Below, piece after piece: positions 1 through 64,000 of a stretch of 64,000 nt of DNA (position 1 is the stretch's first letter; each line of letters opens with the position of its first letter). The notes beneath the pieces were generated by a model. That model was not told where the DNA came from. It saw only the letters and a program-made list of their open reading frames with translations, and searched no databases. The position numbers and the translations under genes are program-made. The DNA comes from Aureimonas sp. OT7 (GTDB taxonomy: Bacteria > Pseudomonadota > Alphaproteobacteria > Rhizobiales > Rhizobiaceae). The stretch is taken from contig NZ_CP062167.1 of assembly GCF_014844055.1 (NCBI RefSeq), forward strand, positions 2,185,501-2,249,500. Direction: 5' to 3'.

Positions 1-1
1 T

Positions 2-856
2 TCCATGCGCGCCGACGTCAACGTGTCGGTGCGCCGCCCCGGTGGCGACTTCGGGACGCGCTGCGAAATCAAGAACGTCAATTCCATCCGCTTCGTGGGA
101 CAGGCCGTCGAAGCCGAGGCCCGCCGGCAGATCGCCCTGATCGAGGATGGCGGGACGGTGGAGCAGGAAACGCGCCTCTTCGACCCGGCCAAGGGCGAGA
201 CGCGATCCATGCGCACCAAGGAGGACGCGCACGACTACCGCTACTTCCCGGACCCGGACCTTCTGCCGCTGGAATTCGACGACGCGTTCGTGGCTGCACT
301 TGGGGAGAAGCTGCCGGAACTGCCGGACGACAAGCGCGCGCGCCTGATCGCGGGGGGGCTCTCGGCCTATGACGCCTCCATCCTTGTATCGGAAAAGGCG
401 ATTGCCGACTTTTTCGAGCAGGTTGCCGAAGGACGCGATGCCAAGCAGGCGGCGAACTGGGTCATCAACGATCTTCTCGGCGCACTCAACAAGAACGGGC
501 TGTCCATCGACCAGACACCGGTGACCGCCGCGCAGATGGGCGCCGTGCTGGACCTGATCCGCGAGGGCGTCATCTCTGGCAAGATCGCCAAGGATCTCTT
601 CGAGATCGTCTGGACCGAGGGCGGCGACCCGCGCGAGCTCGTGGAAAGCCGGGGCCTGAAGCAGGTGACGGATACGGGCGCCATCGAGAAAGCCGTGGAC
701 GAGGTGATCGCGGCCAATCCCGACAAGGTCGAGCAGGCCAGGGCCAAGCCGACACTGGCCGGCTGGTTTGTCGGACAGGTCATGAGGGCGACAGGCGGCA
801 AGGCCAATCCCCAGGCCGTGAACGACCTCGTCAAGGCGCGGCTGGGGCTGGAGTGA
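2..856 (+). CDS. gatB: Asp-tRNA(Asn)/Glu-tRNA(Gln) amidotransferase subunit B, C-terminal part
   Basis: The reading frame is open at the left edge, so the start and catalytic N-terminus lie outside the window. The visible 284 residues begin at [11 protein letters not shown], a hallmark of the GatB core, continue through the KNVNS segment and RYFPDPDL, and end in the helical tail domain (GatB/YqeY type) that binds tRNA. GatB with GatA and GatC amidates misacylated Glu-tRNA(Gln) and Asp-tRNA(Asn) in the cytoplasm. The AspRS encoded further right may therefore be non-discriminating, which is inference. The gene ends normally at TGA. Confidence 0.97.
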
Positions 857-932
857 TTGGACATTTGCGCCGTCTCGGCGCATATGCAGATCAGGCAAGG
901 CCGGGCATGTCCGGCAAACCGGGAATGACGCG

Positions 933-1319
933 ATGAAGTTGAAAGACTGGCTGCTGGAAATCTTCACCTGGTGGCACGGCCAGACCATCGGAACCCGCTT
1001 CTACACCTGGCGCTTCGGCAAGCGCGTGGGCGAGGATGAGCGCGGCAACGTCTATTACCAGAACGCCGATGGTTCGCGTCGGTGGGTCGTCTTCAATGGC
1101 CCCGTCGAGGCGACAGCCATCGGAACGGGCTGGCACGGCTGGATGCATTTCCGTGTGGATACGCCGCCATCGCAGGAAGACTACCAGCCGCGCGCCTGGC
1201 AGAAACCGCATCAGCAGAACCTGACGGGCACTGCGCTGGCCTATCGCCCCAAGGGCTCGCTCCTCAATACGGCGGAGCGTCCGCGCGTGACCGGCGATTA
1301 CGACGCCTGGCAGCCGTGA
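933..1319 (+). CDS. NADH:ubiquinone oxidoreductase subunit NDUFA12 family
   Basis: This 128-residue protein has the NDUFA12 (B17.2) pattern: an aromatic N-terminus (WWHGQTIGTRFYTWRFGKRVGEDERGN), then YYQ, RRWVVFNG and the WHGWMHF block. In alphaproteobacteria and mitochondria it is an accessory subunit of respiratory complex I on the cytoplasmic/matrix side. It follows gatB by 76 bases and its stop overlaps the GTG start of the DUF2155 gene by four bases, so the two are probably co-translated. This pairing is common in Hyphomicrobiales. Length is usual for the bacterial family. Confidence 0.95.
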   Translation: MKLKDWLLEIFTWWHGQTIGTRFYTWRFGKRVGEDERGNVYYQNADGSRRWVVFNGPVEATAIGTGWHGWMHFRVDTPPSQEDYQPRAWQKPHQQNLTGTALAYRPKGSLLNTAERPRVTGDYDAWQP

Positions 1320-1726
1320 GCCTGTCCACCCTCTGCAAGCGGACGGCATTGGCTGCCGTGGCTGTCGTCGTGGCTGCGATACCGGCTGACGCAGCACGGC
1401 TGGAAAATCGTGTCGCCGTGTTTTCCGGGCTCGACAAGATCACCGGCCGGATCACCAGTTTCGACGCCTATGTGAACGAGACGGTCCAGTTCGGCACTCT
1501 GCAGGTGACGCCGCGCGTCTGCTACAGCCGCTCGCCGGACGAAGCGCCGAAGACCGACAGCTTCGTAGAGGTGGACGAGATCACCCTGGAGCGTGAGATC
1601 CGGCGTATCTTTACCGGGTGGATGTTTGCAGATTCGCCGGGCCTGAATGCCGTGGAGCATCCGGTCTACGATGTCTGGCTGAAAGATTGCCGCGACGATT
1701 CCAGCGTGCCGCCGCCGCAGGGCTGA
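1316..1726 (+). CDS. DUF2155 domain-containing periplasmic protein
   Basis: The frame starts with GTG overlapping the preceding stop (GTGA), giving 136 residues. A short N-terminal hydrophobic stretch ending at ADAA looks like a signal peptide. The body holds the DUF2155 features LDKITGRITSF, VCYSRSPDE, EVDE and the tail WMFADSPGLNAVEHPVYDVWL. Function is unknown; the family is almost confined to alphaproteobacteria and usually sits behind the NDUFA12 gene, as here. The two cysteines (VCYS and KDC) could form a disulfide in the periplasm, which is inference. The start was chosen for the four-base overlap and the signal peptide. Confidence 0.88.
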   Translation: MSLSTLCKRTALAAVAVVVAAIPADAARLENRVAVFSGLDKITGRITSFDAYVNETVQFGTLQVTPRVCYSRSPDEAPKTDSFVEVDEITLEREIRRIFTGWMFADSPGLNAVEHPVYDVWLKDCRDDSSVPPPQG

Positions 1727-1809
1727 CGGCCTTCCGGCACCGCTCGTTTCGGACCACTCGCTTTGGGCGAGGGGGCGGAAGCGCGGACGAAACCGCCCAC
1801 CGCCAACCT

Positions 1810-2082
1810 CTAATAGTAGTTCACTTCCCAATCCGCGAGGGCGTGCTGGATGCACTCCCTTGCGAGCTCGAGCCGCATCCGGTTGAGTTGCGACTGGCGG
1901 AGCTGCCAACGGCGCTCACTTGCGGTTTTCACCAGCTTGCGTGCGACGGTCAGCAGGTCTTCGGGAACGATTCTATGGGCGATGCCCGTGAATGCATCCA
2001 CCGGCAGGAGATAGCCGTCTTCGGTCTCGACGAGACGTCCGGGGATATGCCTCCATTCGCCGGTCTTGAACCGGACGTGCAT
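1810..2082 (-). CDS. hypothetical protein, 90 residues
   Basis: I do not recognise this gene. It has an ATG start with a GGAAG purine stretch upstream. The sequence opens with a compact segment (HVRFKTGEWRHIPG..ETEDGYLLPVDAF) followed by a charged helical part rich in Arg, Gln and Leu, ending NYY. No signal peptide or membrane segment is visible. It lies alone, convergent with the DUF2155 gene and divergent from the small-ORF array at 2.1 kb. It could be a lineage-restricted cytoplasmic protein. Confidence 0.5.
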   Translation of the reverse strand: MHVRFKTGEWRHIPGRLVETEDGYLLPVDAFTGIAHRIVPEDLLTVARKLVKTASERRWQLRQSQLNRMRLELARECIQHALADWEVNYY

Positions 2083-2127
2083 CAGTCTTCCGCAGGCGGA
2101 AGGAATGATGCAGACGGTGGAGGAAAT

Positions 2128-2187
2128 ATGTTAGAGGCTGGATTAGCCATGATGCTCCTGTTCCTTAGCTGTGAGCGTTATGGTTAG
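2128..2187 (+). CDS. candidate 19-residue hydrophobic small ORF
   Basis: A near-perfect ribosome binding site (GGAGGAAAT) directly precedes ATG at 2128. The 19 codons encode a peptide with a hydrophobic centre (AMMLLFL) and a short polar tail (SCERYG). The stop codon overlaps a strong hairpin at 2187-2221 (GGCCCG paired with CGGGCC, plus an inner GGGAG/CTCCC). The layout of binding site, tiny frame and hairpin resembles the three units that follow, but the peptide is not related to theirs. Whether it is translated is inference. Confidence 0.3.
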   Translation: MLEAGLAMMLLFLSCERYG

Positions 2188-2395
2188 GCCCGGTGTGGGA
2201 GCGGTAACTCCCCATCGGGCCGATTAGATTTATAGGAATAAAGTTGCAGGATGGCAATCGACCTCCTGTATTTTGCCTGCTACGAGCGTGGCATTGGGGC
2301 GAAGCAGAAAAGCGTTGCGCAGGCCCGACGCTGCCTTGGACGGTGAGCCTCCAAGGCTGAGGCAACAGGCCTGTCCTCGATCAGGAGTGAGAGCG

Positions 2396-2485
2396 ATGGT
2401 TCTACCAATCGTGATCACGCTACACATCAGAAAAGCCCGGAGCGGCTGGCAGGCCAAGCTCCGGATCATTTTCTTAACAAAGTAG
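2396..2485 (+). CDS. small ORF copy 1, 29-residue basic hydrophobic peptide
   Basis: ATG at 2396 follows AGGAGTGAGAGCG, a good ribosome binding site at normal spacing. The peptide starts MVLPIVITLHIRKARSGW, has a basic centre (HIRKAR..K..R) between two hydrophobic ends, and ends at TAG after 29 codons. Compared with copies 2 and 3 there are no indels, and many differences are synonymous (CCA/CCG, CTA/CTG, TTA/CTG, TTC/TTT) or conservative (I/F, I/V, A/T), which argues for coding. Function is unknown; a type I toxin, a leader peptide or a small membrane-active protein are all possible. Confidence 0.5.
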   Translation: MVLPIVITLHIRKARSGWQAKLRIIFLTK

Positions 2486-2491
2486 TGCAAG

Positions 2492-2518
2492 GTTCCTGGC
2501 TGTTAACGCACCCAGGGA
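2492..2518 (+). terminator. 3' hairpin of unit 1
   Basis: An eleven-pair stem with one mismatch joins GTTCCTGGCTG and CACCCAGGGAC across a TTAACG loop, seven bases after the small ORF stop. No uridine run follows, so it may protect the 3' end or mark processing rather than terminate transcription. The sequence differs from the hairpins of units 2 and 3 while the pairing is kept. Confidence 0.45.
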
Positions 2519-2750
2519 CACTCCCGACGATAATCGGCTTCCAATCCCCGATCAAGTCGATCAGTCGTCCGGCTGATATCAGATATAGGAATCGATGCGT
2601 CTTTTCGCTAAAGGCGATTGCGTCGGCGCGTCCTATGGGCGTCCGGCATCGAGGCGAAGCAGTACAGCGTTGCGCCAGCCCGACGCTGCCTTGGACGATG
2701 AGCCTCCAAGGCTGAGGCAACAGGCTTGTCCTCGATCAGGAGTGAGAGCG

Positions 2751-2840
2751 ATGGATCTACCGATCGTAATCACGCTGCACATCAGAAAAACCCGGAGCGG
2801 CTGGCGGGCCAAGCTCCGGATTCAATTTCTGACTATGTAG
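2751..2840 (+). CDS. small ORF copy 2, 29-residue basic hydrophobic peptide
   Basis: This copy has the same AGGAGTGAGAGCG binding site, ATG at 2751 and TAG after 29 codons. It differs from copy 1 at V2D, A14T, Q19R and in the tail (IQFLTM), with silent changes at several third positions. The internal CCGGAGC/GCTCCGG stem is unchanged. Its 3' hairpin (2846-2875) is the strongest of the three. I cannot assign a function. Confidence 0.5.
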   Translation: MDLPIVITLHIRKTRSGWRAKLRIQFLTM

Positions 2841-2845
2841 TGAAC

Positions 2846-2875
2846 GGCCCTCGGGTGTTAACGCACCCGGGGGCC
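2846..2875 (+). terminator. 3' hairpin of unit 2
   Basis: A twelve-pair stem (GGCCCTCGGGTG with CACCCGGGGGCC, one G-U pair) closes a TTAACG loop five bases after the small ORF stop. It is followed by ACTTCTGA rather than a uridine run. Confidence 0.5.
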
Positions 2876-3107
2876 ACTTCTGAAGATAGCGGCGCAGCGA
2901 GCCTCGATCAAGTGGCCCAAGATAATCATTCTGTTATTCGATATAGGATCGATGCACCGTTTCGCTAAAGGCGATTGCGTCGGTTCGTTCAATGGGCGGC
3001 TGGCATCGGGGCAAAGCAGTAAAGCGTTGCGCCAGCCCAACGCTGCCTTGGACGATGAGCCTCCAAGGCTGAGGCAACAGGCTTGTCGTCGATCAGGAGT
3101 GGGAGCG

Positions 3108-3197
3108 ATGGTTCTACCGTTCGTGATCACGCTACACATCAGAAAAACCCGGAGCGGCTGGCAGGCCAAGCTCCGGGTGATTATTCTGGTCAAGTAG
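3108..3197 (+). CDS. small ORF copy 3, 29-residue basic hydrophobic peptide
   Basis: ATG at 3108 is preceded by AGGAGTGGGAGCG, and the 29 codons end at TAG. The peptide keeps the LP..VITLHIRK.RSGW core, with I5F and a tail VIILVK whose hydrophobic character is kept although most of its codons have changed. A 3' hairpin follows at 3204-3231. The unit ends about 45 bases before the converging GST gene. Confidence 0.5.
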   Translation: MVLPFVITLHIRKTRSGWQAKLRVIILVK

Positions 3198-3203
3198 TGA
3201 AAA

Positions 3204-3231
3204 GCCCTCGGGTGTAATAGCACCCGGGGGC
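3204..3231 (+). terminator. 3' hairpin of unit 3
   Basis: An eleven-pair stem (GCCCTCGGGTG with CACCCGGGGGC) closes a TAATAG loop six bases after the small ORF stop and is followed by ACTTCTGACGATAAGC. It may also serve the converging GST gene. Confidence 0.5.
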
Positions 3232-3289
3232 ACTTCTGACGATAAGCGAAACGGCTCCGTCCATCAAGCCAGTGTTGCCCCACGTTCGG

Positions 3290-3886
3290 TCACGCCATAG
3301 GCTTCAATTCCTCGAACGCCGGATAGGACTTTGCGAACTCCTCCAGCCAGCGGACCAGATTCGGGTTCTCGCCTTCCCACTCACCGCCGAAACGGAGGGA
3401 CAACCATCCGAGATCTGCGGCCAGCGCGAAATGAGCAATATTCGGCTGATCGGGCAGGGCGGCAACTTCGCCATCCAGAACCTTCAAGGCACGCATCGCA
3501 CGGCCCCACTGCTTGTCCATCATCGGCTGGTAGCGCATTTCCTCCGGCCGGTAACGGACTTCGTACAGCCGAAGCTGCGCGCATTCCGTCGCGCCGTCGA
3601 TCAGCGATTCCGTCCGCTTAGCCTGTAGCCACGCGTCCATCGTTTGGGGAATCAGGAGATTTCCGCTGAGCCGGTCGAAATATTCGCAGATGACCTTGCT
3701 GTCGTGCACGGACGAGCCGTCATCGAGAAGGAGAACCGGAATCTTGCCGAGCGGGTTGGCCGCAATCAGCTCTGCCGGCGCGGAGCCGGTATCGGTGGAG
3801 ACGAGTTCCAGTTTCAGGTCGCAATGGTGCGCGGCCAGACGGACCTTCGATGCATAGGGCGAAGGCTTGGAATACAAAAGACGCAT
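3290..3886 (-). CDS. glutathione S-transferase family protein
   Basis: The 198 residues start with a thioredoxin-like N-terminal half (MRLLYSKPSPYASKVRLAAH, then NPLGKIPVLLLDDG and the glutathione-binding VHDSKVICEYFD with its Ser/Asp pair). The all-helical C-terminal domain follows. The likely catalytic residue is the serine or tyrosine near position 6-11. Family members conjugate glutathione to electrophiles in the cytoplasm; the substrate here cannot be told. It lies 24 bases from a secreted hypothetical gene transcribed the same way. Length is normal. Confidence 0.9.
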   Translation of the reverse strand: MRLLYSKPSPYASKVRLAAHHCDLKLELVSTDTGSAPAELIAANPLGKIPVLLLDDGSSVHDSKVICEYFDRLSGNLLIPQTMDAWLQAKRTESLIDGATECAQLRLYEVRYRPEEMRYQPMMDKQWGRAMRALKVLDGEVAALPDQPNIAHFALAADLGWLSLRFGGEWEGENPNLVRWLEEFAKSYPAFEELKPMA

Positions 3887-3910
3887 GATGCTTCCCGATT
3901 GAAAGCCGCG

Positions 3911-4384
3911 TCAGAAGCGACGCAGCGATTGGCAGTTGGCGCCGTAGACGCGCCAGGCATCATAACCCAGGAAACAGCCCTCCGCACGCCAGCCGACGCC
4001 CGCAAAGCCCATGGGATATTCGATGACGTAGTAGACGTTGTTGGCCGTGGTGCCGCCCTTGTAGTCGCCGCCGGTCACCAGGGCTTGCCCCTGGCAGTAA
4101 CGGCGCTCGACGGTGCGCAAGCCGATGGCGGGGAAGTATGCCTTCTCGTGGAGCCCGGCAAATTCCATCACGGCCAGCGGACGGCCCTGGACGTTGGGCG
4201 CCCCATATTCGAACTGGTCCTCGATCTTCGCAAGGACGCGAGGGTCGTTGCACGCCGGCACATTGCTGCGTACCACGACGGCCGTCTGTGCCTCCGGCAC
4301 GGCGCGAAAATAATCGGCGGCCTGAGCGGCCCCCGCCGCAAGGCTGGCCATCACGCTTGTCGCGGCCAGAATACCGAGCTTCAT
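3911..4384 (-). CDS. secreted hypothetical protein, 157 residues
   Basis: A clear signal peptide (MKLGILAATSVMASLAAGAAQAA) precedes a mature part with six cysteines or fewer spaced in ACNDP, YCQG, GCFLG and NCQS, which could form disulfides in the periplasm. Tyrosine and glycine are frequent (GGDYKGGTTANNVYYVIEYPMGF). I do not recognise a named domain; similar short periplasmic proteins occur in Hyphomicrobiales. It lies upstream of the GST gene on the same strand, with a 24-base gap. Confidence 0.75.
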   Translation of the reverse strand: MKLGILAATSVMASLAAGAAQAADYFRAVPEAQTAVVVRSNVPACNDPRVLAKIEDQFEYGAPNVQGRPLAVMEFAGLHEKAYFPAIGLRTVERRYCQGQALVTGGDYKGGTTANNVYYVIEYPMGFAGVGWRAEGCFLGYDAWRVYGANCQSLRRF

Positions 4385-4437
4385 GACTGTTTCGTCCCCT
4401 CAGGCGGTATGAGATATGCAACCTCTGGTAACATAGC

Positions 4438-5286
4438 TCATATGCGCTCCGCCGCCAGCACATTGATGCCACAATGCGCCGTGGACGAACGGGAGAGGAC
4501 GGGGAGCAACACTTCCATGATGGTTCGGGCTTCCCCTGCGAAGCCGTAGGGCGGGTTTATGACGACCAGCCCGGAGCCGACGAGCCTGTCTTCCGCACCG
4601 AAATCCTCGCGCAGGAAGTCGAGCGCCAGGATATCGGGTATGAGGCTGGCCGACAGCGCCTCGTGGAATTGGCCGACATCCGATTTTCGCTTGATCGGAT
4701 ACCAGACCGCGAACGTCCCCCCCGCCCAGCGGCGCACGGCCTTCTGCAGATGATCCACGATGCGTTGGAACTCGCCCGCCTCCTCGAAGGGAGGGTCGAT
4801 CAGCACCATTCCGCGCTTTTCCTTTGGCGGCAGATGGGCACCGAGCGCAAGCCAGCCATCCAGGTGAATGGCTTTCACCTGCACGTCGCCGGCAAATGTA
4901 TCGGCCAGCGCCCTGGCGTCCTCCGGATGCAGTTCGTAGGCCGACAGCCTGTCCTGAGGGCGCAGCAGGCGACGGATCAGCATCGGCGAGCCTGGATAGG
5001 CCCTGTGCCCGGCCTCGCTGTCGACCGTTTCGACAGCACCGGCATAGGCGGCGAGGAGCGGGTGCGAACGCGCGCTGCTCGCCATGAACAGGTCGATGCC
5101 GGCTTTCGCCTCGCCGGTGCGCAACGCCGCTTCGGACGCAAGGTCGTACACACCGATGCCGGCATGGGTATCGTAGACGCGGAACGCCTTGTCCTTGCGC
5201 TTGAAGCTTTCCACAAGCCGAGCCAGAAGCGCGTGCTTGTGCACGTCGGCGAAATTTCCCGCATGGAATGCGTGTCGATAATTCAA
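4438..5286 (-). CDS. rlmJ: 23S rRNA (adenine(2030)-N6)-methyltransferase RlmJ
   Basis: The 282 residues begin NYRHAFHAGNFADVHKH, matching the RlmJ N-terminus. The S-adenosylmethionine fold follows (YDTHAGIGVYDL), with the catalytic DPPF motif in VLIDPPFEEAGEF and the late segment GSGLVVINPPYGF. RlmJ methylates A2030 of 23S rRNA. The frame is open for another 78 codons upstream, but family length and alignment point to a TTG start at 5286; an ATG at 5364 is the alternative. It is divergent from the old yellow enzyme gene. Confidence 0.93.
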   Translation of the reverse strand: MNYRHAFHAGNFADVHKHALLARLVESFKRKDKAFRVYDTHAGIGVYDLASEAALRTGEAKAGIDLFMASSARSHPLLAAYAGAVETVDSEAGHRAYPGSPMLIRRLLRPQDRLSAYELHPEDARALADTFAGDVQVKAIHLDGWLALGAHLPPKEKRGMVLIDPPFEEAGEFQRIVDHLQKAVRRWAGGTFAVWYPIKRKSDVGQFHEALSASLIPDILALDFLREDFGAEDRLVGSGLVVINPPYGFAGEARTIMEVLLPVLSRSSTAHCGINVLAAERI

Positions 5287-5426
5287 GTGCTTGCCGCCTT
5301 GTTCCGCGATCTCGAACGCTCCGTTCACGGTTTTGCGTACGCGCGGAGAGTTCGCCGTAGCCATATCGGGGAACTCCGTCCGCCGGAAGCGTGTTCGTTC
5401 CGGACCAATGAAGAGGGGTATTTCCC

Positions 5427-6539
5427 GTGAGCCAGCATAAGATTTTCGAGCCGGTCGATCTCGGTCCAGTGCGCCTGCGGAACCGTGTCGCCATGGCGCC
5501 GCTGACGCGTTCCCGGGCAACGCCGGACGGCGTGCCGAAGGAGATGCACGTCGAATATTACCGCCAGCGCGCCGATGCGGGCCTGATCATCGCAGAGGCC
5601 ACGAATATTTCCCCCGAGGGCCGTGGCTACGCCTGGACGCCGGGCATCTGGACCGATTCCCAGGTTGTCGGGTGGCGCAAGGTGACGGACGCCGTCCATG
5701 AGGCCGGCGGCCACATCTACCTTCAGCTCTGGCATGTCGGACGCGTGTCGCACCCCGACCTGCAGCCAGGCGGTGCCCTGCCGGTGGCGCCGTCCGCGGT
5801 GAAGGCGAACGGGCAGAGCTTCACCGAAGCCGGTATGCAGGACATGGTGACGCCGCGCGCGCTGGATATTTCGGAATTGCCACGCGTGGTGGACGATTAC
5901 AGGCATGCCGCCAGGCAGGCCAAGACTGCCGGCTTCGATGGCGTCGAGATTCATTCGGCCAATGGCTACCTTCTCGACCAGTTTCTGCGTGACGGCGCCA
6001 ACAAGCGCACCGACGCCTATGGCGGCTCGGTGGAAAACCGCCTGCGTTTCCCGCTCGAAGTGGTGGACGCCGTCACGGAGATCTGGGGCGCCGAACGCAC
6101 CGGCATCCGGATATCGCCGGTCAGCCCGGCCAACGATCTGCTCGATAGCGACCCGGCAGAGGTGTTCGTGCCCTATGTGGAAGAGTTGTCGCGCCGCAAG
6201 CTGGTCTATCTTCACGTCATCGAAGGCGCCACGCGGGGCGAGCGCGACGTAAACCGCTTCAAGCCCTGGAGCCTCAGGGATCATTTCTCCGGCCTCTACA
6301 TGGCCAACAACGGCTACACGCGCGACCTGGCCCTGGAGCGTGTCGATTCCGGCGAGATCGACATGGCCTGCTTTGGCCGGCCCTTCATCTCCAATCCGGA
6401 TCTCGTCCGGCGCCTCGAACTGGGCGCGCCGCTGGCCAAATGGGACGAAAGCACCTTCTATGGCGGCGACGAGCGTGGCTATACGGATTATCCGGCACTG
6501 ACGCCCGAAGAGATCGCCCGGTACGGAAGGGCCGTCTGA
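5427..6539 (+). CDS. nemA: alkene reductase, old yellow enzyme family (NemA-like)
   Basis: The 370-residue FMN-dependent TIM-barrel enzyme shows the family signatures: VRLRNRVAMAPLTRSRA at the N-terminus, the HVGRVSHP region, the substrate-binding HSANGYLLDQFLRDGANKRTD segment, YGGSVENRLRF, and a C-terminal FGRPFISNPDLVRRL phosphate-binding part. Members reduce activated alkenes, N-ethylmaleimide or nitrate esters with NAD(P)H. Length is normal. The gene has its own upstream region and is divergent from rlmJ, and no adjacent regulator is seen. Confidence 0.92.
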   Translation: MSQHKIFEPVDLGPVRLRNRVAMAPLTRSRATPDGVPKEMHVEYYRQRADAGLIIAEATNISPEGRGYAWTPGIWTDSQVVGWRKVTDAVHEAGGHIYLQLWHVGRVSHPDLQPGGALPVAPSAVKANGQSFTEAGMQDMVTPRALDISELPRVVDDYRHAARQAKTAGFDGVEIHSANGYLLDQFLRDGANKRTDAYGGSVENRLRFPLEVVDAVTEIWGAERTGIRISPVSPANDLLDSDPAEVFVPYVEELSRRKLVYLHVIEGATRGERDVNRFKPWSLRDHFSGLYMANNGYTRDLALERVDSGEIDMACFGRPFISNPDLVRRLELGAPLAKWDESTFYGGDERGYTDYPALTPEEIARYGRAV

Positions 6540-6627
6540 GCATCACGGCGACACATGAACGATCCGGATGCCTCGGATCGTCAAATTGAATGAGGAAAGC
6601 GGCTGTGTGCTTTGATATAAGGGGCGC

Positions 6628-8736
6628 ATGAACAAGCCGCTTCCCATCGCCAAGGGCCATACGGCCTGCCCGCACGATTGCCCGTCCACCTGCGCGCTCG
6701 AGGTGGACCTGATCGACAATCGCACCATAGGACGCGTTCGCGGGTCGGATGCCAACAGCTATACGGCCGGCGTCATCTGCGCCAAAGTCGCCCGCTACGC
6801 GGAACGGGTCCACAACCCCGATCGTCTGATGCTGCCCATGCAGCGCGTGGGCGGCAAGGGCGCGGGCGGGTGGCGCCCCGTCGCCTGGAGCGACGCGCTC
6901 GACATCGTCGCCGACGCCTTCGTGAAGGCGGAAGCAAGATACGGCTCCGAGGCGGTCTGGCCGTTCTATTATGCGGGCACCATGGGGCTTGTGCAGCGCG
7001 ACGGCATCAACCGGCTGCGGCACGCCAAACGCTACTCGGGCGAATTCGGCTCCATATGCGTCAACACGGCCTGGACGGGCTGGTACGCGGGCACCGGGGC
7101 GCTGTCCGGAGTGGATCCTCGCGAGATGGCCAAGTCCGATTGCATCGTCATCTGGGGCACCAATGCGGTGGCAACGCAGGTCAACGTGATGACGCATGCC
7201 GTGCGCGGCCGAAAGGAGCGCGGCGCGAAGATCGTTGTGGTCGACATCTACGACAACGCCACGATGAAGCAGGCGGACATGGCGTTGAAGCTGCGGCCCG
7301 GCACCGACGCGGCGCTGGCCTGTGCGCTTATGCATATCGGGTTCCGGGACGGTACGGCCGACCGCGCCTACCTGGACCGCATGACCGACGATCCGGCAGG
7401 GTTGGAGGCGCATCTGCGGTCGCGTACGCCCGAATGGGCAGCCGGCATCACCGGTTTGAGCGTCGAGGAGATCGAGGCGCTTGGCGCGCTGGTCGGCCAT
7501 ACGCCACGGACCTATTTCCGGCTGGGCTACGGTTTCACACGCCAGCGCAATGGAGCGGTGGCGATGCATGCGGCCTCCTGCGTGCCCACCGTGTTCGGCC
7601 ACTGGCAGCATGAGGGCGGCGGGGCCTTCCATACCAATGGCGGCATATTCGGGCTCGACAAGAGTTTCGTGGAGGGCGGTTCCTACGAGGATCCGTCGAT
7701 CCGTCATCTCGACCAGACCCAGTTCGGTCGTGTGCTGACGGGCGATGCGGCGGCCCTGCAGGGTGGTCCGCCCGTTACGGCCATGCTGGTGCAGAACACC
7801 AACCCCGCCAATGTCTGCCCGGAGCAGCGGCTGGTGCATCAGGGCCTGATGCGCGACGATCTCTTCGTCGCCGTGCACGAACAGTTCATGACCGATACCG
7901 CGAAGCTGGCCGACCTTGTCCTGCCGGCCACGATGTTTCTGGAGCATGACGACATCTATCGCGGCGGCGGCCAAAGCCACATCCTGCTGGGGCCCAAGCT
8001 GATCGACGGTCCCGATACGGTCCGCAGCAACCACTTCGTGGTCGAGGAACTGGCGAAGCGGCTGGGTGTCGCCGACCGACCGGGTTTCGGCCTGACCGAG
8101 CGCGAGCATATCGACCGGATGCTCAAGACGAGCGGCTATTGCGGCGGCCTGGCGGAGCTTGAAGAAAAGCAGTGGCTGGATGTGCAGCCGTCATTCGAGA
8201 AGGCGCATTTCGTGGATGGCTTCGGTTGGGCGGACGGAAAGTTCCGCTTCAGGCCCGACTGGACGGGCATGCGCCCCGGAACCCGGCCGAACGATCGCAT
8301 GGGCCTGCTTGGCGATTATCACAGGCTTCCGGACTTCCCCGACCATGTGACGCTGATCGAGGAAGCGGACGAGGAGCATCCGTTCCGCCTGGCGACGTCG
8401 CCGGCCCGGCAGTTCCTGAATTCGACCTTCGCGGAGACGAAAGGTTCGCAGCAGCGGGAAGGACGTCCCGAACTGATGATGCATCCCGACGATCTGGATC
8501 GTCTCGGCCTTGCCGACGGGCAGCGCGTCGTGGTGGGCAACGAACGTGGCGACGTGACCCTGCCGATCAAGGCCAGCGATACGGTGCGGCCCGGCGTGCT
8601 GGTGCATGAAGGGCTTTGGCCAAACAGCGCATTCGAGCGGGGCGAAGGCATCAACGTGCTGACGGGCGCCGATGCCCCGCCGCCTTTCGGCGGCGCCGCA
8701 TTCCACGATACGCGGGTATGGGTGCGCGTGGCCTGA
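6628..8736 (+). CDS. molybdopterin-dependent oxidoreductase
   Basis: The 702-residue protein belongs to the DMSO reductase superfamily. Cysteines 14, 18, 22 and 51 (CX3CX3CX28C) fit a 4Fe-4S cluster, followed by the molybdopterin domains (RPVAWSDALDIV; CIVIWGTNAVATQ; QNTNPANVCPEQ) and the C-terminal dinucleotide-binding fold. No twin-arginine signal is visible, so it is probably cytoplasmic. The substrate is unknown; similar proteins in rhizobia are annotated only as molybdopterin oxidoreductases. The last 78 codons and the region to the purN end are tandemly duplicated just downstream. Confidence 0.9.
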   Translation: MNKPLPIAKGHTACPHDCPSTCALEVDLIDNRTIGRVRGSDANSYTAGVICAKVARYAERVHNPDRLMLPMQRVGGKGAGGWRPVAWSDALDIVADAFVKAEARYGSEAVWPFYYAGTMGLVQRDGINRLRHAKRYSGEFGSICVNTAWTGWYAGTGALSGVDPREMAKSDCIVIWGTNAVATQVNVMTHAVRGRKERGAKIVVVDIYDNATMKQADMALKLRPGTDAALACALMHIGFRDGTADRAYLDRMTDDPAGLEAHLRSRTPEWAAGITGLSVEEIEALGALVGHTPRTYFRLGYGFTRQRNGAVAMHAASCVPTVFGHWQHEGGGAFHTNGGIFGLDKSFVEGGSYEDPSIRHLDQTQFGRVLTGDAAALQGGPPVTAMLVQNTNPANVCPEQRLVHQGLMRDDLFVAVHEQFMTDTAKLADLVLPATMFLEHDDIYRGGGQSHILLGPKLIDGPDTVRSNHFVVEELAKRLGVADRPGFGLTEREHIDRMLKTSGYCGGLAELEEKQWLDVQPSFEKAHFVDGFGWADGKFRFRPDWTGMRPGTRPNDRMGLLGDYHRLPDFPDHVTLIEEADEEHPFRLATSPARQFLNSTFAETKGSQQREGRPELMMHPDDLDRLGLADGQRVVVGNERGDVTLPIKASDTVRPGVLVHEGLWPNSAFERGEGINVLTGADAPPPFGGAAFHDTRVWVRVA

Positions 8737-9111
8737 GCCGCTTTGGTCAGGCCGGGCTGAGGAGCATCTCTTCGGCGGCGGCGATCATGCCGAAGCGAAG
8801 CTCGGCCCTGCCGACGGGCAGCGCGTCGTGGTGGGTAACGAACGTGGCGACGTGACCCTGCCGATCAAGGCCAGCGATACGGTGCGGCCCGGCGTGCTGG
8901 TGCATGAAGGGCTTTGGCCAAACAGCGCATTCGAGCGGGGCGAAGGCATCAACGTGCTGACGGGCGCCGATGCCCCGCCGCCTTTCGGCGGCGCCGCATT
9001 CCACGATACGCGGGTATGGGTGCGCGTGGCCTGAGCCGCTTTGGTCAGGCCGGGCTGAGAAGCATCTCTTCGGTGGGGGCGATCATGCCGGAGCGAAGCT
9101 CGGCCCTGCCG
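8503..9111. repeat. 298-base tandem duplication across the molybdopterin gene and purN ends
   Basis: Segment 8503-8800 is repeated at 8801-9098 with only a handful of substitutions. The 13-base sequence CTCGGCC(T/C)TGCCG sits at 8503, 8801 and 9099, at both outer breakpoints and the junction, exactly 298 bases apart. The first copy lies in the molybdopterin gene and the last in the 3' part of purN, so short homology between two unrelated genes probably caused the duplication. Both parental genes remain intact. Confidence 0.95.
8801..9034 (+). pseudogene. duplicated C-terminal fragment of the molybdopterin oxidoreductase
   Basis: This fragment encodes the final ~77 residues of the upstream enzyme (from PADGQRVVVGNERGDV to VWVRVA) almost unchanged but lacks any start of its own. 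Preceding it (about 8747-8800) is a duplicate of the last codons of purN on the opposite strand. It is a by-product of the 298-base duplication and is unlikely to be expressed as a functional protein. Confidence 0.88.
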
Positions 9112-9707
9112 TCGCGATAGGCGACATCGCCCCGCAACAACATGGCAAGCGCGTGCGGATACAGGCGATGCTCGGCGCGAAGCAGGCGGGACGACAACGC
9201 GTCGGCGTCGTCGCCGGGCAGGATCGGTACGGCCGCCTGCGCGATGATGGGCCCGCCGTCCATTTCCTCCGTCACGAAGTGCACGGTACATCCGTGTACC
9301 CGCATGCCTGCCTCGATGGCGCGCTCATGCGTGTGCAGCCCCGGGAAGAGCGGCAGGAGGGACGGGTGAATGTTGATCATCCGCCCGAGAAACCGTTCGA
9401 CGAAACCGCGGCCCAGAAGGCGCATGTATCCGGCAAGGCAGATGACGTCCGGCCGCGCCGCATCGAGGGCTTGCGCGACAGCCGCCTCGTGCGCCGCACG
9501 GTTGGGATAGGCCTTGTGATCCAGCGCCAGGGTGTCGATGCCGGCGGCGGCCGCCGTTTCGAGCCCCTTCGCCTCGGGCCGGTTGGATAGAACCAACACG
9601 ATCTCTCCCGGGAAATCGGCGGCTCTGGACGCCTCGATCAAGGCTTCCATGTTGGAGCCGCGCCCTGAAATGAGCACGGCGATGCGCTTCCGGGGCGGCG
9701 TCGTCAC
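9045..9707 (-). CDS. purN: phosphoribosylglycinamide formyltransferase PurN
   Basis: The 220-residue enzyme transfers a formyl group from 10-formyl-THF to GAR in purine synthesis. Visible motifs are the N-terminal [11 protein letters not shown], the catalytic [16 protein letters not shown] (Asn and His), and [15 protein letters not shown] with the catalytic Asp. The GTG start at 9707 overlaps the purM stop by four bases, so purM and purN are translationally coupled. The final codons are the ones copied in the adjoining tandem duplication, but the gene itself is complete. Confidence 0.96.
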
Positions 9708-10774
9708 AGGGAGAGGTTTCCGTTGAATGTAACGGCCGGGCCGGCATGCCGTGCCAGGATGCGCCCCAGCGGCACCACCGTTTCGCCTTCGCGCTGGAGC
9801 ACGGCGCCGACCGTTGCCGCATCCGCCGCCGAAACGACGACGATCATGCCGATGCCGCAGTTGAAGGTGCGCAGCATCTCCGACTCGGCAACACCGCCCT
9901 GCCGCGCCAGCCATTGGAACACCGCCGGCACCTTGAAGGCATCGAGATCGATGTCGGCGCTGAGGCCCTCGGGCAGAACGCGCGGGATGTTTTCCGGGAA
10001 GCCGCCGCCGGTGATATGCGCCAGCGCCTTGATGCCGCCGGTCTCGCGGATGGCGGCAAGCAGCGGCTTTACATAGATGCGTGTCGGCTCGATCAACGCG
10101 GCCGCAAGCGTTCGGCTGTCGTCGAAGGGGGCCGGCGCGTCGTAGGCCGCGCCGCTCCGCTCCACGATGCGGCGCACCAGCGAGTAGCCGTTGGAGTGGA
10201 TGCCGGAGGAGGCGAGGCCGAGGATCATGTCGCCATCGGCAAGGCTGGCCGATGGCAGCAATTGTCCGCGTTCGGCCGCGCCGACGGCAAAGCCTGCGAG
10301 GTCGTAATCCTTTTCGGCATAGAGGCCGGGCATCTCGGCCGTCTCGCCGCCGATGAGCGCGCACCCCGCCTGGCGGCACCCTTCCGCGATGCCGGCGACG
10401 ATGGCCTCGCCCTGCGCGGGGTCGAGCCGACCGGTGGCGAAATAGTCGAGGAAGAAGAGAGGCTCCGCCCCCTGTACGACGAGATCGTTGACGCACATCG
10501 CCACGAGATCGATACCGATCGTATCGTGAAGGCCGGTATCGATGGCGATCTTCAGCTTGGTGCCGACGCCGTCATTGGCGGCCACGAGAACAGGATCGGA
10601 AAAGCCCGCCGCCTTGAGGTCGAAAAGGCCGCCGAACCCGCCGATCTCGCCATCCGCGCCCGGACGCCGGGTAGACCTGACCAGCGGCTTGATGCGCTGG
10701 ACGAGTTCGTTGCCGGCATCGATGTCCACGCCCGCGTCGCGATAGGTGAGGCCGTTGGTCTTCTGGTCGGTCAT
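9704..10774 (-). CDS. purM: phosphoribosylformylglycinamidine cyclo-ligase PurM
   Basis: This 356-residue AIR synthetase uses ATP to close the imidazole ring. It starts with [16 protein letters not shown], then shows [52 protein letters not shown] and the [12 protein letters not shown] segment. Length and motif order are normal. It is the first gene of a purM-purN operon, divergent from the PerM-family gene with a 190-base gap that should hold both promoters. Confidence 0.97.
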
Positions 10775-10964
10775 TGTCTCGAAACCTTCGTCTTTGCCGT
10801 TCGGTTGACAGAAGCGGGGATGGGAAACAAGTGCAAAACGTACGGAAAAGGCGGGATAATGCGGCTCGGCATCCCTTGACCCCTTGTCCGGCGGCTGCCT
10901 ATCTCGTCTTTGAAGGCAGACGGCGGTTGGGCCGTATCCGCCGGGGAAAGAGCAGCACGGACCA

Positions 10965-12146
10965 ATGGTGAAGGATCGCAGCCGGCTTCTCCGGCGTCAG
11001 GCCATGTTCTGGGGCATCGCCGCCGCGGTGGTGCTGGCCTTCATCTGGCTGTTCAGTTCCATCCTTTTGCCCTTCGTGCTGGGCATGGTGCTGGCCTATT
11101 TCCTCGATCCGATCGCCGATTGGTTCACGCGGCGCGGCTTGTCGCGGCTGATGGCCTCGCTGGTCATACTCGTCCTCTTCGTCGTTCTCATCATCGCGCT
11201 GATCCTGGTGGTCGTGCCGGTGATCTCCAGCCAGATCACCGCCTTCGTCTTCAACCTGCCGCACTACCTGCAGCGCCTCCAGGTGCTGGCCATCGAAGCG
11301 CGCACCGGACCGCTGTCCTGGTTGTTCCAGGACCAGGAGCAGAGCCTCAGCCAGGATTTTTCCGATATCGTGCGGCAAAGCACGGCCTTCTTCACCTCCT
11401 TCGTGGGACAGTTGTGGACGTCGAGCCTCGCGCTGGTGAACTTTCTGTCGCTTTTCGTCGTCACGCCGGTCGTCGCCTTCTACCTGCTGCTCGACTGGGA
11501 CCGCATGATCGACAAGATCGATACCTGGGTTCCGCGCCAGCATCTGACCACGGTGCGCCGCCTGGCGCGAGAGGTCGACCGGTCGGTGGCCGGGTTCGTG
11601 CGCGGACAGGGCAGCCTGTGCCTGATCCTCGGCACCTATTATGCCGTCGGCCTGACGCTCGTCGGGCTCAACTTCGGACTGTTGATCGGCTTCTTCGCGG
11701 GGATGATCTCCTTTATACCCTATGTCGGCTCGGCGCTCGGGCTGATCGTGGCCATCGGTGTCGCGCTGGTGCAGTTCTGGCCCGACTGGGTCTGGGTGGC
11801 GGCGACGGCCGGCGTCTTCCTGACCGGGCAGTTCATCGAGGGCAACATATTGCAGCCCAAGCTCGTCGGGGCTTCGGTCGGCCTTCACCCCGTCTGGCTG
11901 ATGTTCGCCCTGTTCGCCTTCGGCGCGATGTTCGGCTTCGTTGGCCTGCTGATCGCGGTGCCCGCCGCCGCGGCCGTGGGCGTGCTGGTGCGCTTCGCGC
12001 TCGGCAAATACCTTGAAAGCGACGTCTATTACGGGCGCACCATCGAACAGCAACCGACGCCCATGGTGGAAAGCCTGAACCTGTCCGCTGCCATCCGCAG
12101 CGAATTCTCGCCCCGGGGTGAGGCCGGGGATGGAGGCGAAGCATGA
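10965..12146 (+). CDS. AI-2E/PerM family permease
   Basis: This 393-residue membrane protein has a pair of N-terminal hydrophobic helices ([16 protein letters not shown] and [17 protein letters not shown]), a loop region, and a C-terminal block of about six helices ending in [20 protein letters not shown], the PerM/YdiK-type signature. The family includes sodium/proton antiporters and proposed AI-2 exporters; the substrate is not known. Its stop overlaps the hdaA start by four bases, a conserved neighbourhood in Hyphomicrobiales. Confidence 0.88.
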
Positions 12147-12802
12147 GTACGACACGTCAACTTCCGTTCGAGCTGCCGCACAAAGCATCCTTCGACCGCG
12201 CGGACCTGATCGAAAGCGGTGCCAATTGTCTTGCCATCGAGGCCATCGACTCATGGCCGGACTGGCCCCACCCGGTGCTGATGATCGTCGGGCCTGCGGG
12301 TAGCGGCAAGACGCACATCGCCGAGGCGTTCGCGGCCATGTCCGGCGGCATCCATGCACGCGCCGGAGACGTCTTCGAACCGCAACCGGGCTTTGTGCGC
12401 GTGATCGACGATGTCGATCGTACCGACATGGCCGAGGAAGAGATATTCGCCATCGTCAACGCCGCGCGGGCCGGCCTTGGCCATGTGCTGCTGACCAGCC
12501 GAACGCCTGCGCCGCTCCTGCGCCTCCGCCTGCCCGACCTTGCTTCGAGGCTTCGAGCGGCAACCCAGATAGAGCTGGGGGCGCCCGACGACATGCTGCT
12601 CCACGGCGTGCTGGTGAAGCTTTTCGCCGACCGCCAGATGGACGTCGACCCCAAGCTCCTGGCCTATGTCCTCTCGCGGATGGAGCGCTCCATCGCTTCC
12701 GCCGAGGCGCTGGTTGCACGGCTGGATCGGGAAAGCCTCGCCAGTGGGCGGCGTATAACGCGGGGGATGGTCGCCTCCGTGCTCGAGGATGGACAGCCCT
12801 GA
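12143..12802 (+). CDS. hdaA: DnaA-inactivating protein HdaA (Hda homolog)
   Basis: The 219-residue AAA+ protein opens with QLPFELPH, a segment resembling the clamp-binding motif, followed by a Walker A loop (VGPAGSGKTH), an acidic RVIDDVDR motif, and the arginine-rich sensor region LPDLASRLRAATQIELGAPDD. HdaA works with the beta clamp to stimulate hydrolysis of DnaA-bound ATP and limit re-initiation of replication in alphaproteobacteria. It overlaps the permease gene and precedes ppk, the usual order in this group. Confidence 0.9.
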   Translation: MSTTRQLPFELPHKASFDRADLIESGANCLAIEAIDSWPDWPHPVLMIVGPAGSGKTHIAEAFAAMSGGIHARAGDVFEPQPGFVRVIDDVDRTDMAEEEIFAIVNAARAGLGHVLLTSRTPAPLLRLRLPDLASRLRAATQIELGAPDDMLLHGVLVKLFADRQMDVDPKLLAYVLSRMERSIASAEALVARLDRESLASGRRITRGMVASVLEDGQP

Positions 12803-12876
12803 CCGTCATCAAAGCGTCGCCGCACCCGGCTATGCGCCTTGCAGTTTTGTCCTAAGATGATGGCGGGAAGAATCGA

Positions 12877-15321
12877 GTGAGCGAGATGAGCGGCAAGACG
12901 ACCCGTAGGAAACCCGGCGCAGCGGCGCCGCAGCCCGCGCGGCGGGCGGCCCCTCGCAAGCGCAAGGAGCCGGCCATCGCCAAGGCGGATGTCGAGCGCG
13001 CGGAAGTGGCGGCAGCCGCCGTCGTGGACGGGCTGGTCGGCAACCTCGCGGCGACCGCGGTGGTAACCGCGGCCCATGCCGGCGCGGACGGGATGCCGCC
13101 TGTGATGATGCCGGACCGTCCGCTGATGGAAGCGATCGGCGTCGTCCCGGTCGCTCCCCGAATCGATAATCCGCCGGATGCCGACGAACTGCCCGCCGAC
13201 CGTTTCGTGAACCGTGAGTTCTCGTGGCTCCAGTTCAACCGCCGCGTGCTGGAAGAGGCCCGCAACGTCAAGCATCCGCTGCTGGAGCGTCTGCGCTTCC
13301 TGTCGATCTCGGCCGGCAATCTGGACGAGTTCTTCATGGTGCGCGTGGCCGGGCTGGCGGGCCAGGTCCGTGAAAAGATTCCGGTGCGCAGCGCCGACGG
13401 GCTTTTGCCGCAGGAACAGCTGGACAGGGTGCTGGACGAGGTCGAGCTTCTCCAGTCCGAGCAGCAGGCGACGCTTGCGGAGCTGGTCAAGGCCCTGAAG
13501 GCGGAGCGCATCAACATCGTCGCCGCCGGCGAGTTGAAGAAACCCGACCGCGAATGGCTGGAGCGCCATTTCGACGAGACCATCTTTCCGGTGCTGACGC
13601 CGCTGTCGATCGATCCCGCGCACCCGTTTCCTTTCATTCCCAATCTCGGCTTCTCGATGGCGCTGGCGCTGGTGCGTGAGCGCGATTCCCACCGCATGAA
13701 CGCGCTTCTGCGTCTGCCGGTCGCGCTGCAGCGCTTTATCCAGATGCCGGTGACGGAGGCCGGCGAACACCGGTTCGTGCCCCTGGAAAGCGTCGTGGCA
13801 CTGTTCATCGGGCGGCTGTTCCCCGGATACCGGGTGCGCGGGCAGGGCACGTTCCGACTGATCCGCGATTCCGATATCGAGGTGGAGGAAGAGGCGGAAG
13901 ACCTCGTCCGCCTGTTCGAATCCGCGCTCAAGCGCCGGAGGCGCGGTTCGGTGATCCGTATCGAGTTCGATTCGGTGATGCCCGAGAGCCTGCGCAATTT
14001 CGTCGCCACGGAACTGGCGGTGGCGGAAAACCGCGTCTCGGTGATGGACGGCATGCTGGCGCTCGACGCCGTGTCGCAGATCGTCAAGCTCCCGCGCGAG
14101 GATCTGAAGTTCGAGCCTTACATACCGCGTTTTCCGGAGCGTATCCGCGAGCATAATGGCGACTGCTTCGCCGCCATCCGCGAGAAGGACATCGTCGTTC
14201 ACCACCCCTATGAATCCTTCGACGTGGTGGTGCAGTTTCTGCGGCAGGCGGCGTCGGACCCCAATGTCGTCGCGATCAAGCAGACTTTGTACCGCACCTC
14301 CAACGACTCACCCATCGTGCGCGCTCTCATCGACGCGGCCGAGGCCGGCAAGTCGGTCACGGCGCTGGTGGAGTTGAAGGCCCGCTTCGACGAGGAGGCG
14401 AACATCAAGTGGGCGCGCGACCTGGAGCGGGCCGGCGTGCAGGTGGTGTTCGGCTTCATCGAGAAGAAGACCCATTCCAAGCTGTCGCTCGTCGTGCGGC
14501 GCGAGGAAGGACGCATGGTGTCGTTCGTGCATATGGGTACGGGAAACTACCACCCGATCACCGCGCGCATCTACACCGACCTGTCCTACTTCACGGCCGA
14601 TCCGGACATCGCGCACGACGTGTCGATGATCTTCAACTACATCACCGGCTATGCGGAGCCGACGGAACTGCGCAAGCTTGCCGTCTCCCCGCTGAACCTG
14701 CGCCAGCGCATCATCCAGCATATCGAGGAAGAGGTGCAGCACCAGCGCGCCGGGCGCAGCGGCCAGATCTGGATGAAGATGAATTCGCTCGTCGACCCGA
14801 AGATCATCGACGCCTTGTACCGCGCCAGCCAGGCCGGCGTGGAGATCGACCTGATCGTGCGGGGCATCTGCTGCCTGCGGCCCCGTGTGCCGGGCCTTTC
14901 CGACAATATCCGCGTCAAATCCATCGTAGGCCGCTTCCTGGAACACAGCCGCATCTACTGTTTTGGTAACGGCCATGGGTTGCCATCGGAAAAGGCCATC
15001 GTCTACATGAGCTCGGCCGACCTGATGCCTCGCAACCTCGACCGGCGGGTGGAAACGATGATTCCGATGACGACCCCGACCGTGCATAGTCAGGTTCTGT
15101 CGCAGATCATGCTCGGCAATATTCTCGACAACCAGCAGAGTTGGTCCGTCCTTTCGGACGGAACTTCGCGGCGCATCAGCCCGTCGGTCGGCGAACAGCC
15201 CTTCGACGCGCAGCGTTACTTCATGACCAATCCGAGCCTGTCCGGGCGCGGCAAGGCCCTGAAGTCGAATGCGCCGAAGCTCATTGCAAGGCAACGCGCG
15301 GAGCACTCCCGTTTCGATTGA
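12877..15321 (+). CDS. ppk1: polyphosphate kinase 1
   Basis: The 814-residue enzyme makes polyphosphate from ATP. After an Ala/Arg/Pro-rich extension of about 105 residues, the catalytic protein begins at [20 protein letters not shown]. Histidine-containing motifs match PPK1: [14 protein letters not shown] (autophosphorylated His region) and [13 protein letters not shown]. The start is GTG at 12877, with an ATG three codons later as alternative. It is followed by the exopolyphosphatase gene, so both directions of polyphosphate metabolism are encoded together. Confidence 0.95.
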
Positions 15322-16828
15322 TCTTACAGGCCAGGGCCGAATTGCCGGGCGTTTGCCCGTCGCGGTCGTAGACATCGGCTCCAACTCGGTGCGCCTCGTC
15401 ATCTATGAGGGCAACAGCCGCGCGCCGGTACAGCTTTTCAACGAAAAGATCCTGAGCGGGCTGGGCAAGGGCCTGGCCCGCACGGGCCGGCTGGACGACA
15501 AGAGCGTGGCCAGCGCGCTTTCCGCACTGACGCGTTTCCGCGCGCTGGCGGAGCTTGCCGGCTGCACCGAAATTTACCCGCTGGCGACGGCGGCCGCGCG
15601 CGAGGCGTCCAACGGGGCGGAATTCATCAAGGCGGCAACAATCGCGATCGGCCGCGACATCATCATCCTGTCCGGCGCGGACGAAGCCCGTTATGCCGCC
15701 GAAGGGGTGGTGGCCGGTTTCTTCGCGCCCAACGGAATCGTCGGCGATCTGGGCGGCGGCAGCCTGGAACTGGTCGAGGTTTCGTCCGGGCGGTTCGGCA
15801 CCGGCCTGACGACGCCGCTTGGCGGCCTGCGCCTGCGCGACCTTTCAGGCGGGGATATTGCCAGGGCCCGCGCCATCGCCGACGGGGAGATCGGCGGCTC
15901 GGCCCTGGCGGGCGCCTGCGACGGCAAGAGCTTCTATGCCGTCGGCGGCACCTGGCGTAACCTTGCCAAGCTACACATGGAACAGACGCGATACCCGTTG
16001 CAGGTCATGCATGGCTATCGCGTCGCCGTGGCCGAGCTTGCCGATTTTCTCGACAAGGTGGCGACGAGCGATCCGGAGAAACTGCCCGGTATCGACGCCG
16101 TATCGCGCAGTCGTCGGTCGCTTCTTCCCTTTGGCGCCGTCACGCTGCAATCCGTCATCGCCAATCTGAAGCCTGTCGACATCGTGGTGTCCGCCTATGG
16201 CGTGCGCGAAGGGTATCTGCACGCGCTTCTGCCCGAGGCCGAACTCGAGAAGGATGCGCTGCTGGTCACGGCGCGCGAATTGTCGGTCCTGCGCTCCCGC
16301 TCGCCGATCCACAACGAGGAACTCGTCCGCTTCGCCGCCGACACGTTCCATGCCCTCGGCATCGACGAAACGCCGGAGGAGGAGCGCCTCCGCGACGCCG
16401 CATGCCTGCTGGCAGACGTCAGTTGGCGCGCCCACCCGGACTATAGGGGCGGCCAGGCACTGTCCTTTACGGTGCATGCGGCGCTGCCGGCGCTCGATCA
16501 TGCCGGCCGCACGTTCCTGGGGTTGACGAACTACTTCCGCTACGAGGGCCATTTCGAGCAGGGCATGATGCCCGATCTGGAACGGCTGATCCCGCCGCGT
16601 ATGCTGCAGCGTGCGCGGGTCCTGGCCTCGCTGTTCCGGGTCGTATTCCTGCTGACCGCTGCCATTCCCGGCGTGCTCGGCAAGCTGCGCTGGGTGCAGG
16701 ATCCACGCGGCGGCTTCACCCTTGCCGTGCCGGCAGACCTGGCCGACCTTCTGGGGGAAAGGCCGCGCGCGCGTTTCCAGCAATTCGCCAAGGTTGTGGA
16801 ACGCACCTTGCGTATCGAGGTTCGATAA
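15269..16828 (+). CDS. ppx: exopolyphosphatase (Ppx/GppA family)
   Basis: The protein of up to 519 residues degrades polyphosphate processively. ASKHA-fold motifs are clear: [32 protein letters not shown], the phosphate-binding [12 protein letters not shown], and a C-terminal HD-like helical domain. The start is uncertain: ATG at 15269 overlaps the ppk1 end by 53 bases, while TTG at 15353 would start just before the catalytic core. It converges with the lactonase gene, four bases away. Confidence 0.93.
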
Positions 16829-16832
16829 GCAC

Positions 16833-18767
16833 CTACCAGTGCACGCGCGCGACGGCGTAGGGTTTCAACGTCAGCGTCGGGCCCGAGTGGGGCTTCGATA
16901 GGGTTTCCGCGGCGTCCGGCGTCCGGCTGGCCACCTCGAAACTGTCTTCGTCCAGCATGAAGACGCCGGCCGCGTTTGCCGGAAGCTGCACGCGGTTTTC
17001 CTGGCCGGTCCGGTTGGCGATCCAGAGGATCGTTTCGTCCTTTCCTTGCACGGCAAGCGCCTCGACGGTGTCGCCATGCGAAACGGACAAGCGGGGCAAC
17101 CCTTGAAGGGCGGCCAGGCCGCGCAGCACGTGGAAAGCGGGAAACAGGCCGCCGGCCCGATCGTACCATGGTTGGGGCCAGTCCTGCGGCGTCCATATCA
17201 GGCCGAACGGGCCGGTCGGCGCGCCCATGGCGATGGCGCTCGCACCGCCGTCGCCAAACCGGGCGATATAGCCCAGCATCCAGGCGGCCCCCAGAAGGCC
17301 GCGCTGGCGGGGGTCATTGAAGTTCATCGCCTGTCGAATATTGGCCGGGTTGGCCATCGGCGCATCCCCATAGGGGTTCATGCGCATGCCGATGGCGCTG
17401 GGGCCAACGGCGATCGGTTTGCCGGCGGCGATGGCCCGTGCACTGTCGGCGATGGCGGGGAGGGATTCCAGCCCTTCCATGATCGAGTGATCGTCGCCCG
17501 CATGCAGCGTCGCCGTGGTGGTAAAGCTGACGATATCGAGAAGGTCGGCAGGCGGGCGCTTGCGGTTCATCTCGGTGAAATAGCTGAACATGCCGCCGCC
17601 GATGCGCGCGCCCGGAAAGGCCCGTCGCGCCGCCTCGAACATCTGGCGTGGCGGCGGGGCATCGGGCCATACGCTGCCTGGCAGCGTGCATTTGAGGTCG
17701 GGCGCCGGCGAGACGAGGACGGTGGCGAAGGGCCGTCCCAGGGCGTCCACACAGGCGCCGAGCGCCGACAATTCGGCTTCGAAGCCGTCGACGGACTGGA
17801 CGACCGCCTCCAGCCAGATTTCGCCTCCCAGCATCCGCGCGGTCTCCACGAGGGCGCCGAGGGTGGCCTCGTCATGGCCGAGCGCGGGATTGTAGTGGCA
17901 GATGATCTGTCCCGGCCGGATCGTCGACAGCAGGTCGGCCTGCCCGCGCGCGGCTTCGATTTCGGAAGGGTCGAGGCCGTAGCCGATGGACGGCATCGTT
18001 CCTGCCACGGGGCCGACAGACACGCGCTCTTCGGCCGTATCCGCCTTCGCCACCGCCGATGCGCCGCCGACGGTCAGCGTCACGGCCTGCGCGATGCGCT
18101 GGCCCTTGTCCAGCGTGTAGGGCCATGGCAGCGCCAGGGGACGCACATAGGTCTTGTAGGAGGCGTCGGTCCAGTTGCGCTGGTCTTCCATTTCATAGAC
18201 GTCGCCTTCCATCCGGCAGGTGACGGACAGGCCCGGCGCCGCTTCATGCGTCAGGGCACGCAGGTTCATCATCGGCTGCACGGGGTCGATCAAGTGCGGG
18301 AAGGTGCCATCTTCGATGGTCCCGTCGGCATGTTCGATCCGCACCGCGCGGCCGGCGACGCCGACGATGGGATGCAGCACCACGAAGCCGGTGCGATTGG
18401 TAAGGAAATCGGTATCGGCCGATCCATCGGCGCTGAAGGTGAGTTGCCCGGCGGTGGTGGCGGAAATCCGCGCGCTGTAGCGGAAGGCCTGCGCCTCGTC
18501 CCGTGCCACCGCGTCGTAGGTGACGCTGAACCCGTCGGCGGTCTCGTCGACGATGAGGTTTTCGATTGTCGGGTTGTAGGTGCCCCAGTTTCTGTCCCGC
18601 ACGATAAAGGAAATTGCGCGGATCAGCTCTACGCCATTGAAGCGGATATGCCGCAGGTTTCCTGCGTCCAGTTCTGCCGTAAGGCTGCCTGCGGTGAGGA
18701 TGCGGGGACGGGGCGCGGGCTCGTCCGTTCCGAACAGGCGGACGGAAATGGAGGGTTCCTGCGTCAT
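16833..18767 (-). CDS. apnL: probable D-apionate lactonase
   Basis: The 644-residue protein resembles the ApnL family described in D-apiose catabolism. The N-terminal beta-rich part has GTYNPTIENL, VVLHPIVGVAGR and EDQRNWTDASYKTYVRPL; the middle looks like a barrel (GYGLDPSE, ICHYNP, VLVSPAPD) and the end is a small beta domain. The assignment rests on recalled family similarity. The start overlaps the permease stop (ATGA), so it is the last gene of a minus-strand operon for a GntR/FadR regulator, binding protein, ATPase and permease. Later pathway genes are not seen here. Confidence 0.68.
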   Translation of the reverse strand: MTQEPSISVRLFGTDEPAPRPRILTAGSLTAELDAGNLRHIRFNGVELIRAISFIVRDRNWGTYNPTIENLIVDETADGFSVTYDAVARDEAQAFRYSARISATTAGQLTFSADGSADTDFLTNRTGFVVLHPIVGVAGRAVRIEHADGTIEDGTFPHLIDPVQPMMNLRALTHEAAPGLSVTCRMEGDVYEMEDQRNWTDASYKTYVRPLALPWPYTLDKGQRIAQAVTLTVGGASAVAKADTAEERVSVGPVAGTMPSIGYGLDPSEIEAARGQADLLSTIRPGQIICHYNPALGHDEATLGALVETARMLGGEIWLEAVVQSVDGFEAELSALGACVDALGRPFATVLVSPAPDLKCTLPGSVWPDAPPPRQMFEAARRAFPGARIGGGMFSYFTEMNRKRPPADLLDIVSFTTTATLHAGDDHSIMEGLESLPAIADSARAIAAGKPIAVGPSAIGMRMNPYGDAPMANPANIRQAMNFNDPRQRGLLGAAWMLGYIARFGDGGASAIAMGAPTGPFGLIWTPQDWPQPWYDRAGGLFPAFHVLRGLAALQGLPRLSVSHGDTVEALAVQGKDETILWIANRTGQENRVQLPANAAGVFMLDEDSFEVASRTPDAAETLSKPHSGPTLTLKPYAVARVHW

Positions 18768-19747
18768 GGATTGACCTTCGAGCTTACGAGGCGTTCGGCC
18801 AGGAGGGCGGCGATGATGATCGTGCCGATGGCGGTTCCCTGCCAGAAGGGCGAAACGCCCATCAGGTTCAGGCCATTGCGGATCATGACCATGATGAACA
18901 CGCCGAACAGCGTGCCGATGATCGAGCCGCGTCCGCCATACAGGCTGGCGCCGCCGATGACGACCGCCGCAATGGCGTCGAGTTCCATCGCATTGCCCAT
19001 CAGCGGGTCGGCCGACAGAAGCTGGGCGATGGAGAAGGTGATCGCAACGGCCGAAAGAGCCCCGGAGATCACGTAGGGCAGGACGGCGTAGAAAAGAACG
19101 CTCAGGCCGGCTGCCCGTGCGGCCTCCTTGTTGGAGCCGACGGCATAGATGGTGCGTCCGCCCTTGGTGTAGCCGAGATACAGGAACGCGACGAGGTAGA
19201 GCGCCAGCAGGAAGAGGACGTTGGTGGGCACTCCGAGCACCGTCGTGTAGACGATGGACTGCATCGCGTCCGGGATGGTCGAGATGGCCGTCTGCCCGGA
19301 CAGGATGTAGGCAAGGCTGCGGCCGATAGCCATGACGCCCAGCGTGACCACGAAGGCCGCGAGGCCGAAGACGTTGATGAGCAGGCCGGACACAAGTCCG
19401 ATGAAGCCACCCGCGGCAACGGCTAGCGCGATTGCCGGCACGATCGGCATTTCGCGCAGGGCCAGCCCCAGGATGATGCCCGTCAGCCCGGCGACGGACC
19501 CGACGGACAGATCGATGCCGCCGGTCAGGATCACGAAGGTCATGCCCACGGCCACGATGCCGATGACGACGGACTGGTCCAGCATGTTGAAGACGTTGGA
19601 TTGCGTCAGGAAATACGGCGACATGAGCGACAGGCAGAAGGCGATCAGCAGCGCCAGAAGTGTCATGCGAACCTCGAGCCGGCCGATCAGCCTGCGGCCG
19701 ATGGAGCGGCCGGGGCTCGATCTGGGGGAAGCGGTATCTGCGGTCAT
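18764..19747 (-). CDS. sugar ABC transporter permease (RbsC type)
   Basis: The 327-residue membrane protein has about eight to ten hydrophobic helices and the RbsC/BPD_transp_2 signatures VGMTFVILTGGIDLSVGSVAGL and GGASLYGGRGSIIGTLFG. It forms the channel of a pentose/hexose-type importer with the neighbouring ATPase and binding protein. ATG at 19747 was preferred because GAGGTT lies upstream; a TTG at 19762 would overlap the ATPase stop. It overlaps the lactonase gene by four bases. Confidence 0.93.
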   Translation of the reverse strand: MTADTASPRSSPGRSIGRRLIGRLEVRMTLLALLIAFCLSLMSPYFLTQSNVFNMLDQSVVIGIVAVGMTFVILTGGIDLSVGSVAGLTGIILGLALREMPIVPAIALAVAAGGFIGLVSGLLINVFGLAAFVVTLGVMAIGRSLAYILSGQTAISTIPDAMQSIVYTTVLGVPTNVLFLLALYLVAFLYLGYTKGGRTIYAVGSNKEAARAAGLSVLFYAVLPYVISGALSAVAITFSIAQLLSADPLMGNAMELDAIAAVVIGGASLYGGRGSIIGTLFGVFIMVMIRNGLNLMGVSPFWQGTAIGTIIIAALLAERLVSSKVNP

Positions 19748-19758
19748 GTCCGTGAACC

Positions 19759-21654
19759 TCAAAGCGTTTGCGCCATCGCGTCGATATGGCTGCGGATCGT
19801 TTCCGGCGCGGGAAGGGGCGCGCCGTCCGGCAGGCTGATGCCGACCCAGCCGAAATCATGCCCGCGCGCACTGCGCATCTGCGTCAGCAGGGTTGCGCGG
19901 CCGCTGGCCGCATCGGTTACGAAGCCGGTTTCGCGGCGGGCGAGGGCCGAAGGAATGTGCGTCTGATCGAAGCGGCGCGCCTCGCCACTGCGAAAGCCGG
20001 GGTCGGCGTTGGCGTTTTCCACGACCGCGTTCAGGCAGATCAGGCTGTCTTCTTCCATAAGGGCCCAGAAGCCCGCGCCGCCATGCTGGCGGGCAAGATT
20101 GCGCAGCAGTTCGGTGTTGCGCACCATGGAGGTGCGAGGCGCGGCCAGAAGCGTCAGCTTTTCCTCGTCCAGCATGGCGCTGGGCACGTCCGCGATGGAG
20201 CGCCCGTCGCTGATGACGACGACCCGGTCGGCAAGGCCGAGCAGCTCCTCGAAGTCGGACGAGACGATCACAAGCGCCACGCCTTGCGCCGCGACCTCGC
20301 GGAGCATGGCGTAAATGCCGGCCCTGGTGCCGATATCGACGCCCTTGGTCGGTTCGTCCAGAATAAGCACGCGCGGCTCCAGAAGCAGCCATCGGGCGAT
20401 GATCACCTTCTGCTGCATGCCGCCCGAGAAGTTCAGCATGGAGGCGTCCATGAGCCGCTCTTCGGGCAGGCCCAGGCTGGCCAGGAGGCGCGATACCTGC
20501 TTGTCGCGGGCGCGGTAATTGCAGAAGAATCCGCGATGGGCGCCGAGATGGGCGAGAAGCAGGTTCTCGCGGACCGAAAAGTCCGGAACGATGTTCTGGC
20601 TGCGCCTGTCCTCGGCCACGAAGCCCAGCCCGGCCCGCATCGCCTTGTCGGGCCGTTCGGCGGGCAGGGGCTTGCCCTCCAGCATGACCGTGCCGCCGTC
20701 ACGCTTGCGCAGGCCGAAGATGGCCTCGATGGTTTCGGAGCGGCCGGCGCCGACAAGCCCGCCGAGCCCGAGGATTTCGCCCTTGCGGACGGCAAAGGAT
20801 ACGTCGCGCACCAGTGGCGCGGATGCCAGGTTGCGGACGTCGAGCGCGGGCTCGCCGCCCGGCTGGGGCAGCGCGGCACCCTCGCGGTGATAGATCGATT
20901 GCAGGTCGCTTCCCACCATCGCGCGGATCAGCTCTGCCTGGCTGAGGCTGGCGGTGGGGCGCGCATCCATGACGGTGCGCCCCTCGCGCATCACCGTGAC
21001 GCGGTCGGTTATGGAGAAAACCTCTTCCAGCCGGTGCGACACGAAGACGAGGCCCCGGCCCTGGGCACGAAGGCGCTCCATGACCTCGAACAGGCGTTCC
21101 ACCTCGCCCGGGCTGAGCGCGGCGGTCGGCTCGTCGAAGATGATGAGCTTTGCGCGCACGCCCAGCGCCTTGGCGATCTCGACAAGCTGTTTCTGCGCCG
21201 AGGACAGGGTTCGCACCTCCCTGTCGAAAGGCAGCCCTTCACGCTGGCCGAGAGCATCGAGGATGACTTCTCCCTGTTGTCGCAGGGCGCGATAGTCGAG
21301 CCGGCCGGGACGGCCGAGTTCCGGCAGGAACATGTTCTCCAGCACCGTCAGGTCCGGCACGAGGCTCGTTTCCTGCATGACGATGGCGATGCCGGCCTGC
21401 AGCGCATCGCGCGTGCTGCGCATGTGGATGTCATGGCCGCGATAGGTGATGTCGCCGGTATCGGCCATGATGTGACCGGAGATCACCTTCGACAGGGTCG
21501 ATTTGCCCGCCCCGTTTGCGCCGAGCAACCCATGCACCTCGCCCTCCCGAAGCTCGAAGTCGGCTCCGGCCAAAGCGCGCGTGCGCTCGAAAGTCTTGGT
21601 CAGTCCGCGCGCGCTGAGAAGGATGTCCCCGCGCGCCTCATCCGCATCCACCAC
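19759..21654 (-). CDS. sugar ABC transporter ATPase with C-terminal extension
   Basis: Two RbsA-type ATPase modules are present: Walker A GANGAGKST (~45-53), signature LSSAQ (~151) and DEPTA (~174), then a degenerate second loop GLVGAGRSE (~299), FSGGM (~409) and DEPTKG (~433). Such proteins usually end near residue 500-510; this one continues about 125 residues with a mixed alpha/beta pattern of unknown fold. GTG at 21654 was chosen for the GGAG seven bases upstream; another GTG lies at 21705. It sits between the binding-protein and permease genes. Confidence 0.9.
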   Translation of the reverse strand: MVDADEARGDILLSARGLTKTFERTRALAGADFELREGEVHGLLGANGAGKSTLSKVISGHIMADTGDITYRGHDIHMRSTRDALQAGIAIVMQETSLVPDLTVLENMFLPELGRPGRLDYRALRQQGEVILDALGQREGLPFDREVRTLSSAQKQLVEIAKALGVRAKLIIFDEPTAALSPGEVERLFEVMERLRAQGRGLVFVSHRLEEVFSITDRVTVMREGRTVMDARPTASLSQAELIRAMVGSDLQSIYHREGAALPQPGGEPALDVRNLASAPLVRDVSFAVRKGEILGLGGLVGAGRSETIEAIFGLRKRDGGTVMLEGKPLPAERPDKAMRAGLGFVAEDRRSQNIVPDFSVRENLLLAHLGAHRGFFCNYRARDKQVSRLLASLGLPEERLMDASMLNFSGGMQQKVIIARWLLLEPRVLILDEPTKGVDIGTRAGIYAMLREVAAQGVALVIVSSDFEELLGLADRVVVISDGRSIADVPSAMLDEEKLTLLAAPRTSMVRNTELLRNLARQHGGAGFWALMEEDSLICLNAVVENANADPGFRSGEARRFDQTHIPSALARRETGFVTDAASGRATLLTQMRSARGHDFGWVGISLPDGAPLPAPETIRSHIDAMAQTL

Positions 21655-21727
21655 GTCGCATCTCCGCAGGTCGAACCATGAGGCCGGCAGGCCGCGCCGA
21701 AACACGGCCTGCCGGATATGGGTGGTC

Positions 21728-22711
21728 TCAGACTTCGTTTGCGAAGACGGTTTCCTTCACCGTCGGCAGTTCCTCGGCGATGTTCTTGCTTGTGACGGCA
21801 AGGATGGGAACGGTAATTTCCTTTTCGGGCGTCTTGCCGTCCAGGACGTCGATCATCGCTTCGCCGGAGCGCACGCCCATCAGGTAGGGCTGCTGCATGC
21901 CGGACACGACGAGCTCGCCCGACTCCAGCAACGGGACGAAGTCGGGGATGCCGTCGAAGGCCGCCACCAGGACTTCGCCGTCCTTGCGCGCCGCCTTGAT
22001 GGCACGCAGGGCGCCCATGGCCGGCTGGTCGGTCTGGATGAAAAGACCGCGCAGCCCGGGATTGGCGGTCAGGATGTCCTGCGTGAACTTGAAGGTCTCG
22101 TCGGTGGTGTAGCTCTGCATCTGCTGCATGCCGGCCTCGCGGCCGGTGAAGCCGCCTTCCTTCAGTCCGTCCAGGAAGCCCTGGGTGCGGGCCTGACCGT
22201 TCTTGCGAGCCTGCGAGATGGCCACGATGGCGACGTCGCCGCCCTCCCAGCCCTTCTCCTTCAGCGCCGCGGCCAGCGCGGTGCCCACATCGTGCGCGCC
22301 ACGATAATTGTCGGAGATGATGAAGGAGGCATACTCGCCGCTATTGGTGCCGATATCGGCAATGACGACCGGAATGCCCGCGCGCTGCGCAAGCTGCAGC
22401 ACGCTGGGCGCCGTCGAGGAATCGGTGGGGGAAATGATGATGCCGCCCACGCCGCGCGTGATGGAGTCCTGCGCGTTCTGCAACTGGGTCTGTGCGCTGT
22501 TGTGGGAATCCAGCGCCTGATAGCCGTAGCCCTTGGCTTTCACCGCGCTTTCGATGCCCTTGGACAGATAGCGCCAGAAAGGCAGGTCGAGGCCGGGCGT
22601 CAGGTAGACGATGTCCTTGCCCTGCGCGATGGCCGAGGTGAAGGCCGAGAAACCGGTGCTTGCCAGGACGGCGCCGCCGATGGCCAGCTTGAAGACTGTT
22701 CTGCGTTCCAT
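21728..22711 (-). CDS. periplasmic sugar-binding protein (RbsB-like)
   Basis: The 327-residue protein starts with a signal peptide (ERRTVFKLAIGGAVLASTGF...AIAQG), followed by the type I periplasmic binding fold: DIVYLTPGLDLPFW, GGIIISPTDSST, AGIPVVIADIGT, VAAFDGIPDFVPLLESGE and VSGMQQPYLMGVRSGEAM. It should deliver a sugar or sugar acid to the adjacent permease/ATPase; the apnL neighbour suggests apiose, apionate or a related branched pentose derivative. The ATG at 22711 has a strong GGGAGGAG binding site. Confidence 0.93.
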   Translation of the reverse strand: MERRTVFKLAIGGAVLASTGFSAFTSAIAQGKDIVYLTPGLDLPFWRYLSKGIESAVKAKGYGYQALDSHNSAQTQLQNAQDSITRGVGGIIISPTDSSTAPSVLQLAQRAGIPVVIADIGTNSGEYASFIISDNYRGAHDVGTALAAALKEKGWEGGDVAIVAISQARKNGQARTQGFLDGLKEGGFTGREAGMQQMQSYTTDETFKFTQDILTANPGLRGLFIQTDQPAMGALRAIKAARKDGEVLVAAFDGIPDFVPLLESGELVVSGMQQPYLMGVRSGEAMIDVLDGKTPEKEITVPILAVTSKNIAEELPTVKETVFANEV

Positions 22712-22754
22712 TTCGTGTTCTCCTCCCGAACGAAATGTTGAATTTTCCAGGGTT

Positions 22755-23552
22755 TCAGGCTTGGCGCCACCGGTCTTTGCCGGTCTGGGCGCCGCTTGCG
22801 ATCGGGGGCGCCTGGCCCTCCATGACCGAACGCGTCGTGGTGTAGATGCGGCCGGTGTGGACAGAAAAGGCCGATACCGCGGCATTTGCATCTCCGGCCT
22901 CGATGGCGGAGACGATGGCCTCGTGTTCGGCGTAGCTGCGGCCGATCGCGTCGGGCTGGCCGATAGCCCGGCGCCTGTACTCCATCATGTAGGTGTAGAG
23001 GTCGGTTGCGAAGTCGGCCAGAAGGCGGTTGCCCGGCGCGCGATAGATCGCGACATGGAATTCGCGGTCGCAGATCAGGAAGCGGACCGGGTCGTCCAGC
23101 ATGCCGGCCTGCGCCTGCAGCAGCTCGCGCAGGGTGCGGCAAAGCCGGGGGCTCGCACTATGGGCGACATCCGCAACCAGCTTCTGCTCCACCAGGATGC
23201 GTGCCGAATGGACGCTGTCGATGTCATAGGCGTCTATGGCGCGCGCAAGGGCCAGACCCACCGTGACAGGCCCGACATCGGCACGGAGAACGCGGGTGCG
23301 CGCGCCGTGGCTGACTTCGAGGATACCGCGCGCCGCAAGGGTCTGGATGGCGCCGCGCACCGCCTCGCGGCTGACGTTCAGCGCCAACGCCAGGTCGCGC
23401 TCTCCCGGCAGTGTATCGCCGACTTGCAGGATACCGCTGGCGACGAGGGTCGAGAGCTTGTCGGCGATGACTTCGCGAATGGGCGTGCGCACAATCCCCT
23501 CGCGGAAGATCGGCAGGTCGGACAGCTGCAGCGTATGCCCCGCAGAACCCAT
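22755..23552 (-). CDS. FadR/GntR family transcriptional regulator
   Basis: The 265-residue protein has an N-terminal winged helix (REVIADKLSTLVASGIL..GERDLALALNVSREAVRGAIQTL) and a helical FCD ligand-binding domain with the histidines expected for metal or ligand contact (DREFHVAIYRA, YAEHEAIVSAIEAGD). It begins the transporter-lactonase operon and a FadR-type palindrome lies 18 bases upstream of its start, so autoregulation and sugar-acid control are likely (inference). Confidence 0.9.
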   Translation of the reverse strand: MGSAGHTLQLSDLPIFREGIVRTPIREVIADKLSTLVASGILQVGDTLPGERDLALALNVSREAVRGAIQTLAARGILEVSHGARTRVLRADVGPVTVGLALARAIDAYDIDSVHSARILVEQKLVADVAHSASPRLCRTLRELLQAQAGMLDDPVRFLICDREFHVAIYRAPGNRLLADFATDLYTYMMEYRRRAIGQPDAIGRSYAEHEAIVSAIEAGDANAAVSAFSVHTGRIYTTTRSVMEGQAPPIASGAQTGKDRWRQA

Positions 23553-23569
23553 GACGCCCTCTGATGAAC

Positions 23570-23580
23570 TGGTTGGACCA
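23570..23580. promoter_or_regulatory. candidate FadR-type operator
   Basis: TGGTTGGACCA is a perfect TGGT-N3-ACCA palindrome, matching the TNGTNNNACNA consensus of FadR-subfamily GntR regulators. It lies just upstream of the regulator gene at the head of the minus-strand operon. Confidence 0.7.
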
Positions 23581-23652
23581 GTAGACCACTTCAGAGAATG
23601 ACGAAACGTCGCACCTGTCAAGATACTGCGAAAGCGGTAGAGCCGGCTGCGG

Positions 23653-24813
23653 TCAGGCGTCCGGCATGGGGACGATTTCAACCCTGCGGTTTCGGTAGAC
23701 GAGCGCGGACTGGCCGGAAAGAAGCTCCAGCGCACGCTTTCCGAAAATGTCCCGGCGCCAGCCCGACAACGCGGGAATCGGCGCCGCCTCGCCATGGACG
23801 GCCAGCTTTTCGAGGTCGTCGCCACTTACGAGGATCTTGGCCGCGACGCCTTCTTCCTCGGTTACGATCTTCAACAGGACCTTGAGAAACTCGACCGCTG
23901 CAGCCGTGCCTTCGGGCAGGGCCGGCGGGCGGGGCAAAGCAGGCAGTTCCGCCTTGGGAATGGCCAGTGCGCGCTGAACGCCGGCCAGGATCTCTCGTGC
24001 GGCGGACGAACGCTCGTAGCCGCGCGGAATGGTACGCAGGCGACCGAGCGCCTCTTCGGTGCGGGGCTGCTGCTGGGCGATCTCCTGCAGGGCATCGTCC
24101 TTCAGGACGCGGCCGCGCGGCAGGTTTTTCTGTCGTGCCTCGCGCTCGCGCCAGGCGGCCACCTCCTTGAGCACGGCCAGCTCGATCGGCTTCTTCACCC
24201 GCATCTTGACCCGCGTATAGGCAAGGTCGGGGTGCAGGTCGTAGGTTTCGGGCGCGGTCAATACGGCAAGTTCGCCGTCCAGCCATTCGCGACGATCCTG
24301 CCGATCGATCATGTCGGTCAGGTAGCGGTAGGCATCGCGCAGGTAGGTGACGTCGGCGAGGGCATATTGGAGCTGGCTGGGAGAAAGCGGGCGGGCGCGC
24401 CAGTCGGTGAAGCGCGAGGTCTTGTCGATTCGCCCTTCGGTGGTCCGGGCGACGAGCTGGTCGTAGGCGATCGCCTCGCCGAAGCCGCATACCATGGCCG
24501 CGACCTGCGTATCGAACAGCGGCGCCGGTATGATGTTTCCCAGCTTATAGATGATTTCCACGTCCTGGCGCGCGGCATGGAAGACCTTGACGACGGCGGT
24601 ATCCGCCATCAGCGCGAAGAAGGGGGCGAGGTCCATTCCCTCGGCCAGGGGATCCACCAGGACGGCGCGCTCGTCGCTGGCCATCTGGATCAGACACAGT
24701 TCGGGCCAGAAGGTCGTTTCCCGGATGAACTCGGTGTCCACGGTGACGAATTGCGCCCGGGCAAGGGCGTCGCAGGCTTCGGCAAGGGCGGATGTGGTGG
24801 TGATGGGCTCCAT
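23653..24813 (-). CDS. rnd: ribonuclease D
   Basis: The 386-residue exonuclease carries the DEDD motifs: VDTEFIRETTFWPELCLIQ (Asp, Glu), HAARQDVEIIY (Asp) and YALADVTYLRDAY (Tyr/Asp), followed by HRDC-type helical domains. RNase D trims tRNA precursors at the 3' end. The ATG at 24813 fits family length. It is divergent from aspS, the usual order in Hyphomicrobiales, and lies about 100 bases upstream of the FadR-type regulator without obvious co-regulation. Confidence 0.95.
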   Translation of the reverse strand: MEPITTTSALAEACDALARAQFVTVDTEFIRETTFWPELCLIQMASDERAVLVDPLAEGMDLAPFFALMADTAVVKVFHAARQDVEIIYKLGNIIPAPLFDTQVAAMVCGFGEAIAYDQLVARTTEGRIDKTSRFTDWRARPLSPSQLQYALADVTYLRDAYRYLTDMIDRQDRREWLDGELAVLTAPETYDLHPDLAYTRVKMRVKKPIELAVLKEVAAWREREARQKNLPRGRVLKDDALQEIAQQQPRTEEALGRLRTIPRGYERSSAAREILAGVQRALAIPKAELPALPRPPALPEGTAAAVEFLKVLLKIVTEEEGVAAKILVSGDDLEKLAVHGEAAPIPALSGWRRDIFGKRALELLSGQSALVYRNRRVEIVPMPDA

Positions 24814-24981
24814 GAGGTCTTCATAGATCAACGGCCGGCACCTTTGAACCGCGTTCTGCGGCGGGGACCGCGAAAATCTTGACAGGACAGGCGCGCCATG
24901 CGCTTTTCCGCGCGGATTGAACACCCGACACACGGGACAGGATTGGGCGCGGCTTTCGGCGGCGCCGGGAAGAAAGAGACC

Positions 24982-26769
24982 ATGCATCGCTATCGCAGCC
25001 ACACATGCGCGGCCCTCCGGGCCGCCGACGTCGGAAGCACCGCCCGCCTGTCGGGCTGGGTCCACCGCGTTCGGGACCATGGGGGACTGCTGTTCATCGA
25101 CCTTCGGGATCATTACGGCATCACGCAGATCGTGGTGGACCCGGACTCGCCGGCCTTCGCGACGGCCGAGACCGTGCGCAGCGAGTGGGTGATCCGCGTC
25201 GACGGCGCGGTCAAGGCGCGCTCGCCCGAGACGGTCAACGCCAAACTGCCGACCGGCGAGGTCGAAGTGTTCGCCGCCGAGATCGAGGTGCTCAGCAAGG
25301 CGCGGGAACTGCCTCTCCCCGTCTTCGGAGAGCCGGACTATCCGGAAGATACGCGGCTGAAGTTCCGCTTCCTCGACCTGCGCCGCGAGACGCTGCACCG
25401 GAACATCATGCGCCGCACGCAGATCATCGCCGCGATGCGCCGCCGCATGGGCGAGGCCAGCTTCACAGAATTCTCGACGCCGATCCTGACGGCGTCCTCG
25501 CCGGAGGGCGCGCGCGACTTCCTGGTGCCGTCACGCATCCACCAGGGCAAGTTCTATGCGCTGCCGCAGGCGCCGCAGCAGTACAAGCAGCTCATCATGA
25601 TGAGCGGCTTCGACCGCTACTTCCAGATCGCGCCATGCTTCCGCGACGAGGATCCCCGCGCCGACCGACTGCCGGGCGAGTTCTACCAGCTCGACCTGGA
25701 AATGAGCTTCGTCACGCAGGAAGACATCTTCCAGACGATGGAGCCGGTGATCCGCGGCATCTTCGAGGAATTTTCCGAGGGCAAGCCCGTCTCGCAGGAA
25801 TTCCGCCGCATCCCCTACGACGAGGCGATGCGCAAATACGGCAGCGACAAGCCGGACCTGCGCAACCCCATCGAGATGCAGGCCGTGACCGAGCATTTCG
25901 CCGGTTCGGGCTTCAAGGTGTTCGCAAACATGATCGCGTCCGACCCGTCCGTCGAGGTCTGGGCGATTCCGGCCCGCACCGGTGGCTCGCGCGCCTTCTG
26001 CGACCGCATGAACGGCTGGGCGCAGGGCGAGGGGCAGCCGGGCCTTGGCTACATCTTCTGGCGCGATGAAGACGGCAAGTTCGCCGGCGCCGGCCCGTTG
26101 GCCAAGAACATCGGCGAGGAGCGCACGGAAGCGGTGCGCCAGGCCATGGGGCTCGAGGCCGGTGACGCGTGCTTCTTCGTGGCAGGGCAGCCGAAGAAGT
26201 TCGTCGATTTCGCGGGCGCGGCGCGCACGCGCATCGGCGAGGAACTGAACCTGGTGGACCGCGACCGCTTCGAGCTGGCGTGGATCGTCGATTTCCCCTT
26301 CTTCGAGTGGCAGGAAGAGGAAAAGAAGATCGACTTCTCGCACAACCCGTTCTCCATGCCCCAGGGTGGCATCGAGGCGCTGGAAGGGCAGGAGCCGCTA
26401 ACCATCAAGGCCTTCCAGTACGACATCGTCTGCAACGGCTACGAAATCGCCTCGGGCGGTATCCGCAACCATTTGCCGGAAACCATGGTGAAGGCGTTCG
26501 AGATCGCCGGCTATTCGCGCCAGGACGTGGAAGACCGGTTCGGCGGACTTTACCGGGCCTTCCAGTATGGCGCCCCGCCCCATGGCGGAATGGCGGCCGG
26601 CGTGGACCGGATCGTGATGCTGTTGTGCGGTGTGCGCAACCTGCGTGAGATCACCATGTTCCCGATGAACCAGCAGGCTTACGATCTCTTGATGAACGCA
26701 CCCTCGGAAGCGTCGACGACGCAGCTCCGTGAGCTTGGTATCCGCACGGCGCCGCAGCCCAAGGCCTGA
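24982..26769 (+). CDS. aspS: aspartyl-tRNA synthetase (bacterial type with GAD insert)
   Basis: The 595-residue class II synthetase has an N-terminal OB fold ([21 protein letters not shown]), motif 2 [19 protein letters not shown], a large bacterial insertion (GAD domain), and motif 3 [12 protein letters not shown]. The start at ATG 24982 follows a GAAAGAG binding site; the frame is open upstream but family length supports this choice. Because gatB is present, the enzyme may also charge tRNA(Asn). A bidirectional terminator follows. Confidence 0.97.
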
Positions 26770-26801
26770 GCGCGCCGCCGATCGCACTGTGAGAACAACA
26801 A

Positions 26802-26837
26802 AAACCCGGCTTCGCCTTTCAGCGAAGCCGGGTTTTT
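26802..26837. terminator. bidirectional rho-independent terminator
   Basis: AACCCGGCTTCGC and GCGAAGCCGGGTT form a long GC-rich stem around a CTTTCA loop, flanked by A and T runs on the two sides. It lies between convergent aspS and the secreted hypothetical gene and can serve both. Confidence 0.92.
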
Positions 26838-26850
26838 CACGTTACGGAGG

Positions 26851-28032
26851 TTACTGGTTTGCGGTGATGTCGAGCTTCAGAACTTCGGGCAGCGTCTGCG
26901 GAGCGCCCATTGCAGCCCCGATGACCTGGGTTGCCGGAACCGGTGTCTGCGGCGCGACGACGATGGACAGGTTCTCGGGGTTGGTGAGGTAAGCGGAGAC
27001 CGCGTCCTGCACCTTGGTCTGGAAGGCCGGGTTCTGGATATAGGTCAGCATCGACGGCAACATCGCCTGCAACTGCTGCACGAGCTGGTCGCGAGTCTGG
27101 CCGTTACGCTGCGCATAATGGTCCAACAGTTTGTTGGTCAGCGAATTGTCGGTGATCGCAAGTTTGGCATTGTTGAGATACAGCTGAGAAATGAGGCCCA
27201 GCATGGCCATGCCGGTGGAGTCGCTGCCCTCCGGGTTGGCCGCCATCTGCTGCTGCAGCTGGCTGAGCTGCTGGATGAAGGCCGGCGTATAACCCGTTAT
27301 GGTATATGCGAAATCCAGTTCCGCCGCGTCGTCCCAGACGACCTTGAGCGGATCGAGCTTCAACAGGCCATCGGCCGGGTTCCATTCTGCCTGTCCGCTC
27401 ATGCTGCCATGGATCTGCGGATAGCCGATGGCGGCCATGGTGCGGGCGCCCTCCGAGTCCGGCTCGACGGCGGTGTCGAAGCTGAACTGGCTGACCTCGA
27501 ACGTACCGGAGATTCCCCCGGCCGAGCCTTGCTCGCTCGTCAGCTCGGTGGTGCCGATGGTCAGCACGTCCTTGCCCTGATGCTGCATCGTGATGGCATC
27601 GAAGCCGGCACGGTCGATCTGGATGTTGCTGGGCAAGGCAGGGTCCGTCGCGGCGGCGGTGCCGGCAAGGCGCAGGCCCTCGACTTCCATGCCCGTTACC
27701 TGCAGGCGGCTGTCGCTTTCGGTGCGGTCGACGTCCCGCAGGCCGACGCGGTCGGCCGTGAAGCCTTGCTCGGCGGTGCCCTCGACATTCTCGAAGGTGA
27801 GATCGCCGAGCTCCAGCGACTCGCCTTCACTGGCGATCGACGCGCCCTGAAGGACGACATCGTCGCCGCTTTCCGAAACGCCCGTATACTCGAGCGCGAC
27901 GCCCTGGGGCGCCAGAAGGGTCTTCAGGCGCTCGGCGAAAGCCTCGCCATCCGCCGCGGCATGAGCCGCCGTCGAACTCATGAGTCCGACGATCAGGCCG
28001 GCCATAATGCCACGGGTGCGGAAATGCATCAT
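26851..28032 (-). CDS. secreted hypothetical protein, 393 residues
   Basis: A signal peptide (RTRGIMAGLIVGLMSSTAAHAA) is followed by a repetitive beta-rich protein: segments such as GDDVVLQGASIASEG, LELGDLTFENVEG and ADRVGLRDVD recur in a pattern like lipid-transfer or AsmA-like beta layers. A helical part rich in Gln and Leu follows (IQQLSQLQQQMAANPEG). The function is unknown. ATG at 28032 was chosen because GAGG lies nine bases upstream; an ATG at 28047 is also possible. It converges on aspS. Confidence 0.78.
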   Translation of the reverse strand: MMHFRTRGIMAGLIVGLMSSTAAHAAADGEAFAERLKTLLAPQGVALEYTGVSESGDDVVLQGASIASEGESLELGDLTFENVEGTAEQGFTADRVGLRDVDRTESDSRLQVTGMEVEGLRLAGTAAATDPALPSNIQIDRAGFDAITMQHQGKDVLTIGTTELTSEQGSAGGISGTFEVSQFSFDTAVEPDSEGARTMAAIGYPQIHGSMSGQAEWNPADGLLKLDPLKVVWDDAAELDFAYTITGYTPAFIQQLSQLQQQMAANPEGSDSTGMAMLGLISQLYLNNAKLAITDNSLTNKLLDHYAQRNGQTRDQLVQQLQAMLPSMLTYIQNPAFQTKVQDAVSAYLTNPENLSIVVAPQTPVPATQVIGAAMGAPQTLPEVLKLDITANQ

Positions 28033-28233
28033 CGATTGCAACCTCATCAAACGGCCGCCGCGTCGCCACGGTCCGGCAATATGCGTCGAATCTCGACATT
28101 CTGCCCGGTTTATGGCGCGGGCGCGACCGAAGGCAATCCATGGTGGCAGCAAAAAGCATCCTGGCCGCGCAAAGGTTTGGATAAGCTCTGTTCTTCGCTT
28201 GTTCTTTTCATGGCGGTCGGCTAGGTCGGAATC

Positions 28234-30486
28234 ATGGGCAAAAGCGTTGAACCGCCCGCCGGCGGCGGCGACATCGAACCGGTAGACCTGAAGACCGCGC
28301 TGGAAGAGCGCTATCTGGCCTATGCCTTGTCGACGATCATGGGGCGCGCCTTGCCCGATGTACGCGACGGGCTGAAGCCCGTGCACCGCCGCATCGTGCA
28401 CGCCATGCGCGTGCTGCGGCTGGATCCGGGCCAGGGCTACAAGAAGTGCGCGCGCATCGTGGGCGACGTGATGGGCAAGTTCCATCCGCACGGGGATGCT
28501 TCCATCTACGACGCGCTGGTGCGCCTGTCGCAGGATTTCGCCATCCGCTACCCGCTGATCGACGGGCAGGGCAATTTCGGCAATGTCGATGGCGATAGCG
28601 CAGCCGCCATGCGCTACACCGAAGCGCGGATGACGGATGTCGCGACGCTGCTTCTGCGCGGCATCGACGAGGATGCCGTGGATTTCCGCCCCACCTACAA
28701 CGAGGAGGACCAGGAGCCGGTCGTCCTGCCGGGTGCGTTTCCGAATCTGCTCGCCAACGGTGCGTCCGGAATAGCGGTGGGCATGGCCACGTCGATCCCG
28801 CCCCACAACGTGGCCGAGATCTGCGATGCGGCGCTGAAGCTCATCGAAACGCCCGACGCGCCGGTCGAGGCTCTCCTGCGTTTCGTGCAGGGGCCGGATT
28901 TTCCGACGGGCGGCGTCGTCGTGGAAGATGCGGCCGCCATCCGGGAGGCGTATGCCACCGGCCGGGGCTCTTTCCGGGTGCGCGCCCGCTGGGACAAGGA
29001 AGACACCGGGCGTGGCTCCTATGTCGTGGTCGTCACGCAGATACCGTACATGGTGCAGAAATCGCGGCTGATCGAAAAGATCGCCGACCTTCTGACCGCC
29101 CGCAAGCTGCCGTTGCTGGCCGATGTGCGGGATGAATCCGCCGAGGACGTGCGCATCGTGCTCGAGCCGCGCTCGCGCACCGTCGACCCGGAACTGCTGA
29201 TGGAATCCCTGTTCCGCCTGACGGACCTGGAAAGCCGCATCCCGCTGAACATGAACGTCCTGTCCGGCGGCAAGATACCCCGGGTCATGTCGCTGCGCGA
29301 CGTGCTGGTGGAATGGCTGGCCCATCGACGCGAAGTGCTGCAGCGGCGCACGGCGTTCCGCCTGGGGCAGATCGCCCGCAGGCTCGAGATCGTGTCCGGC
29401 TATCTGGTCGTCTTCCTGAACATCGACGAGGTGATACGGATCATCCGCGAGGAGGACGATCCGAAGGCCGAGTTGATGCGCACCTTCGAGTTGACGGATG
29501 TCCAGGCCGAAGCCGTCCTGAACCTTCGCCTGCGGTCTTTGCGCAAGCTGGAGGAGATGGAGCTGCGGCGCGAGTTCGATGCGCTGAGCGAGGAGAAGGC
29601 GCGCAAGGAAGCGTTGATGGCATCCGCCGAGCTGCAATGGTCGGCCATCGGCGAGGAGATCCGCGAGGTTCGCGAGACCTTCTCCAAGAAGACGGCGATC
29701 GGGCGCCGGCGCACCCTGTTCGCCGAGGCGCCGAGCCATGATGCGGACGTGATCGCCGAAGCGATGATCGAGCGCGAGCCGGTGACCATCGTCCTGTCGC
29801 AGAAGGGGTTCCTGCGGGCGATGCGCGGCCACATGGCTGACACGTCCAGCTTGACCTTCCGCGAGGGCGACAAGCTCAAGATGGCGTTTGCCGCCCATAC
29901 GACCGACAAGCTCGTCTTCCTGTCCACCAACGGGCGGGCCTTCACGCTGGCGGCCGACAAGCTGCCGGGCGGCCGGGGCCATGGCGACCCGATCCGGCTG
30001 GCCATCGAACTGGAAGACGATCAGGACATCGTCACCGGTTTCGTCGCCAATCCGGCCGCGCGCCGGCTGATCGTCGCCAATGACGGTAATGGTTTTATCG
30101 TGGGTGAGGGCGACCTCGTCTCCGGTATGCGACGCGGCAAGCAGATCCTGAACGTCACCGCAAAGGGGCGGCTGGCGCTGGCCGTACCCGTGGACGGCGA
30201 CAGCGTCGCCGTTGTCGGCGAAAACCGCAAGCTGCTGGTGTTTCCGCTGTCGCAGGTGCCCGAAATGTCGCGCGGCAAGGGCGTGCGCCTGCAACGCTAC
30301 AAGGATGGCGGCCTTGCCGACGCGAAGGTGTTCCGGATGGCGGACGGGCTGACATGGACCGATGGCGGCGGCCGCCTCTTCGTGCGCGGCGAGGCCGAGC
30401 TGCTGGAATGGCGTGGCGACCGCGCGCAGGCCGGGCGGCTGGTGCCCAAAGGCTTTCCGAAGAGCGGTCGCTTCTCCGGTAGTTGA
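28234..30486 (+). CDS. parC: DNA topoisomerase IV subunit A
   Basis: The 750-residue subunit cuts and rejoins DNA to decatenate daughter chromosomes. Motifs include [33 protein letters not shown], the catalytic tyrosine in [11 protein letters not shown], and [14 protein letters not shown]. The short beta-propeller C-terminus and length fit ParC rather than GyrA. It is divergent from the secreted hypothetical gene, and the alcohol dehydrogenase follows by 56 bases. Confidence 0.95.
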
Positions 30487-30542
30487 CGGATCTTCGAGGC
30501 GGCCCTGCGCAATCCAATGAGCCAACCGAGGGAGGAAACCGG

Positions 30543-31679
30543 ATGGCCCTGATCAATTACCTGACGCAGATCCAGTTTGCGGAGGGCGCCGTAAGCCTGT
30601 TGGCGCAGGAGCTCACGGCATTGGGGATCGAGCGGCCGCTTGTCGTGACGGACCGGGGCGTGCGGCAGGCAGGCCTGCTGGACAAGGCGCTTGCCAGCCT
30701 TGCCGGTAAGACTGCCGAAATCTTCGACGAAACGCCCGGCAACCCGACAGAGGCCGCTGTCAGGGCAGCCGCCACCGCCTACCTCGACGCCGGGGCCGAC
30801 GGCATCGTCGCCATTGGCGGCGGCTCGGCCATCGACCTTGCAAAGGGTGTTGCCATAGCCGCCACCCATGATGGCCCGCTGAAGGATTATGCCGTGATCG
30901 CCGGCGGCGCGGCGCGCATCACGGCGCGCACCGCGCCGGTTGTGGCGGTGCCGACGACGGCGGGCACCGGCAGCGAAGTGGGGCGGGGCGCGATCATCAT
31001 CCTCGACGATGGGCGCAAGGTGGGGCTGCTGTCGCCATACCTCATCCCGCGCCGTGCCATCTGCGATCCGGAGTTGACGGTTACGCTTCCGGCGGGACTG
31101 ACGGCGGCGACGGGCATGGATGCCCTGTCGCATTGCGTGGAAACCTATTTGTCGGCAGCGTTCAACCCACCGGCCGACGGCATCGCACTGGAGGGGCTGC
31201 GGCTGGGCTATGGCGCCATCGTCCGCGCGACCGAGTCCCCGCAGGACCGCGCCGCCCGGCGCGACATGATGGCCGCCTCGATGATGGGGGCCATGGCCTT
31301 CCAGAAGGGGCTCGGCTGCGTCCACAGCCTCAGCCATGCGCTGGGCGGGTTGAACCCGAAGCTGCACCACGGCACGCTGAACGCGATCTTCCTGCCCGCC
31401 GTGCTGGCCTTCAACCGCGGTGCCGACAGCGTGAGAGCCGATGGCAAGTTTGCGCGGCTGGCGGCCGTCATGGGCCTTCCGGACGACGATGCCGTCACTC
31501 CGGCTTTCGCGGCCTTGTCGGCGCGCCTTGGCCTGCCGACCGGCCTGTCGCAGCTGGGCGTTGGCCCCGACATGTTCGATGCGATTACGGATGGTGCCTT
31601 GAAGGATCATACGCACCAGACCAACCCGCGCGAGGCAAGCCGGGAAGACTATCTCGACATGCTGCGGGCGTCGGCCTGA
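30543..31679 (+). CDS. iron-containing alcohol dehydrogenase
   Basis: This 378-residue type III dehydrogenase shows the NAD-binding GGGSAIDLAKG, the PTTAGTGSEV motif, and metal-binding histidines in MDALSHCVE, CVHSLSHALGG and PKLHHGTLNA. Substrate is uncertain; relatives act on primary alcohols, maleylacetate or 4-hydroxybutyrate. A strong GAGGGAGGAAA binding site supports the ATG at 30543. It converges with bpt four bases away. Confidence 0.92.
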   Translation: MALINYLTQIQFAEGAVSLLAQELTALGIERPLVVTDRGVRQAGLLDKALASLAGKTAEIFDETPGNPTEAAVRAAATAYLDAGADGIVAIGGGSAIDLAKGVAIAATHDGPLKDYAVIAGGAARITARTAPVVAVPTTAGTGSEVGRGAIIILDDGRKVGLLSPYLIPRRAICDPELTVTLPAGLTAATGMDALSHCVETYLSAAFNPPADGIALEGLRLGYGAIVRATESPQDRAARRDMMAASMMGAMAFQKGLGCVHSLSHALGGLNPKLHHGTLNAIFLPAVLAFNRGADSVRADGKFARLAAVMGLPDDDAVTPAFAALSARLGLPTGLSQLGVGPDMFDAITDGALKDHTHQTNPREASREDYLDMLRASA

Positions 31680-31683
31680 CGCC

Positions 31684-32442
31684 CTACGCCTCGGGCGGCA
31701 TATACCGTTCCCAGCCGGCGGGGCGCAGATGCTCCTGCGGCTGGAAGCGGATCTTGTAGCCCATCTTCTCGGAGCCCTCGACCCAGTAGCCGAGATAGAC
31801 ATAGGGAAGGCCCAGGGCGCGGGCGCGCTCGACATGATCGACGATCATGTAGGTTCCGAGGCTGCGGTCGATCTCGGCGGGCTCGTAGAAGGAATATACC
31901 ATCGACAGGCCATCGGCCATCACGTCGGTCAGCGCCACGCCCACCAGCGCGCCGTCGGAAGAGCGCGAAAAGGCCGAATCCGGCCCACGCCGGCGATACT
32001 GGATCAGCTGGGTGTCCACCTGGCTGTCCTCGATCATCATCGAATAGTCCAGCACCGACATTTCCGACATGCCGCCCTGGGCATGGCGCGTATCCAGGTA
32101 GCGGCGGAACAGCGAATACTGTTCGCTGCTGGCCGAGGCGGAATCCATCCGGCCGATGAGATCCCGGTTGTTTCGCATCACGCGGCGCATGGATTGGGTG
32201 GGGCGAAACTCGTCCACCAGGATCCGAACGGAAATGCAGGCGCGGCACCGCTCGCAGGCGGGCCGATAGGCGATATTCTGGCTGCGCCGGAAACCGCCCT
32301 GCGTCAACAGGTCGAGCAACTCTCCGGCGCGCGTGCCGACGAGATGCGTGAAGACCTTGCGTTCGAGTTGACCGGGCAGATACGGGCAAACGGATGGGGA
32401 CGTCAGGAAGAACTGCGGCGTTTGCGGATGATGCGCTGTCAT
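31684..32442 (-). CDS. bpt: aspartate/glutamate leucyltransferase (Bpt)
   Basis: The 252-residue aminoacyl-tRNA-protein transferase carries the cysteine cluster [11 protein letters not shown] and the C-terminal [17 protein letters not shown] and FQPQE segments. Bpt adds leucine to proteins with N-terminal Asp or Glu and feeds the ClpAP N-end rule pathway. Length is normal. It is followed on the same strand by none and preceded by an RDD membrane gene and hemB, as in many alphaproteobacteria. Confidence 0.93.
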
Positions 32443-32545
32443 CTCTCACCGAACCGATACCGGACGCCGAATGCGCCGGTTACCTGCTGCATCTTACTCG
32501 AAGCGGGCGCGTAGGGAAGTGGCGCGTCGGACACGCGGCGAACAA

Positions 32546-33031
32546 TCAGTGATTTCTGACGACGACCGTGCCAAGCAGGTAATCGTGCAGCAGTTCCTTG
32601 TGCCGGGTGAACAGCGAAACCAGCAGCACGAGCGGTGTCAGAAGCGAAACGCTGGCCCAGAACAGCACGCCGTGCAGAACGGCCAGGACGGGGTCCACCG
32701 GCAGGCCGTCGAGCCGCGACACGCGGATATCGAACAGGCGCATGCCAAGCGTCGCCTGGGCACGTCCGCCCATCGTGAACCCGATGTAGAGGATGGCGAT
32801 CAACGGCAGCATCACGGCGTAGAGCGCCCAGCCGAGGCCGAGCGTCAGCAGCCCAAGGATGGCGACGACGATTGCTGCCGGCACGGCCAGCGCCAGCACG
32901 ATCGCGTAGTCGACGAGAAAGGCGAAGATGCGCCGGGTGCGCACGCCGCGATAGGCCCGAACGTCGTTGACGATCGCCTGGTTGGCATTCACTTCGGCGG
33001 TCTGGCTCATGAGCGGTCTCGTTTCTTTCAT
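32546..33031 (-). CDS. RDD family membrane protein
   Basis: The 161-residue protein has the RDD signature (RRIFAFLVDYAIVLALAV), three hydrophobic helices (VPAAIVVAILGLL, WALYAVMLPLIAILYIGF, LAVLHGVLFWASVSLL) and the arginine-containing ATLGMRLFDIRV segment. Function is not defined; some RDD proteins are Na+/H+ antiporters. ATG at 33031 follows AGGAG at ideal spacing. It lies between bpt and hemB on the same strand. Confidence 0.85.
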   Translation of the reverse strand: MKETRPLMSQTAEVNANQAIVNDVRAYRGVRTRRIFAFLVDYAIVLALAVPAAIVVAILGLLTLGLGWALYAVMLPLIAILYIGFTMGGRAQATLGMRLFDIRVSRLDGLPVDPVLAVLHGVLFWASVSLLTPLVLLVSLFTRHKELLHDYLLGTVVVRNH

Positions 33032-33078
33032 CGCTGTCACTCCTGGCAGATGGTCCCGCCGCACGCCGTGCGCAAGGC

Positions 33079-34101
33079 TCAGGCCATCGCCGCCGCCGCC
33101 CGTGGTGCGAAATAAGTGAGGATTCCGGCCGCCCCGGCCCGCTTATAGGCCGTCAGAACCTCCATCATGGCGGCATCGCCGTCCAGCCAGCCACGTTCGG
33201 CCGAGGCCATCATCATCGAGTACTCGCCCGATGTCTGGTAGGCGAAGCACGGTATGTTGAACTCCTGCACAAGGCGCGTCAGCACGTCGAGATAGGGCAG
33301 GCCCGGCTTCACCATGATCATGTCGGCGCCTTCGTCGATGTCCTGGGCGGCCTCGCGCAGGGCCTCGGCGCAATTGCCCATATCCATCTGGTAGGTGCGC
33401 TTGTCGCCTTTCAGGACGCCGGACGAGCCGACCGCATCGCGGAACGTGGAGTAGAACACCGACGCGTACTTGGCGGCATAGGACATGATCATCGTGTCCT
33501 GCAGCCCGCTATCGTCCAGCGCCTGCCGGATCAGCGCAACCCGCCCGTCCATCATGTCGGACGGGCCGACGATGTCGCAGCCGGCCTCGGCCTGCACGAT
33601 CGCCTGCCGGCACAGCACCTCGACCGAGCGGTCGTTGTCGATCCGTCCATTGTGCACGATGCCGTCATGGCCATGGCTCGTATAGGGGTCCAGCGCGACA
33701 TCGCACAGGATGCCGACTTCCGGCACGGCCGCCTTGATGGCCCGCGTGGCGCGGCAGACGAGGTTGTCCGGGTTCAGCGCCTCGCTGCCCGTTTCGTCGC
33801 GGCAACCCCCTTCATTGAAGGGGAAAAGGGCCAGCACCGGAATGCCGAGATCGCGCGCTCTGCGCGCGGCCTCCACCGCCCCGGCCACGCTGTGGCGGTG
33901 CACGCCCGGCATCGAGGCGACGGGCTCCGGCCCACCGTCGCCGTCCCGGACGAAGATCGGCCAGATCAGGTCCGCCGGTGCAAGCCGCGTCTCGCGGACC
34001 AGGCGGCGCGACCATTCGTTCTGGCGAAGCCGTCGCAGGCGCCGGCCGCCGGTGGCTGCGTCTACGGCGCGTGTGATGTCGCGATGCTCTCGGCCGGTCA
34101 T
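33079..34101 (-). CDS. hemB: delta-aminolevulinic acid dehydratase
   Basis: The 340-residue porphobilinogen synthase of the heme pathway has two catalytic lysines (SYAAKYASVFY and IMVKPGLPYLDV). The metal-site segment reads GCRDETGSEALNPDNLVCRA, where the zinc enzyme has clustered cysteines; this is the magnesium-dependent type typical of rhizobia. The substrate-binding FREAD region and PSDMMDGRV are present. It is divergent from the DUF6163-like gene. Confidence 0.95.
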   Translation of the reverse strand: MTGREHRDITRAVDAATGGRRLRRLRQNEWSRRLVRETRLAPADLIWPIFVRDGDGGPEPVASMPGVHRHSVAGAVEAARRARDLGIPVLALFPFNEGGCRDETGSEALNPDNLVCRATRAIKAAVPEVGILCDVALDPYTSHGHDGIVHNGRIDNDRSVEVLCRQAIVQAEAGCDIVGPSDMMDGRVALIRQALDDSGLQDTMIMSYAAKYASVFYSTFRDAVGSSGVLKGDKRTYQMDMGNCAEALREAAQDIDEGADMIMVKPGLPYLDVLTRLVQEFNIPCFAYQTSGEYSMMMASAERGWLDGDAAMMEVLTAYKRAGAAGILTYFAPRAAAAMA

Positions 34102-34232
34102 GCGGTAACCCTCTCGAACTCTGGCGGCGTTCTAGAACACAGGGGCGCAAATTGGAACCATTCCGCGATGTCCGGGCGCGATGCACCCGTTTGCACCTTC
34201 ACAAGCGTCGCCGGTACGCGCACAATCGCGCC

Positions 34233-34685
34233 ATGAAGCGTTCGACTCCCCAAGAGAATCCGTCCAGTAACCTGATCCGTCGCTTAAGCATATTCGTATA
34301 TCGAATTGTCGCGATTGCGTTTTTTGGTGCCGGCGCATACTACTGGGTACGCTTGGCCGGTGTGTATGACGCACCGATGTGGCGTTTCGACCTGATGCCA
34401 CTGGGCTGGCGCATGGCGGCCTGCACCTTCGCCGTGCTTTACCCGTTCGCCGGGCTGGGCCTCTGGCTTGCCGGGTCCTGGGGCGCCGTCCTGTGGGGCC
34501 TCGTGGCCTTGATCGAGGCGGGGCTGGTCATCGGCCGCCCCATTGAGTTTTCCGTCAACTGGCCGATCGCCGTCGCGCATGGCGTCGGGCTTTCGCTTAT
34601 CCTGTTGCTCCGGGTCGCCGATATCGTGGCCAGCCGCGCCCGGTCGCGCGTCGCGCGCGGCGGGGCCGCCCCGGCGCATTCGTAA
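34233..34685 (+). CDS. DUF6163-like membrane protein
   Basis: The 150-residue protein has four hydrophobic helices (IVAIAFFGAGAYYWVRLAGV, RMAACTFAVLYPFAGLGLWLAG, AVLWGLVALIEAGLVIG, WPIAVAHGVGLSLILLL) and the GVYDAPMWRFDLMP loop seen in Hyphomicrobiales proteins annotated DUF6163. Function is unknown. It lies immediately before ldtR, a conserved neighbour in this order, and the ATG at 34233 fits. Confidence 0.75.
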   Translation: MKRSTPQENPSSNLIRRLSIFVYRIVAIAFFGAGAYYWVRLAGVYDAPMWRFDLMPLGWRMAACTFAVLYPFAGLGLWLAGSWGAVLWGLVALIEAGLVIGRPIEFSVNWPIAVAHGVGLSLILLLRVADIVASRARSRVARGGAAPAHS

Positions 34686-34833
34686 ACGCCTTGTTAAGCC
34701 CGATTGCGTCGGAATGGGTATTTAACGTTTCATTGACTCTGCCCGTTAAGGGGCCGTTTAGGCGCCCCGCGCGAGGCTCCGGGCCATCGTGCCGCCATGT
34801 GCGGCCACCTGTACAAGGACCGGAGCACCATTC

Positions 34834-35358
34834 ATGAATAACCAGAGGAACGCCCAGGCAGCGGCGGCCCAAAGGGAGGGAGCGTCGGAGGACGATGCTC
34901 CGCTGAAGACGCTCTACCTCGAAACGCTGCAACTGGTGGAGCGGCTGCACCGGCGTCTGCTGGATGTCGTCAAGGACGAGTTCGACCGCGCCGGACGCAC
35001 CGATATCAATGCGGTGCAGGCCCTCCTGCTGTTCAATATCGGGGATAGCATCCTGACCGCGGGGGAACTGCGCTCACGCGGGTTCTATCTGGGGTCGAAT
35101 GTCTCCTACAATCTGAAAAAGCTGGTGGAACTCGGCTTCATCGACCATCAGAAATCGGCCAGCGACAAGCGCGCCGTGCGCATTTCGCTGACGCCCGAGG
35201 GGCTGGCGATTGCTGAAACCGTCGCCGAACTATACGATCGGCATATCGTGTCCATCGACAAGGTGGGCGGCCTCGGCGAGCAGGAATTCCAGAAGATGAA
35301 CCGGTCCCTGCAACGGCTCGACCGGTTCTGGAACGATACCATCATGTATCGCCTGTAA
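34834..35358 (+). CDS. ldtR: MarR family regulator, LdtR-like
   Basis: The 174-residue protein has the winged-helix region TDINAVQALLLFNIGDSILTAGELRSRGFYLGSNVSYNLKKLVELGFIDHQKSASDKRAVRISLT and a helical dimer end. It resembles LdtR of Liberibacter and rhizobia, which controls the L,D-transpeptidase gene ldtP next to it, stress tolerance and motility. The order ldtR then ldtP, with a 247-base gap carrying a palindrome, matches that role. Confidence 0.88.
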   Translation: MNNQRNAQAAAAQREGASEDDAPLKTLYLETLQLVERLHRRLLDVVKDEFDRAGRTDINAVQALLLFNIGDSILTAGELRSRGFYLGSNVSYNLKKLVELGFIDHQKSASDKRAVRISLTPEGLAIAETVAELYDRHIVSIDKVGGLGEQEFQKMNRSLQRLDRFWNDTIMYRL

Positions 35359-35543
35359 CGCGCGGATTTCCCAGGGTGGTATCGGGGCGCTGTGACACTT
35401 CTGTCGCAGCGCCTTGCCCGACATCGGCAAATGTGGCGGACAACGACGGATTCCCTTTCCGTTTCCACGGTTTGGCCATATTGCCATGGCTTCCAGAGAA
35501 ATTCTTGCGGCAAGGGCTCAGCCTGCCGGATTTCCAATTGATT

Positions 35544-35559
35544 TACCATACGCATGGTA
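35544..35559. promoter_or_regulatory. palindrome upstream of ldtP
   Basis: TACCATACGCATGGTA is a perfect six-base inverted repeat around ACGC, 47 bases before the ldtP start. It is a candidate operator for LdtR or another dimeric regulator; I could not compare it with a measured LdtR site. Confidence 0.45.
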
Positions 35560-35605
35560 GGGATTTCGGCTCAAAGGCCGGTTCAGGTTGCAGGGGGTGC
35601 TCATC

Positions 35606-36934
35606 ATGGATGCGATTTCCAGGTTCGGACGCGCAAGATTAACGCGTCGCAATGTCGTTGCCGGTGCGGCGACGGTTGCGGGGCTTGCCGCAATTCCGGG
35701 CTCGGCGCTGGCCCAGTCGGCCTTGCAGGACGTGCTGATGGCGCCCAACCGCGGCGGCTGGAACGACCAGTTCGATACGCGGTCGGCCAACGTCGCCTCC
35801 GTGCGGTCCAACCAGCCGGTCTTTTCGCCCAATACCGCGGCTGCCATGCAGCAGGCCATTGCCGCCTACAACCAGATTTCGATGGCCGGCGGCTGGCCGA
35901 TGGTGCCGGAAGGCCAGGTTTTGAAGCTGGGCGTCGAGCATCCCTCCGTCATGGCCCTGCGCGAGCGCCTGGCCATCTCGGGCGATCTGCCGCGCTCCGC
36001 CGGCCAGTCCGCCTCGTTCGATACCTACGTGGACGCGGCGGTCAAGCGCTTCCAGTCGCGGCACGGCCTGCCGGCCGACGGCGTCGTTTCCGAGCATACG
36101 TTCAAGGCCATGAACGTGCCGACCAGCGTGCGCCTCAGCCAGCTTCAGGTGAACCTGCAGCGCCTGCAGGCCGAAAGCTACGACGCCCCGCGCTTCGTCA
36201 TGGTGAACATCCCGGCGGCGTCGATCGAGGCGGTCGAGGGTGGCCGCGTCGTGCAGCGCCATACCGCGGTGGTCGGCAAGATCGACCGGCAGACCCCGCT
36301 TTTGAAGTCGCGGATCACCAATCTCAACATGAATCCGTACTGGCATGCGCCGACCTCCATCGTGCGCAAGGACATCATTCCGCTGATGCGGAAGGACCCG
36401 ACCTACCTGGAGCGGAACGACATCTTCATCTATGCGAGCGATGGCAGCGTCATTCCGCCGTCGCAGATCGACTGGAACACGGAAGAGGCGACCCGCTATC
36501 TCTTCCGGCAGAATCCGGGCAAGAACAACGCGATGTCCTCGGTGAAGATCAACTTCCCGAACCAGCATTCCGTCTACATGCACGATACCCCGCAGCAGAG
36601 TGTGTTCTCGCAGCTCATGCGCTTCGAATCATCGGGCTGCGTACGCGTGCAGAACGTCCGCGACCTTATCGTCTGGCTGGCCAAGAACACGCCCGGCTGG
36701 GACCGCGCCACGATGGAGCAGGTCATCGCGCGGCGCGAGCGCAAGGACGTCAACCTCGTCGATCCCGTGCCGCTGACCTTCACCTACCTCACCGCCTGGG
36801 CGACCGACCCGACGGTCGTTCAGTTCCGCGACGACATCTACCGCCGCGACGGCTCCGAGCAGCTGGCCATGTCGGACGTGCGCCCGGTGGCATACCAGCC
36901 GGGCGAGCAGGTGGCCACGGGCATCAGCTACTGA
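35606..36934 (+). CDS. ldtP: L,D-transpeptidase family protein, LdtP-like
   Basis: The 442-residue protein has a twin-arginine-like N-terminus (LTRRNVVAGAATVAGLAAIPGSALA), a peptidoglycan-binding segment (VDAAVKRFQSRHGLPADGVVSEHTFKAMN) and a YkuD catalytic domain with FESSGCVRV as the active cysteine motif and the preceding HDTP. It cross-links peptidoglycan in the periplasm. The start at ATG 35606 follows a GGGGG binding site. A terminator follows. Confidence 0.92.
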   Translation: MDAISRFGRARLTRRNVVAGAATVAGLAAIPGSALAQSALQDVLMAPNRGGWNDQFDTRSANVASVRSNQPVFSPNTAAAMQQAIAAYNQISMAGGWPMVPEGQVLKLGVEHPSVMALRERLAISGDLPRSAGQSASFDTYVDAAVKRFQSRHGLPADGVVSEHTFKAMNVPTSVRLSQLQVNLQRLQAESYDAPRFVMVNIPAASIEAVEGGRVVQRHTAVVGKIDRQTPLLKSRITNLNMNPYWHAPTSIVRKDIIPLMRKDPTYLERNDIFIYASDGSVIPPSQIDWNTEEATRYLFRQNPGKNNAMSSVKINFPNQHSVYMHDTPQQSVFSQLMRFESSGCVRVQNVRDLIVWLAKNTPGWDRATMEQVIARRERKDVNLVDPVPLTFTYLTAWATDPTVVQFRDDIYRRDGSEQLAMSDVRPVAYQPGEQVATGISY

Positions 36935-36956
36935 CCGGGCGCCGCTCGGGATCGAA

Positions 36957-36988
36957 AGAAGCCGGCGGCGCACAGCTGCCGGCTTTTG
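36957..36988 (+). terminator. rho-independent terminator after ldtP
   Basis: AAGCCGGC and GCCGGCTT pair across an eleven-base loop, followed by TTTTG, 23 bases after the ldtP stop. Confidence 0.75.
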
Positions 36989-37099
36989 TCGTTTGGGCAC
37001 CGGATAGATTTGGTGGCGTGCGTTAACCGTCCATGATAGACGCCACCCCATCGCCGCAGGGCAAAGGCAGCCCCGGCCGGTCAAATCGGAGCATCAGGA

Positions 37100-38419
<1,320 letters not shown>

Positions 38420-38422
38420 TCC

Positions 38423-38899
38423 ATGCGCTGCCCCTTCTGCGGATCGCAGGAAACGCAGGTCAAGGACTCCCGGCCAGCCGAGGAAGGCGCCGCCATAAGG
38501 CGGCGCCGCATCTGCCCGGATTGCAGCGGGCGTTTCACGACCTTCGAGCGTGTGCAGCTTCGCGATCTGGTGGTGGTGAAGCGCTCGGGCCGGCGCGTGC
38601 CCTTCGACAGGGACAAGCTGGCGCGCTCGGTCGAGACGGCGCTGCGCAAGCGGGCGGTCGACCAGGAGCGGGTGGACAGGATGATTTCCGGTATCGTCCG
38701 CCAGCTCGAATCCACCAGCGACGGGGATGTCGCCTCCGAGGAGATCGGCCGCCTGGTCATGGAAGCGCTGCGTGGGGTGGACGATGTCGCCTATGTGCGC
38801 TTTGCCTCCGTCTACCGGGATTTCAGGGAAGCGCGCGACTTCGAGACGCTGATCAGCGAGCTTGCCTCGCCGCCGACGGTTTCCGACGACAAGGACTGA
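38423..38899 (+). CDS. nrdR: transcriptional repressor NrdR
   Basis: The 158-residue repressor has a zinc ribbon ([17 protein letters not shown] and [15 protein letters not shown], four cysteines) and an ATP-cone domain ([27 protein letters not shown]). It represses ribonucleotide reductase genes in response to nucleotide state. It starts three bases after glyA and ends one base before ribD. Confidence 0.97.
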
Positions 38900-38900
38900 C

Positions 38901-40004
38901 ATGGCCATTGCGCCGATCATGCAGGATGACGAACGCTTCATGGCGGCGGCGATCCGCCTGTCGCAACGTCATGTCGGCGCTACGGGCTCCAACCCTTCGG
39001 TCGGCGCCCTGATCGTGCGCTTCGACGGCGCCGGGGCGCCGCTGGTGGTGGGACGCGGCGTGACTGCCGCTGGCGGGCGGCCGCATGCGGAAGTCGTCGC
39101 CCTGTCGGAAGCGGGCGACGCCGCGCGCGGCGCCACCGCTTACGTTACGCTGGAGCCGTGCTCGCACCATGGCCTGACGCCGCCCTGCGCCAGTGCACTG
39201 CTGCGCGCCGGCGTCAGGCGCGCGGTGATTGCGCTGGGCGATCCGGATGCGCGCGTGGACGGACGCGGTTTCGCCATGCTTCGGGCCGGCGGCGTGGACG
39301 TGGTGGAGCATGTCGGCGCGGCCGATGCGCGCGATCCGCTTGCCGGCTTCATGACCCGCATGCTGACCGGCCGCCCGCTGCTGACGGTAAAGGTGGCGGT
39401 GTCGGCGGATGGCGGCATTGCCTTGGCCGGTCACCGCCCCGCGCAGATCACTTCGCCCATCGCCAACGCGCAGACGCATCTGGTGCGCGCGCGCTCGGAC
39501 GTCATCCTGGTCGGCGTGGGCACGGTGGCCAGCGACGATCCGATGCTCACCTGCCGGTTGCCGGGCCTTCAACACCGCTCGCCGATCCGCGTCATCTACG
39601 ATCCTGCGCTTCGCACACATATCGATGCGAAACTGGTATCCACCGCAAGGCAGGTCCCGACCATACTCGCCATCCGGGCGAGCGTCCCCGAGGAACAGCG
39701 TGCCGCCTTTCTCGAGGCGGGATGCGAGTTCATCACGCTGGCCGATGACGAGGGGCCGGAGGCCCTCCTGCGGCACCTGGGCGAGCGCCGGGTGTCGTCG
39801 GTGCTGTTCGAGGCGGGGGAGCGGCTCGGCCGTTCCGTTCTGGATGCCGGCCTTGCCGACCGGATCGTCCTGGTGCAGGCGCCGTTGACGCTGGGGCCCG
39901 GGCGGGTTGTTTCTCCGGTGCGGGATGATCATCTGTCGGCCATGCGCCTGACGCGCGAAGCGCGGCTCGGATGCGACGTCTGGCGCGAATACGAGAGGAT
40001 ATGA
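38901..40004 (+). CDS. ribD: bifunctional riboflavin deaminase/reductase RibD
   Basis: The 367-residue enzyme joins an N-terminal cytidine-deaminase-like zinc domain (PHAEVVAL and EPCSHHGLTPPC) to a C-terminal reductase domain (KVAVSADGGIAL, SDVILVGVGTVASDDP). It carries out the second and third steps of riboflavin synthesis. It is placed between nrdR and ribE in one operon; ATG at 38901 fits. Confidence 0.97.
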   Translation: MAIAPIMQDDERFMAAAIRLSQRHVGATGSNPSVGALIVRFDGAGAPLVVGRGVTAAGGRPHAEVVALSEAGDAARGATAYVTLEPCSHHGLTPPCASALLRAGVRRAVIALGDPDARVDGRGFAMLRAGGVDVVEHVGAADARDPLAGFMTRMLTGRPLLTVKVAVSADGGIALAGHRPAQITSPIANAQTHLVRARSDVILVGVGTVASDDPMLTCRLPGLQHRSPIRVIYDPALRTHIDAKLVSTARQVPTILAIRASVPEEQRAAFLEAGCEFITLADDEGPEALLRHLGERRVSSVLFEAGERLGRSVLDAGLADRIVLVQAPLTLGPGRVVSPVRDDHLSAMRLTREARLGCDVWREYERI

Positions 40005-40010
40005 AAGCCG

Positions 40011-40634
40011 ATGTTTACCGGTATCGTGACCGATGTCGGGCGGGTTGCCGCCGTCCGCACCCTGGACGAGGGGCGGGCCTTTCGGGTGGAGACCGCCTAT
40101 GACCCCGCCGGCATCGATATTGGCGCTTCGATCGCCTGCTCGGGCGTCTGCCTGACCGTGACCGCGCTTTCGCCGGAAGGGTCGAACCGGCGCTGGTTCG
40201 AGGTCGAGGCATGGGAGGAGGCCCTGCGGCTGACGACGGCGCGCGCCTGGGACGAGGGGACACGCATCAACCTGGAGCGAGCGCTTCGGGTGGGCGACGA
40301 ACTCGGCGGGCATCTGGTGTCCGGGCATGTCGACGGAACCGGCGAGATCGTCGCAATCGAGGCCGAGGGAGAGGCGACCCGCTTTCGCGTTCGCGTGTCG
40401 CCCGAGCTCAAGCGGTTCATCGCCGTCAAGGGCTCGGTCTGCATGGATGGCACCTCGCTGACGGTCAATGGTGTCGACGACGACGAGTTCGACGTGCTCC
40501 TGATCCGCCATTCGCTGGAGGTGACCACCTGGGGCGAAAGACAAAAAGGTGACATCGTCAATCTTGAGGTCGACCAGATTGCGCGCTATGCGGAACGCCT
40601 GTTCGGGGCAAGCTCCGGTCTGCGCGGCGATTGA
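40011..40634 (+). CDS. ribE: riboflavin synthase alpha chain
   Basis: The 207-residue enzyme has two similar barrels: the first begins [15 protein letters not shown] and holds [11 protein letters not shown]; the second has [14 protein letters not shown] and [14 protein letters not shown]. It dismutates two lumazines to riboflavin. Six bases separate it from ribD. Confidence 0.97.
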
Positions 40635-40702
40635 CGGCCGGCTCTCCTGCACGCACACGGGGCGTTCTCCCCAGTTTTCTGACATCGGGATTTTCGAAAG
40701 AC

Positions 40703-41149
40703 ATGGCTCAGGCACCGCACCTCCTTATCGTCGAGGCACGCTTCTACGACCATCTGGCCGATCACCTCATCGAAGGGGCTCGCGCCGAGATCGAGCGTGC
40801 GGGTGCGACCTGCGATGTCGTCACGGTTCCCGGGGCGCTCGAGATTCCCGGCGCGATCACTTTTGCCCTCGCCGGCGAGGATACCGGCGGCAAGTCCTAT
40901 GACGGGTTCGTGGCTCTCGGCTGCGTCATCCGGGGCGAGACCTATCATTTCGAAATCGTCGCCAATGAGTCGAGCCGCGCCCTGATGGACCTGTCCATGG
41001 AAGGCGTTGCGATCGGCAACGGGATCCTGACCGTCGAGAACGAAGAGCAGGCGCTCGACAGGGCCATGGTCTCACGCAAGAACAAGGGTGCCTCCGCTGC
41101 GGCGGCGGCGCTGACGATGATCGATCTGCGCACCCGCATGGGGTTGTGA
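40703..41149 (+). CDS. ribH: 6,7-dimethyl-8-ribityllumazine synthase
   Basis: The 148-residue protein shows [31 protein letters not shown] and the conserved GNGILTVEN segment. It makes the lumazine used by RibE. ATG at 40703 is preferred to upstream starts by family length. Its stop overlaps a GTG just before nusB. Confidence 0.97.
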
Positions 41150-41151
41150 GC

Positions 41152-41652
41152 ATGTCCGAGGAAAACCCGCGCCCCATCCGCCAGGCCAACAAGCGCGGCG
41201 CTGCCCGGCTGGCGGCGGTGCAGGCTTTGTACCAGATGGATGTGGGGGGCACCGGCCTGGTCGAGACCGTGGCCGAATACGAGTCGTTCCGGCTCGGGCG
41301 CGAACTCGACGGCGATACATATCGCGAGGCCGATGCGGCGTGGTTTCGCGATATCGTATCCGGCGTGGTGCGGTCGCAGAAGAGCATCGACCCGCTCATC
41401 CACTCGTCCCTGACCGCCGATTGGCCGCTGTCGCGGCTGGATGCGACCTTGCGCGCCATCCTGCGTGCCGGGTCCTACGAGGTCATGGAACGCAAGGATG
41501 TTCCCGTGGCGGTCATCGTGACGGAGTATGTGGACATCGCCAAGGCCTTCTACACCGAGGACGAGCCGCGACTCGTCAACGCGGTGCTGGATCGCGTTTC
41601 GCGCCGCGCGCGTGGTGAAGGCCGCGGCCGGGAGATCGAAACCAAGGATTGA
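41152..41652 (+). CDS. nusB: transcription antitermination factor NusB
   Basis: The 166-residue helical protein has [13 protein letters not shown], the [17 protein letters not shown] core and the C-terminal [31 protein letters not shown] pattern of NusB. It binds boxA RNA with NusE for rRNA antitermination. It ends the glyA-rib cluster. ATG at 41152 or GTG at 41146 may start it. Confidence 0.96.
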
Positions 41653-41688
41653 GAACCTCGGGCCCTCGTCCGATACAACGCCATCATG

Positions 41689-41719
41689 AAGAACGGCCAC
41701 CCGAGGGGTGGCCGTTCTT
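41689..41719. terminator. long hairpin between nusB and bamE
   Basis: AAGAACGGCCACCC and GGGTGGCCGTTCTT form a perfect 14-pair stem with a GAG loop. It lies between converging genes and can end transcription from both sides, although the T run is short. Confidence 0.8.
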
Positions 41720-41745
41720 GTATCGAAGCTCCTGTGCCCGCGCTG

Positions 41746-42237
41746 CTACATGGCGCCGGGCTGGTCGCGCTGCAGCGTGCGCTGAATGGCCGAAGGGTCC
41801 GGCTGCTCAGAAAGGATGGAGCCGAGGAAGCTGGCGTCGCGTCCGCCCGTAGGCGTCGTCCGCGTGACGAAATCGAACAATTCGCCATTCTGCAGGCCGT
41901 AATTGGCGATCCGCTCGACGCGGTTGTCCTTGTTGAAGTAGACGGCCAGGATACGCTGGTCCACCAGGCTCGGCTGCATGAAGGCGAACTGGCGAACGCG
42001 CTTCTGCGAGATGTAGTAGAACACCTCATTGTCGAAGATCGCCGTCGTGGACGGCGATCCGAGCGCCAGAAGCACCTGCTCGCGGCTGGAGCCCACGGGC
42101 ACCAGCGACAGGGCCTGCTCGTCGATAATATAGCCCTGGTTGTAAACCTCCGCCGTCTGGCAGCCTGCAAGGGCGAGGGCGGACGCCATCCCCAATGCAG
42201 CCAGCAACGGTCGGATGGGAGGGGCAAGTCTGGTCAC
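41746..42237 (-). CDS. bamE: outer membrane assembly lipoprotein BamE
   Basis: The 163-residue precursor has a signal peptide with lipobox LALAGC, followed by the SmpA/BamE domain: NQGYIIDEQALSLVPVG, SREQVLLALGSPST, NEVFYYISQK and DNRVERIANYGL. It is part of the BAM complex in the outer membrane. GTG at 42237 follows GGGAG; ATG at 42273 would also fit. Confidence 0.92.
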   Translation of the reverse strand: MTRLAPPIRPLLAALGMASALALAGCQTAEVYNQGYIIDEQALSLVPVGSSREQVLLALGSPSTTAIFDNEVFYYISQKRVRQFAFMQPSLVDQRILAVYFNKDNRVERIANYGLQNGELFDFVTRTTPTGGRDASFLGSILSEQPDPSAIQRTLQRDQPGAM

Positions 42238-42425
42238 GCGGTTCGTCTCCCTGCTGTCGACGCGCAAAGGCATCCATACGTGCGTTGGCGCCGTGGGCGC
42301 CGGTGACGCACATTTAGAGCAACGTGTATCCAATTGGAACAGGGCGATTGCACGGCGCCGACGTTGCAATTGTCGTCCGGCCATGCGAACGCCTGTCCGC
42401 ACCGAGACCTGCCGGATGAGAAGGG

Positions 42426-42977
42426 ATGCTTGAACGTTTCCGCCGCAAGCGCCGCAACAGGGCGATCGTCGAGCACCTCTATGACGGGATCGTCGCGCGT
42501 GCGCGCTCTCCGCTTTTCTTCGAGGCAGGGGGCCTGCCCGATACGGTGATGGGGCGGTTCGACGCCCTGGCCGTCGAAATGTTCCTGTTTCTGCGCCGTT
42601 GCGGAAGCGAGCCCGCTTTGCAGCCGCTTGCGCAGGATGTGGTGGACCGGTTCATGACCGACATGGACCATTCCATGCGCGAGATCGGCATCGGCTACAT
42701 GACGGTGCCCAAGCGCATGCGCAAGCTTGCCGGGCTCTTCTATCAAAGGGTCCGCGCACTCGGCGGCCCGCTCGATCGCGCCGATCGCGACGGGCTTGCG
42801 GCCGCCCTCAAGGGCGAGAAGCTGGGCGGCGGCGACGCCTTGTCCGATGCGCACATCGCCTTCTGGACCGCTCACATTCTGGACACGTCACACCTATATG
42901 CGGCAATCGATCGAACCGAGATTCTCGCCGGCCGCTGGCCGGTCGATCCGGGCAGGAGCGGCGGAAATGAAGGGTGA
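42426..42977 (+). CDS. ubiquinol-cytochrome c chaperone (CBP3-like)
   Basis: The 183-residue protein begins RRNRAIVEHLYDGIVARAR and has MFLFLRRC, VVDRFMTDMDHSMREIGIGYMTVPKRMRK and FYQRV motifs, matching the CBP3/UQCC1 family that aids assembly of respiratory complex III. It overlaps the DUF177 gene by 11 bases, an arrangement kept across Hyphomicrobiales. It is divergent from bamE. Confidence 0.93.
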   Translation: MLERFRRKRRNRAIVEHLYDGIVARARSPLFFEAGGLPDTVMGRFDALAVEMFLFLRRCGSEPALQPLAQDVVDRFMTDMDHSMREIGIGYMTVPKRMRKLAGLFYQRVRALGGPLDRADRDGLAAALKGEKLGGGDALSDAHIAFWTAHILDTSHLYAAIDRTEILAGRWPVDPGRSGGNEG

Positions 42978-43554
42978 AAAACCAGTGGTTGATGCGGGCC
43001 AACGCTGCCTCGATCTGACGGTCGTCGTCCGCAGTTTGCCGAAGACGGGCAACCGGATAGTTTTTGAGGCATCCGACCGCGAGCGCGCCGCGCTGGCCGC
43101 ATTCCTGGGGATTCTGGCGGTCGATAGGCTGTCGGCAGACCTGACGGTCGCGCCCTGGCGGCGTGACGGGGTCAGCGTCAGGGGCACCCTTTCGGCAGTC
43201 GTGCGGCAGGCTTCGGTGGTGACGCTGGAGCCCGTGGAAGAGCGGATCGAGCAGCAACTGGACCTGGTTTTCCTGCCGGAGCATTCGCGATTGGCGCGAA
43301 TCGATCACGGCGAGGATGGAGAGATCCATCTCGATCCCGATGGAGACGATATTCCGGAAACCTTCAGTGGCGACCGGATCGATCTGGGGGCGGCGCTGGA
43401 AGAGCAGCTTGCGTTGGCGCTGGAGCCATACCCGCGCGAGGATGGGGCCGCGTTCGAGGCCTTCGACACCGATCCCGAGCCTGATGCGCGCGCGCCATCG
43501 CCCTTTGCGGGCTTGAAGGGACTGAAGGCGGCGAAGTCCGACGAAACGAAGTGA
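42967..43554 (+). CDS. DUF177 (YceD-like) protein
   Basis: The 195-residue protein has an acidic second half with the DUF177 features VVRQASVVTLEPVEERI and IDLGAALEEQLALALEPYPR. The cysteine motif of some YceD homologs is absent, as often in alphaproteobacteria. YceD relatives affect 23S rRNA or L32 and are linked to plsX, as here. It overlaps the chaperone gene by 11 bases. Confidence 0.9.
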   Translation: MKGEKPVVDAGQRCLDLTVVVRSLPKTGNRIVFEASDRERAALAAFLGILAVDRLSADLTVAPWRRDGVSVRGTLSAVVRQASVVTLEPVEERIEQQLDLVFLPEHSRLARIDHGEDGEIHLDPDGDDIPETFSGDRIDLGAALEEQLALALEPYPREDGAAFEAFDTDPEPDARAPSPFAGLKGLKAAKSDETK

Positions 43555-43639
43555 GGCTGTTGCCGTTCGCTAACATTTGGATATTTTGGCGCGCCGCGGC
43601 CGACTGGCCGCGAAGTGCCGCGATGGAAGGTATCGAGAC

Positions 43640-44719
43640 TTGAGTTCCAATGCTGGAATCCGCATCGCGGTGGATGTCATGGGGGGCGATCATGGCCCGT
43701 CCGTCATCCTGGCTGGCGCGGACATCGCCCTCGAACGGCATCCGGATTTGCGCTTCGTGCTCTTCGGGCGCGAAGGGGAAGTCCTGCCCGAGCTGGAAAA
43801 ATATCCGCGGCTGAAAACCGCCTCGACCTTTCACCACTGCGAAGTCTCCGTGCGCATGGACGACAAGCCGTCGCAGGCATTGCGGCAGGGGCGCTACAAG
43901 TCGTCGATGTGGCGGGCCATCGACGCGGTCAAGACGGGCGAGGCCGATGTCGCCGTATCGGCCGGCAACACGGGCGCCCTCATGGCGATGGCCAAGTTCT
44001 GCCTGCGCACCATGGCCAATATCGAGCGCCCGGCGATCGCGTGCATCTGGCCGACGGTAAAGGGCGAGAGCATCGTCCTCGACGTCGGTGCCACCATCGG
44101 TGCCGACGCCCAGCAACTGGTGGACTTTTCCGTCATGGGCGCCGCCATGGCGCGCGCCGTGCTGGCCATCCAGCGCCCGACGATCGGCCTGCTCAATATC
44201 GGCGTGGAAGAGGTCAAGGGCCAGGACGAGATTCGGGAAGCGGGGCGCCTCCTGCGTGAAAGCACGATCGAGGACCTCAGCTATCATGGCTTCGTCGAGG
44301 GCAACGACCTCGGCCGCGGTACGGTCGACGTAGTGGTGACGGAAGGCTTCACCGGCAACGTCGCCCTGAAGACGGCCGAAGGCACGGTCAAGCAGGTCGC
44401 TTCCTACCTGCGCGATTCGCTCAGCCGGACCTTCATGTCGCGGCTTGGCTATTTCCTGGCGCGTGGCGCATTCGCCCGCCTGCGGGAGAAGCTGGATCCG
44501 CGCAAGGTGAACGGCGGCGTCTTCCTGGGCCTGAACGGCATCGTCATCAAGAGCCATGGCGGTTCCGACGCGGAGGGGACGGCCGCCGCCATCGACATCG
44601 CGCATGCCATGGCGACGGCCGACCTTGTGCGAAAGATCGCCAGGGACCTGGAAATTTTCAACCTGGGCCTGACTGCATCCGCAGCGCCTTCGGATCAAGC
44701 CGCGGAGCCCGCCCGATGA
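43640..44719 (+). CDS. plsX: phosphate acyltransferase PlsX
   Basis: The 359-residue enzyme turns acyl-ACP into acyl phosphate in phospholipid synthesis. It starts [21 protein letters not shown] and has [15 protein letters not shown], the [10 protein letters not shown] block, [16 protein letters not shown] and [20 protein letters not shown] start at 43640 follows GGAAGG at 43625-43630; no ATG fits near the conserved N-terminus. It overlaps fabH by four bases. Confidence 0.95.
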
Positions 44720-45696
44720 CAGTTGTACGATCCGTCGTTCGAGGCACCGGCTCCTATCTGCCGGAACGCATCATGGCGAACCGCGACTTCGAGGGCGTCG
44801 TCGAGACGTCGGACGAGTGGATCCGGCAGCGGACGGGCATTGCCAACCGCCATATCGCCGCGCCCGAGGACACCACCGCCTCGATGGGCGAGAAGGCCGC
44901 GCGGCGCGCGCTGGATGCAGCCGGGCTGCATCCCTCCGACATCGATCTCATCATCGTGGCCACGGCGACGCCGGACAACACCTTCCCGGCCTCGGCCGTG
45001 CAGGTGCAGCACCGGCTGGGCATCGGCCACGGCTTCGCCTTCGACCTGCAGGCCGTGTGCAGCGGCTTCGTCTATGCCATCACCACGGCCGATCTCTATC
45101 TGCGGTCCGGCATGGCGCGGCGCGCGCTGGTGATCGGTTCGGAGACCTTCTCGCGCATCCTCGACTGGACCGACCGCACGACTTGCGTATTGTTCGGCGA
45201 CGGGGCGGGCGCCGTGGTGCTGGAAGCAGTGCAGGGCACCGGCGAGCTGAAAGACGAGGGCATCCTCGTTTCCAAGCTGCGGTCGGATGGCCAGCACAAG
45301 GAAAAGCTGTTCGTCGACGGCGGCCCCTCGACCACGGGGACGGTCGGCAAGCTGCGCATGGAGGGCCGGGAGGTCTTCAAGCATGCGGTCGGCATGATAA
45401 CCGACGTCATCGACGATTCCTTCCAGGCTCTCGCCATCGGGCCCGACGATATCGACTGGTTCGTGCCGCACCAGGCCAACCGCCGCATCATCGACGCGTC
45501 TGCCAAGAAGCTCGGCATCGCGCCCGGCAAAGTGGTCATGACGGTCGAGAATCACGGCAACACATCAGCTGCCTCGATCCCGCTCGCGCTGGACATCGCG
45601 GTACGCGACGGGCGTATCGAAAAGGGCGACCTCGTCCTCATCGAGGCAATGGGCGGCGGCTTCACCTGGGGTGCTTCCATCATCCGATGGTCTTGA
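44716..45696 (+). CDS. fabH: beta-ketoacyl-ACP synthase III
   Basis: The 326-residue condensing enzyme starts fatty acid synthesis. The catalytic triad is visible: cysteine in AVCSGFVYA, histidine in [10 protein letters not shown] and asparagine in [15 protein letters not shown]. It is translationally coupled to plsX (ATGA overlap). Confidence 0.98.
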
Positions 45697-45800
45697 ATAT
45701 CCTTGATTTCATTCGGCTATTCGGTATGGTTCGACCATAGGTCCGCAGCGGACGGGCAGGGGGTGCCCCCTTCCGCGGTATTTCAGATCGAGGGGTAGAT

Positions 45801-46136
45801 ATGAGCGACAGGACGGTCACGCGCGCCGATCTGGCTGAAGCGGTGTTTCGGAAGATCGGACTTTCCCGGACGGAATCGGCCTATCTGGTCGAATCCATTC
45901 TCGAGGAAATCTGCGCTACGATCGCCCGCGGCGAGAGCGTGAAGATATCTTCCTTCGGCTCGTTTCTCGTGCGTGACAAGAACGAGCGGGTCGGACGCAA
46001 CCCGAAGACGGGCGAGGAAGTGCCCATTTCTCCGCGCCGCGTCACGGTTTTCAAACCATCCAACGTGATGAAAGAGCGTATATTGGCCGCCCATATGGCG
46101 CGCACCGAGGAAGGCGTCCTCAAGGCCGCCGAGTAA
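45801..46136 (+). CDS. ihfA: integration host factor subunit alpha
   Basis: The 111-residue HU/IHF protein has [31 protein letters not shown]-like [11 protein letters not shown] and the DNA-bending arm [18 protein letters not shown] with its proline. IHF alpha pairs with IHF beta. It has its own 104-base upstream region after fabH and precedes the MerR gene. Confidence 0.96.
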
Positions 46137-46151
46137 GGGGCCGCGCCGACC

Positions 46152-46655
46152 ATGGTTGACAAGAGCGCCGACGCATTCCGCACGATCAGCGAGGTCGCCG
46201 AAGACCTAGATCTGCCGCAGCATGTGCTTCGTTTCTGGGAAACGCGATTTCCGCAGATCAAACCCATGAAGCGGGGCGGCGGCCGACGCTACTATCGCCC
46301 GGACGACATCGATCTTCTGCGTGGCATCCGGTATCTCCTGTATGTCAAGGGATACACGATCAAGGGTGTCCAGAAGATCCTCAAGGAAAACAGCAATCGC
46401 TTCGTGATCGCGATCGGCGCGGGGGATACGCAGGGGCTGGATTCGATGCCGGCTCCGCAGGCCGGCCATGTCGCGGAGGCGCCCCCGCGCGACATGGAGC
46501 CGCAGGCCGAGCGCCAGAAGGGCGGGCTTTCCAACCTGCTCCGGCGGGATCGCGACGTGGCCGGCGGTGCGCTACCGCCGGATGCCGCCGCGCGGCTGAA
46601 CCAGGTGCTGCTGGAACTGCTGGAATTGAAGCGTCTTCTGGACCAGGTGCGCTGA
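46152..46655 (+). CDS. MerR family transcriptional regulator
   Basis: The 167-residue protein opens with a MerR winged helix ([54 protein letters not shown]). The C-terminal half is low in similarity and ends in a leucine-rich helix that could dimerise. No metal-binding cysteines are seen. It sits 15 bases behind ihfA, where a MerR gene is conserved in Hyphomicrobiales; its targets are unknown. Confidence 0.9.
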
Positions 46656-46785
46656 CTGTCGCGACGGTGCAACATAGTTGCCCAATAGCCATAATGCCCC
46701 GGCGATGCGCCGGCGGCCCCTTGATCCCATCCCTGTAACCAACAATTGTGCCGGCAAGGTTCATTGCGTTCGAGGGATGAGGGAC

Positions 46786-47601
46786 ATGCGCAACTTCACG
46801 GCACTGCTGATGGCATGCAGCGTATTGGCCGGCATCGGCTCGGCGCAGGCTCAGGAGGCACCGGTTACGGCCAACGCGCCGGCGCCCGGTACGGATATCG
46901 TCATCGAACTCGGCGTCGGGCCGCTTGCCCGTCCCAACTTCGAGGGCGCCAACAAATACGAGGTGGTGGCCAGCCCGACCATCCGTGTCCACTACCTGAA
47001 CATTCCGGGCCTGATCGAATTTGGCGGCGGGCTGGATTCTGGCCTCAGCATCGGCCCATCCTTCGGTTATGTCGGCGAGCGCAAGGCATCCGATGCGCCG
47101 GAGCTGTCCGGCCTGCGCGATCTGGATGCGACCTACGAGCTTGGCCTTCGGCTCGGTTACGGGTGGGATTTCAGCGCCGCCTACGGAGCGGAAGTCTATG
47201 GCGAGGCGCGCTACGCCTTCAACGAAGCGGAAGGTTTCGTCGGTGGCTTCGGTGCCAACGCGATCTTCCGCCCGACAGAGGTGCTGACGCTGAAGCTCGG
47301 GCCCAATGCGACGCTCGCCTCCAGCGACTATGCCGAAACCTACTTCTCCGTCTCGCCCGAGGAAAGCCTTGCCACCGGTGGCCGGCTCGAGGCCTATGAG
47401 GCGTCGGGCGGCTTCAAGACGGTCGGCCTTCGCGCGGAGTCGCGGTTCGAAGTTCGCCCGACCTGGTTCCTGAACGGGGAATTCGGCTATGATCGCCTTG
47501 TGGGCGACGCTGCGGATTCTCCGATCGTCGAGGCGGGCAACCGCGACCAGTTCTTTTTCGGGATCGGCATATCCAAGACGTTCTCCCTCGACCTCTTTTA
47601 A
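46786..47601 (+). CDS. MipA/OmpV family outer membrane protein
   Basis: The 271-residue protein has a signal peptide (FTALLMACSVLAGIGSAQA) and a beta-barrel pattern with IELGVGPLARPNFEGANKYE, GPSFGYVGERK, LGYGWDFSAAYGAEVYGEARY and a C-terminal aromatic tail (KTFSLDLF). The family includes murein-hydrolase scaffolds and OmpV porins; the specific role is unknown. The ATG at 46786 follows GAGGG; 46777 is an alternative. It lies 10 bases before the metallo-hydrolase gene. Confidence 0.9.
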   Translation: MRNFTALLMACSVLAGIGSAQAQEAPVTANAPAPGTDIVIELGVGPLARPNFEGANKYEVVASPTIRVHYLNIPGLIEFGGGLDSGLSIGPSFGYVGERKASDAPELSGLRDLDATYELGLRLGYGWDFSAAYGAEVYGEARYAFNEAEGFVGGFGANAIFRPTEVLTLKLGPNATLASSDYAETYFSVSPEESLATGGRLEAYEASGGFKTVGLRAESRFEVRPTWFLNGEFGYDRLVGDAADSPIVEAGNRDQFFFGIGISKTFSLDLF

Positions 47602-47611
47602 GGAAACGCGC

Positions 47612-48691
47612 GTGAACCGCCGCCGCCTGTTGAAAACGATGGCGGCGGTCGGGGCCGTGGCAGGAACCACTGGCCTGGCGACGCGCAAGGCACAGGCGGC
47701 CAACCGTTATTACGATGGCCCCGTTTCGGACCATTTCGACGGCACCCGTTTTTTCAATCCTGGCGGCGAGGAGCCAAGCGGCTTCGGCAACTTCCTGCGC
47801 TGGAAGCTGAATGGAGAGCGCGCGCGCTGGCCGGATCGGTGGCCTTCGGAACCGCAGTTCTCCACGCCGGTGAACCGATTGCCCGAAGGCGCGATGCGGG
47901 TGACGCTGATCGGCCACGCCGCCTACCTCATTCAGATGGCCGGGCTGAATATCCTGACCGACCCTGTCTATTCGGACCGCGCATCGCCCGTCACCTTCGC
48001 CGGGCCCAAGCGTGTAAACCCTCCCGGCATCCGCTTCGAGGAACTGCCGCCCATAGACCTCGTGCTGCTGACACATAACCACTACGACCATATGGACCTG
48101 GATACGCTCGGAAGGTTGAAAGCCACGCACGACCCGCTGGTGGCGACGCCTTTGGGCAACGACGCGATCATACGCCGCCATGTTCCCGACATGCGGATCA
48201 CCGCCATGGACTGGGGGCAATCTTTTGCGTTCGGGCCGGTAACGGTGCATTGCGAGCCGGCGCATCACTGGTCGGCGCGGGGCATTGGCGACAGGCGCAT
48301 GGCGCTCTGGAGCGCCTTCGCGATCACCCATCCGGCCGGCAATCTGTATCATATCGGCGATACCGGCTTCCATTCCGGCATCAACTACCGCGACGCCGCG
48401 CGCAAGTTCGCGGCGTTTCGCCTTGCCTGCCTGCCCATCGGCGCCTACGAGCCGCGCTGGTTCATGCGGGCGCAGCACCAGAACCCCAATGACGCGGTCG
48501 AGGGCTTCCGGCTTTGCAACGCCGGCTTTGCGGCCGGCCACCATTGGGGCACGTTCCAGTTGACGGACGAGGCGATCGACGCGCCGCCCGCTGCGCTGGA
48601 GGCGGCCATGCTCAAGGCCGGGCTGGATTCGACGCGGTTCCGGGCCTTGTGGCCGGGCGCCGTCTGGGACATCCCGCCCGCAACCGCCTGA
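47612..48691 (+). CDS. MBL-fold metallo-hydrolase (UlaG/NAPE-PLD-like), exported
   Basis: The 359-residue protein has a twin-arginine-like N-terminus (NRRRLLKTMAAVGAVAGTTGLATRKAQA) and the metallo-beta-lactamase motif LTHNHYDHMD, with later metal ligands in VHCEPAHHWS and YHIGDTGFHSG. Relatives hydrolyse lactones or N-acyl phosphoethanolamine; the substrate is unknown. A GTG start at 47612 follows AAGGAAAC. It is probably co-transcribed with the MipA-like gene. Confidence 0.9.
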   Translation: MNRRRLLKTMAAVGAVAGTTGLATRKAQAANRYYDGPVSDHFDGTRFFNPGGEEPSGFGNFLRWKLNGERARWPDRWPSEPQFSTPVNRLPEGAMRVTLIGHAAYLIQMAGLNILTDPVYSDRASPVTFAGPKRVNPPGIRFEELPPIDLVLLTHNHYDHMDLDTLGRLKATHDPLVATPLGNDAIIRRHVPDMRITAMDWGQSFAFGPVTVHCEPAHHWSARGIGDRRMALWSAFAITHPAGNLYHIGDTGFHSGINYRDAARKFAAFRLACLPIGAYEPRWFMRAQHQNPNDAVEGFRLCNAGFAAGHHWGTFQLTDEAIDAPPAALEAAMLKAGLDSTRFRALWPGAVWDIPPATA

Positions 48692-48865
48692 AGACCGCTA
48701 CCCCGCCGCAGGCCGGGTCGGACGGCGGGCGGCGTTGTGATGCGGTGTCCGCGACCGTCTATCCCCGTCACGCAACGGTTTCATGACAGCCGGCTCCGGT
48801 GGCGATCTATCCGCCGCACCGCGCTTGTGTCATGATTTCCCGGGCATTGAACGGCGGAGACGTGC

Positions 48866-49195
48866 ATGCTGGGAGCCGTGCTCGGATGGATCATCGCGGC
48901 CTTCTTCATCGCCAATGGGCTGGTGAACCTGTACGGGCCGGAAACCATGCGTACAGCTTTCTTCCGCTGGGGTTTTCCGCGCTGGTTCCACCTCGTCAAC
49001 GGGGCGATCCAGATCCTGATCGGGGTTCTGATCCTGCTGCCGGCCAGCCGCATGGTCGGGCTGAGCCTTGGTGTTGCCCTGTCCGCAGCCATATTGATCG
49101 TGTTGTTCCGGCAGCGTGAACTGCGTCATGCGCTGCCCTGCCTGACGCTGCTGGCTTCGCTGCTCGTCGCTGCATGGGAGCAGAGCCTCAGGTAG
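48866..49195 (+). CDS. small membrane protein, 109 residues
   Basis: Four hydrophobic helices (AVLGWIIAAFFIANGLVNLY, FHLVNGAIQILIGVLILLPA, VGLSLGVALSAAILIVLF, LPCLTLLASLLVAAW) resemble a short DoxX-like protein. Function is unknown. It lies alone after the metallo-hydrolase, followed by another small membrane gene. Confidence 0.7.
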   Translation: MLGAVLGWIIAAFFIANGLVNLYGPETMRTAFFRWGFPRWFHLVNGAIQILIGVLILLPASRMVGLSLGVALSAAILIVLFRQRELRHALPCLTLLASLLVAAWEQSLR

Positions 49196-49252
49196 GGCGG
49201 CGGTCAAGCGCGAGGCTCTGCTTGCCATGGCGGAGAAGGACAAGGCCGAGGG

Positions 49253-49504
49253 ATGGTTCGCTTACGCCTGGCGGGGCCGGGCGGGATGTATCTGCTTGCC
49301 GTTCTGTGGGTCTGGACGATCGTCCTGGGGCCTGCGGTGTCGGGCCTGACGGCTATGACGTTCCAGCTCGTCGACGCGTCGATGCTCCTGGCGCTGACGG
49401 GCGCTTATCTTGGCCTCTACATGGGCGGCAACCCGCCGCCAGGCGGTCGAGGCTGGCGCGGTCGAGGTCGCGATATTGTCGAAGCGGCCCGGGAGCTCCG
49501 TTAG
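49253..49504 (+). CDS. small membrane protein, 83 residues
   Basis: The 83 residues hold two hydrophobic segments (GMYLLAVLWVWTIVLGPAVSG and VDASMLLALTGAYLGLYMGG) and a basic glycine-rich tail. I do not recognise a family. Its stop overlaps the converging antitoxin stop by four bases. An AAGG-GAGGG purine stretch precedes the ATG. Confidence 0.5.
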   Translation: MVRLRLAGPGGMYLLAVLWVWTIVLGPAVSGLTAMTFQLVDASMLLALTGAYLGLYMGGNPPPGGRGWRGRGRDIVEAARELR

Positions 49505-49872
49505 AACAGGTCGTCGATGGCCAAGTTGAGCGCTTCGGCGATTGCGGCCCGTTTATCCGGGCGGGCAGCCCGCGCACCGCTTTCGATCTGGCTCACATAG
49601 GCTTGCGACAGGCCGCTTGCCTTCGCCAGCGCCGTGACGCTCATGCCACGGTGCTCGCGCCATACGCGCACCTTGTTTTCGCCATCGACGATGCGCTTGA
49701 CCACGGCAGCCGGGATTAATTCTTCTTCGCCTGCATTGATCCTTGCGAGGGTGTCGGCGGCGGCAGCGGAGTCGACGATATCTTCCAGGCGTTCGATAAG
49801 GGCCTCGTACTCGGACTTGGGTAGCACGGCGAGCGTCTCGCCGGCCGGGGTCGTGATATACTGGACGGACAT
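49501..49872 (-). CDS. type II antitoxin with XRE helix-turn-helix
   Basis: The 123-residue protein has two parts: an N-terminal region like Phd/YefM antitoxins (VQYITTPAGETLAVLPKSEYEALIERLEDI) and a C-terminal XRE helix-turn-helix (REHRGMSVTALAKASGLSQAYVSQIESGARAARP). It follows the toxin gene by 11 bases with AGAGGAAC upstream of the ATG at 49872. It should neutralise the RelE/ParE-type toxin and repress the pair. The joining of both antitoxin modules is noteworthy. Confidence 0.87.
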   Translation of the reverse strand: MSVQYITTPAGETLAVLPKSEYEALIERLEDIVDSAAAADTLARINAGEEELIPAAVVKRIVDGENKVRVWREHRGMSVTALAKASGLSQAYVSQIESGARAARPDKRAAIAEALNLAIDDLF

Positions 49873-49883
49873 GCTCGTTCCTC

Positions 49884-50141
49884 TCATTCGTAAATGTCGC
49901 GACGGTGGCCGACCTTGAGGACGACAAGGACGACGCCATGCTCGTTGAAGATCACCCGATAGTCACCAACACGAAGGCGGTACGTACCCGATATCTCGCC
50001 CTTGAGCGCCTTCACGTTGTTCGCGAGTGATGCCGGGTCAGCCGCGAATTGCTCAACCTTCGCTTGAATGCGGGTCGCAACGTTGCGGGGCATTCTCGAC
50101 AGGGACCGGAGCGCTCGCGTGGTGTAGCTGATCGCTTTCAT
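49884..50141 (-). CDS. RelE/ParE family toxin
   Basis: The 85-residue protein begins KAISYTTRALRSLSRMPRNVATRI and holds the family core VKALKGEISGTYRLRVGDYRVIFNEHG ending in VVLKVGHRRDIYE, with the basic residues typical of RelE-type mRNA interferases or ParE. It lies first in the operon, as in HigBA-type pairs. The ATG at 50141 fits family length. Confidence 0.9.
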   Translation of the reverse strand: MKAISYTTRALRSLSRMPRNVATRIQAKVEQFAADPASLANNVKALKGEISGTYRLRVGDYRVIFNEHGVVLVVLKVGHRRDIYE

Positions 50142-50147
50142 GAGTTT

Positions 50148-50187
50148 TCTATAGCTCAAACATAGCAATTTTGCAATATGCCATAGC
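50148..50187 (-). promoter_or_regulatory. promoter and possible operator of the toxin-antitoxin pair
   Basis: On the minus strand TTGCAA (50171-50176) and TATAGA (50148-50153) are separated by 17 bases, a plausible sigma70-type promoter just upstream of the toxin gene. The -35 part lies in GCAATTTTGC (50165-50174), a palindrome flanked by CATAGC repeats at 50161 and 50182, a likely autorepression site for the antitoxin. Confidence 0.55.
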
Positions 50188-50285
50188 ATTTTATTGGCAC
50201 TGGTAGCGTGCGCTGCCAGATATCAGTGTGCTACCACGAGAGTTTGCAGGGAGGGAGTGGGGGCCTTGAAACCCCTGTGTTTCCT

Positions 50286-50332
50286 GGTGAGCGCGCAGGG
50301 ATTCGAACCCTGGACCCCATGATTAAAAGTCT
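50286..50332 (-). other. attachment site: 3' half of a tRNA-Lys(UUU) gene
   Basis: On the minus strand the 47 bases run from GACTTTTAATC (anticodon TTT with its loop) through the variable region and T arm (GGTTCGAATCC) to the acceptor end and encoded CCA. The 5' half (D arm and acceptor strand) is missing; upstream sequence does not resemble a tRNA. This is the classic mark of an integrated element. The integrase starts 176 bases away. The intact tRNA gene is expected at the far end of the island, not seen in this window. Confidence 0.88.
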
Positions 50333-50507
50333 CATTTTTGCGAAATCCTATGGACGGAAACGAACGCTGATAAAAGGCTGAAGCCCTTGCCAAGTAACGG
50401 TTTTTATGTCCCCTTACGTTCAACGGCGTTCGGTAGAGTTCCAGCATCCTGGAACCCCCTCGGAACCCCGAACGTAAAATGTGACAATTTGGTCATGGGG
50501 TCTGGGT

Positions 50508-51725
50508 ATGCCGAGGAAGAACCTGACAGCGCGGTTTGTGGATAGCGTCAGCGTCGAGACGAGGACCGATTTCTGGGACGAGGCAATGCGCGGCTTGGTG
50601 CTCCGGGTAGGCCCATCCGGTGCCAAGTCGTGGACGTTCATCTACACCGCCGAAGGGGACGGCGAGAAGCGCCGCGTGACCTTGGGGAGACATCCTGCCC
50701 TGACCTTGGAGAAGGCCCGGCGCAAGGCTCTGGATCTCGCCGCCGCAGTGGCAGACGGCGGAGATCCCGCCAGTGATAAGCGCGCATCCCGCGAAGCAAT
50801 GACCTTCGCGGATCTGGCCGGCCTCTACGTTGAGCGCTACGCAAAGCGAAACAAGAAATCATGGGAGCAGGACGATCGCCTTCTCCGCGTCGAGGTCCTT
50901 CCCGTAATCGGCAAAAAGAAGATGACCGCCGTCACGAAGCGCGACGTCCTCGACATCATCGAGGCCAAGGCCGAGGCCGGCTTCCTTGTCCAATCAAACC
51001 GGCTGCTGGCGCTACTGCGGAAACTTGGAAACTGGGCCGTGGCGGAGGACTATATCGCGGCCTCTCCAGCGGCCGGCGTGAAACCCCGTTCGAAGCCGGT
51101 CAGCCGCGATAGAGTCCTTTCTGAGGATGAGGTAGCGGCGATATGGAAAGCGCTTCCAGGAGCCGCTCTGAGGGGCGTCACGCGCGACGTATTCCGCCTT
51201 CTCCTTCTAACCGGCCAGCGTAGCGGCGAAGTCAGTGGCATGCGCCGCTCAGAAGTTGACGTCGACGCGGCGCTGTGGACCATCCCGGCAGCGCGCACGA
51301 AGAACGGAAGAGCTCATACCGTGCCCCTGTCGCCCGCGGCGATGGAGCTTGTTAATGCCCGGCTGTCTAAGGCCGGCGAAGAGAGAGATGCTCCGCTCTT
51401 CGCCCACGTTGATGAGCCGATGCCGTCGAACGCCATCGCCCATGCGGCGCGGCTAAAGCTCCAACTCTTCGAGGATCCATGGACTCCCCATGACATACGC
51501 CGCACGGTCGCGACCATGATGGCTGACAGTGGAACATTGCCGCATGTCATAGAGGCGGTTCTGAACCATATCTCCGGCTTCCGCGCTGGCGTTGCGGGAA
51601 CGTACAACCGGAACGCCTATGATCGTGAGAAACGGCAGGCGCTCGATATGTGGGCGGATCGCCTTGATGCCATAGCTACGGGCCGCGCCAGCAACATTTC
51701 CCCAATGCGCAGGGGTGCCGCATGA
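50508..51725 (+). CDS. int: tyrosine integrase, P4 family
   Basis: The 405-residue recombinase has an N-terminal DUF4102-type arm-binding domain (ARFVDSVSVETRTDFWDEAMRGLVLRV), a SAM-like core domain, and the catalytic residues R238 (TGQRSGE), H328 and R331 (PHDIRRT), H354 (VLNHIS) and Y366 (AGTYNRN). It should integrate at the tRNA-Lys fragment next to it. The ATG at 50508 fits the family; its stop overlaps the next start (ATGA). Confidence 0.96.
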   Translation: MPRKNLTARFVDSVSVETRTDFWDEAMRGLVLRVGPSGAKSWTFIYTAEGDGEKRRVTLGRHPALTLEKARRKALDLAAAVADGGDPASDKRASREAMTFADLAGLYVERYAKRNKKSWEQDDRLLRVEVLPVIGKKKMTAVTKRDVLDIIEAKAEAGFLVQSNRLLALLRKLGNWAVAEDYIAASPAAGVKPRSKPVSRDRVLSEDEVAAIWKALPGAALRGVTRDVFRLLLLTGQRSGEVSGMRRSEVDVDAALWTIPAARTKNGRAHTVPLSPAAMELVNARLSKAGEERDAPLFAHVDEPMPSNAIAHAARLKLQLFEDPWTPHDIRRTVATMMADSGTLPHVIEAVLNHISGFRAGVAGTYNRNAYDREKRQALDMWADRLDAIATGRASNISPMRRGAA

Positions 51726-52435
51726 CACCCTTCGATGAGTTCGAGCGATCTCATCGTAAGCGGATCGAAGCCTCGCTGAAATTACACAGGGCGATGCACG
51801 CTTCCCTAATAAAAGTCTGCAAATATCGACGCCGTAGTATCCCGGAGGACCTCGATTATCTCTGCATGACCATTTGGGAGGCGGAACGTCTATCAGGGCT
51901 TCGAGAAGGTGACGCGGGAGATCGGGAGTCAGTAGAACGGGTCGGCCAGTTCATCGCCGCCGCGGACGCCTTGAAGTGCGCGTCCGCGAGCCTCCTGTCG
52001 CAGGCGAAAGTCGAGACCGGGAACCGCGCTAACGTTGCCAGTGAGGCAATCGCCTCGATGGGCAGCATGCGTTCGCCGGACGAGGACCCATCAAAGGCAG
52101 GACAGTTTCAGAGAGGAGGTCATGAGATCGATGAGATGCTCCAGCGATTGGAATGGCTGGTCGACGACGCACGACACGCGCTGGAGCGACATCCTGCGAT
52201 AGCAGGAGCGGCACCGAACCGCGACCGGCAGGAGACAATCAGGCAATTATTCTTCGCGTTCCGCCGAGCATTCCCGCGCGCTTCCGTAGCTGTGAACCGG
52301 AAGGGGTGGGTAACTGGCGATTTCGTAGCGTTCTACGGCGCCATTGAGCATTGCCTGCCCGAGCGGCTGAGATTCAACAATTATCCGGGGCGATCGGAGG
52401 GGATAGGGGCCGCTCTTAGGGGGGAACTCGACTGA
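51722..52435 (+). CDS. island hypothetical protein, 237 residues
   Basis: I do not recognise this protein. It is soluble, alpha-helical and charged (FERSHRKRIEASLKLHRAMHASL; EIDEMLQRLEWLVDDARHALERHP) with no signal peptide. It starts inside the integrase stop codon and precedes the AlpA-like gene, so it belongs to the element's early region. It could be a structural or regulatory accessory protein. Confidence 0.6.
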   Translation: MTPFDEFERSHRKRIEASLKLHRAMHASLIKVCKYRRRSIPEDLDYLCMTIWEAERLSGLREGDAGDRESVERVGQFIAAADALKCASASLLSQAKVETGNRANVASEAIASMGSMRSPDEDPSKAGQFQRGGHEIDEMLQRLEWLVDDARHALERHPAIAGAAPNRDRQETIRQLFFAFRRAFPRASVAVNRKGWVTGDFVAFYGAIEHCLPERLRFNNYPGRSEGIGAALRGELD

Positions 52436-52520
52436 TCAACTAACAATTCCCCCCGTTCAACATTTGAATCTGTGGGAGTATCTGGAAGACCTCGAAACAT
52501 CAATTGACGAGGTAAAACCA

Positions 52521-52718
52521 ATGAAACTCCTATCAATCAAGGAAACGTGTCAGCGTTATACGTTCAGCCGAACGACGCTCTGGCATGAAATGAAGATCAA
52601 TCCGACCTTTCCGAAGCCCATCGAAGTATCGAAGGGCCGGAAGGCTTTCGTCGAGGCTGAGATTGACGCCGACATCGCTGCCCGCATTGCAGCCCGTGAC
52701 GGGGAGCTCGCCCGATGA
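52521..52718 (+). CDS. AlpA-type helix-turn-helix excisionase/regulator
   Basis: The 65-residue protein (MKLLSIKETCQRYTFSRTTLWHEMKINPTFPKPIEVSKGRK...) matches the AlpA/MerR-like family used by P4-type elements to control integrase or excision. GAGGTAAAACCA upstream of ATG 52521 is a good binding site. Its stop overlaps the next gene start (ATGA). Confidence 0.88.
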   Translation: MKLLSIKETCQRYTFSRTTLWHEMKINPTFPKPIEVSKGRKAFVEAEIDADIAARIAARDGELAR

Positions 52719-52933
52719 ACGCCTCTGTCCAAAATGCGCCGATCATGTCGAGCCGAGTATTTGCCGAGGTAATTGATAAGCGCCATGACAACGTCAGTCT
52801 GGCCCGACCTTCCAACGCCATGGCAGCAATCGTTACGGAGACCGATTTCACTGGTGCGACGGTTGAAATCGGCGCCGCCGTTGGTCTGATCGTCGATGGA
52901 GAGACGTTCGTGGCTCGGGAGGCACGGTCATGA
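52715..52933 (+). CDS. short Rha-like phage regulatory fragment, 72 residues
   Basis: The segment MSSRVFAEVIDKRHDNV resembles the start of the phage Rha/pRha family (S.EVAE..GKRHDNV), but the remainder is short and lacks the rest of that domain. It may be a truncated Rha-type regulator or an unrelated small protein. It overlaps both neighbours by four bases, so it is probably translated. Confidence 0.5.
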   Translation: MNASVQNAPIMSSRVFAEVIDKRHDNVSLARPSNAMAAIVTETDFTGATVEIGAAVGLIVDGETFVAREARS

Positions 52934-53469
52934 ACCACAGTGACGAAGTCTCGGCGCTCATCGATCGTCTATATGGAAAAGGCGTCAATTCAACCAACCG
53001 GTTAAGCTTCCTTTTAAGCTTGCTGCACGGCCGCCCGACTGAGGTGTTCTGGCCGGTTTTTCTGGAAACTTGGTCTAGATGCGACGACACTTGGCACGAA
53101 CGGCGATGGATGCTCTTTATGTTGCGGCAGCATGGATCTGCAAAATCCGGCAATGCGGGCCGGTCGCGTGACTTCATGAGTGTCGACGGCAGGTCCTTCT
53201 TCGACAGCCTACCTGATTTAATCACGATATATCGCGGTTGCTCCCGTCCAAGGGTGCGCGGCCTGTCTTGGACAACAGACCAACGAGTAGCGCGGACCTT
53301 TGCGAGAGGCCACCGCGGAATAAGGGTTCCTGCGCCGGTAATTGTCACTGCAAGAATTCCTAAAGTGGCGATCTTCGCGGTCATCACTGACCGTGACGAA
53401 AGCGAACTGATTATTGATCCTATACGTTTGCGCAACCTCGCAACCACCGGCATCGATGATGCTAACTGA
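52930..53469 (+). CDS. candidate ADP-ribosyltransferase, 179 residues
   Basis: The C-terminal half shows an R-S-E pattern: R102 in TIYRGCS, S113 in RVRGLSWTTD, and the pair E157/E159 in RDESELIID, the ExE arrangement of arginine-specific ADP-ribosyltransferases. GLSWTTD..VARTFA is also like the ART core. The N-terminal half is helical. If active it could be a phage effector or toxin; no antitoxin is recognised. I infer the fold from motifs only. It starts within the previous stop (ATGA). Confidence 0.5.
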   Translation: MNHSDEVSALIDRLYGKGVNSTNRLSFLLSLLHGRPTEVFWPVFLETWSRCDDTWHERRWMLFMLRQHGSAKSGNAGRSRDFMSVDGRSFFDSLPDLITIYRGCSRPRVRGLSWTTDQRVARTFARGHRGIRVPAPVIVTARIPKVAIFAVITDRDESELIIDPIRLRNLATTGIDDAN

Positions 53470-53551
53470 TGGCGCTAATCTAGGCAGCACGGTCGGAAAT
53501 GAGCGGGCCAACGAGTTGGCTAGGATTGGGCACTTAACCTTCAGATAGAAA

Positions 53552-53585
53552 ATGCCCCTCGAAGAGTGGCTGCTTCGAGGGGCAT
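53552..53585 (+). terminator. strong hairpin after the candidate ADP-ribosyltransferase
   Basis: ATGCCCCTCGAAG and CTTCGAGGGGCAT form a perfect 13-pair stem with an eight-base loop, about 80 bases after the gene. It lacks a clear T run but probably ends the int-to-ART operon. Confidence 0.65.
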
Positions 53586-53644
53586 GAGATCTTCCCCGGA
53601 ATGGGCGCCCAACTCAGGAATGTTGGGCATTGTCAGGGCCTCAA

Positions 53645-54397
53645 ATGCTGCACGATCCGCGGAAAAAACTCAGGAAAAACTCCGAGCCAAGCCTCGCGGC
53701 TGATATTGCTCTAATGCATCTCAGAAGGGCTGCATCGGTCGGACTCCTGCGAAACTCTGCGCCTGACAATGTCGCGCGCGTGTTCATCAATACGTTGCAA
53801 CAAATCGCCCGTTATCGATTTCGCGATTACTTACCGGCCGAAGCGGACGTCGCGTTGCGCAATTGCGGAGTGTCCCTGCCGTTCGAGCGCGTCATCGAGA
53901 TATCCCAGGACGAGGATCGATTCGCGTTTATGAGCATTGAGGAGCGCGGCGGCTTCCTTCAACTGTCCGAGCCGGATCGCATTGAATATCGGCTATGGCT
54001 TCTCGGCGTTCATGGCCAGACGCGCGAAGAACGAATATCGAAACGGGATGCTCGCCGCGCCGATCGCGACAGGCGGCAAAACGAGCGCCGTAAACGCGAG
54101 CGTGCTGAACGCCGCGGCCCGCTTCACGTCAACATCTCACAGGCCGCAACAGCACTGGGCGTGTCCCATCATCGCGCGCGAACACTCTACTTGAGATGGT
54201 TAGAGACAGGCCCAGAAGTCGATGAGACTGAATTTCAAAATTCTGCCGCTTCTGTATTTATATATTATGCGCGGCGAGTTTTCGAATTTGAGTCTCACGT
54301 CAAGCCGTGGACGGCTCTCGGCATTTCGAAGGCCACTTACTACCGCCGTAAAGCCAGGGAGGCAGACTTGCGCGATGACGAGATCCATTGGCCGTGA
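53645..54397 (+). CDS. island hypothetical protein with a possible helix-turn-helix, 250 residues
   Basis: The protein has a helical N-terminus, a highly basic middle (SKRDARRADRDRRQNERRKRERAERRG) and a C-terminal segment (NISQAATALGVSHHRARTLYLRWL; WTALGISKATYYRRK) that resembles two helix-turn-helix units. It may bind DNA. I do not recognise a family. ATG at 53645 or TTG at 53630 may start it. Confidence 0.55.
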   Translation: MLHDPRKKLRKNSEPSLAADIALMHLRRAASVGLLRNSAPDNVARVFINTLQQIARYRFRDYLPAEADVALRNCGVSLPFERVIEISQDEDRFAFMSIEERGGFLQLSEPDRIEYRLWLLGVHGQTREERISKRDARRADRDRRQNERRKRERAERRGPLHVNISQAATALGVSHHRARTLYLRWLETGPEVDETEFQNSAASVFIYYARRVFEFESHVKPWTALGISKATYYRRKAREADLRDDEIHWP

Positions 54398-54940
54398 ACG
54401 CTGATGGAATTCGGCTTTCAATGACTAAGAGCACGACCTAGACGATTAGCTGCCGTTCTGCGTCTTAGCCCGCAGGGGAACTCAAAAAAGAAAGTGACAC
54501 GACGTCGAAACCTCCTCAACCACCGCCCCGCCCGAGATCGACCGGTAGGTCGAGCGACCGGCGCGATCCGCAGGATCGATATGGCGAGGATGCGCGCCTC
54601 AACAGCATCCACATCTCCTAAGGAGGCGGCAGTTCTTACGTTGTCGGGGTTGGCGCATACGCACGCGCGATGGCTCGGGAAGCTACAAGCCCGTGCAGAC
54701 CGCCACCATGGCGATGCCTGGATCGATCAATGGCCATTCGGAGGGGTACGTGGGTCGACTTATAGGTCGAGGTGGGGATCCCGTGCCGCCGGCCGGGGCC
54801 TCGCCTTTCACGCGATGTTCGAGCTGGGCTGATAATTCAGCGCAGCGACTTCCGGCGTCAGACCGCAGATAATTCGACTGTACGGCGTCTCCGTACGGTT
54901 GCGTTACATCTCCTGATAATTGAGTGCGCGAAATCCGTGG

Positions 54941-54955
54941 ATGAAAATTCATTCA
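54941..54955. promoter_or_regulatory. palindromic site, copy 1
   Basis: ATGAAAATTCATTCA contains the perfect inverted repeat ATGAA-AA-TTCAT. It resembles TetR-family operators (TGAATGA...TCATTCA). A closely similar site lies 84 bases downstream. Confidence 0.4.
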
Positions 54956-55024
54956 GCGGCAATAACAACCATCGCGTCATGAAACACCTTGTCAGCGAAA
55001 TGTGGCAGATAAAGCTTCAGGCTA

Positions 55025-55040
55025 AATGAAAATTCATTCA
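55025..55040. promoter_or_regulatory. palindromic site, copy 2
   Basis: AATGAAAATTCATTCA repeats the motif of copy 1 with one more base of dyad (AATGAA-AA-TTCATT). It lies about 105 bases upstream of the conserved hypothetical gene at 55132. Confidence 0.4.
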
Positions 55041-55131
55041 AGTTGCTTCCGATGTGATTGGTTGTGCGCGTGATAGTGCGCCAAGAGCCGCAGGAATTCC
55101 GGCATCGAGGTTGCGGAGCCTTCACAAACAA

Positions 55132-55554
55132 ATGCTTCAGACGATTTTACCGTCGCGCGCGTCAGGGCGTATCAATGGCGTGAACTGTCACCGGTTCGCC
55201 GAAGGGCTTGGCATCAAGATACGTCCAATACGCAGATCGCGCAAAAGCCGGCCTCCAGGCGAAACCTACGCGCTCGGGACCATCCGACGCCTTATCGCCA
55301 GTCACGGCGAGGACCACGCCTCCCTCGTCGTGCGGTGCATCTTGGCCTCCGATCCGACCGCGCTAGGCGGCGATGTCATCTCAAGCGTGTCCGCAGCCCT
55401 TCGGGCGCATCCTGCTAGGTTCGCCAATCGGAGCGAGGCGGTCGAATTCTTCCGCGCGGTGCCGATCCTCAAACTGCGCCAGCGTGCGCAGCGCCTCGCT
55501 ACGGGGCCTCATACCTTGTCCACACTGGTCGCTCAGGAGTTTCTCGATGCATGA
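55132..55554 (+). CDS. conserved phage/island hypothetical protein, 140 residues
   Basis: The segment GETYALGTIRRLIASHGEDHASLVV followed by a helical tail (VSAALRAHPARFANRSEAVEFFRAVPI) is like a small protein found in rhizobial prophages and genomic islands near HNH and terminase genes. The function is not known. Basic residues dominate the N-terminus (RPIRRSRKSRPP). ATG at 55132 is one possible start; the frame is open further upstream to 55054. Confidence 0.6.
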   Translation: MLQTILPSRASGRINGVNCHRFAEGLGIKIRPIRRSRKSRPPGETYALGTIRRLIASHGEDHASLVVRCILASDPTALGGDVISSVSAALRAHPARFANRSEAVEFFRAVPILKLRQRAQRLATGPHTLSTLVAQEFLDA

Positions 55555-55573
55555 CGGGTGGACGCGTTAGCTG

Positions 55574-55900
55574 GTGCTCCAGCAACTGATCGAAGCTTTC
55601 GAGGTAGACGATGCGCTACCCATCCTCGTTGGCCCGAAGGCCTACGGAAACGCGATGCCCGACGTCATCCGCGAGGCGCGTGACGAGTTCACGGCTGGTG
55701 GCGCGGCCTATCGTGCGGCCAATAAGCAGATGGCCGCCATCGCCTTTAGACGATCGCGGATCACAGCCGCAGCTATATCGCGCGCCGAAGCACCCTTCTC
55801 ATCGGTTCCGCGGTTCGTTCCGACGCTGGATCTCCGCGAGGTTCTGTTCGCCTCCGCAGCCGTAAAGGCGCGCGCGCAGCACCGGGGCAAGTTCATTTAG
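55574..55900 (+). CDS. phage-type hypothetical protein, 108 residues
   Basis: The protein has GNAMPDVIREARDEF and RITAAAISRAEAPF segments that faintly resemble a rhizobial prophage family related to DUF6362, found between the preceding protein type and HNH endonucleases. A GTG at 55574 is the likely start. It may be partly decayed. Function is unknown. Confidence 0.45.
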   Translation: MLQQLIEAFEVDDALPILVGPKAYGNAMPDVIREARDEFTAGGAAYRAANKQMAAIAFRRSRITAAAISRAEAPFSSVPRFVPTLDLREVLFASAAVKARAQHRGKFI

Positions 55901-56184
55901 CGTCGCAATCGACGGAAACCGCAGTCAGACGCGTGAATTGGACGAACCACCTATCGCCACATGTGGCGCGCCGCGCAGGCCATAGCCGACGGCCTCAACA
56001 ATGCTGCTGAACTGTTGCCCGCTGGGTGTCTGGACGGGTGACACAGATCGAGGCAGAAACGACGTCAGAACCGATACGTTGGTTCCGCTCGTGGGAAGAC
56101 GAAGGCGCACCCCGCAACCGCGCCGCCGACCCAGCCAGAGCATAGAACGCCGGCCAGCCATCGAGCGGGCCATTTACCTTGAGA

Positions 56185-56454
56185 TCAGTCTTCCATCTCC
56201 AAGACGCGATACTCGCCGGTGTCGTAGTCATAGACTTCGACCTCTACGGTAGAACCGTATCGCTGGATGCTCTCAACAGTCACTTGGCGATACTCGCCGG
56301 TGGCGTGGTCGTAGACTTCGATGTCGCGGCCGGAGCGAACAAGGTTGCCGGATTGGATCTCGACACTCTCTCCCGTCGATGCATCCTGACCATCCCAGGC
56401 CAAAGCCGGGAAAGCGATGATGCTACACGTCAATGCGAGTAGAAATTTGAGCAT
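56185..56454 (-). CDS. DUF5334-like secreted small protein
   Basis: The 89-residue precursor has a signal peptide (LKFLLALTCSIIAFPALA) followed by a beta-rich body with two similar hairpins (DIEVYDHATGEYRQVTVE and EVEVYDYDTGEYRVLEME). The pattern fits DUF5334. Function is unknown. Another small secreted gene lies 66 bases upstream on the same strand, so they may form an operon. Confidence 0.75.
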   Translation of the reverse strand: MLKFLLALTCSIIAFPALAWDGQDASTGESVEIQSGNLVRSGRDIEVYDHATGEYRQVTVESIQRYGSTVEVEVYDYDTGEYRVLEMED

Positions 56455-56520
56455 GCTTACCTCCTCGGGATGTTGAAAGTGCGGGGGAGTGTCGCCAGCA
56501 TTCGCGCTGGCTACCTTCCA

Positions 56521-56652
56521 TCAATGGCAGTGGTAAGTGCCAGTCTTACGCTCCGTGTGGCAGCCAGAGGAATCCAGCCCACCGCCATGAGCATAGGCGG
56601 CAGAAGTCATGCTGGCGGCGATCAGCGCCGCAGCTGCGATTATTGCTTTCAC
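56521..56652 (-). CDS. YHYH-type small secreted protein, 43 residues
   Basis: A GTG start at 56652 with AGGAG nine bases upstream opens a 43-codon frame. A signal-like stretch (KAIIAAAALIAASMTSAAYA) is followed by HGGGLDSSGCHTERKTGTYHCH, the cysteine/histidine pattern of the YHYH family, probably a metal-binding periplasmic peptide. It precedes the DUF5334-like gene. Confidence 0.78.
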   Translation of the reverse strand: MKAIIAAAALIAASMTSAAYAHGGGLDSSGCHTERKTGTYHCH

Positions 56653-56796
56653 TATGAAGGTCTCCTACCCAACAGCGGGCGATCTATTGGATCCCAGTAA
56701 ACATTTGCGGAGTCAATCAGGCTGCGGCTACCACTTTCGGTGTATTAGTGGTGACCAATCTTCAAAGCGCATAATACTGAGGTGTCGACGGTCGAT

Positions 56797-57085
56797 TTGC
56801 CCTGCATCCCCGCCATTCGCCCAGCCATCGACATTCTCCGCCCACGTGTCGCCCCTGCGCTCAAAGTGGCCGACGCCATCTACACATCGCCCGAATAGCG
56901 CCAGTTGGCCGTCTCCATGAAACGGGAATGCGGCTCGGCTTGTGAGAAGTGGACGGCCACCACCAGCGGAATTGTCTGCGACCATTTCCGAGAGAGATGC
57001 GCGACGGCGGTGCTACGCTCGATTGTCGCAACGCTATGTTGATGTTGTATGAAATGTCATTCACTGAAGACTTCGCAACCCAGGC
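56797..57085 (+). pseudogene. broken HNH endonuclease
   Basis: Segments of a phage-type HNH nuclease can be read in order but not in one frame. IYTSPE is followed by TAG where the family has tryptophan, then RQLAVSMKRECGSACE and IVCDHF; a shift gives DGGATLDCRNAMLM; a second shift gives CMKCHSLKTSQPR, the CxxCH..KT zinc motif. A nonsense codon and two frameshifts make it a pseudogene. It fits the phage-type genes to its left. Confidence 0.72.
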
Positions 57086-58283
57086 GCGAGTGGGTGCAGC
57101 GTCAGGGTTATGCTGCCTCTCGGCCTCCACCCGCTGCCTGAGGAGACGGTGCAGTCCAGCAAGTGCATTTTCAGCCGTAGGCGACGCTGGAGAGGCGCAG
57201 GCCAATTTAGAGTGCATTGGAAGTGGCAACGTTTAGATGCGCTTCAGGCGACGATCTTGAGCGAATGCGCAGGCATTAACCAGCAGCTCGAACCTTATTG
57301 ACCGGGGGCGGATTTGAAACGGGAATTTGGTCGCGCTCTTGTTACTAATGCACTTCCGCGCTGTTGCATCTTCAATGCACAGAAACGGCTAGACGACCTT
57401 CGGCAACGACAACCCGGCGAGGAACGTAAATTGGCCCACCGTTAAGAGCCGCTATAGCGTCTGCCTGTTGCAAAATGAACGACCGATGCTGCGTTCGCCG
57501 GTGCCACCTTAGTAAGGATTTCATGATTAGAGACCTGCGCTCGACGCGGCGCGAATGACCGCATGAGGGCAGGGCATCTAGAAGCGGTGGTTTGACCGTT
57601 CATTGCCCCTGGCGTCCTTGTCCTGCTGATTGATCAAGGAGGCGAGGTCGCTCGGATGGTACGTATGCTGTCAACTCTACGAACGACCCAAACGCGGCGG
57701 TATATTGAATGAAAAATCATTCAAGTCATGTTGACGATGACTGAATGTGCCTGCCGATTGCTTCTAAAAGTGGTTCCTTGGAGTGACGCTTGAGCTACGG
57801 ATTGCCTGACAGTTCTGCGGGTGAATCAAACGACCAGCTGGATCAGTGTAAGTCATAAAAAGTTGATGACCGTTGGATCCGCCCCGCCTTGTGCGCGCGC
57901 AAGGATCAAAGATGTAAACGTGCCCCACCCGGGGTCAACTTAAAACCGCATGCTGGGGTAGTGTGCCGCCGGCGGGGGATCAAAAATTTTCCGGCCGGGT
58001 GATCCCGCCGCCGAGCCTTTCTTAAACGTCCGCTTTGCGCCCCAACCCAGTCGTTCACGGCGCACCCATACGTTCCTAGAAGCGGACATCAAGCCGGCCG
58101 TGTGAAATTTTGCTCATCGATGAAGGTGACTTCCTGATCCGCTCGAGAACGATCTTGGCTTGCACTGTGTAGTCGCCTTGCCCCCGGTCCTCATCACGTG
58201 TCGTCTGCATACTCTTAAACCGCGAATGGAACAGTCTACGAAAGGCACGCTCAAAACGCACCAGACATAGTAAGGGGCATGTT
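57086..58283. other. gene-poor stretch of decayed DNA
   Basis: No convincing gene was found in these 1.2 kb. There are short frames without binding sites or recognisable products, and one 20-base palindrome at 57705. The composition appears more AT-rich than the left part of the window. It probably holds remnants of the phage morphogenesis region. Confidence 0.5.
57705..57724. promoter_or_regulatory. palindromic site, copy 3
   Basis: TTGAATGAAAAATCATTCAA is a perfect eight-base inverted repeat around AAAA, related to the sites at 54941 and 55025. No gene follows closely. Confidence 0.45.
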
Positions 58284-58370
58284 GTGCAGTCATACTGTAC
58301 AGTCCGCCCACGCAATCCCTTGTTATTGCTTGAGTCTCGGGCTACCCGGACTGCGGCCGGCAGCAAGTCG

Positions 58371-58802
58371 ATGGTGCGGCGCACGGTACTGCCGGCTGCG
58401 GCGGCGGCCATGCTGGCGCTGGCCGCTGGGCTTGGGATCGGCTGGCAGGCAGCCTCTGTCGAACCGCGGGTCGTTGCTATTCTTCTGGATGATGCAGGCG
58501 TCCCGCGGGCGATGGTGGAAGATTTCGGAGACGATACCGCGCGTCTTCGCTTTCTCGCGGCCGTCGAGGTGCCGGACGATCGCGTGATGCAGGTGTGGAC
58601 GCTGCCCTCTGCCGATATGGGCCCCAGATCCATGGATCTCTTGCCGGACTCCCGCGTGACACGGCTGGACGATTTCAACCTGCCGCCGCCGGCAAACGAC
58701 CAGCTCTACGAGATCACGCTCGAGCCCGAGGGTGGATCGCCAACCGGGCTGCCGACCGGGCCCATCCTGGCGAAGGGTTTCGGCGCCTTCCAGACATACT
58801 GA
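58371..58802 (+). pseudogene. anti-sigma factor (RskA-type), N-terminally truncated
   Basis: The reading frame holds a membrane helix (VLPAAAAAMLALAAGLGIGW) and a periplasmic domain with VVAILLDDAGVPRAMVEDF, MQVWTLP and LYEITLEPEGGSPTGLPTGPI, matching the C-terminal part of RskA-like anti-sigma factors. The cytoplasmic zinc-binding domain that holds the sigma factor is missing and no ECF sigma gene lies upstream. It is a fragment from which a functional protein is not expected. It abuts the integrase remnant. Confidence 0.8.
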
Positions 58803-59421
58803 TGCGATGGATGGACAAGCGCCTGCCTTGCCACCCTTCGCTACCCGTCAAAGCTCGCGAAAGGGAAACTGGGACGCTTGGCAAAGGGCTGCGCGCGGGC
58901 AGAGAAGGCATGCACCCATACGCGGTGGCAATAACTGAGCTTCTCTGCCTGACGGGGTGCCGAGTGGGCGAGATCGCTAACTTGCAATGGTCCGAGATCG
59001 ATGATGAGGTCCAGTGCCTTCGCTTGGGCGACACAAAAACCGGGAGGAGCGTTCGACCTGTAGGAAAGCCGCTCTTGATTTCCTTAACGCCTGAGCTCGT
59101 TAAGTTGGCTCCCCGTTCGTCTTTCCTGTACTGCGTGGGAGCGGCAGCTATCAAGGCATCAAGCGAGTGTCGCGGAAGATCTTCGAAGCTGCTGAGATCG
59201 ACAGCGCGAGCAGGCATACCATTCGGCACACGTTCGCAACGGTAGCAGCCGGCCTTGGATACTCAGATGCGATCATCGGCGGCCTCCTGAGCCATGCCAG
59301 CCGGGGCGTGACGTCCCGGTATTTGCGCCGGCCGGACGAAGCGTTCGTTGCAGCCGCTGATGCCGTATCAACGAAGGTCGCGTGGCTGGCGGTCGACGAT
59401 CGCGATGCAGATGGTCTCTGA
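58803..59421 (+). pseudogene. second tyrosine integrase, truncated and frameshifted
   Basis: The N-terminal half is missing. The remaining sequence starts around PVKARERETGTLGKGLRAG and carries the catalytic arginine segment LLCLTGCRVGEIANLQWSEID. A frameshift near 59110-59122 leads to another frame with FPVLRGSGSYQGIKRV, HTIRHTFATVAAGLGYSD, LLSHASRGVTSRYLRRPDEAF. Both parts align with one phage-type integrase, so this is a pseudogene left by a second element. Confidence 0.85.
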
Positions 59422-59831
59422 ATCGGCCGAGAAGGCATCGTTAACGCGCGTTTGGTGGAATTCCGGTGGTCCGTCTAGCGCGACGAAGGCAGCCCCATGT
59501 GGCGGCCTCGAGCGCTCGTGTTGCCGTGGCGGCGGCCCACAACAGATTAGCCCCGCGGGTTTCGCGTAGCTCTTGTTCAATACCGGCCCTTTTTGAGGGC
59601 TGAAGTTAACCCAACGCGTTGAACCTCATAACGAGGTAGCGCTTCTGCGCATCAAGCCCAGAAGCCTTCGGCGGTTTGACCGCAAGGCGATCGTCCTCTG
59701 ACGGTGGAAGCAGCAGACGATCCCGCTTTTCCACGTGGGACAGATACGCATCAGAGTTCGGCAAAATCTTTGCAAGTTAGCTTCGCGTTTCAGACCAATA
59801 TGAGCGGACGCGCTAGCTTGTAGTGAATTGA
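59422..59831. other. intergenic stretch without a supported gene
   Basis: These 410 bases hold a few short frames but no ribosome binding site with a recognisable product. Nothing else was recognised. Confidence 0.5.
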
Positions 59832-60491
59832 TTAGGTGTTCGCGGTAGCAATCGCTACGATCAACGTCAGTCCAAGCATGAGCATGGCGCCGACTAGTAG
59901 CGTTCCCAGAACTCGCAAAAGTGCCGAAAGTGCCCTGACGCCAGCGTGCGCTGTAAACCAACGCGTCAGTACCGCCGCGTACCAGAGTAGTCCAAGCGCG
60001 AAGACGGCGGAACCGGTTACAACCTCTCCGATTGAGCCGTACCGCCCAACCGTTGTTGCGATATCGAAGATTAGTACGAAGGGCGCTGCGACATAGCACT
60101 GGCTGTAAAAAGCTGGGCGGAGCGTATCGCGCGTGACAGCCAGTCCTTTCAGGCGGACGCTCTGCACTGAAAACAGGAGTGGAAACAGACTGAATAGGAC
60201 GGCGCGGAAAACAAGAAGGTTGCGCCCGTCTGCCAATATGCCGGTCAACTCACGCGTGGGTATCGCATAGCGCAGCTCAACGAGATGGGCGATCGCTAGT
60301 GTCAGGAACAAAAATATTGGCGGGCTGAGTGCTTCCGCAAAGCGTGACTTCGGGTCTCCCGTCAGTTCAAGCTGCGCATAACTCATCATATACTGGGGCC
60401 GGCGCACGCACCGCCAAAAAGTCAAAGGGTAGAAGAGAAGCCAAGAAACAATCTCGTAGAGGAGCTCCTCAACGGATTTCAAAAGGTTCAT
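59832..60491 (-). CDS. membrane protein, 219 residues
   Basis: The protein starts with an amphipathic helix (LKSVEELLYEIVSWLLFYPLTFW) and has four to five hydrophobic helices (ALSPPIFLFLTLAIAHLV, VFRAVLFSLFPLLFSVQ, VAAPFVLIFDIATTVG, GSAVFALGLLWYAAVL, LLVGAMLMLGLTLIVAIAT). It resembles Yip1-type integral membrane proteins only loosely. Function unknown. ATG at 60491 is preferred to TTG at 60500. Confidence 0.65.
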   Translation of the reverse strand: MNLLKSVEELLYEIVSWLLFYPLTFWRCVRRPQYMMSYAQLELTGDPKSRFAEALSPPIFLFLTLAIAHLVELRYAIPTRELTGILADGRNLLVFRAVLFSLFPLLFSVQSVRLKGLAVTRDTLRPAFYSQCYVAAPFVLIFDIATTVGRYGSIGEVVTGSAVFALGLLWYAAVLTRWFTAHAGVRALSALLRVLGTLLVGAMLMLGLTLIVAIATANT

Positions 60492-60584
60492 AAAATCCAA
60501 ATGGCTTTCCCCACAGTGCTGCGCTTTTGCCTCAATATCAGCGGCCGGACGACAGCGGCTCTACCTTTAGGACAGCTTAGTCGG

Positions 60585-61085
60585 TCACCTGACCATACGC
60601 CGTAACACGTCACTATGGAAAATGAAGTGCTGCGACAGCGCGCCAGCGATATGAACGCCGATGAGCACGAGCAATGGCGTCCAAAGCAGGGTGTGGAAGC
60701 CCGCAAGCTCATCAGACTCCGTTAACCAAGCAGCAAGCCCCAAGGATGGCATTGCTAAAAGGCAGGCGTAGATCCCCGCGTGTGTGATCTTCGCAAGCAG
60801 CGTGGCCCAGCTCGGTTCGTTAACAGGGTAGGGCGGGCGGCCATTTTTGATGCGATCAGCCAATCTGATGACGGCAGCTACCAGGACAGACGTACCAGCA
60901 ACAATGTGTACCCACCCGAACGTTTGAATAGTTGAGTTCAGTGCAGCGCCCTCGGTCGTGGCGTCCCAAAGACCCTCCATGTACTCGGACTCCAACCATT
61001 GCAGGAGGATGAGCGCGACGATTACCCAATGAAGTACACGGCTTAGCCGCGTCCATGAGCTACCTTGTCGATCAACGTAAGACAT
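60585..61085 (-). CDS. cytochrome b561 family protein
   Basis: The 166-residue protein has four membrane helices with heme-binding histidines: RVLHWVIVALILL, FGWVHIVAGTSVLVAAVIRL, KITHAGIYACLLAMPSLGLAAW and GVHIAGALSQHF. Such proteins pass electrons from quinol to periplasmic acceptors. ATG at 61085 was chosen. Partner genes are not clear; a second, broken b561 gene lies at the window end. Confidence 0.87.
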   Translation of the reverse strand: MSYVDRQGSSWTRLSRVLHWVIVALILLQWLESEYMEGLWDATTEGAALNSTIQTFGWVHIVAGTSVLVAAVIRLADRIKNGRPPYPVNEPSWATLLAKITHAGIYACLLAMPSLGLAAWLTESDELAGFHTLLWTPLLVLIGVHIAGALSQHFIFHSDVLRRMVR

Positions 61086-61235
61086 GCTGCTGGTCCACTT
61101 TCTGACGGCTGCGATTGACACCCGCGACGAAGAGACCACAGTTACATCGCAACAGCATTTCCCGAACTATACAAATTTGAAACCTTTGCTGACATGATTG
61201 GCGAAGTCAGCACGTGTCAGGCCATGGGGATCGAG

Positions 61236-61940
61236 CTACCCCACCGCCGTTCCTACGATCGCACCAATTGCGGCCGTAACTGTCATTGCGAGCGCGCCCC
61301 AGAATGTGACCCGTGCAGCAGCCTTCGCCATTCCCGCGCCGCCTGCCGCAGCGCCAACAAATCCGAGTATTGCGAGCGATACCAGTGCTGAACCTGACAC
61401 GGCCCAGCTGGTGAGATTGGCAGGTGCGAGCACAGCGGCCAGAAGTGGCAAGGCTGCTCCTATGGAAAATGCCGCCGCAGATGTCAAAGCTGCTTGCACA
61501 GGCCGGGCCGTCGCCTGTTCGAACATGCCGAGCTCGTCCCGCAGATGCGTGCCGAGCGGGTCATGTTCCATCAGTTGCCGCGCCACCTCGACTGCAAGGT
61601 TTCGTTCCAAGCCGCGATTTTCATAGATGCTCACAAGCTCCTCCAATTCCGCCGCCGGCTCTTCGCGCAGTTCCTTAGTCTCGCGTTCAATGTCAGCCTT
61701 TTCCGTGTCCAGCTGCGAACTGACTGAGACGTACTCGCCGGCCGCCATGGACATCGCGCCAGCTACTAGGCCAGCTGTCCCGGCGATCAGAATGGCGCTT
61801 GTGGATGCTGAGGCTGAAGCTACGCCGACAATGAGGCTGGCGGTTGAGACGATCCCATCGTTTGCGCCGAGGATCGCTGCCCGGAGCCAACCAATTCGCG
61901 CTACAAGGTGGCGTTCGCTGTGAACTCGTGGGTTCAGCAT
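61236..61940 (-). CDS. VIT1/CCC1 family iron/manganese transporter
   Basis: The 234-residue protein starts with WLRAAILGANDGIVSTASLIVGVA, the family signature, then AGAMSMAAGEYVSVSSQLDTEKADIERE with metal-binding acidic residues, a cytoplasmic helix (ELREEPAAELEELVSIYE), and three more membrane helices. Members export or sequester Fe2+ or Mn2+. Its location near mntP suggests a manganese or iron detoxification cluster. Confidence 0.92.
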   Translation of the reverse strand: MLNPRVHSERHLVARIGWLRAAILGANDGIVSTASLIVGVASASASTSAILIAGTAGLVAGAMSMAAGEYVSVSSQLDTEKADIERETKELREEPAAELEELVSIYENRGLERNLAVEVARQLMEHDPLGTHLRDELGMFEQATARPVQAALTSAAAFSIGAALPLLAAVLAPANLTSWAVSGSALVSLAILGFVGAAAGGAGMAKAAARVTFWGALAMTVTAAIGAIVGTAVG

Positions 61941-62048
61941 TGCTAGCTTCCAGTACCTGAGCTTATCTGAACTGCAACCAGCCTAGCGCCGTGTTCGGGC
62001 TGTTGAGACCTGCGTATTTCCCGGTGCACCAACAGGATCCAGGATAGC

Positions 62049-62651
62049 ATGACCCTATCTCAGTTTCAGCACTATCGCCGAATTGTACTGGCGGTCCTTA
62101 TCATGCTGATTTCGGCCGGCCTGCTCTTCGTCGGGTCGAAGGGAAGTGAAGCGCGACACGATAACATCGAGGCTGTTGGCTTAGGTCTCATCGTCATCGG
62201 CATACTTGGCCGACTATGGTGTACGCTATACATCGGGAACCGTAAGAGCGCGGTGCTGGTGGATGTGGGCCCATATTCGATAACGCGCAATCCGCTGTAT
62301 CTCTTCTCGAGCGTCGCTGCGGGCGGGGTCGGTGCGCAGACAGGCAGCATTATCCTGTCCTTGCTGTTCTTCATCGGATCGGTCGTAGCATTTCAACTCG
62401 TCATTCGACGGGAAGAGCGCTTCCTGAGTAGCGCGTTCGGGGCACCATATGAGACTTACCTACAGCGTGTCCCACGTTTTTGGCCATCGATACAAGGATG
62501 GCGAGATGAGCCCGTACTCACCATTTCAACCGGGAGGCTATACACGACGTTTCAAGATGGCCTCGTCTTCTTCGCTGCGAAACCAGCCTTCGAGTTCGTC
62601 GAGTACCTACAGCGTTCGGATGTCCTGCCAGTTCTTCTGCGGCTTCCGTGA
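62049..62651 (+). CDS. isoprenylcysteine methyltransferase-like membrane protein
   Basis: The 200-residue protein has four hydrophobic segments and the PEMT/ICMT C-terminal motifs: VDVGPYSITRNPLYLFS (SAM-binding region) and RREERFLSSAFGAPYETYLQRVPRFWP. The methyl acceptor is unknown. It is divergent from the VIT gene with a 108-base gap and ends 140 bases before the riboswitch region. Confidence 0.85.
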   Translation: MTLSQFQHYRRIVLAVLIMLISAGLLFVGSKGSEARHDNIEAVGLGLIVIGILGRLWCTLYIGNRKSAVLVDVGPYSITRNPLYLFSSVAAGGVGAQTGSIILSLLFFIGSVVAFQLVIRREERFLSSAFGAPYETYLQRVPRFWPSIQGWRDEPVLTISTGRLYTTFQDGLVFFAAKPAFEFVEYLQRSDVLPVLLRLP

Positions 62652-62791
62652 ATTTACCTGTTCGACTCATTAATCCGTTACAAGGGAGCGACGTGGTAAG
62701 GACGAAATTGTTTGTCGCCGCCAGTTGCAAATGCAAATCAAAGACATTTAAGATATTGATACTGTTTGCCAATTTGGCTTTGATGTTGTAG

Positions 62792-62930
62792 GACGCCCCT
62801 TATCGGGGAGTAGCTACCGTTGCGAAACGGGGGCGCGTCAACACACTCGTGCACGAGCACGTGGCGCGTTCAGCCGAACAGGCCCAGCAAGACCGTGGCA
62901 ACCGTTTCACCGCTTGCGGACAGGTGCGAC
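62792..62930 (+). promoter_or_regulatory. yybP-ykoY (manganese) riboswitch upstream of mntP
   Basis: The leader begins with a CCCC/GGGG stem (about 62796-62808) and the hallmark GGGGAGTAG at 62805-62813, then internal stems, and CAAGACC at 62888-62894 with a closing CCGCTTGCGG region. This order matches the Mn2+-sensing yybP-ykoY class. It lies 37 bases before mntP, a known target of this riboswitch. The call rests on motifs and position, not on a covariance search. Confidence 0.75.
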
Positions 62931-62966
62931 GGGCGCCCGGTTCCGCATGTCCGTTGGGTTGTTCTC

Positions 62967-63524
62967 ATGTCTCCCTTTACCATTGCCGTACTCGCAGTCA
63001 GCATGTCAGTCGACGCCTTTGCCGTCTCGGTTGGACGCGGTGCTGCGATCGGGCAGCCCCGCTTTTCCGAAACCCTTCGCACAGAAGCGGTTTTCGGTAT
63101 TGTTGAGGCAATCACGCCGGTCATCGGTTGGGCTGCCGGCGTTGCCGCAAGCAGCTTTGTCGAGGCAGTCGATCACTGGATTGCATTTGGACTGCTCGGC
63201 GCCGTCGGCCTGCACATGCTCTTCTCCGCCCTTGTCAAGAAGGAGCAAGATGCGCCGGTCGGACGATCGATGACCGTTCTTCTCGCGACGGCTATCGGTA
63301 CGAGCCTAGACGCTATGGTCGTGGGTGTGTCGCTGGCGTTTCTCGACGTCAACATCGTGGTCATCGCAATCGCGATCGGTCTGGCAACGTTTCTCATGTC
63401 ATCCGGCGGCATGCTCGTCGGCCGCCTGATCGGAGAACGGTTCGGCCGGATCGCGGAGGGCATGTCAGGCGTTGCCCTTGTGTTGCTGGGCGCATCAATC
63501 CTGATCGAGCACCTCAGCGCATAA
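62967..63524 (+). CDS. mntP: manganese efflux pump MntP
   Basis: The 185-residue membrane protein has six hydrophobic helices and the MntP signatures [16 protein letters not shown] and [19 protein letters not shown] with acidic metal-binding residues. It exports Mn2+ across the inner membrane. ATG at 62967 fits family length. The manganese riboswitch upstream should raise expression when Mn2+ is high. Confidence 0.95.
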
Positions 63525-63550
63525 CCGGGCACAAGGTCAGCGGGTCGGGA

Positions 63551-64000
63551 AGATGGCGGGATACCGATGCGCGTTATGGATTGGTGAGCCGGTGCCTGCA
63601 CTGGGCTGCCGCCTACCTCCTCGGCTGGCAATTCACCACATTGCTTGGTTGGCGCATCCTCGGTGATGGAGAGTTCATGCGCACGATCTCCAACTTTGGA
63701 CCCTATCATGGGACAGTCGGCGTGCTCGTCCTTGCAATCTTTGTTCCGAGGTTCTGCTGGGCATTCCTTAACCGAAAACGTCGCCGGCAACCGGACGGTT
63801 CAGTGTGGTCCGAGTTGGCGCGCGGTGTTCATATAATCTTCAACGTGCTCATGTTCGTGGTTCCCGCTCTTGCGCTACGTCGCGCATATGGAAACGGGAA
63901 AGGCTATGACCATTGGGGGCTACGCTTATTCCCGCCACCGGCCGAGAAATGCCGTGGCTGACCGCTCCCGCCGACATGCTTCATGGCCCGTTGGCTTGGA
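63551..64000 (+). pseudogene. cytochrome b561 family gene, apparent frameshift, partial
   Basis: The frame encodes RWRDTDARYGLVSRCLHW, YHGTVGVLVLAIFVPRFCW and GYDHWGLRLFPPP, typical of b561, but reaches TGA at 63959. One frame over, WLTAPADMLHGPLAW continues the family's last helix. A single missing A in the AAA tract at 63947-63949 would restore the frame. No in-frame start precedes RWRDT either, although GTG at 63584 is possible. It runs off the window. It is either a pseudogene or a sequence error. Confidence 0.75.

What the first reader, a model, noticed from the sequence alone, without database searches (positions are those of the whole stretch)
2280..3235. Tandem array of three paralogous 29-codon reading frames with conserved RNA structure
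Three ~355-base units each encode a peptide with the core LP[IF]VITLHIRK.RSGW from an identical AGGAGT.GGAGCG-type binding site. The frames have no indels and stop at the same codon. Many differences are synonymous or conservative, most plainly in the tails, which is the pattern of selection on a peptide. Each unit also has a leader hairpin and a 3' hairpin. Tandem long repeats encoding ~30-residue basic or hydrophobic peptides recall type I toxin loci (Ldr, Ibs), but no relationship to a named family is visible. A regulatory leader peptide array is the alternative.
Basis: partly seen in the sequence, partly recalled or inferred. Interest (0 to 1): 0.78.

Follow-up and report, generated by a model that had tools for sequence, protein, structure and literature searches.

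The report
Putative rhizobial type I toxin–antitoxin array
Three repeated mini-genes each seem to encode a 29-residue beta-hairpin peptide together with a small opposite-strand RNA that would silence it, an apparently undescribed toxin–antitoxin-like family of the rhizobial order and of some of its plasmids and phages.

Summary
In detail: three ~356-nt repeats (window 2215-3270) with 29-codon frames, in an Aureimonas genome that carries two more copies. The unit belongs to a family without a match in Rfam, Pfam, NCBIfam, PHROGs or PADLOC here, present in seven families of Hyphomicrobiales (59 of 297 genomes of the own family), on plasmids and in phages. The predicted asRNA is ~90 nt. Best reading: a type I toxin–antitoxin-like module that works like AapA/IsoA or Hok/Sok but matches no searched family, with a beta-hairpin peptide and the antitoxin's terminator embedded in the toxin's codons. 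Toxicity and asRNA expression are inferred, not shown.

The parts
2215..3270 (+). tandem array of three units (about 356 nt each)
   Evidence: orthologous locus in A. altamirensis DSM 21988 has four units
2293..2382 (+). unit 1: branched 5' RNA domain (P1 enclosing three hairpins)
   Evidence: covariance models match 2293-2389 (R1) and 2293-2528 (R2); covariation
2384..2388 (+). unit 1: Shine-Dalgarno (GGAGT), paired in the model with the 3' anti-SD
2396..2485 (+). unit 1: 29-codon peptide frame MVLPIVITLHIRKARSGWQAKLRIIFLTK
2431..2520 (-). unit 1: predicted ~90-nt antisense RNA (inferred antitoxin)
   Evidence: promoter and terminator geometry
2437..2464 (.). unit 1: hairpin inside the ORF = antisense terminator stem-loop
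2492..2518 (+). unit 1: 3' hairpin
   Evidence: helix 12 (11 of 11 pairs have changes on both sides)
2519..2524 (+). unit 1: anti-SD CACTCC
2527..2556 (-). unit 1: antisense promoter (-35 CTTGAT 2556-2551, 17 nt spacing, -10 TATCGT 2532-2527)
2648..2737 (+). unit 2: branched 5' RNA domain
2751..2840 (+). unit 2: peptide frame MDLPIVITLHIRKTRSGWRAKLRIQFLTM
2786..2876 (-). unit 2: predicted antisense RNA
2792..2819 (.). unit 2: ORF hairpin / antisense terminator
2846..2880 (+). unit 2: 3' hairpin and anti-SD (CACTTC 2875-2880)
2883..2912 (-). unit 2: antisense promoter (CTTGAT, 17 nt, TATCTT)
3005..3094 (+). unit 3: branched 5' RNA domain
3108..3197 (+). unit 3: peptide frame MVLPFVITLHIRKTRSGWQAKLRVIILVK
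3142..3232 (-). unit 3: predicted antisense RNA
3149..3176 (.). unit 3: ORF hairpin / antisense terminator
3203..3236 (+). unit 3: 3' hairpin and anti-SD (CACTTC 3231-3236)
3239..3268 (-). unit 3: antisense promoter (CTTGAT, 17 nt, TATCGT)

Best explanation
Each unit is a self-contained type I toxin-antitoxin-like module. SHOWN by sequence: a small mRNA-like unit with a covarying 5' domain, a peptide frame under purifying selection, a Shine-Dalgarno complementary to a conserved anti-SD beyond the 3' hairpin, and a convergent antisense transcription unit whose promoter lies just past the anti-SD and whose Rho-independent terminator is the hairpin plus A-run inside the peptide frame. INFERRED: (1) the full-length mRNA folds with its SD shut by its own 3' end and is translated only after processing or refolding; (2) a well-promoted ~90-nt asRNA covers the second half of the frame, the stop, the 3' hairpin and part of the anti-SD, and removes the mRNA, probably through RNase III, since it does not reach the SD or start codon; (3) when the asRNA disappears (loss of plasmid or phage, stress) the longer-lived mRNA yields a cationic amphipathic beta-hairpin peptide that harms the cell, most likely at the membrane; (4) arrays grow and decay by duplication and loss of units.
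For: Covariation: 93.3% of 7513 cells paired, score 0.513 against 0.182 in shuffles and at most 0.082 when slid. Coding: dN/dS clearly below 1 only in this frame; 119 of 124 units keep the motif-bearing frame. Antisense promoter: 117 of 125 distinct units score at least 8 of 12 on the antisense strand, 11 of 125 on the sense strand of the same stretch; -10 within -6 to +8 of the unit end in 116 of 125; spacing 17 in 97 of 125. Repeated on 54 further units (other families, plasmids, phages, one of family f1): 48 against 3. Antisense terminator: TTTT beside the stem in 87 of 126 on the antisense side, 3 of 126 on the sense side; at the two codons that make the run, Arg is AGA/AGG in 63 of 80, against 7.4% in 492 neighbouring ORFs and 49 of 359 elsewhere in the peptides. 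Predicted asRNA length 5-95% 85-94 nt in the 115 units with a promoter in place. Amino-acid changes follow the hairpin pairing: Ser at W-2 goes with Leu at W+4 in 23 of 28, Thr with Val/Ile in 70 of 76. Antisense promoter more regular than the sense one: mean best scores 8.67 (control strand 6.59) and 7.46 (control strand 6.85). Matches in 44 plasmid and 14 phage records at E up to 1; all 8 fetched ones match the RNA model. No conserved neighbour. Beta-hairpin. Copy number varies at the orthologous place, 3 against 4.
Against: No expression, toxicity or ribosome data. At a single locus the antisense signals are modest: a generic E. coli-type scan of 2180-3320 reported one promoter-like and one terminator-like site, both elsewhere and as many as chance gives (it demands 9 of 12 to TTGACA/TATAAT and loops of 3-8); the case is comparative. 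The promoter consensus was chosen after the pattern was seen in the first set (the second set answers this in part). The sense promoter is poorly defined and no sense-strand terminator was found. The peptide is not the transmembrane helix usual for type I toxins. Some frames are broken (5 of 124), and a set in family f41 keeps the RNA but lacks the Trp or a recognised frame. dN/dS is higher in the hairpin part (0.46-0.64), as an RNA constraint would make it. Covariation counts lean towards the structure because the alignment was fitted to a model. Lys AAA is high throughout the peptides, not only at the run.
Confidence: 0.77

Rival explanations
1. A dual-function or regulatory sRNA locus: the peptide is a small non-toxic protein (membrane modulator or signal) whose synthesis is set by the antisense RNA; no addiction or toxicity.
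For: All sequence evidence for sense and antisense transcripts and for coding holds equally. Chromosomal copies are common, and some sit beside the same leuS-like gene in four genera.
Against: Tandem multiplication and decaying copies, plasmid and phage carriage without conserved partners, and a more regular antisense than sense promoter fit a toxin better. None of this is decisive.
Confidence: 0.14
2. A riboswitch or attenuator with a leader peptide that controls a downstream gene.
For: Aptamer-like branched 5' domain directly before the SD with conserved loops.
Against: The nearest downstream ORF of at least 90 aa is on the same strand in only 52 of 138 loci, and the largest homologous neighbour cluster has 12 members among 725 ORFs of 142 loci. 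Units follow one another in arrays. No Rfam match at gathering score and only weak ones below it.
Confidence: 0.03
3. A mobile repeat (MITE-like) that carries a vestigial frame.
For: Several copies per genome, up to nine leader matches in one; arrays; some copies lie close to contig ends.
Against: Frame under purifying selection; no inverted repeats of 12 nt or more bounding the unit in window 1500-4500; RNA helices covary.
Confidence: 0.03
4. A bacteriocin-like or anti-phage beta-hairpin peptide kept silent by its antisense RNA and released by phage takeover.
For: Cationic amphipathic beta-hairpin pattern; phage and plasmid carriage.
Against: No PADLOC match for four peptides; no conserved neighbour that could be an immunity or export gene; no signal peptide or cysteine pair evident by eye (no tool was run for this).
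Confidence: 0.03

Closest known systems
AapA/IsoA type I toxin-antitoxin family of Helicobacter (Epsilonproteobacteria)
   Same: Short mRNA (aapA3 full-length 225 nt, PMC6733600, passages read) shut by a 5'-3' long-distance SD/anti-SD pairing; small antisense RNA; several loci per genome; short cationic peptide (size and charge recalled).
   Different: No peptide or RNA match found in the searched libraries (AapA itself was not compared); IsoA covers the 5' part of the mRNA (recalled), here the asRNA covers the 3' half and ends inside the frame; beta-hairpin rather than helix; different class of bacteria.
Hok/Sok
   Same: Full-length mRNA needs 3' processing before translation (PMC6733600, passage); plasmid carriage and antisense RNA (recalled).
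   Different: Peptide shorter, no Pfam match; asRNA at the 3' side; an overlapping mok-like frame was not looked for.
Ldr/Rdl, Ibs/Sib, ZorO/OrzO
   Same: Tandem duplicated small peptides with RNA antitoxins (PMC8309996 passages in part, the rest recalled).
   Different: Those peptides are hydrophobic transmembrane helices (PMC8309996 passages); no Pfam or NCBIfam match for this one.
TxpA/RatA, BsrG/SR4, Fst/RNAII (3'-overlapping type I pairs)
   Same: Convergent antisense gene overlapping the 3' end of the toxin gene (recalled); for TxpA/RatA, RNase III degradation instead of blocking ribosome binding (PMC12390103 passage).
   Different: Gram-positive; helical peptides (recalled); here the antisense terminator lies in the middle of the frame.

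Membership tests
type I toxin-antitoxin system | Small frame (under about 60 codons) under selection as a peptide | tested here: met
   116 of 119 motif-bearing frames are 26-31 residues; dN/dS
type I toxin-antitoxin system | Antisense RNA gene opposite or beside the toxin mRNA (sequence signals) | tested here: met
   Promoter 117 of 125, second set 48 of 54; terminator T-run 87 of 126. Signals only, no transcript seen
type I toxin-antitoxin system | Antisense RNA is made and silences the toxin mRNA | not testable with these tools
   Needs RNA-seq, Northern blot and promoter mutants
type I toxin-antitoxin system | Peptide is toxic when made without the antisense RNA | not testable with these tools
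   Needs induction experiment
type I toxin-antitoxin system | Toxin mRNA structured so that the SD is shut (common, not universal) | tested here: met
   SD/anti-SD helices 6 and 7: 96.0 and 92.6% of cells paired; prediction only
membrane type I toxins (Hok, Ldr, Ibs, TisB, Fst, AapA) | Hydrophobic alpha-helical transmembrane peptide (PMC8309996 passages) | tested here: not met
   i,i+2 alternation in 116 peptides; AlphaFold strands 6-15 and 18-27, pLDDT 84.9
named toxin families in Pfam, NCBIfam, PHROGs, PADLOC | Profile match | tested here: not met
   0 families for 4 peptides in each library at E up to 10
known RNA families (Rfam 15) | Match at gathering score | tested here: not met
   None on the unit or on nine loci with relatives
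AapA/IsoA | Direct sequence or covariance-model homology with AapA mRNAs | not tested
   No AapA sequence was fetched
riboswitch or leader peptide | Same regulated gene downstream | tested here: not met

The most novel reading that the evidence does not exclude
An undescribed order-wide type I toxin-antitoxin superfamily of Hyphomicrobiales in which the toxin is a cationic beta-hairpin peptide instead of a transmembrane helix, and the antitoxin RNA's terminator is written into the toxin's own turn codons (K-[KR]-T-R-[ST]-[GS]-W ... [LV]-R-V), so that RNA pairing forces linked amino-acid changes (Ser with Leu in 23 of 28, Thr with Val/Ile in 70 of 76 peptides) across the two strands of the hairpin.
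Probability: 0.6. Interest if true: 0.85.

Novelty: new variant of a known kind. Interest (0 to 1): 0.78.

Why it matters
No type I toxin-antitoxin family of Alphaproteobacteria turned up in the listings of eight paper searches (open-licence PubMed Central only, long lists cut at 15-20 papers). One paper, PMC5521070 (passages), did screen sRNA frames of S. meliloti among other species and predicted new type I toxins; its supplements could not be opened, so a member of this family may be among them. If the reading is true, a multi-copy family without annotation in the records seen sits in symbionts and plant-associated bacteria and on their plasmids and phages, and bears on plasmid maintenance, phage interaction and stress in rhizobia. 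It is also a very compact case of overlapping code: one stretch of DNA is at once the toxin's turn and second strand, an mRNA hairpin, and the antitoxin's terminator. A beta-hairpin would be unusual among membrane-type type I toxins, which PMC8309996 (passages) describes as all helical.

Tried and rejected
Weak Rfam matches on the unit (His_leader and others, all far below gathering) rejected as hairpin look-alikes. Matches outside the order: the one R3 hit in another class (L254, 38.7 bits) is the 3' end of a dnaK-like gene (by sequence look) with its terminator, L257 lies in a longer unrelated frame, L256 has a partial peptide match and no RNA match; none is counted as a member. This also shows that model E-values near 1e-7 can be wrong. 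IMG/VR: the Aureimonas-only peptide alignment gave no relative, and one pattern hit had no model match, so phage carriage rests on INPHARED records. The leader-peptide idea was tested by neighbours and dropped. The generic promoter/terminator scan gave nothing useful. Structure searches against fold libraries were not made: a lone 30-residue hairpin would match too much. Rows dropped: one overlapping partial unit (L027:2913); two degenerate units (L023:3765 without start, L028:5497 without 5' domain) from the alignments; one weak opposite-strand match (L241:3473-3669) before the counts; exact repeats counted once; units with promoter score under 8 or out of place left out of the asRNA lengths (115 kept); frames of 34 or more residues left out. 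and one search use peptides chosen by an R-x-x-W motif, so that Trp and Arg are invariant there by selection. Not every place listed was fetched: weaker ones and a few at contig ends were left out, so the 124 units and 126 are those found in 94 sources.

Full report
WHAT IS THERE. Three direct repeats of 284 nt stand at 2236, 2591 and 2948, spacing 355 and 357. Each holds a 29-codon frame after an AGGAGTG(A/G)GAGCG ribosome-binding site. Two more units lie at 1.38 Mb on the other strand; one of them has lost the frame by a 2-nt deletion at an A-run, and an IS630-like transposase frame (named by sequence look, not searched) lies between the two. The orthologous place in A. altamirensis DSM 21988 has four units, the last with its start region deleted.

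A FAMILY, NOT A LOCAL REPEAT. DNA comparison reaches 7 of 61 genomes, own genome and one weak 31-nt match included, all of the same genus. A covariance model of the leader (R1) found matches in 59 of 297 genomes of the family and 27 of 109 genera, up to nine per genome; neighbouring units in the fetched loci mostly stand 306-404 nt apart (34 of 38 spacings). A whole-unit model (R2) matched 13 of 21 genomes of the genus. A model from 126 units (R3) matched 25 of 397 genomes drawn from the order, in seven families and 16 of 142 genera, but only the own genome among 289 drawn from the class, and the own genome plus one false positive among 249 drawn from the phylum. The peptide profile found the own genome plus two unconvincing partial matches among 190 drawn from the class. 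The large RNA searches use stricter filters that lose weak matches, so absence elsewhere is provisional. tblastn with a composite family peptide at E up to 1 found 44 plasmid records (Sinorhizobium, Roseibium, Labrenzia, Agrobacterium, Rhizobium, Microvirga, Ancylobacter and others; 40 listed) and 14 phage records (Rhizobium and Ochrobactrum phages and two unclassified ones). In the listed rows no feature is annotated under the peptide match (some records carry no annotation). All 8 records fetched match R3, two of them twice. Six of these stretches have annotation and show the unit between unrelated genes, in one Agrobacterium plasmid about 0.5 kb from a replication protein C gene; in two, a hypothetical CDS overlaps the leader. 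Two records had no features in the stretch.

THE RNA. Over 126 distinct aligned units, 93.3% of 7513 cells form standard pairs; the covariation score is 0.513 against 0.182 in shuffles and 0.061-0.082 when the partner is slid; 53 of 62 pairs have changes on both sides. The parts are: a long closing stem (P1) around three hairpins; a helix between the Shine-Dalgarno and a conserved CACTCC directly after the 3' hairpin (helices 6 and 7, 96.0 and 92.6% paired); a hairpin inside the frame (helix 10, 97.1%; two of its pairs switch between orientations, 84/41 and 60/41 units); and a 3' hairpin in which all 11 pairs have changes on both sides. The alignment was fitted to a model built from the Aureimonas copies, so these counts lean towards the structure; an unfitted alignment of 18 units gave the same main helices. 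Folded singly, the leader beats shuffles clearly in three of four examples and not in the window's unit 2 (z = -0.26).

THE PEPTIDE. 119 of 124 units keep an ATG frame with the R-x-x-W motif; 116 of these are 26-31 residues long and three run on. Pairwise dN/dS over the N-terminal half, outside the hairpin, is 0.32, 0.41 and 0.44 in three identity bins; over the hairpin part 0.46, 0.64 and 0.54; over the whole frame 0.40, 0.52 and 0.48. The N-terminal half read in the other two frames gives 0.91 and 1.75. Aligned on the Trp of the motif by which they were chosen, 116 peptides are hydrophobic at -13, -11, -9, -7 (94-99%) and at +2, +4, +6, +8 (97-100%), with mostly polar residues between and a basic turn K-[KR]-T-R-[TS]-[GS]; median net charge is +5. 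AlphaFold2 on 15 Aureimonas sequences gives two strands, residues 6-15 and 18-27, mean pLDDT 84.9, pTM 0.35. No match in Pfam, NCBIfam, PHROGs or PADLOC (four peptides each) or in PDB sequences. In the second set a strict automatic rule finds the frame in 36 of 54 units. Of the other 18, several differ by one residue of the rule, two show the frame under the looser rule, and a group in family f41 has no recognised frame or lacks the Trp. Family f11 carries, beside ordinary forms, a divergent one, M..RRWKLEVSL(A/T)K.ADRW..TVRI.F, with the same alternation by eye.

THE ANTISENSE GENE. Right after the anti-SD, the reverse strand reads CTTG(A/C/G)N - 17 nt - TA(T)NNT. Scored against CTTGAC-N16-18-TATAAT in a 72-nt stretch, 117 of 125 distinct units reach 8 of 12 on the antisense strand, 11 of 125 on the sense strand of the same stretch; means are 8.67, 6.59 and 6.95 for antisense, sense and shuffled; the -10 lies within -6 to +8 nt of the unit end in 116 of 125 and the spacing is 17 in 97 of 125. 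I chose this consensus (alphaproteobacterial sigma70, recalled) after seeing the sequences, so I repeated the test on 54 units from other families, plasmids and phages (one is of family f1): 48 against 3, position within -3 to +3 in 50. The hairpin inside the frame is followed on the antisense side by TTTT in 87 of 126 units, on the sense side in 3 of 126. Codon choice shows selection for the run: at its two codons Arg is AGA/AGG in 63 of 80 cases, against 7.4% in 492 neighbouring ORFs and 49 of 359 elsewhere in the peptides; Lys is AAA in 89 of 131 against 22% in neighbouring ORFs, though AAA is also high elsewhere in the peptides, 34 of 62. Protein changes follow RNA pairing: Ser two before the Trp goes with Leu four after it in 23 of 28 peptides, Thr with Val or Ile in 70 of 76 and with Leu in 2 of 76 (related sequences, so not independent events). 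From promoter to T-run the predicted antisense RNA is 90 nt (median of the 115 units with promoter in place; 5-95% 85-94, range 36-109); the four examples printed fold into a 5' hairpin and a terminator hairpin with a U-tail, one of them with an extra small stem. In the window these RNAs would be 2520-2431, 2876-2786 and 3232-3142 on the minus strand. A generic scan with E. coli rules does not report them, so a single locus would not have shown this.

HOW IT PROBABLY WORKS. Shown: signals, structure, selection. Inferred: an mRNA whose SD is shut by its own 3' end, as described for AapA mRNAs and mentioned for hok (PMC6733600, passages); an asRNA that covers the second half of the frame to the anti-SD and so cannot block initiation directly, leaving RNase III decay as the likely route, as stated for TxpA/RatA and YonT/SR6 (PMC12390103, passage); a cationic amphipathic beta-hairpin that acts on membranes when the asRNA is lost. 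The sense promoter is less regular: mean best score 7.46 against 6.85 on the control strand, and 6.85 against 5.99 in shuffles when held to its expected place, as expected if the antitoxin is made in excess.

ALTERNATIVES. A leader peptide or riboswitch needs a partner gene: among 725 neighbouring ORFs of 142 loci the largest homologous cluster has 12 members in four genera (leuS-like by sequence look; nine upstream, three downstream), and the nearest downstream ORF is on the same strand in 52 of 138. A non-toxic small protein under antisense control remains open and is the main rival.

NOVELTY. Eight paper searches in open-licence PubMed Central listed no alphaproteobacterial type I system and nothing resembling this unit; the first three were narrow (1, 1 and 0 papers), longer lists were cut (15 of 68, 20 of 59, 20 of 57), and subscription papers are not held. 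I read passages only of PMC5521070, PMC5082802, PMC12390103, PMC6733600, PMC8309996 and PMC11228461; other papers were seen as listings. PMC5521070 screened S. meliloti among others for coding sRNAs and new type I toxins, and its supplements were not open to me, so an earlier prediction of one member cannot be excluded. [quoted passage not shown] this peptide does not look like one. I therefore file it as a new variant of a known kind (works like a type I toxin-antitoxin system; membership unproven until toxicity and the asRNA are shown), with the embedded terminator and the beta-hairpin as its new features.

Noticed in passing
window 62793-62978 (+): Manganese (yybP-ykoY) riboswitch, Rfam 55.6 bits, overlapping the start of an MntP-like frame that ends at 63524 (gene name by sequence look). 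Ordinary.
   Followed up: partly
L022 3316-4371 (own genome about 1.382 Mb): IS630-like transposase frames lie between the two other units of this genome, suggesting that an insertion split an array.
   Followed up: partly
L028 5634-5818: A unit with an intact peptide frame and 3' part whose 5' domain is missing: frame kept, leader lost.
   Followed up: no
L226, L227, L248-L251 (family f41): A divergent set that keeps the RNA and the antisense promoter but lacks the Trp or a recognised frame; may be a sub-type or an RNA-only derivative.
   Followed up: partly
family f11 units (L214-L223, L243, L247): Divergent peptide M..RRWKLEVSL(A/T)K.ADRW..TVRI.F with the same alternation; two of these 12 loci (L214, L216) hold arrays of three and two units.
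   Followed up: partly
L030, L076 and other loci: Some units sit next to a leuS-like gene in four genera (12 neighbours), a possibly vertically inherited place.
   Followed up: no
L179 (MW462191.1), L181 (MN988506.1), L180 (KY417925.1): Phage copies: two units between portal and terminase genes, one near the end of a 117-kb Rhizobium phage map, one inside an Ochrobactrum phage; the peptide is not annotated.
   Followed up: partly
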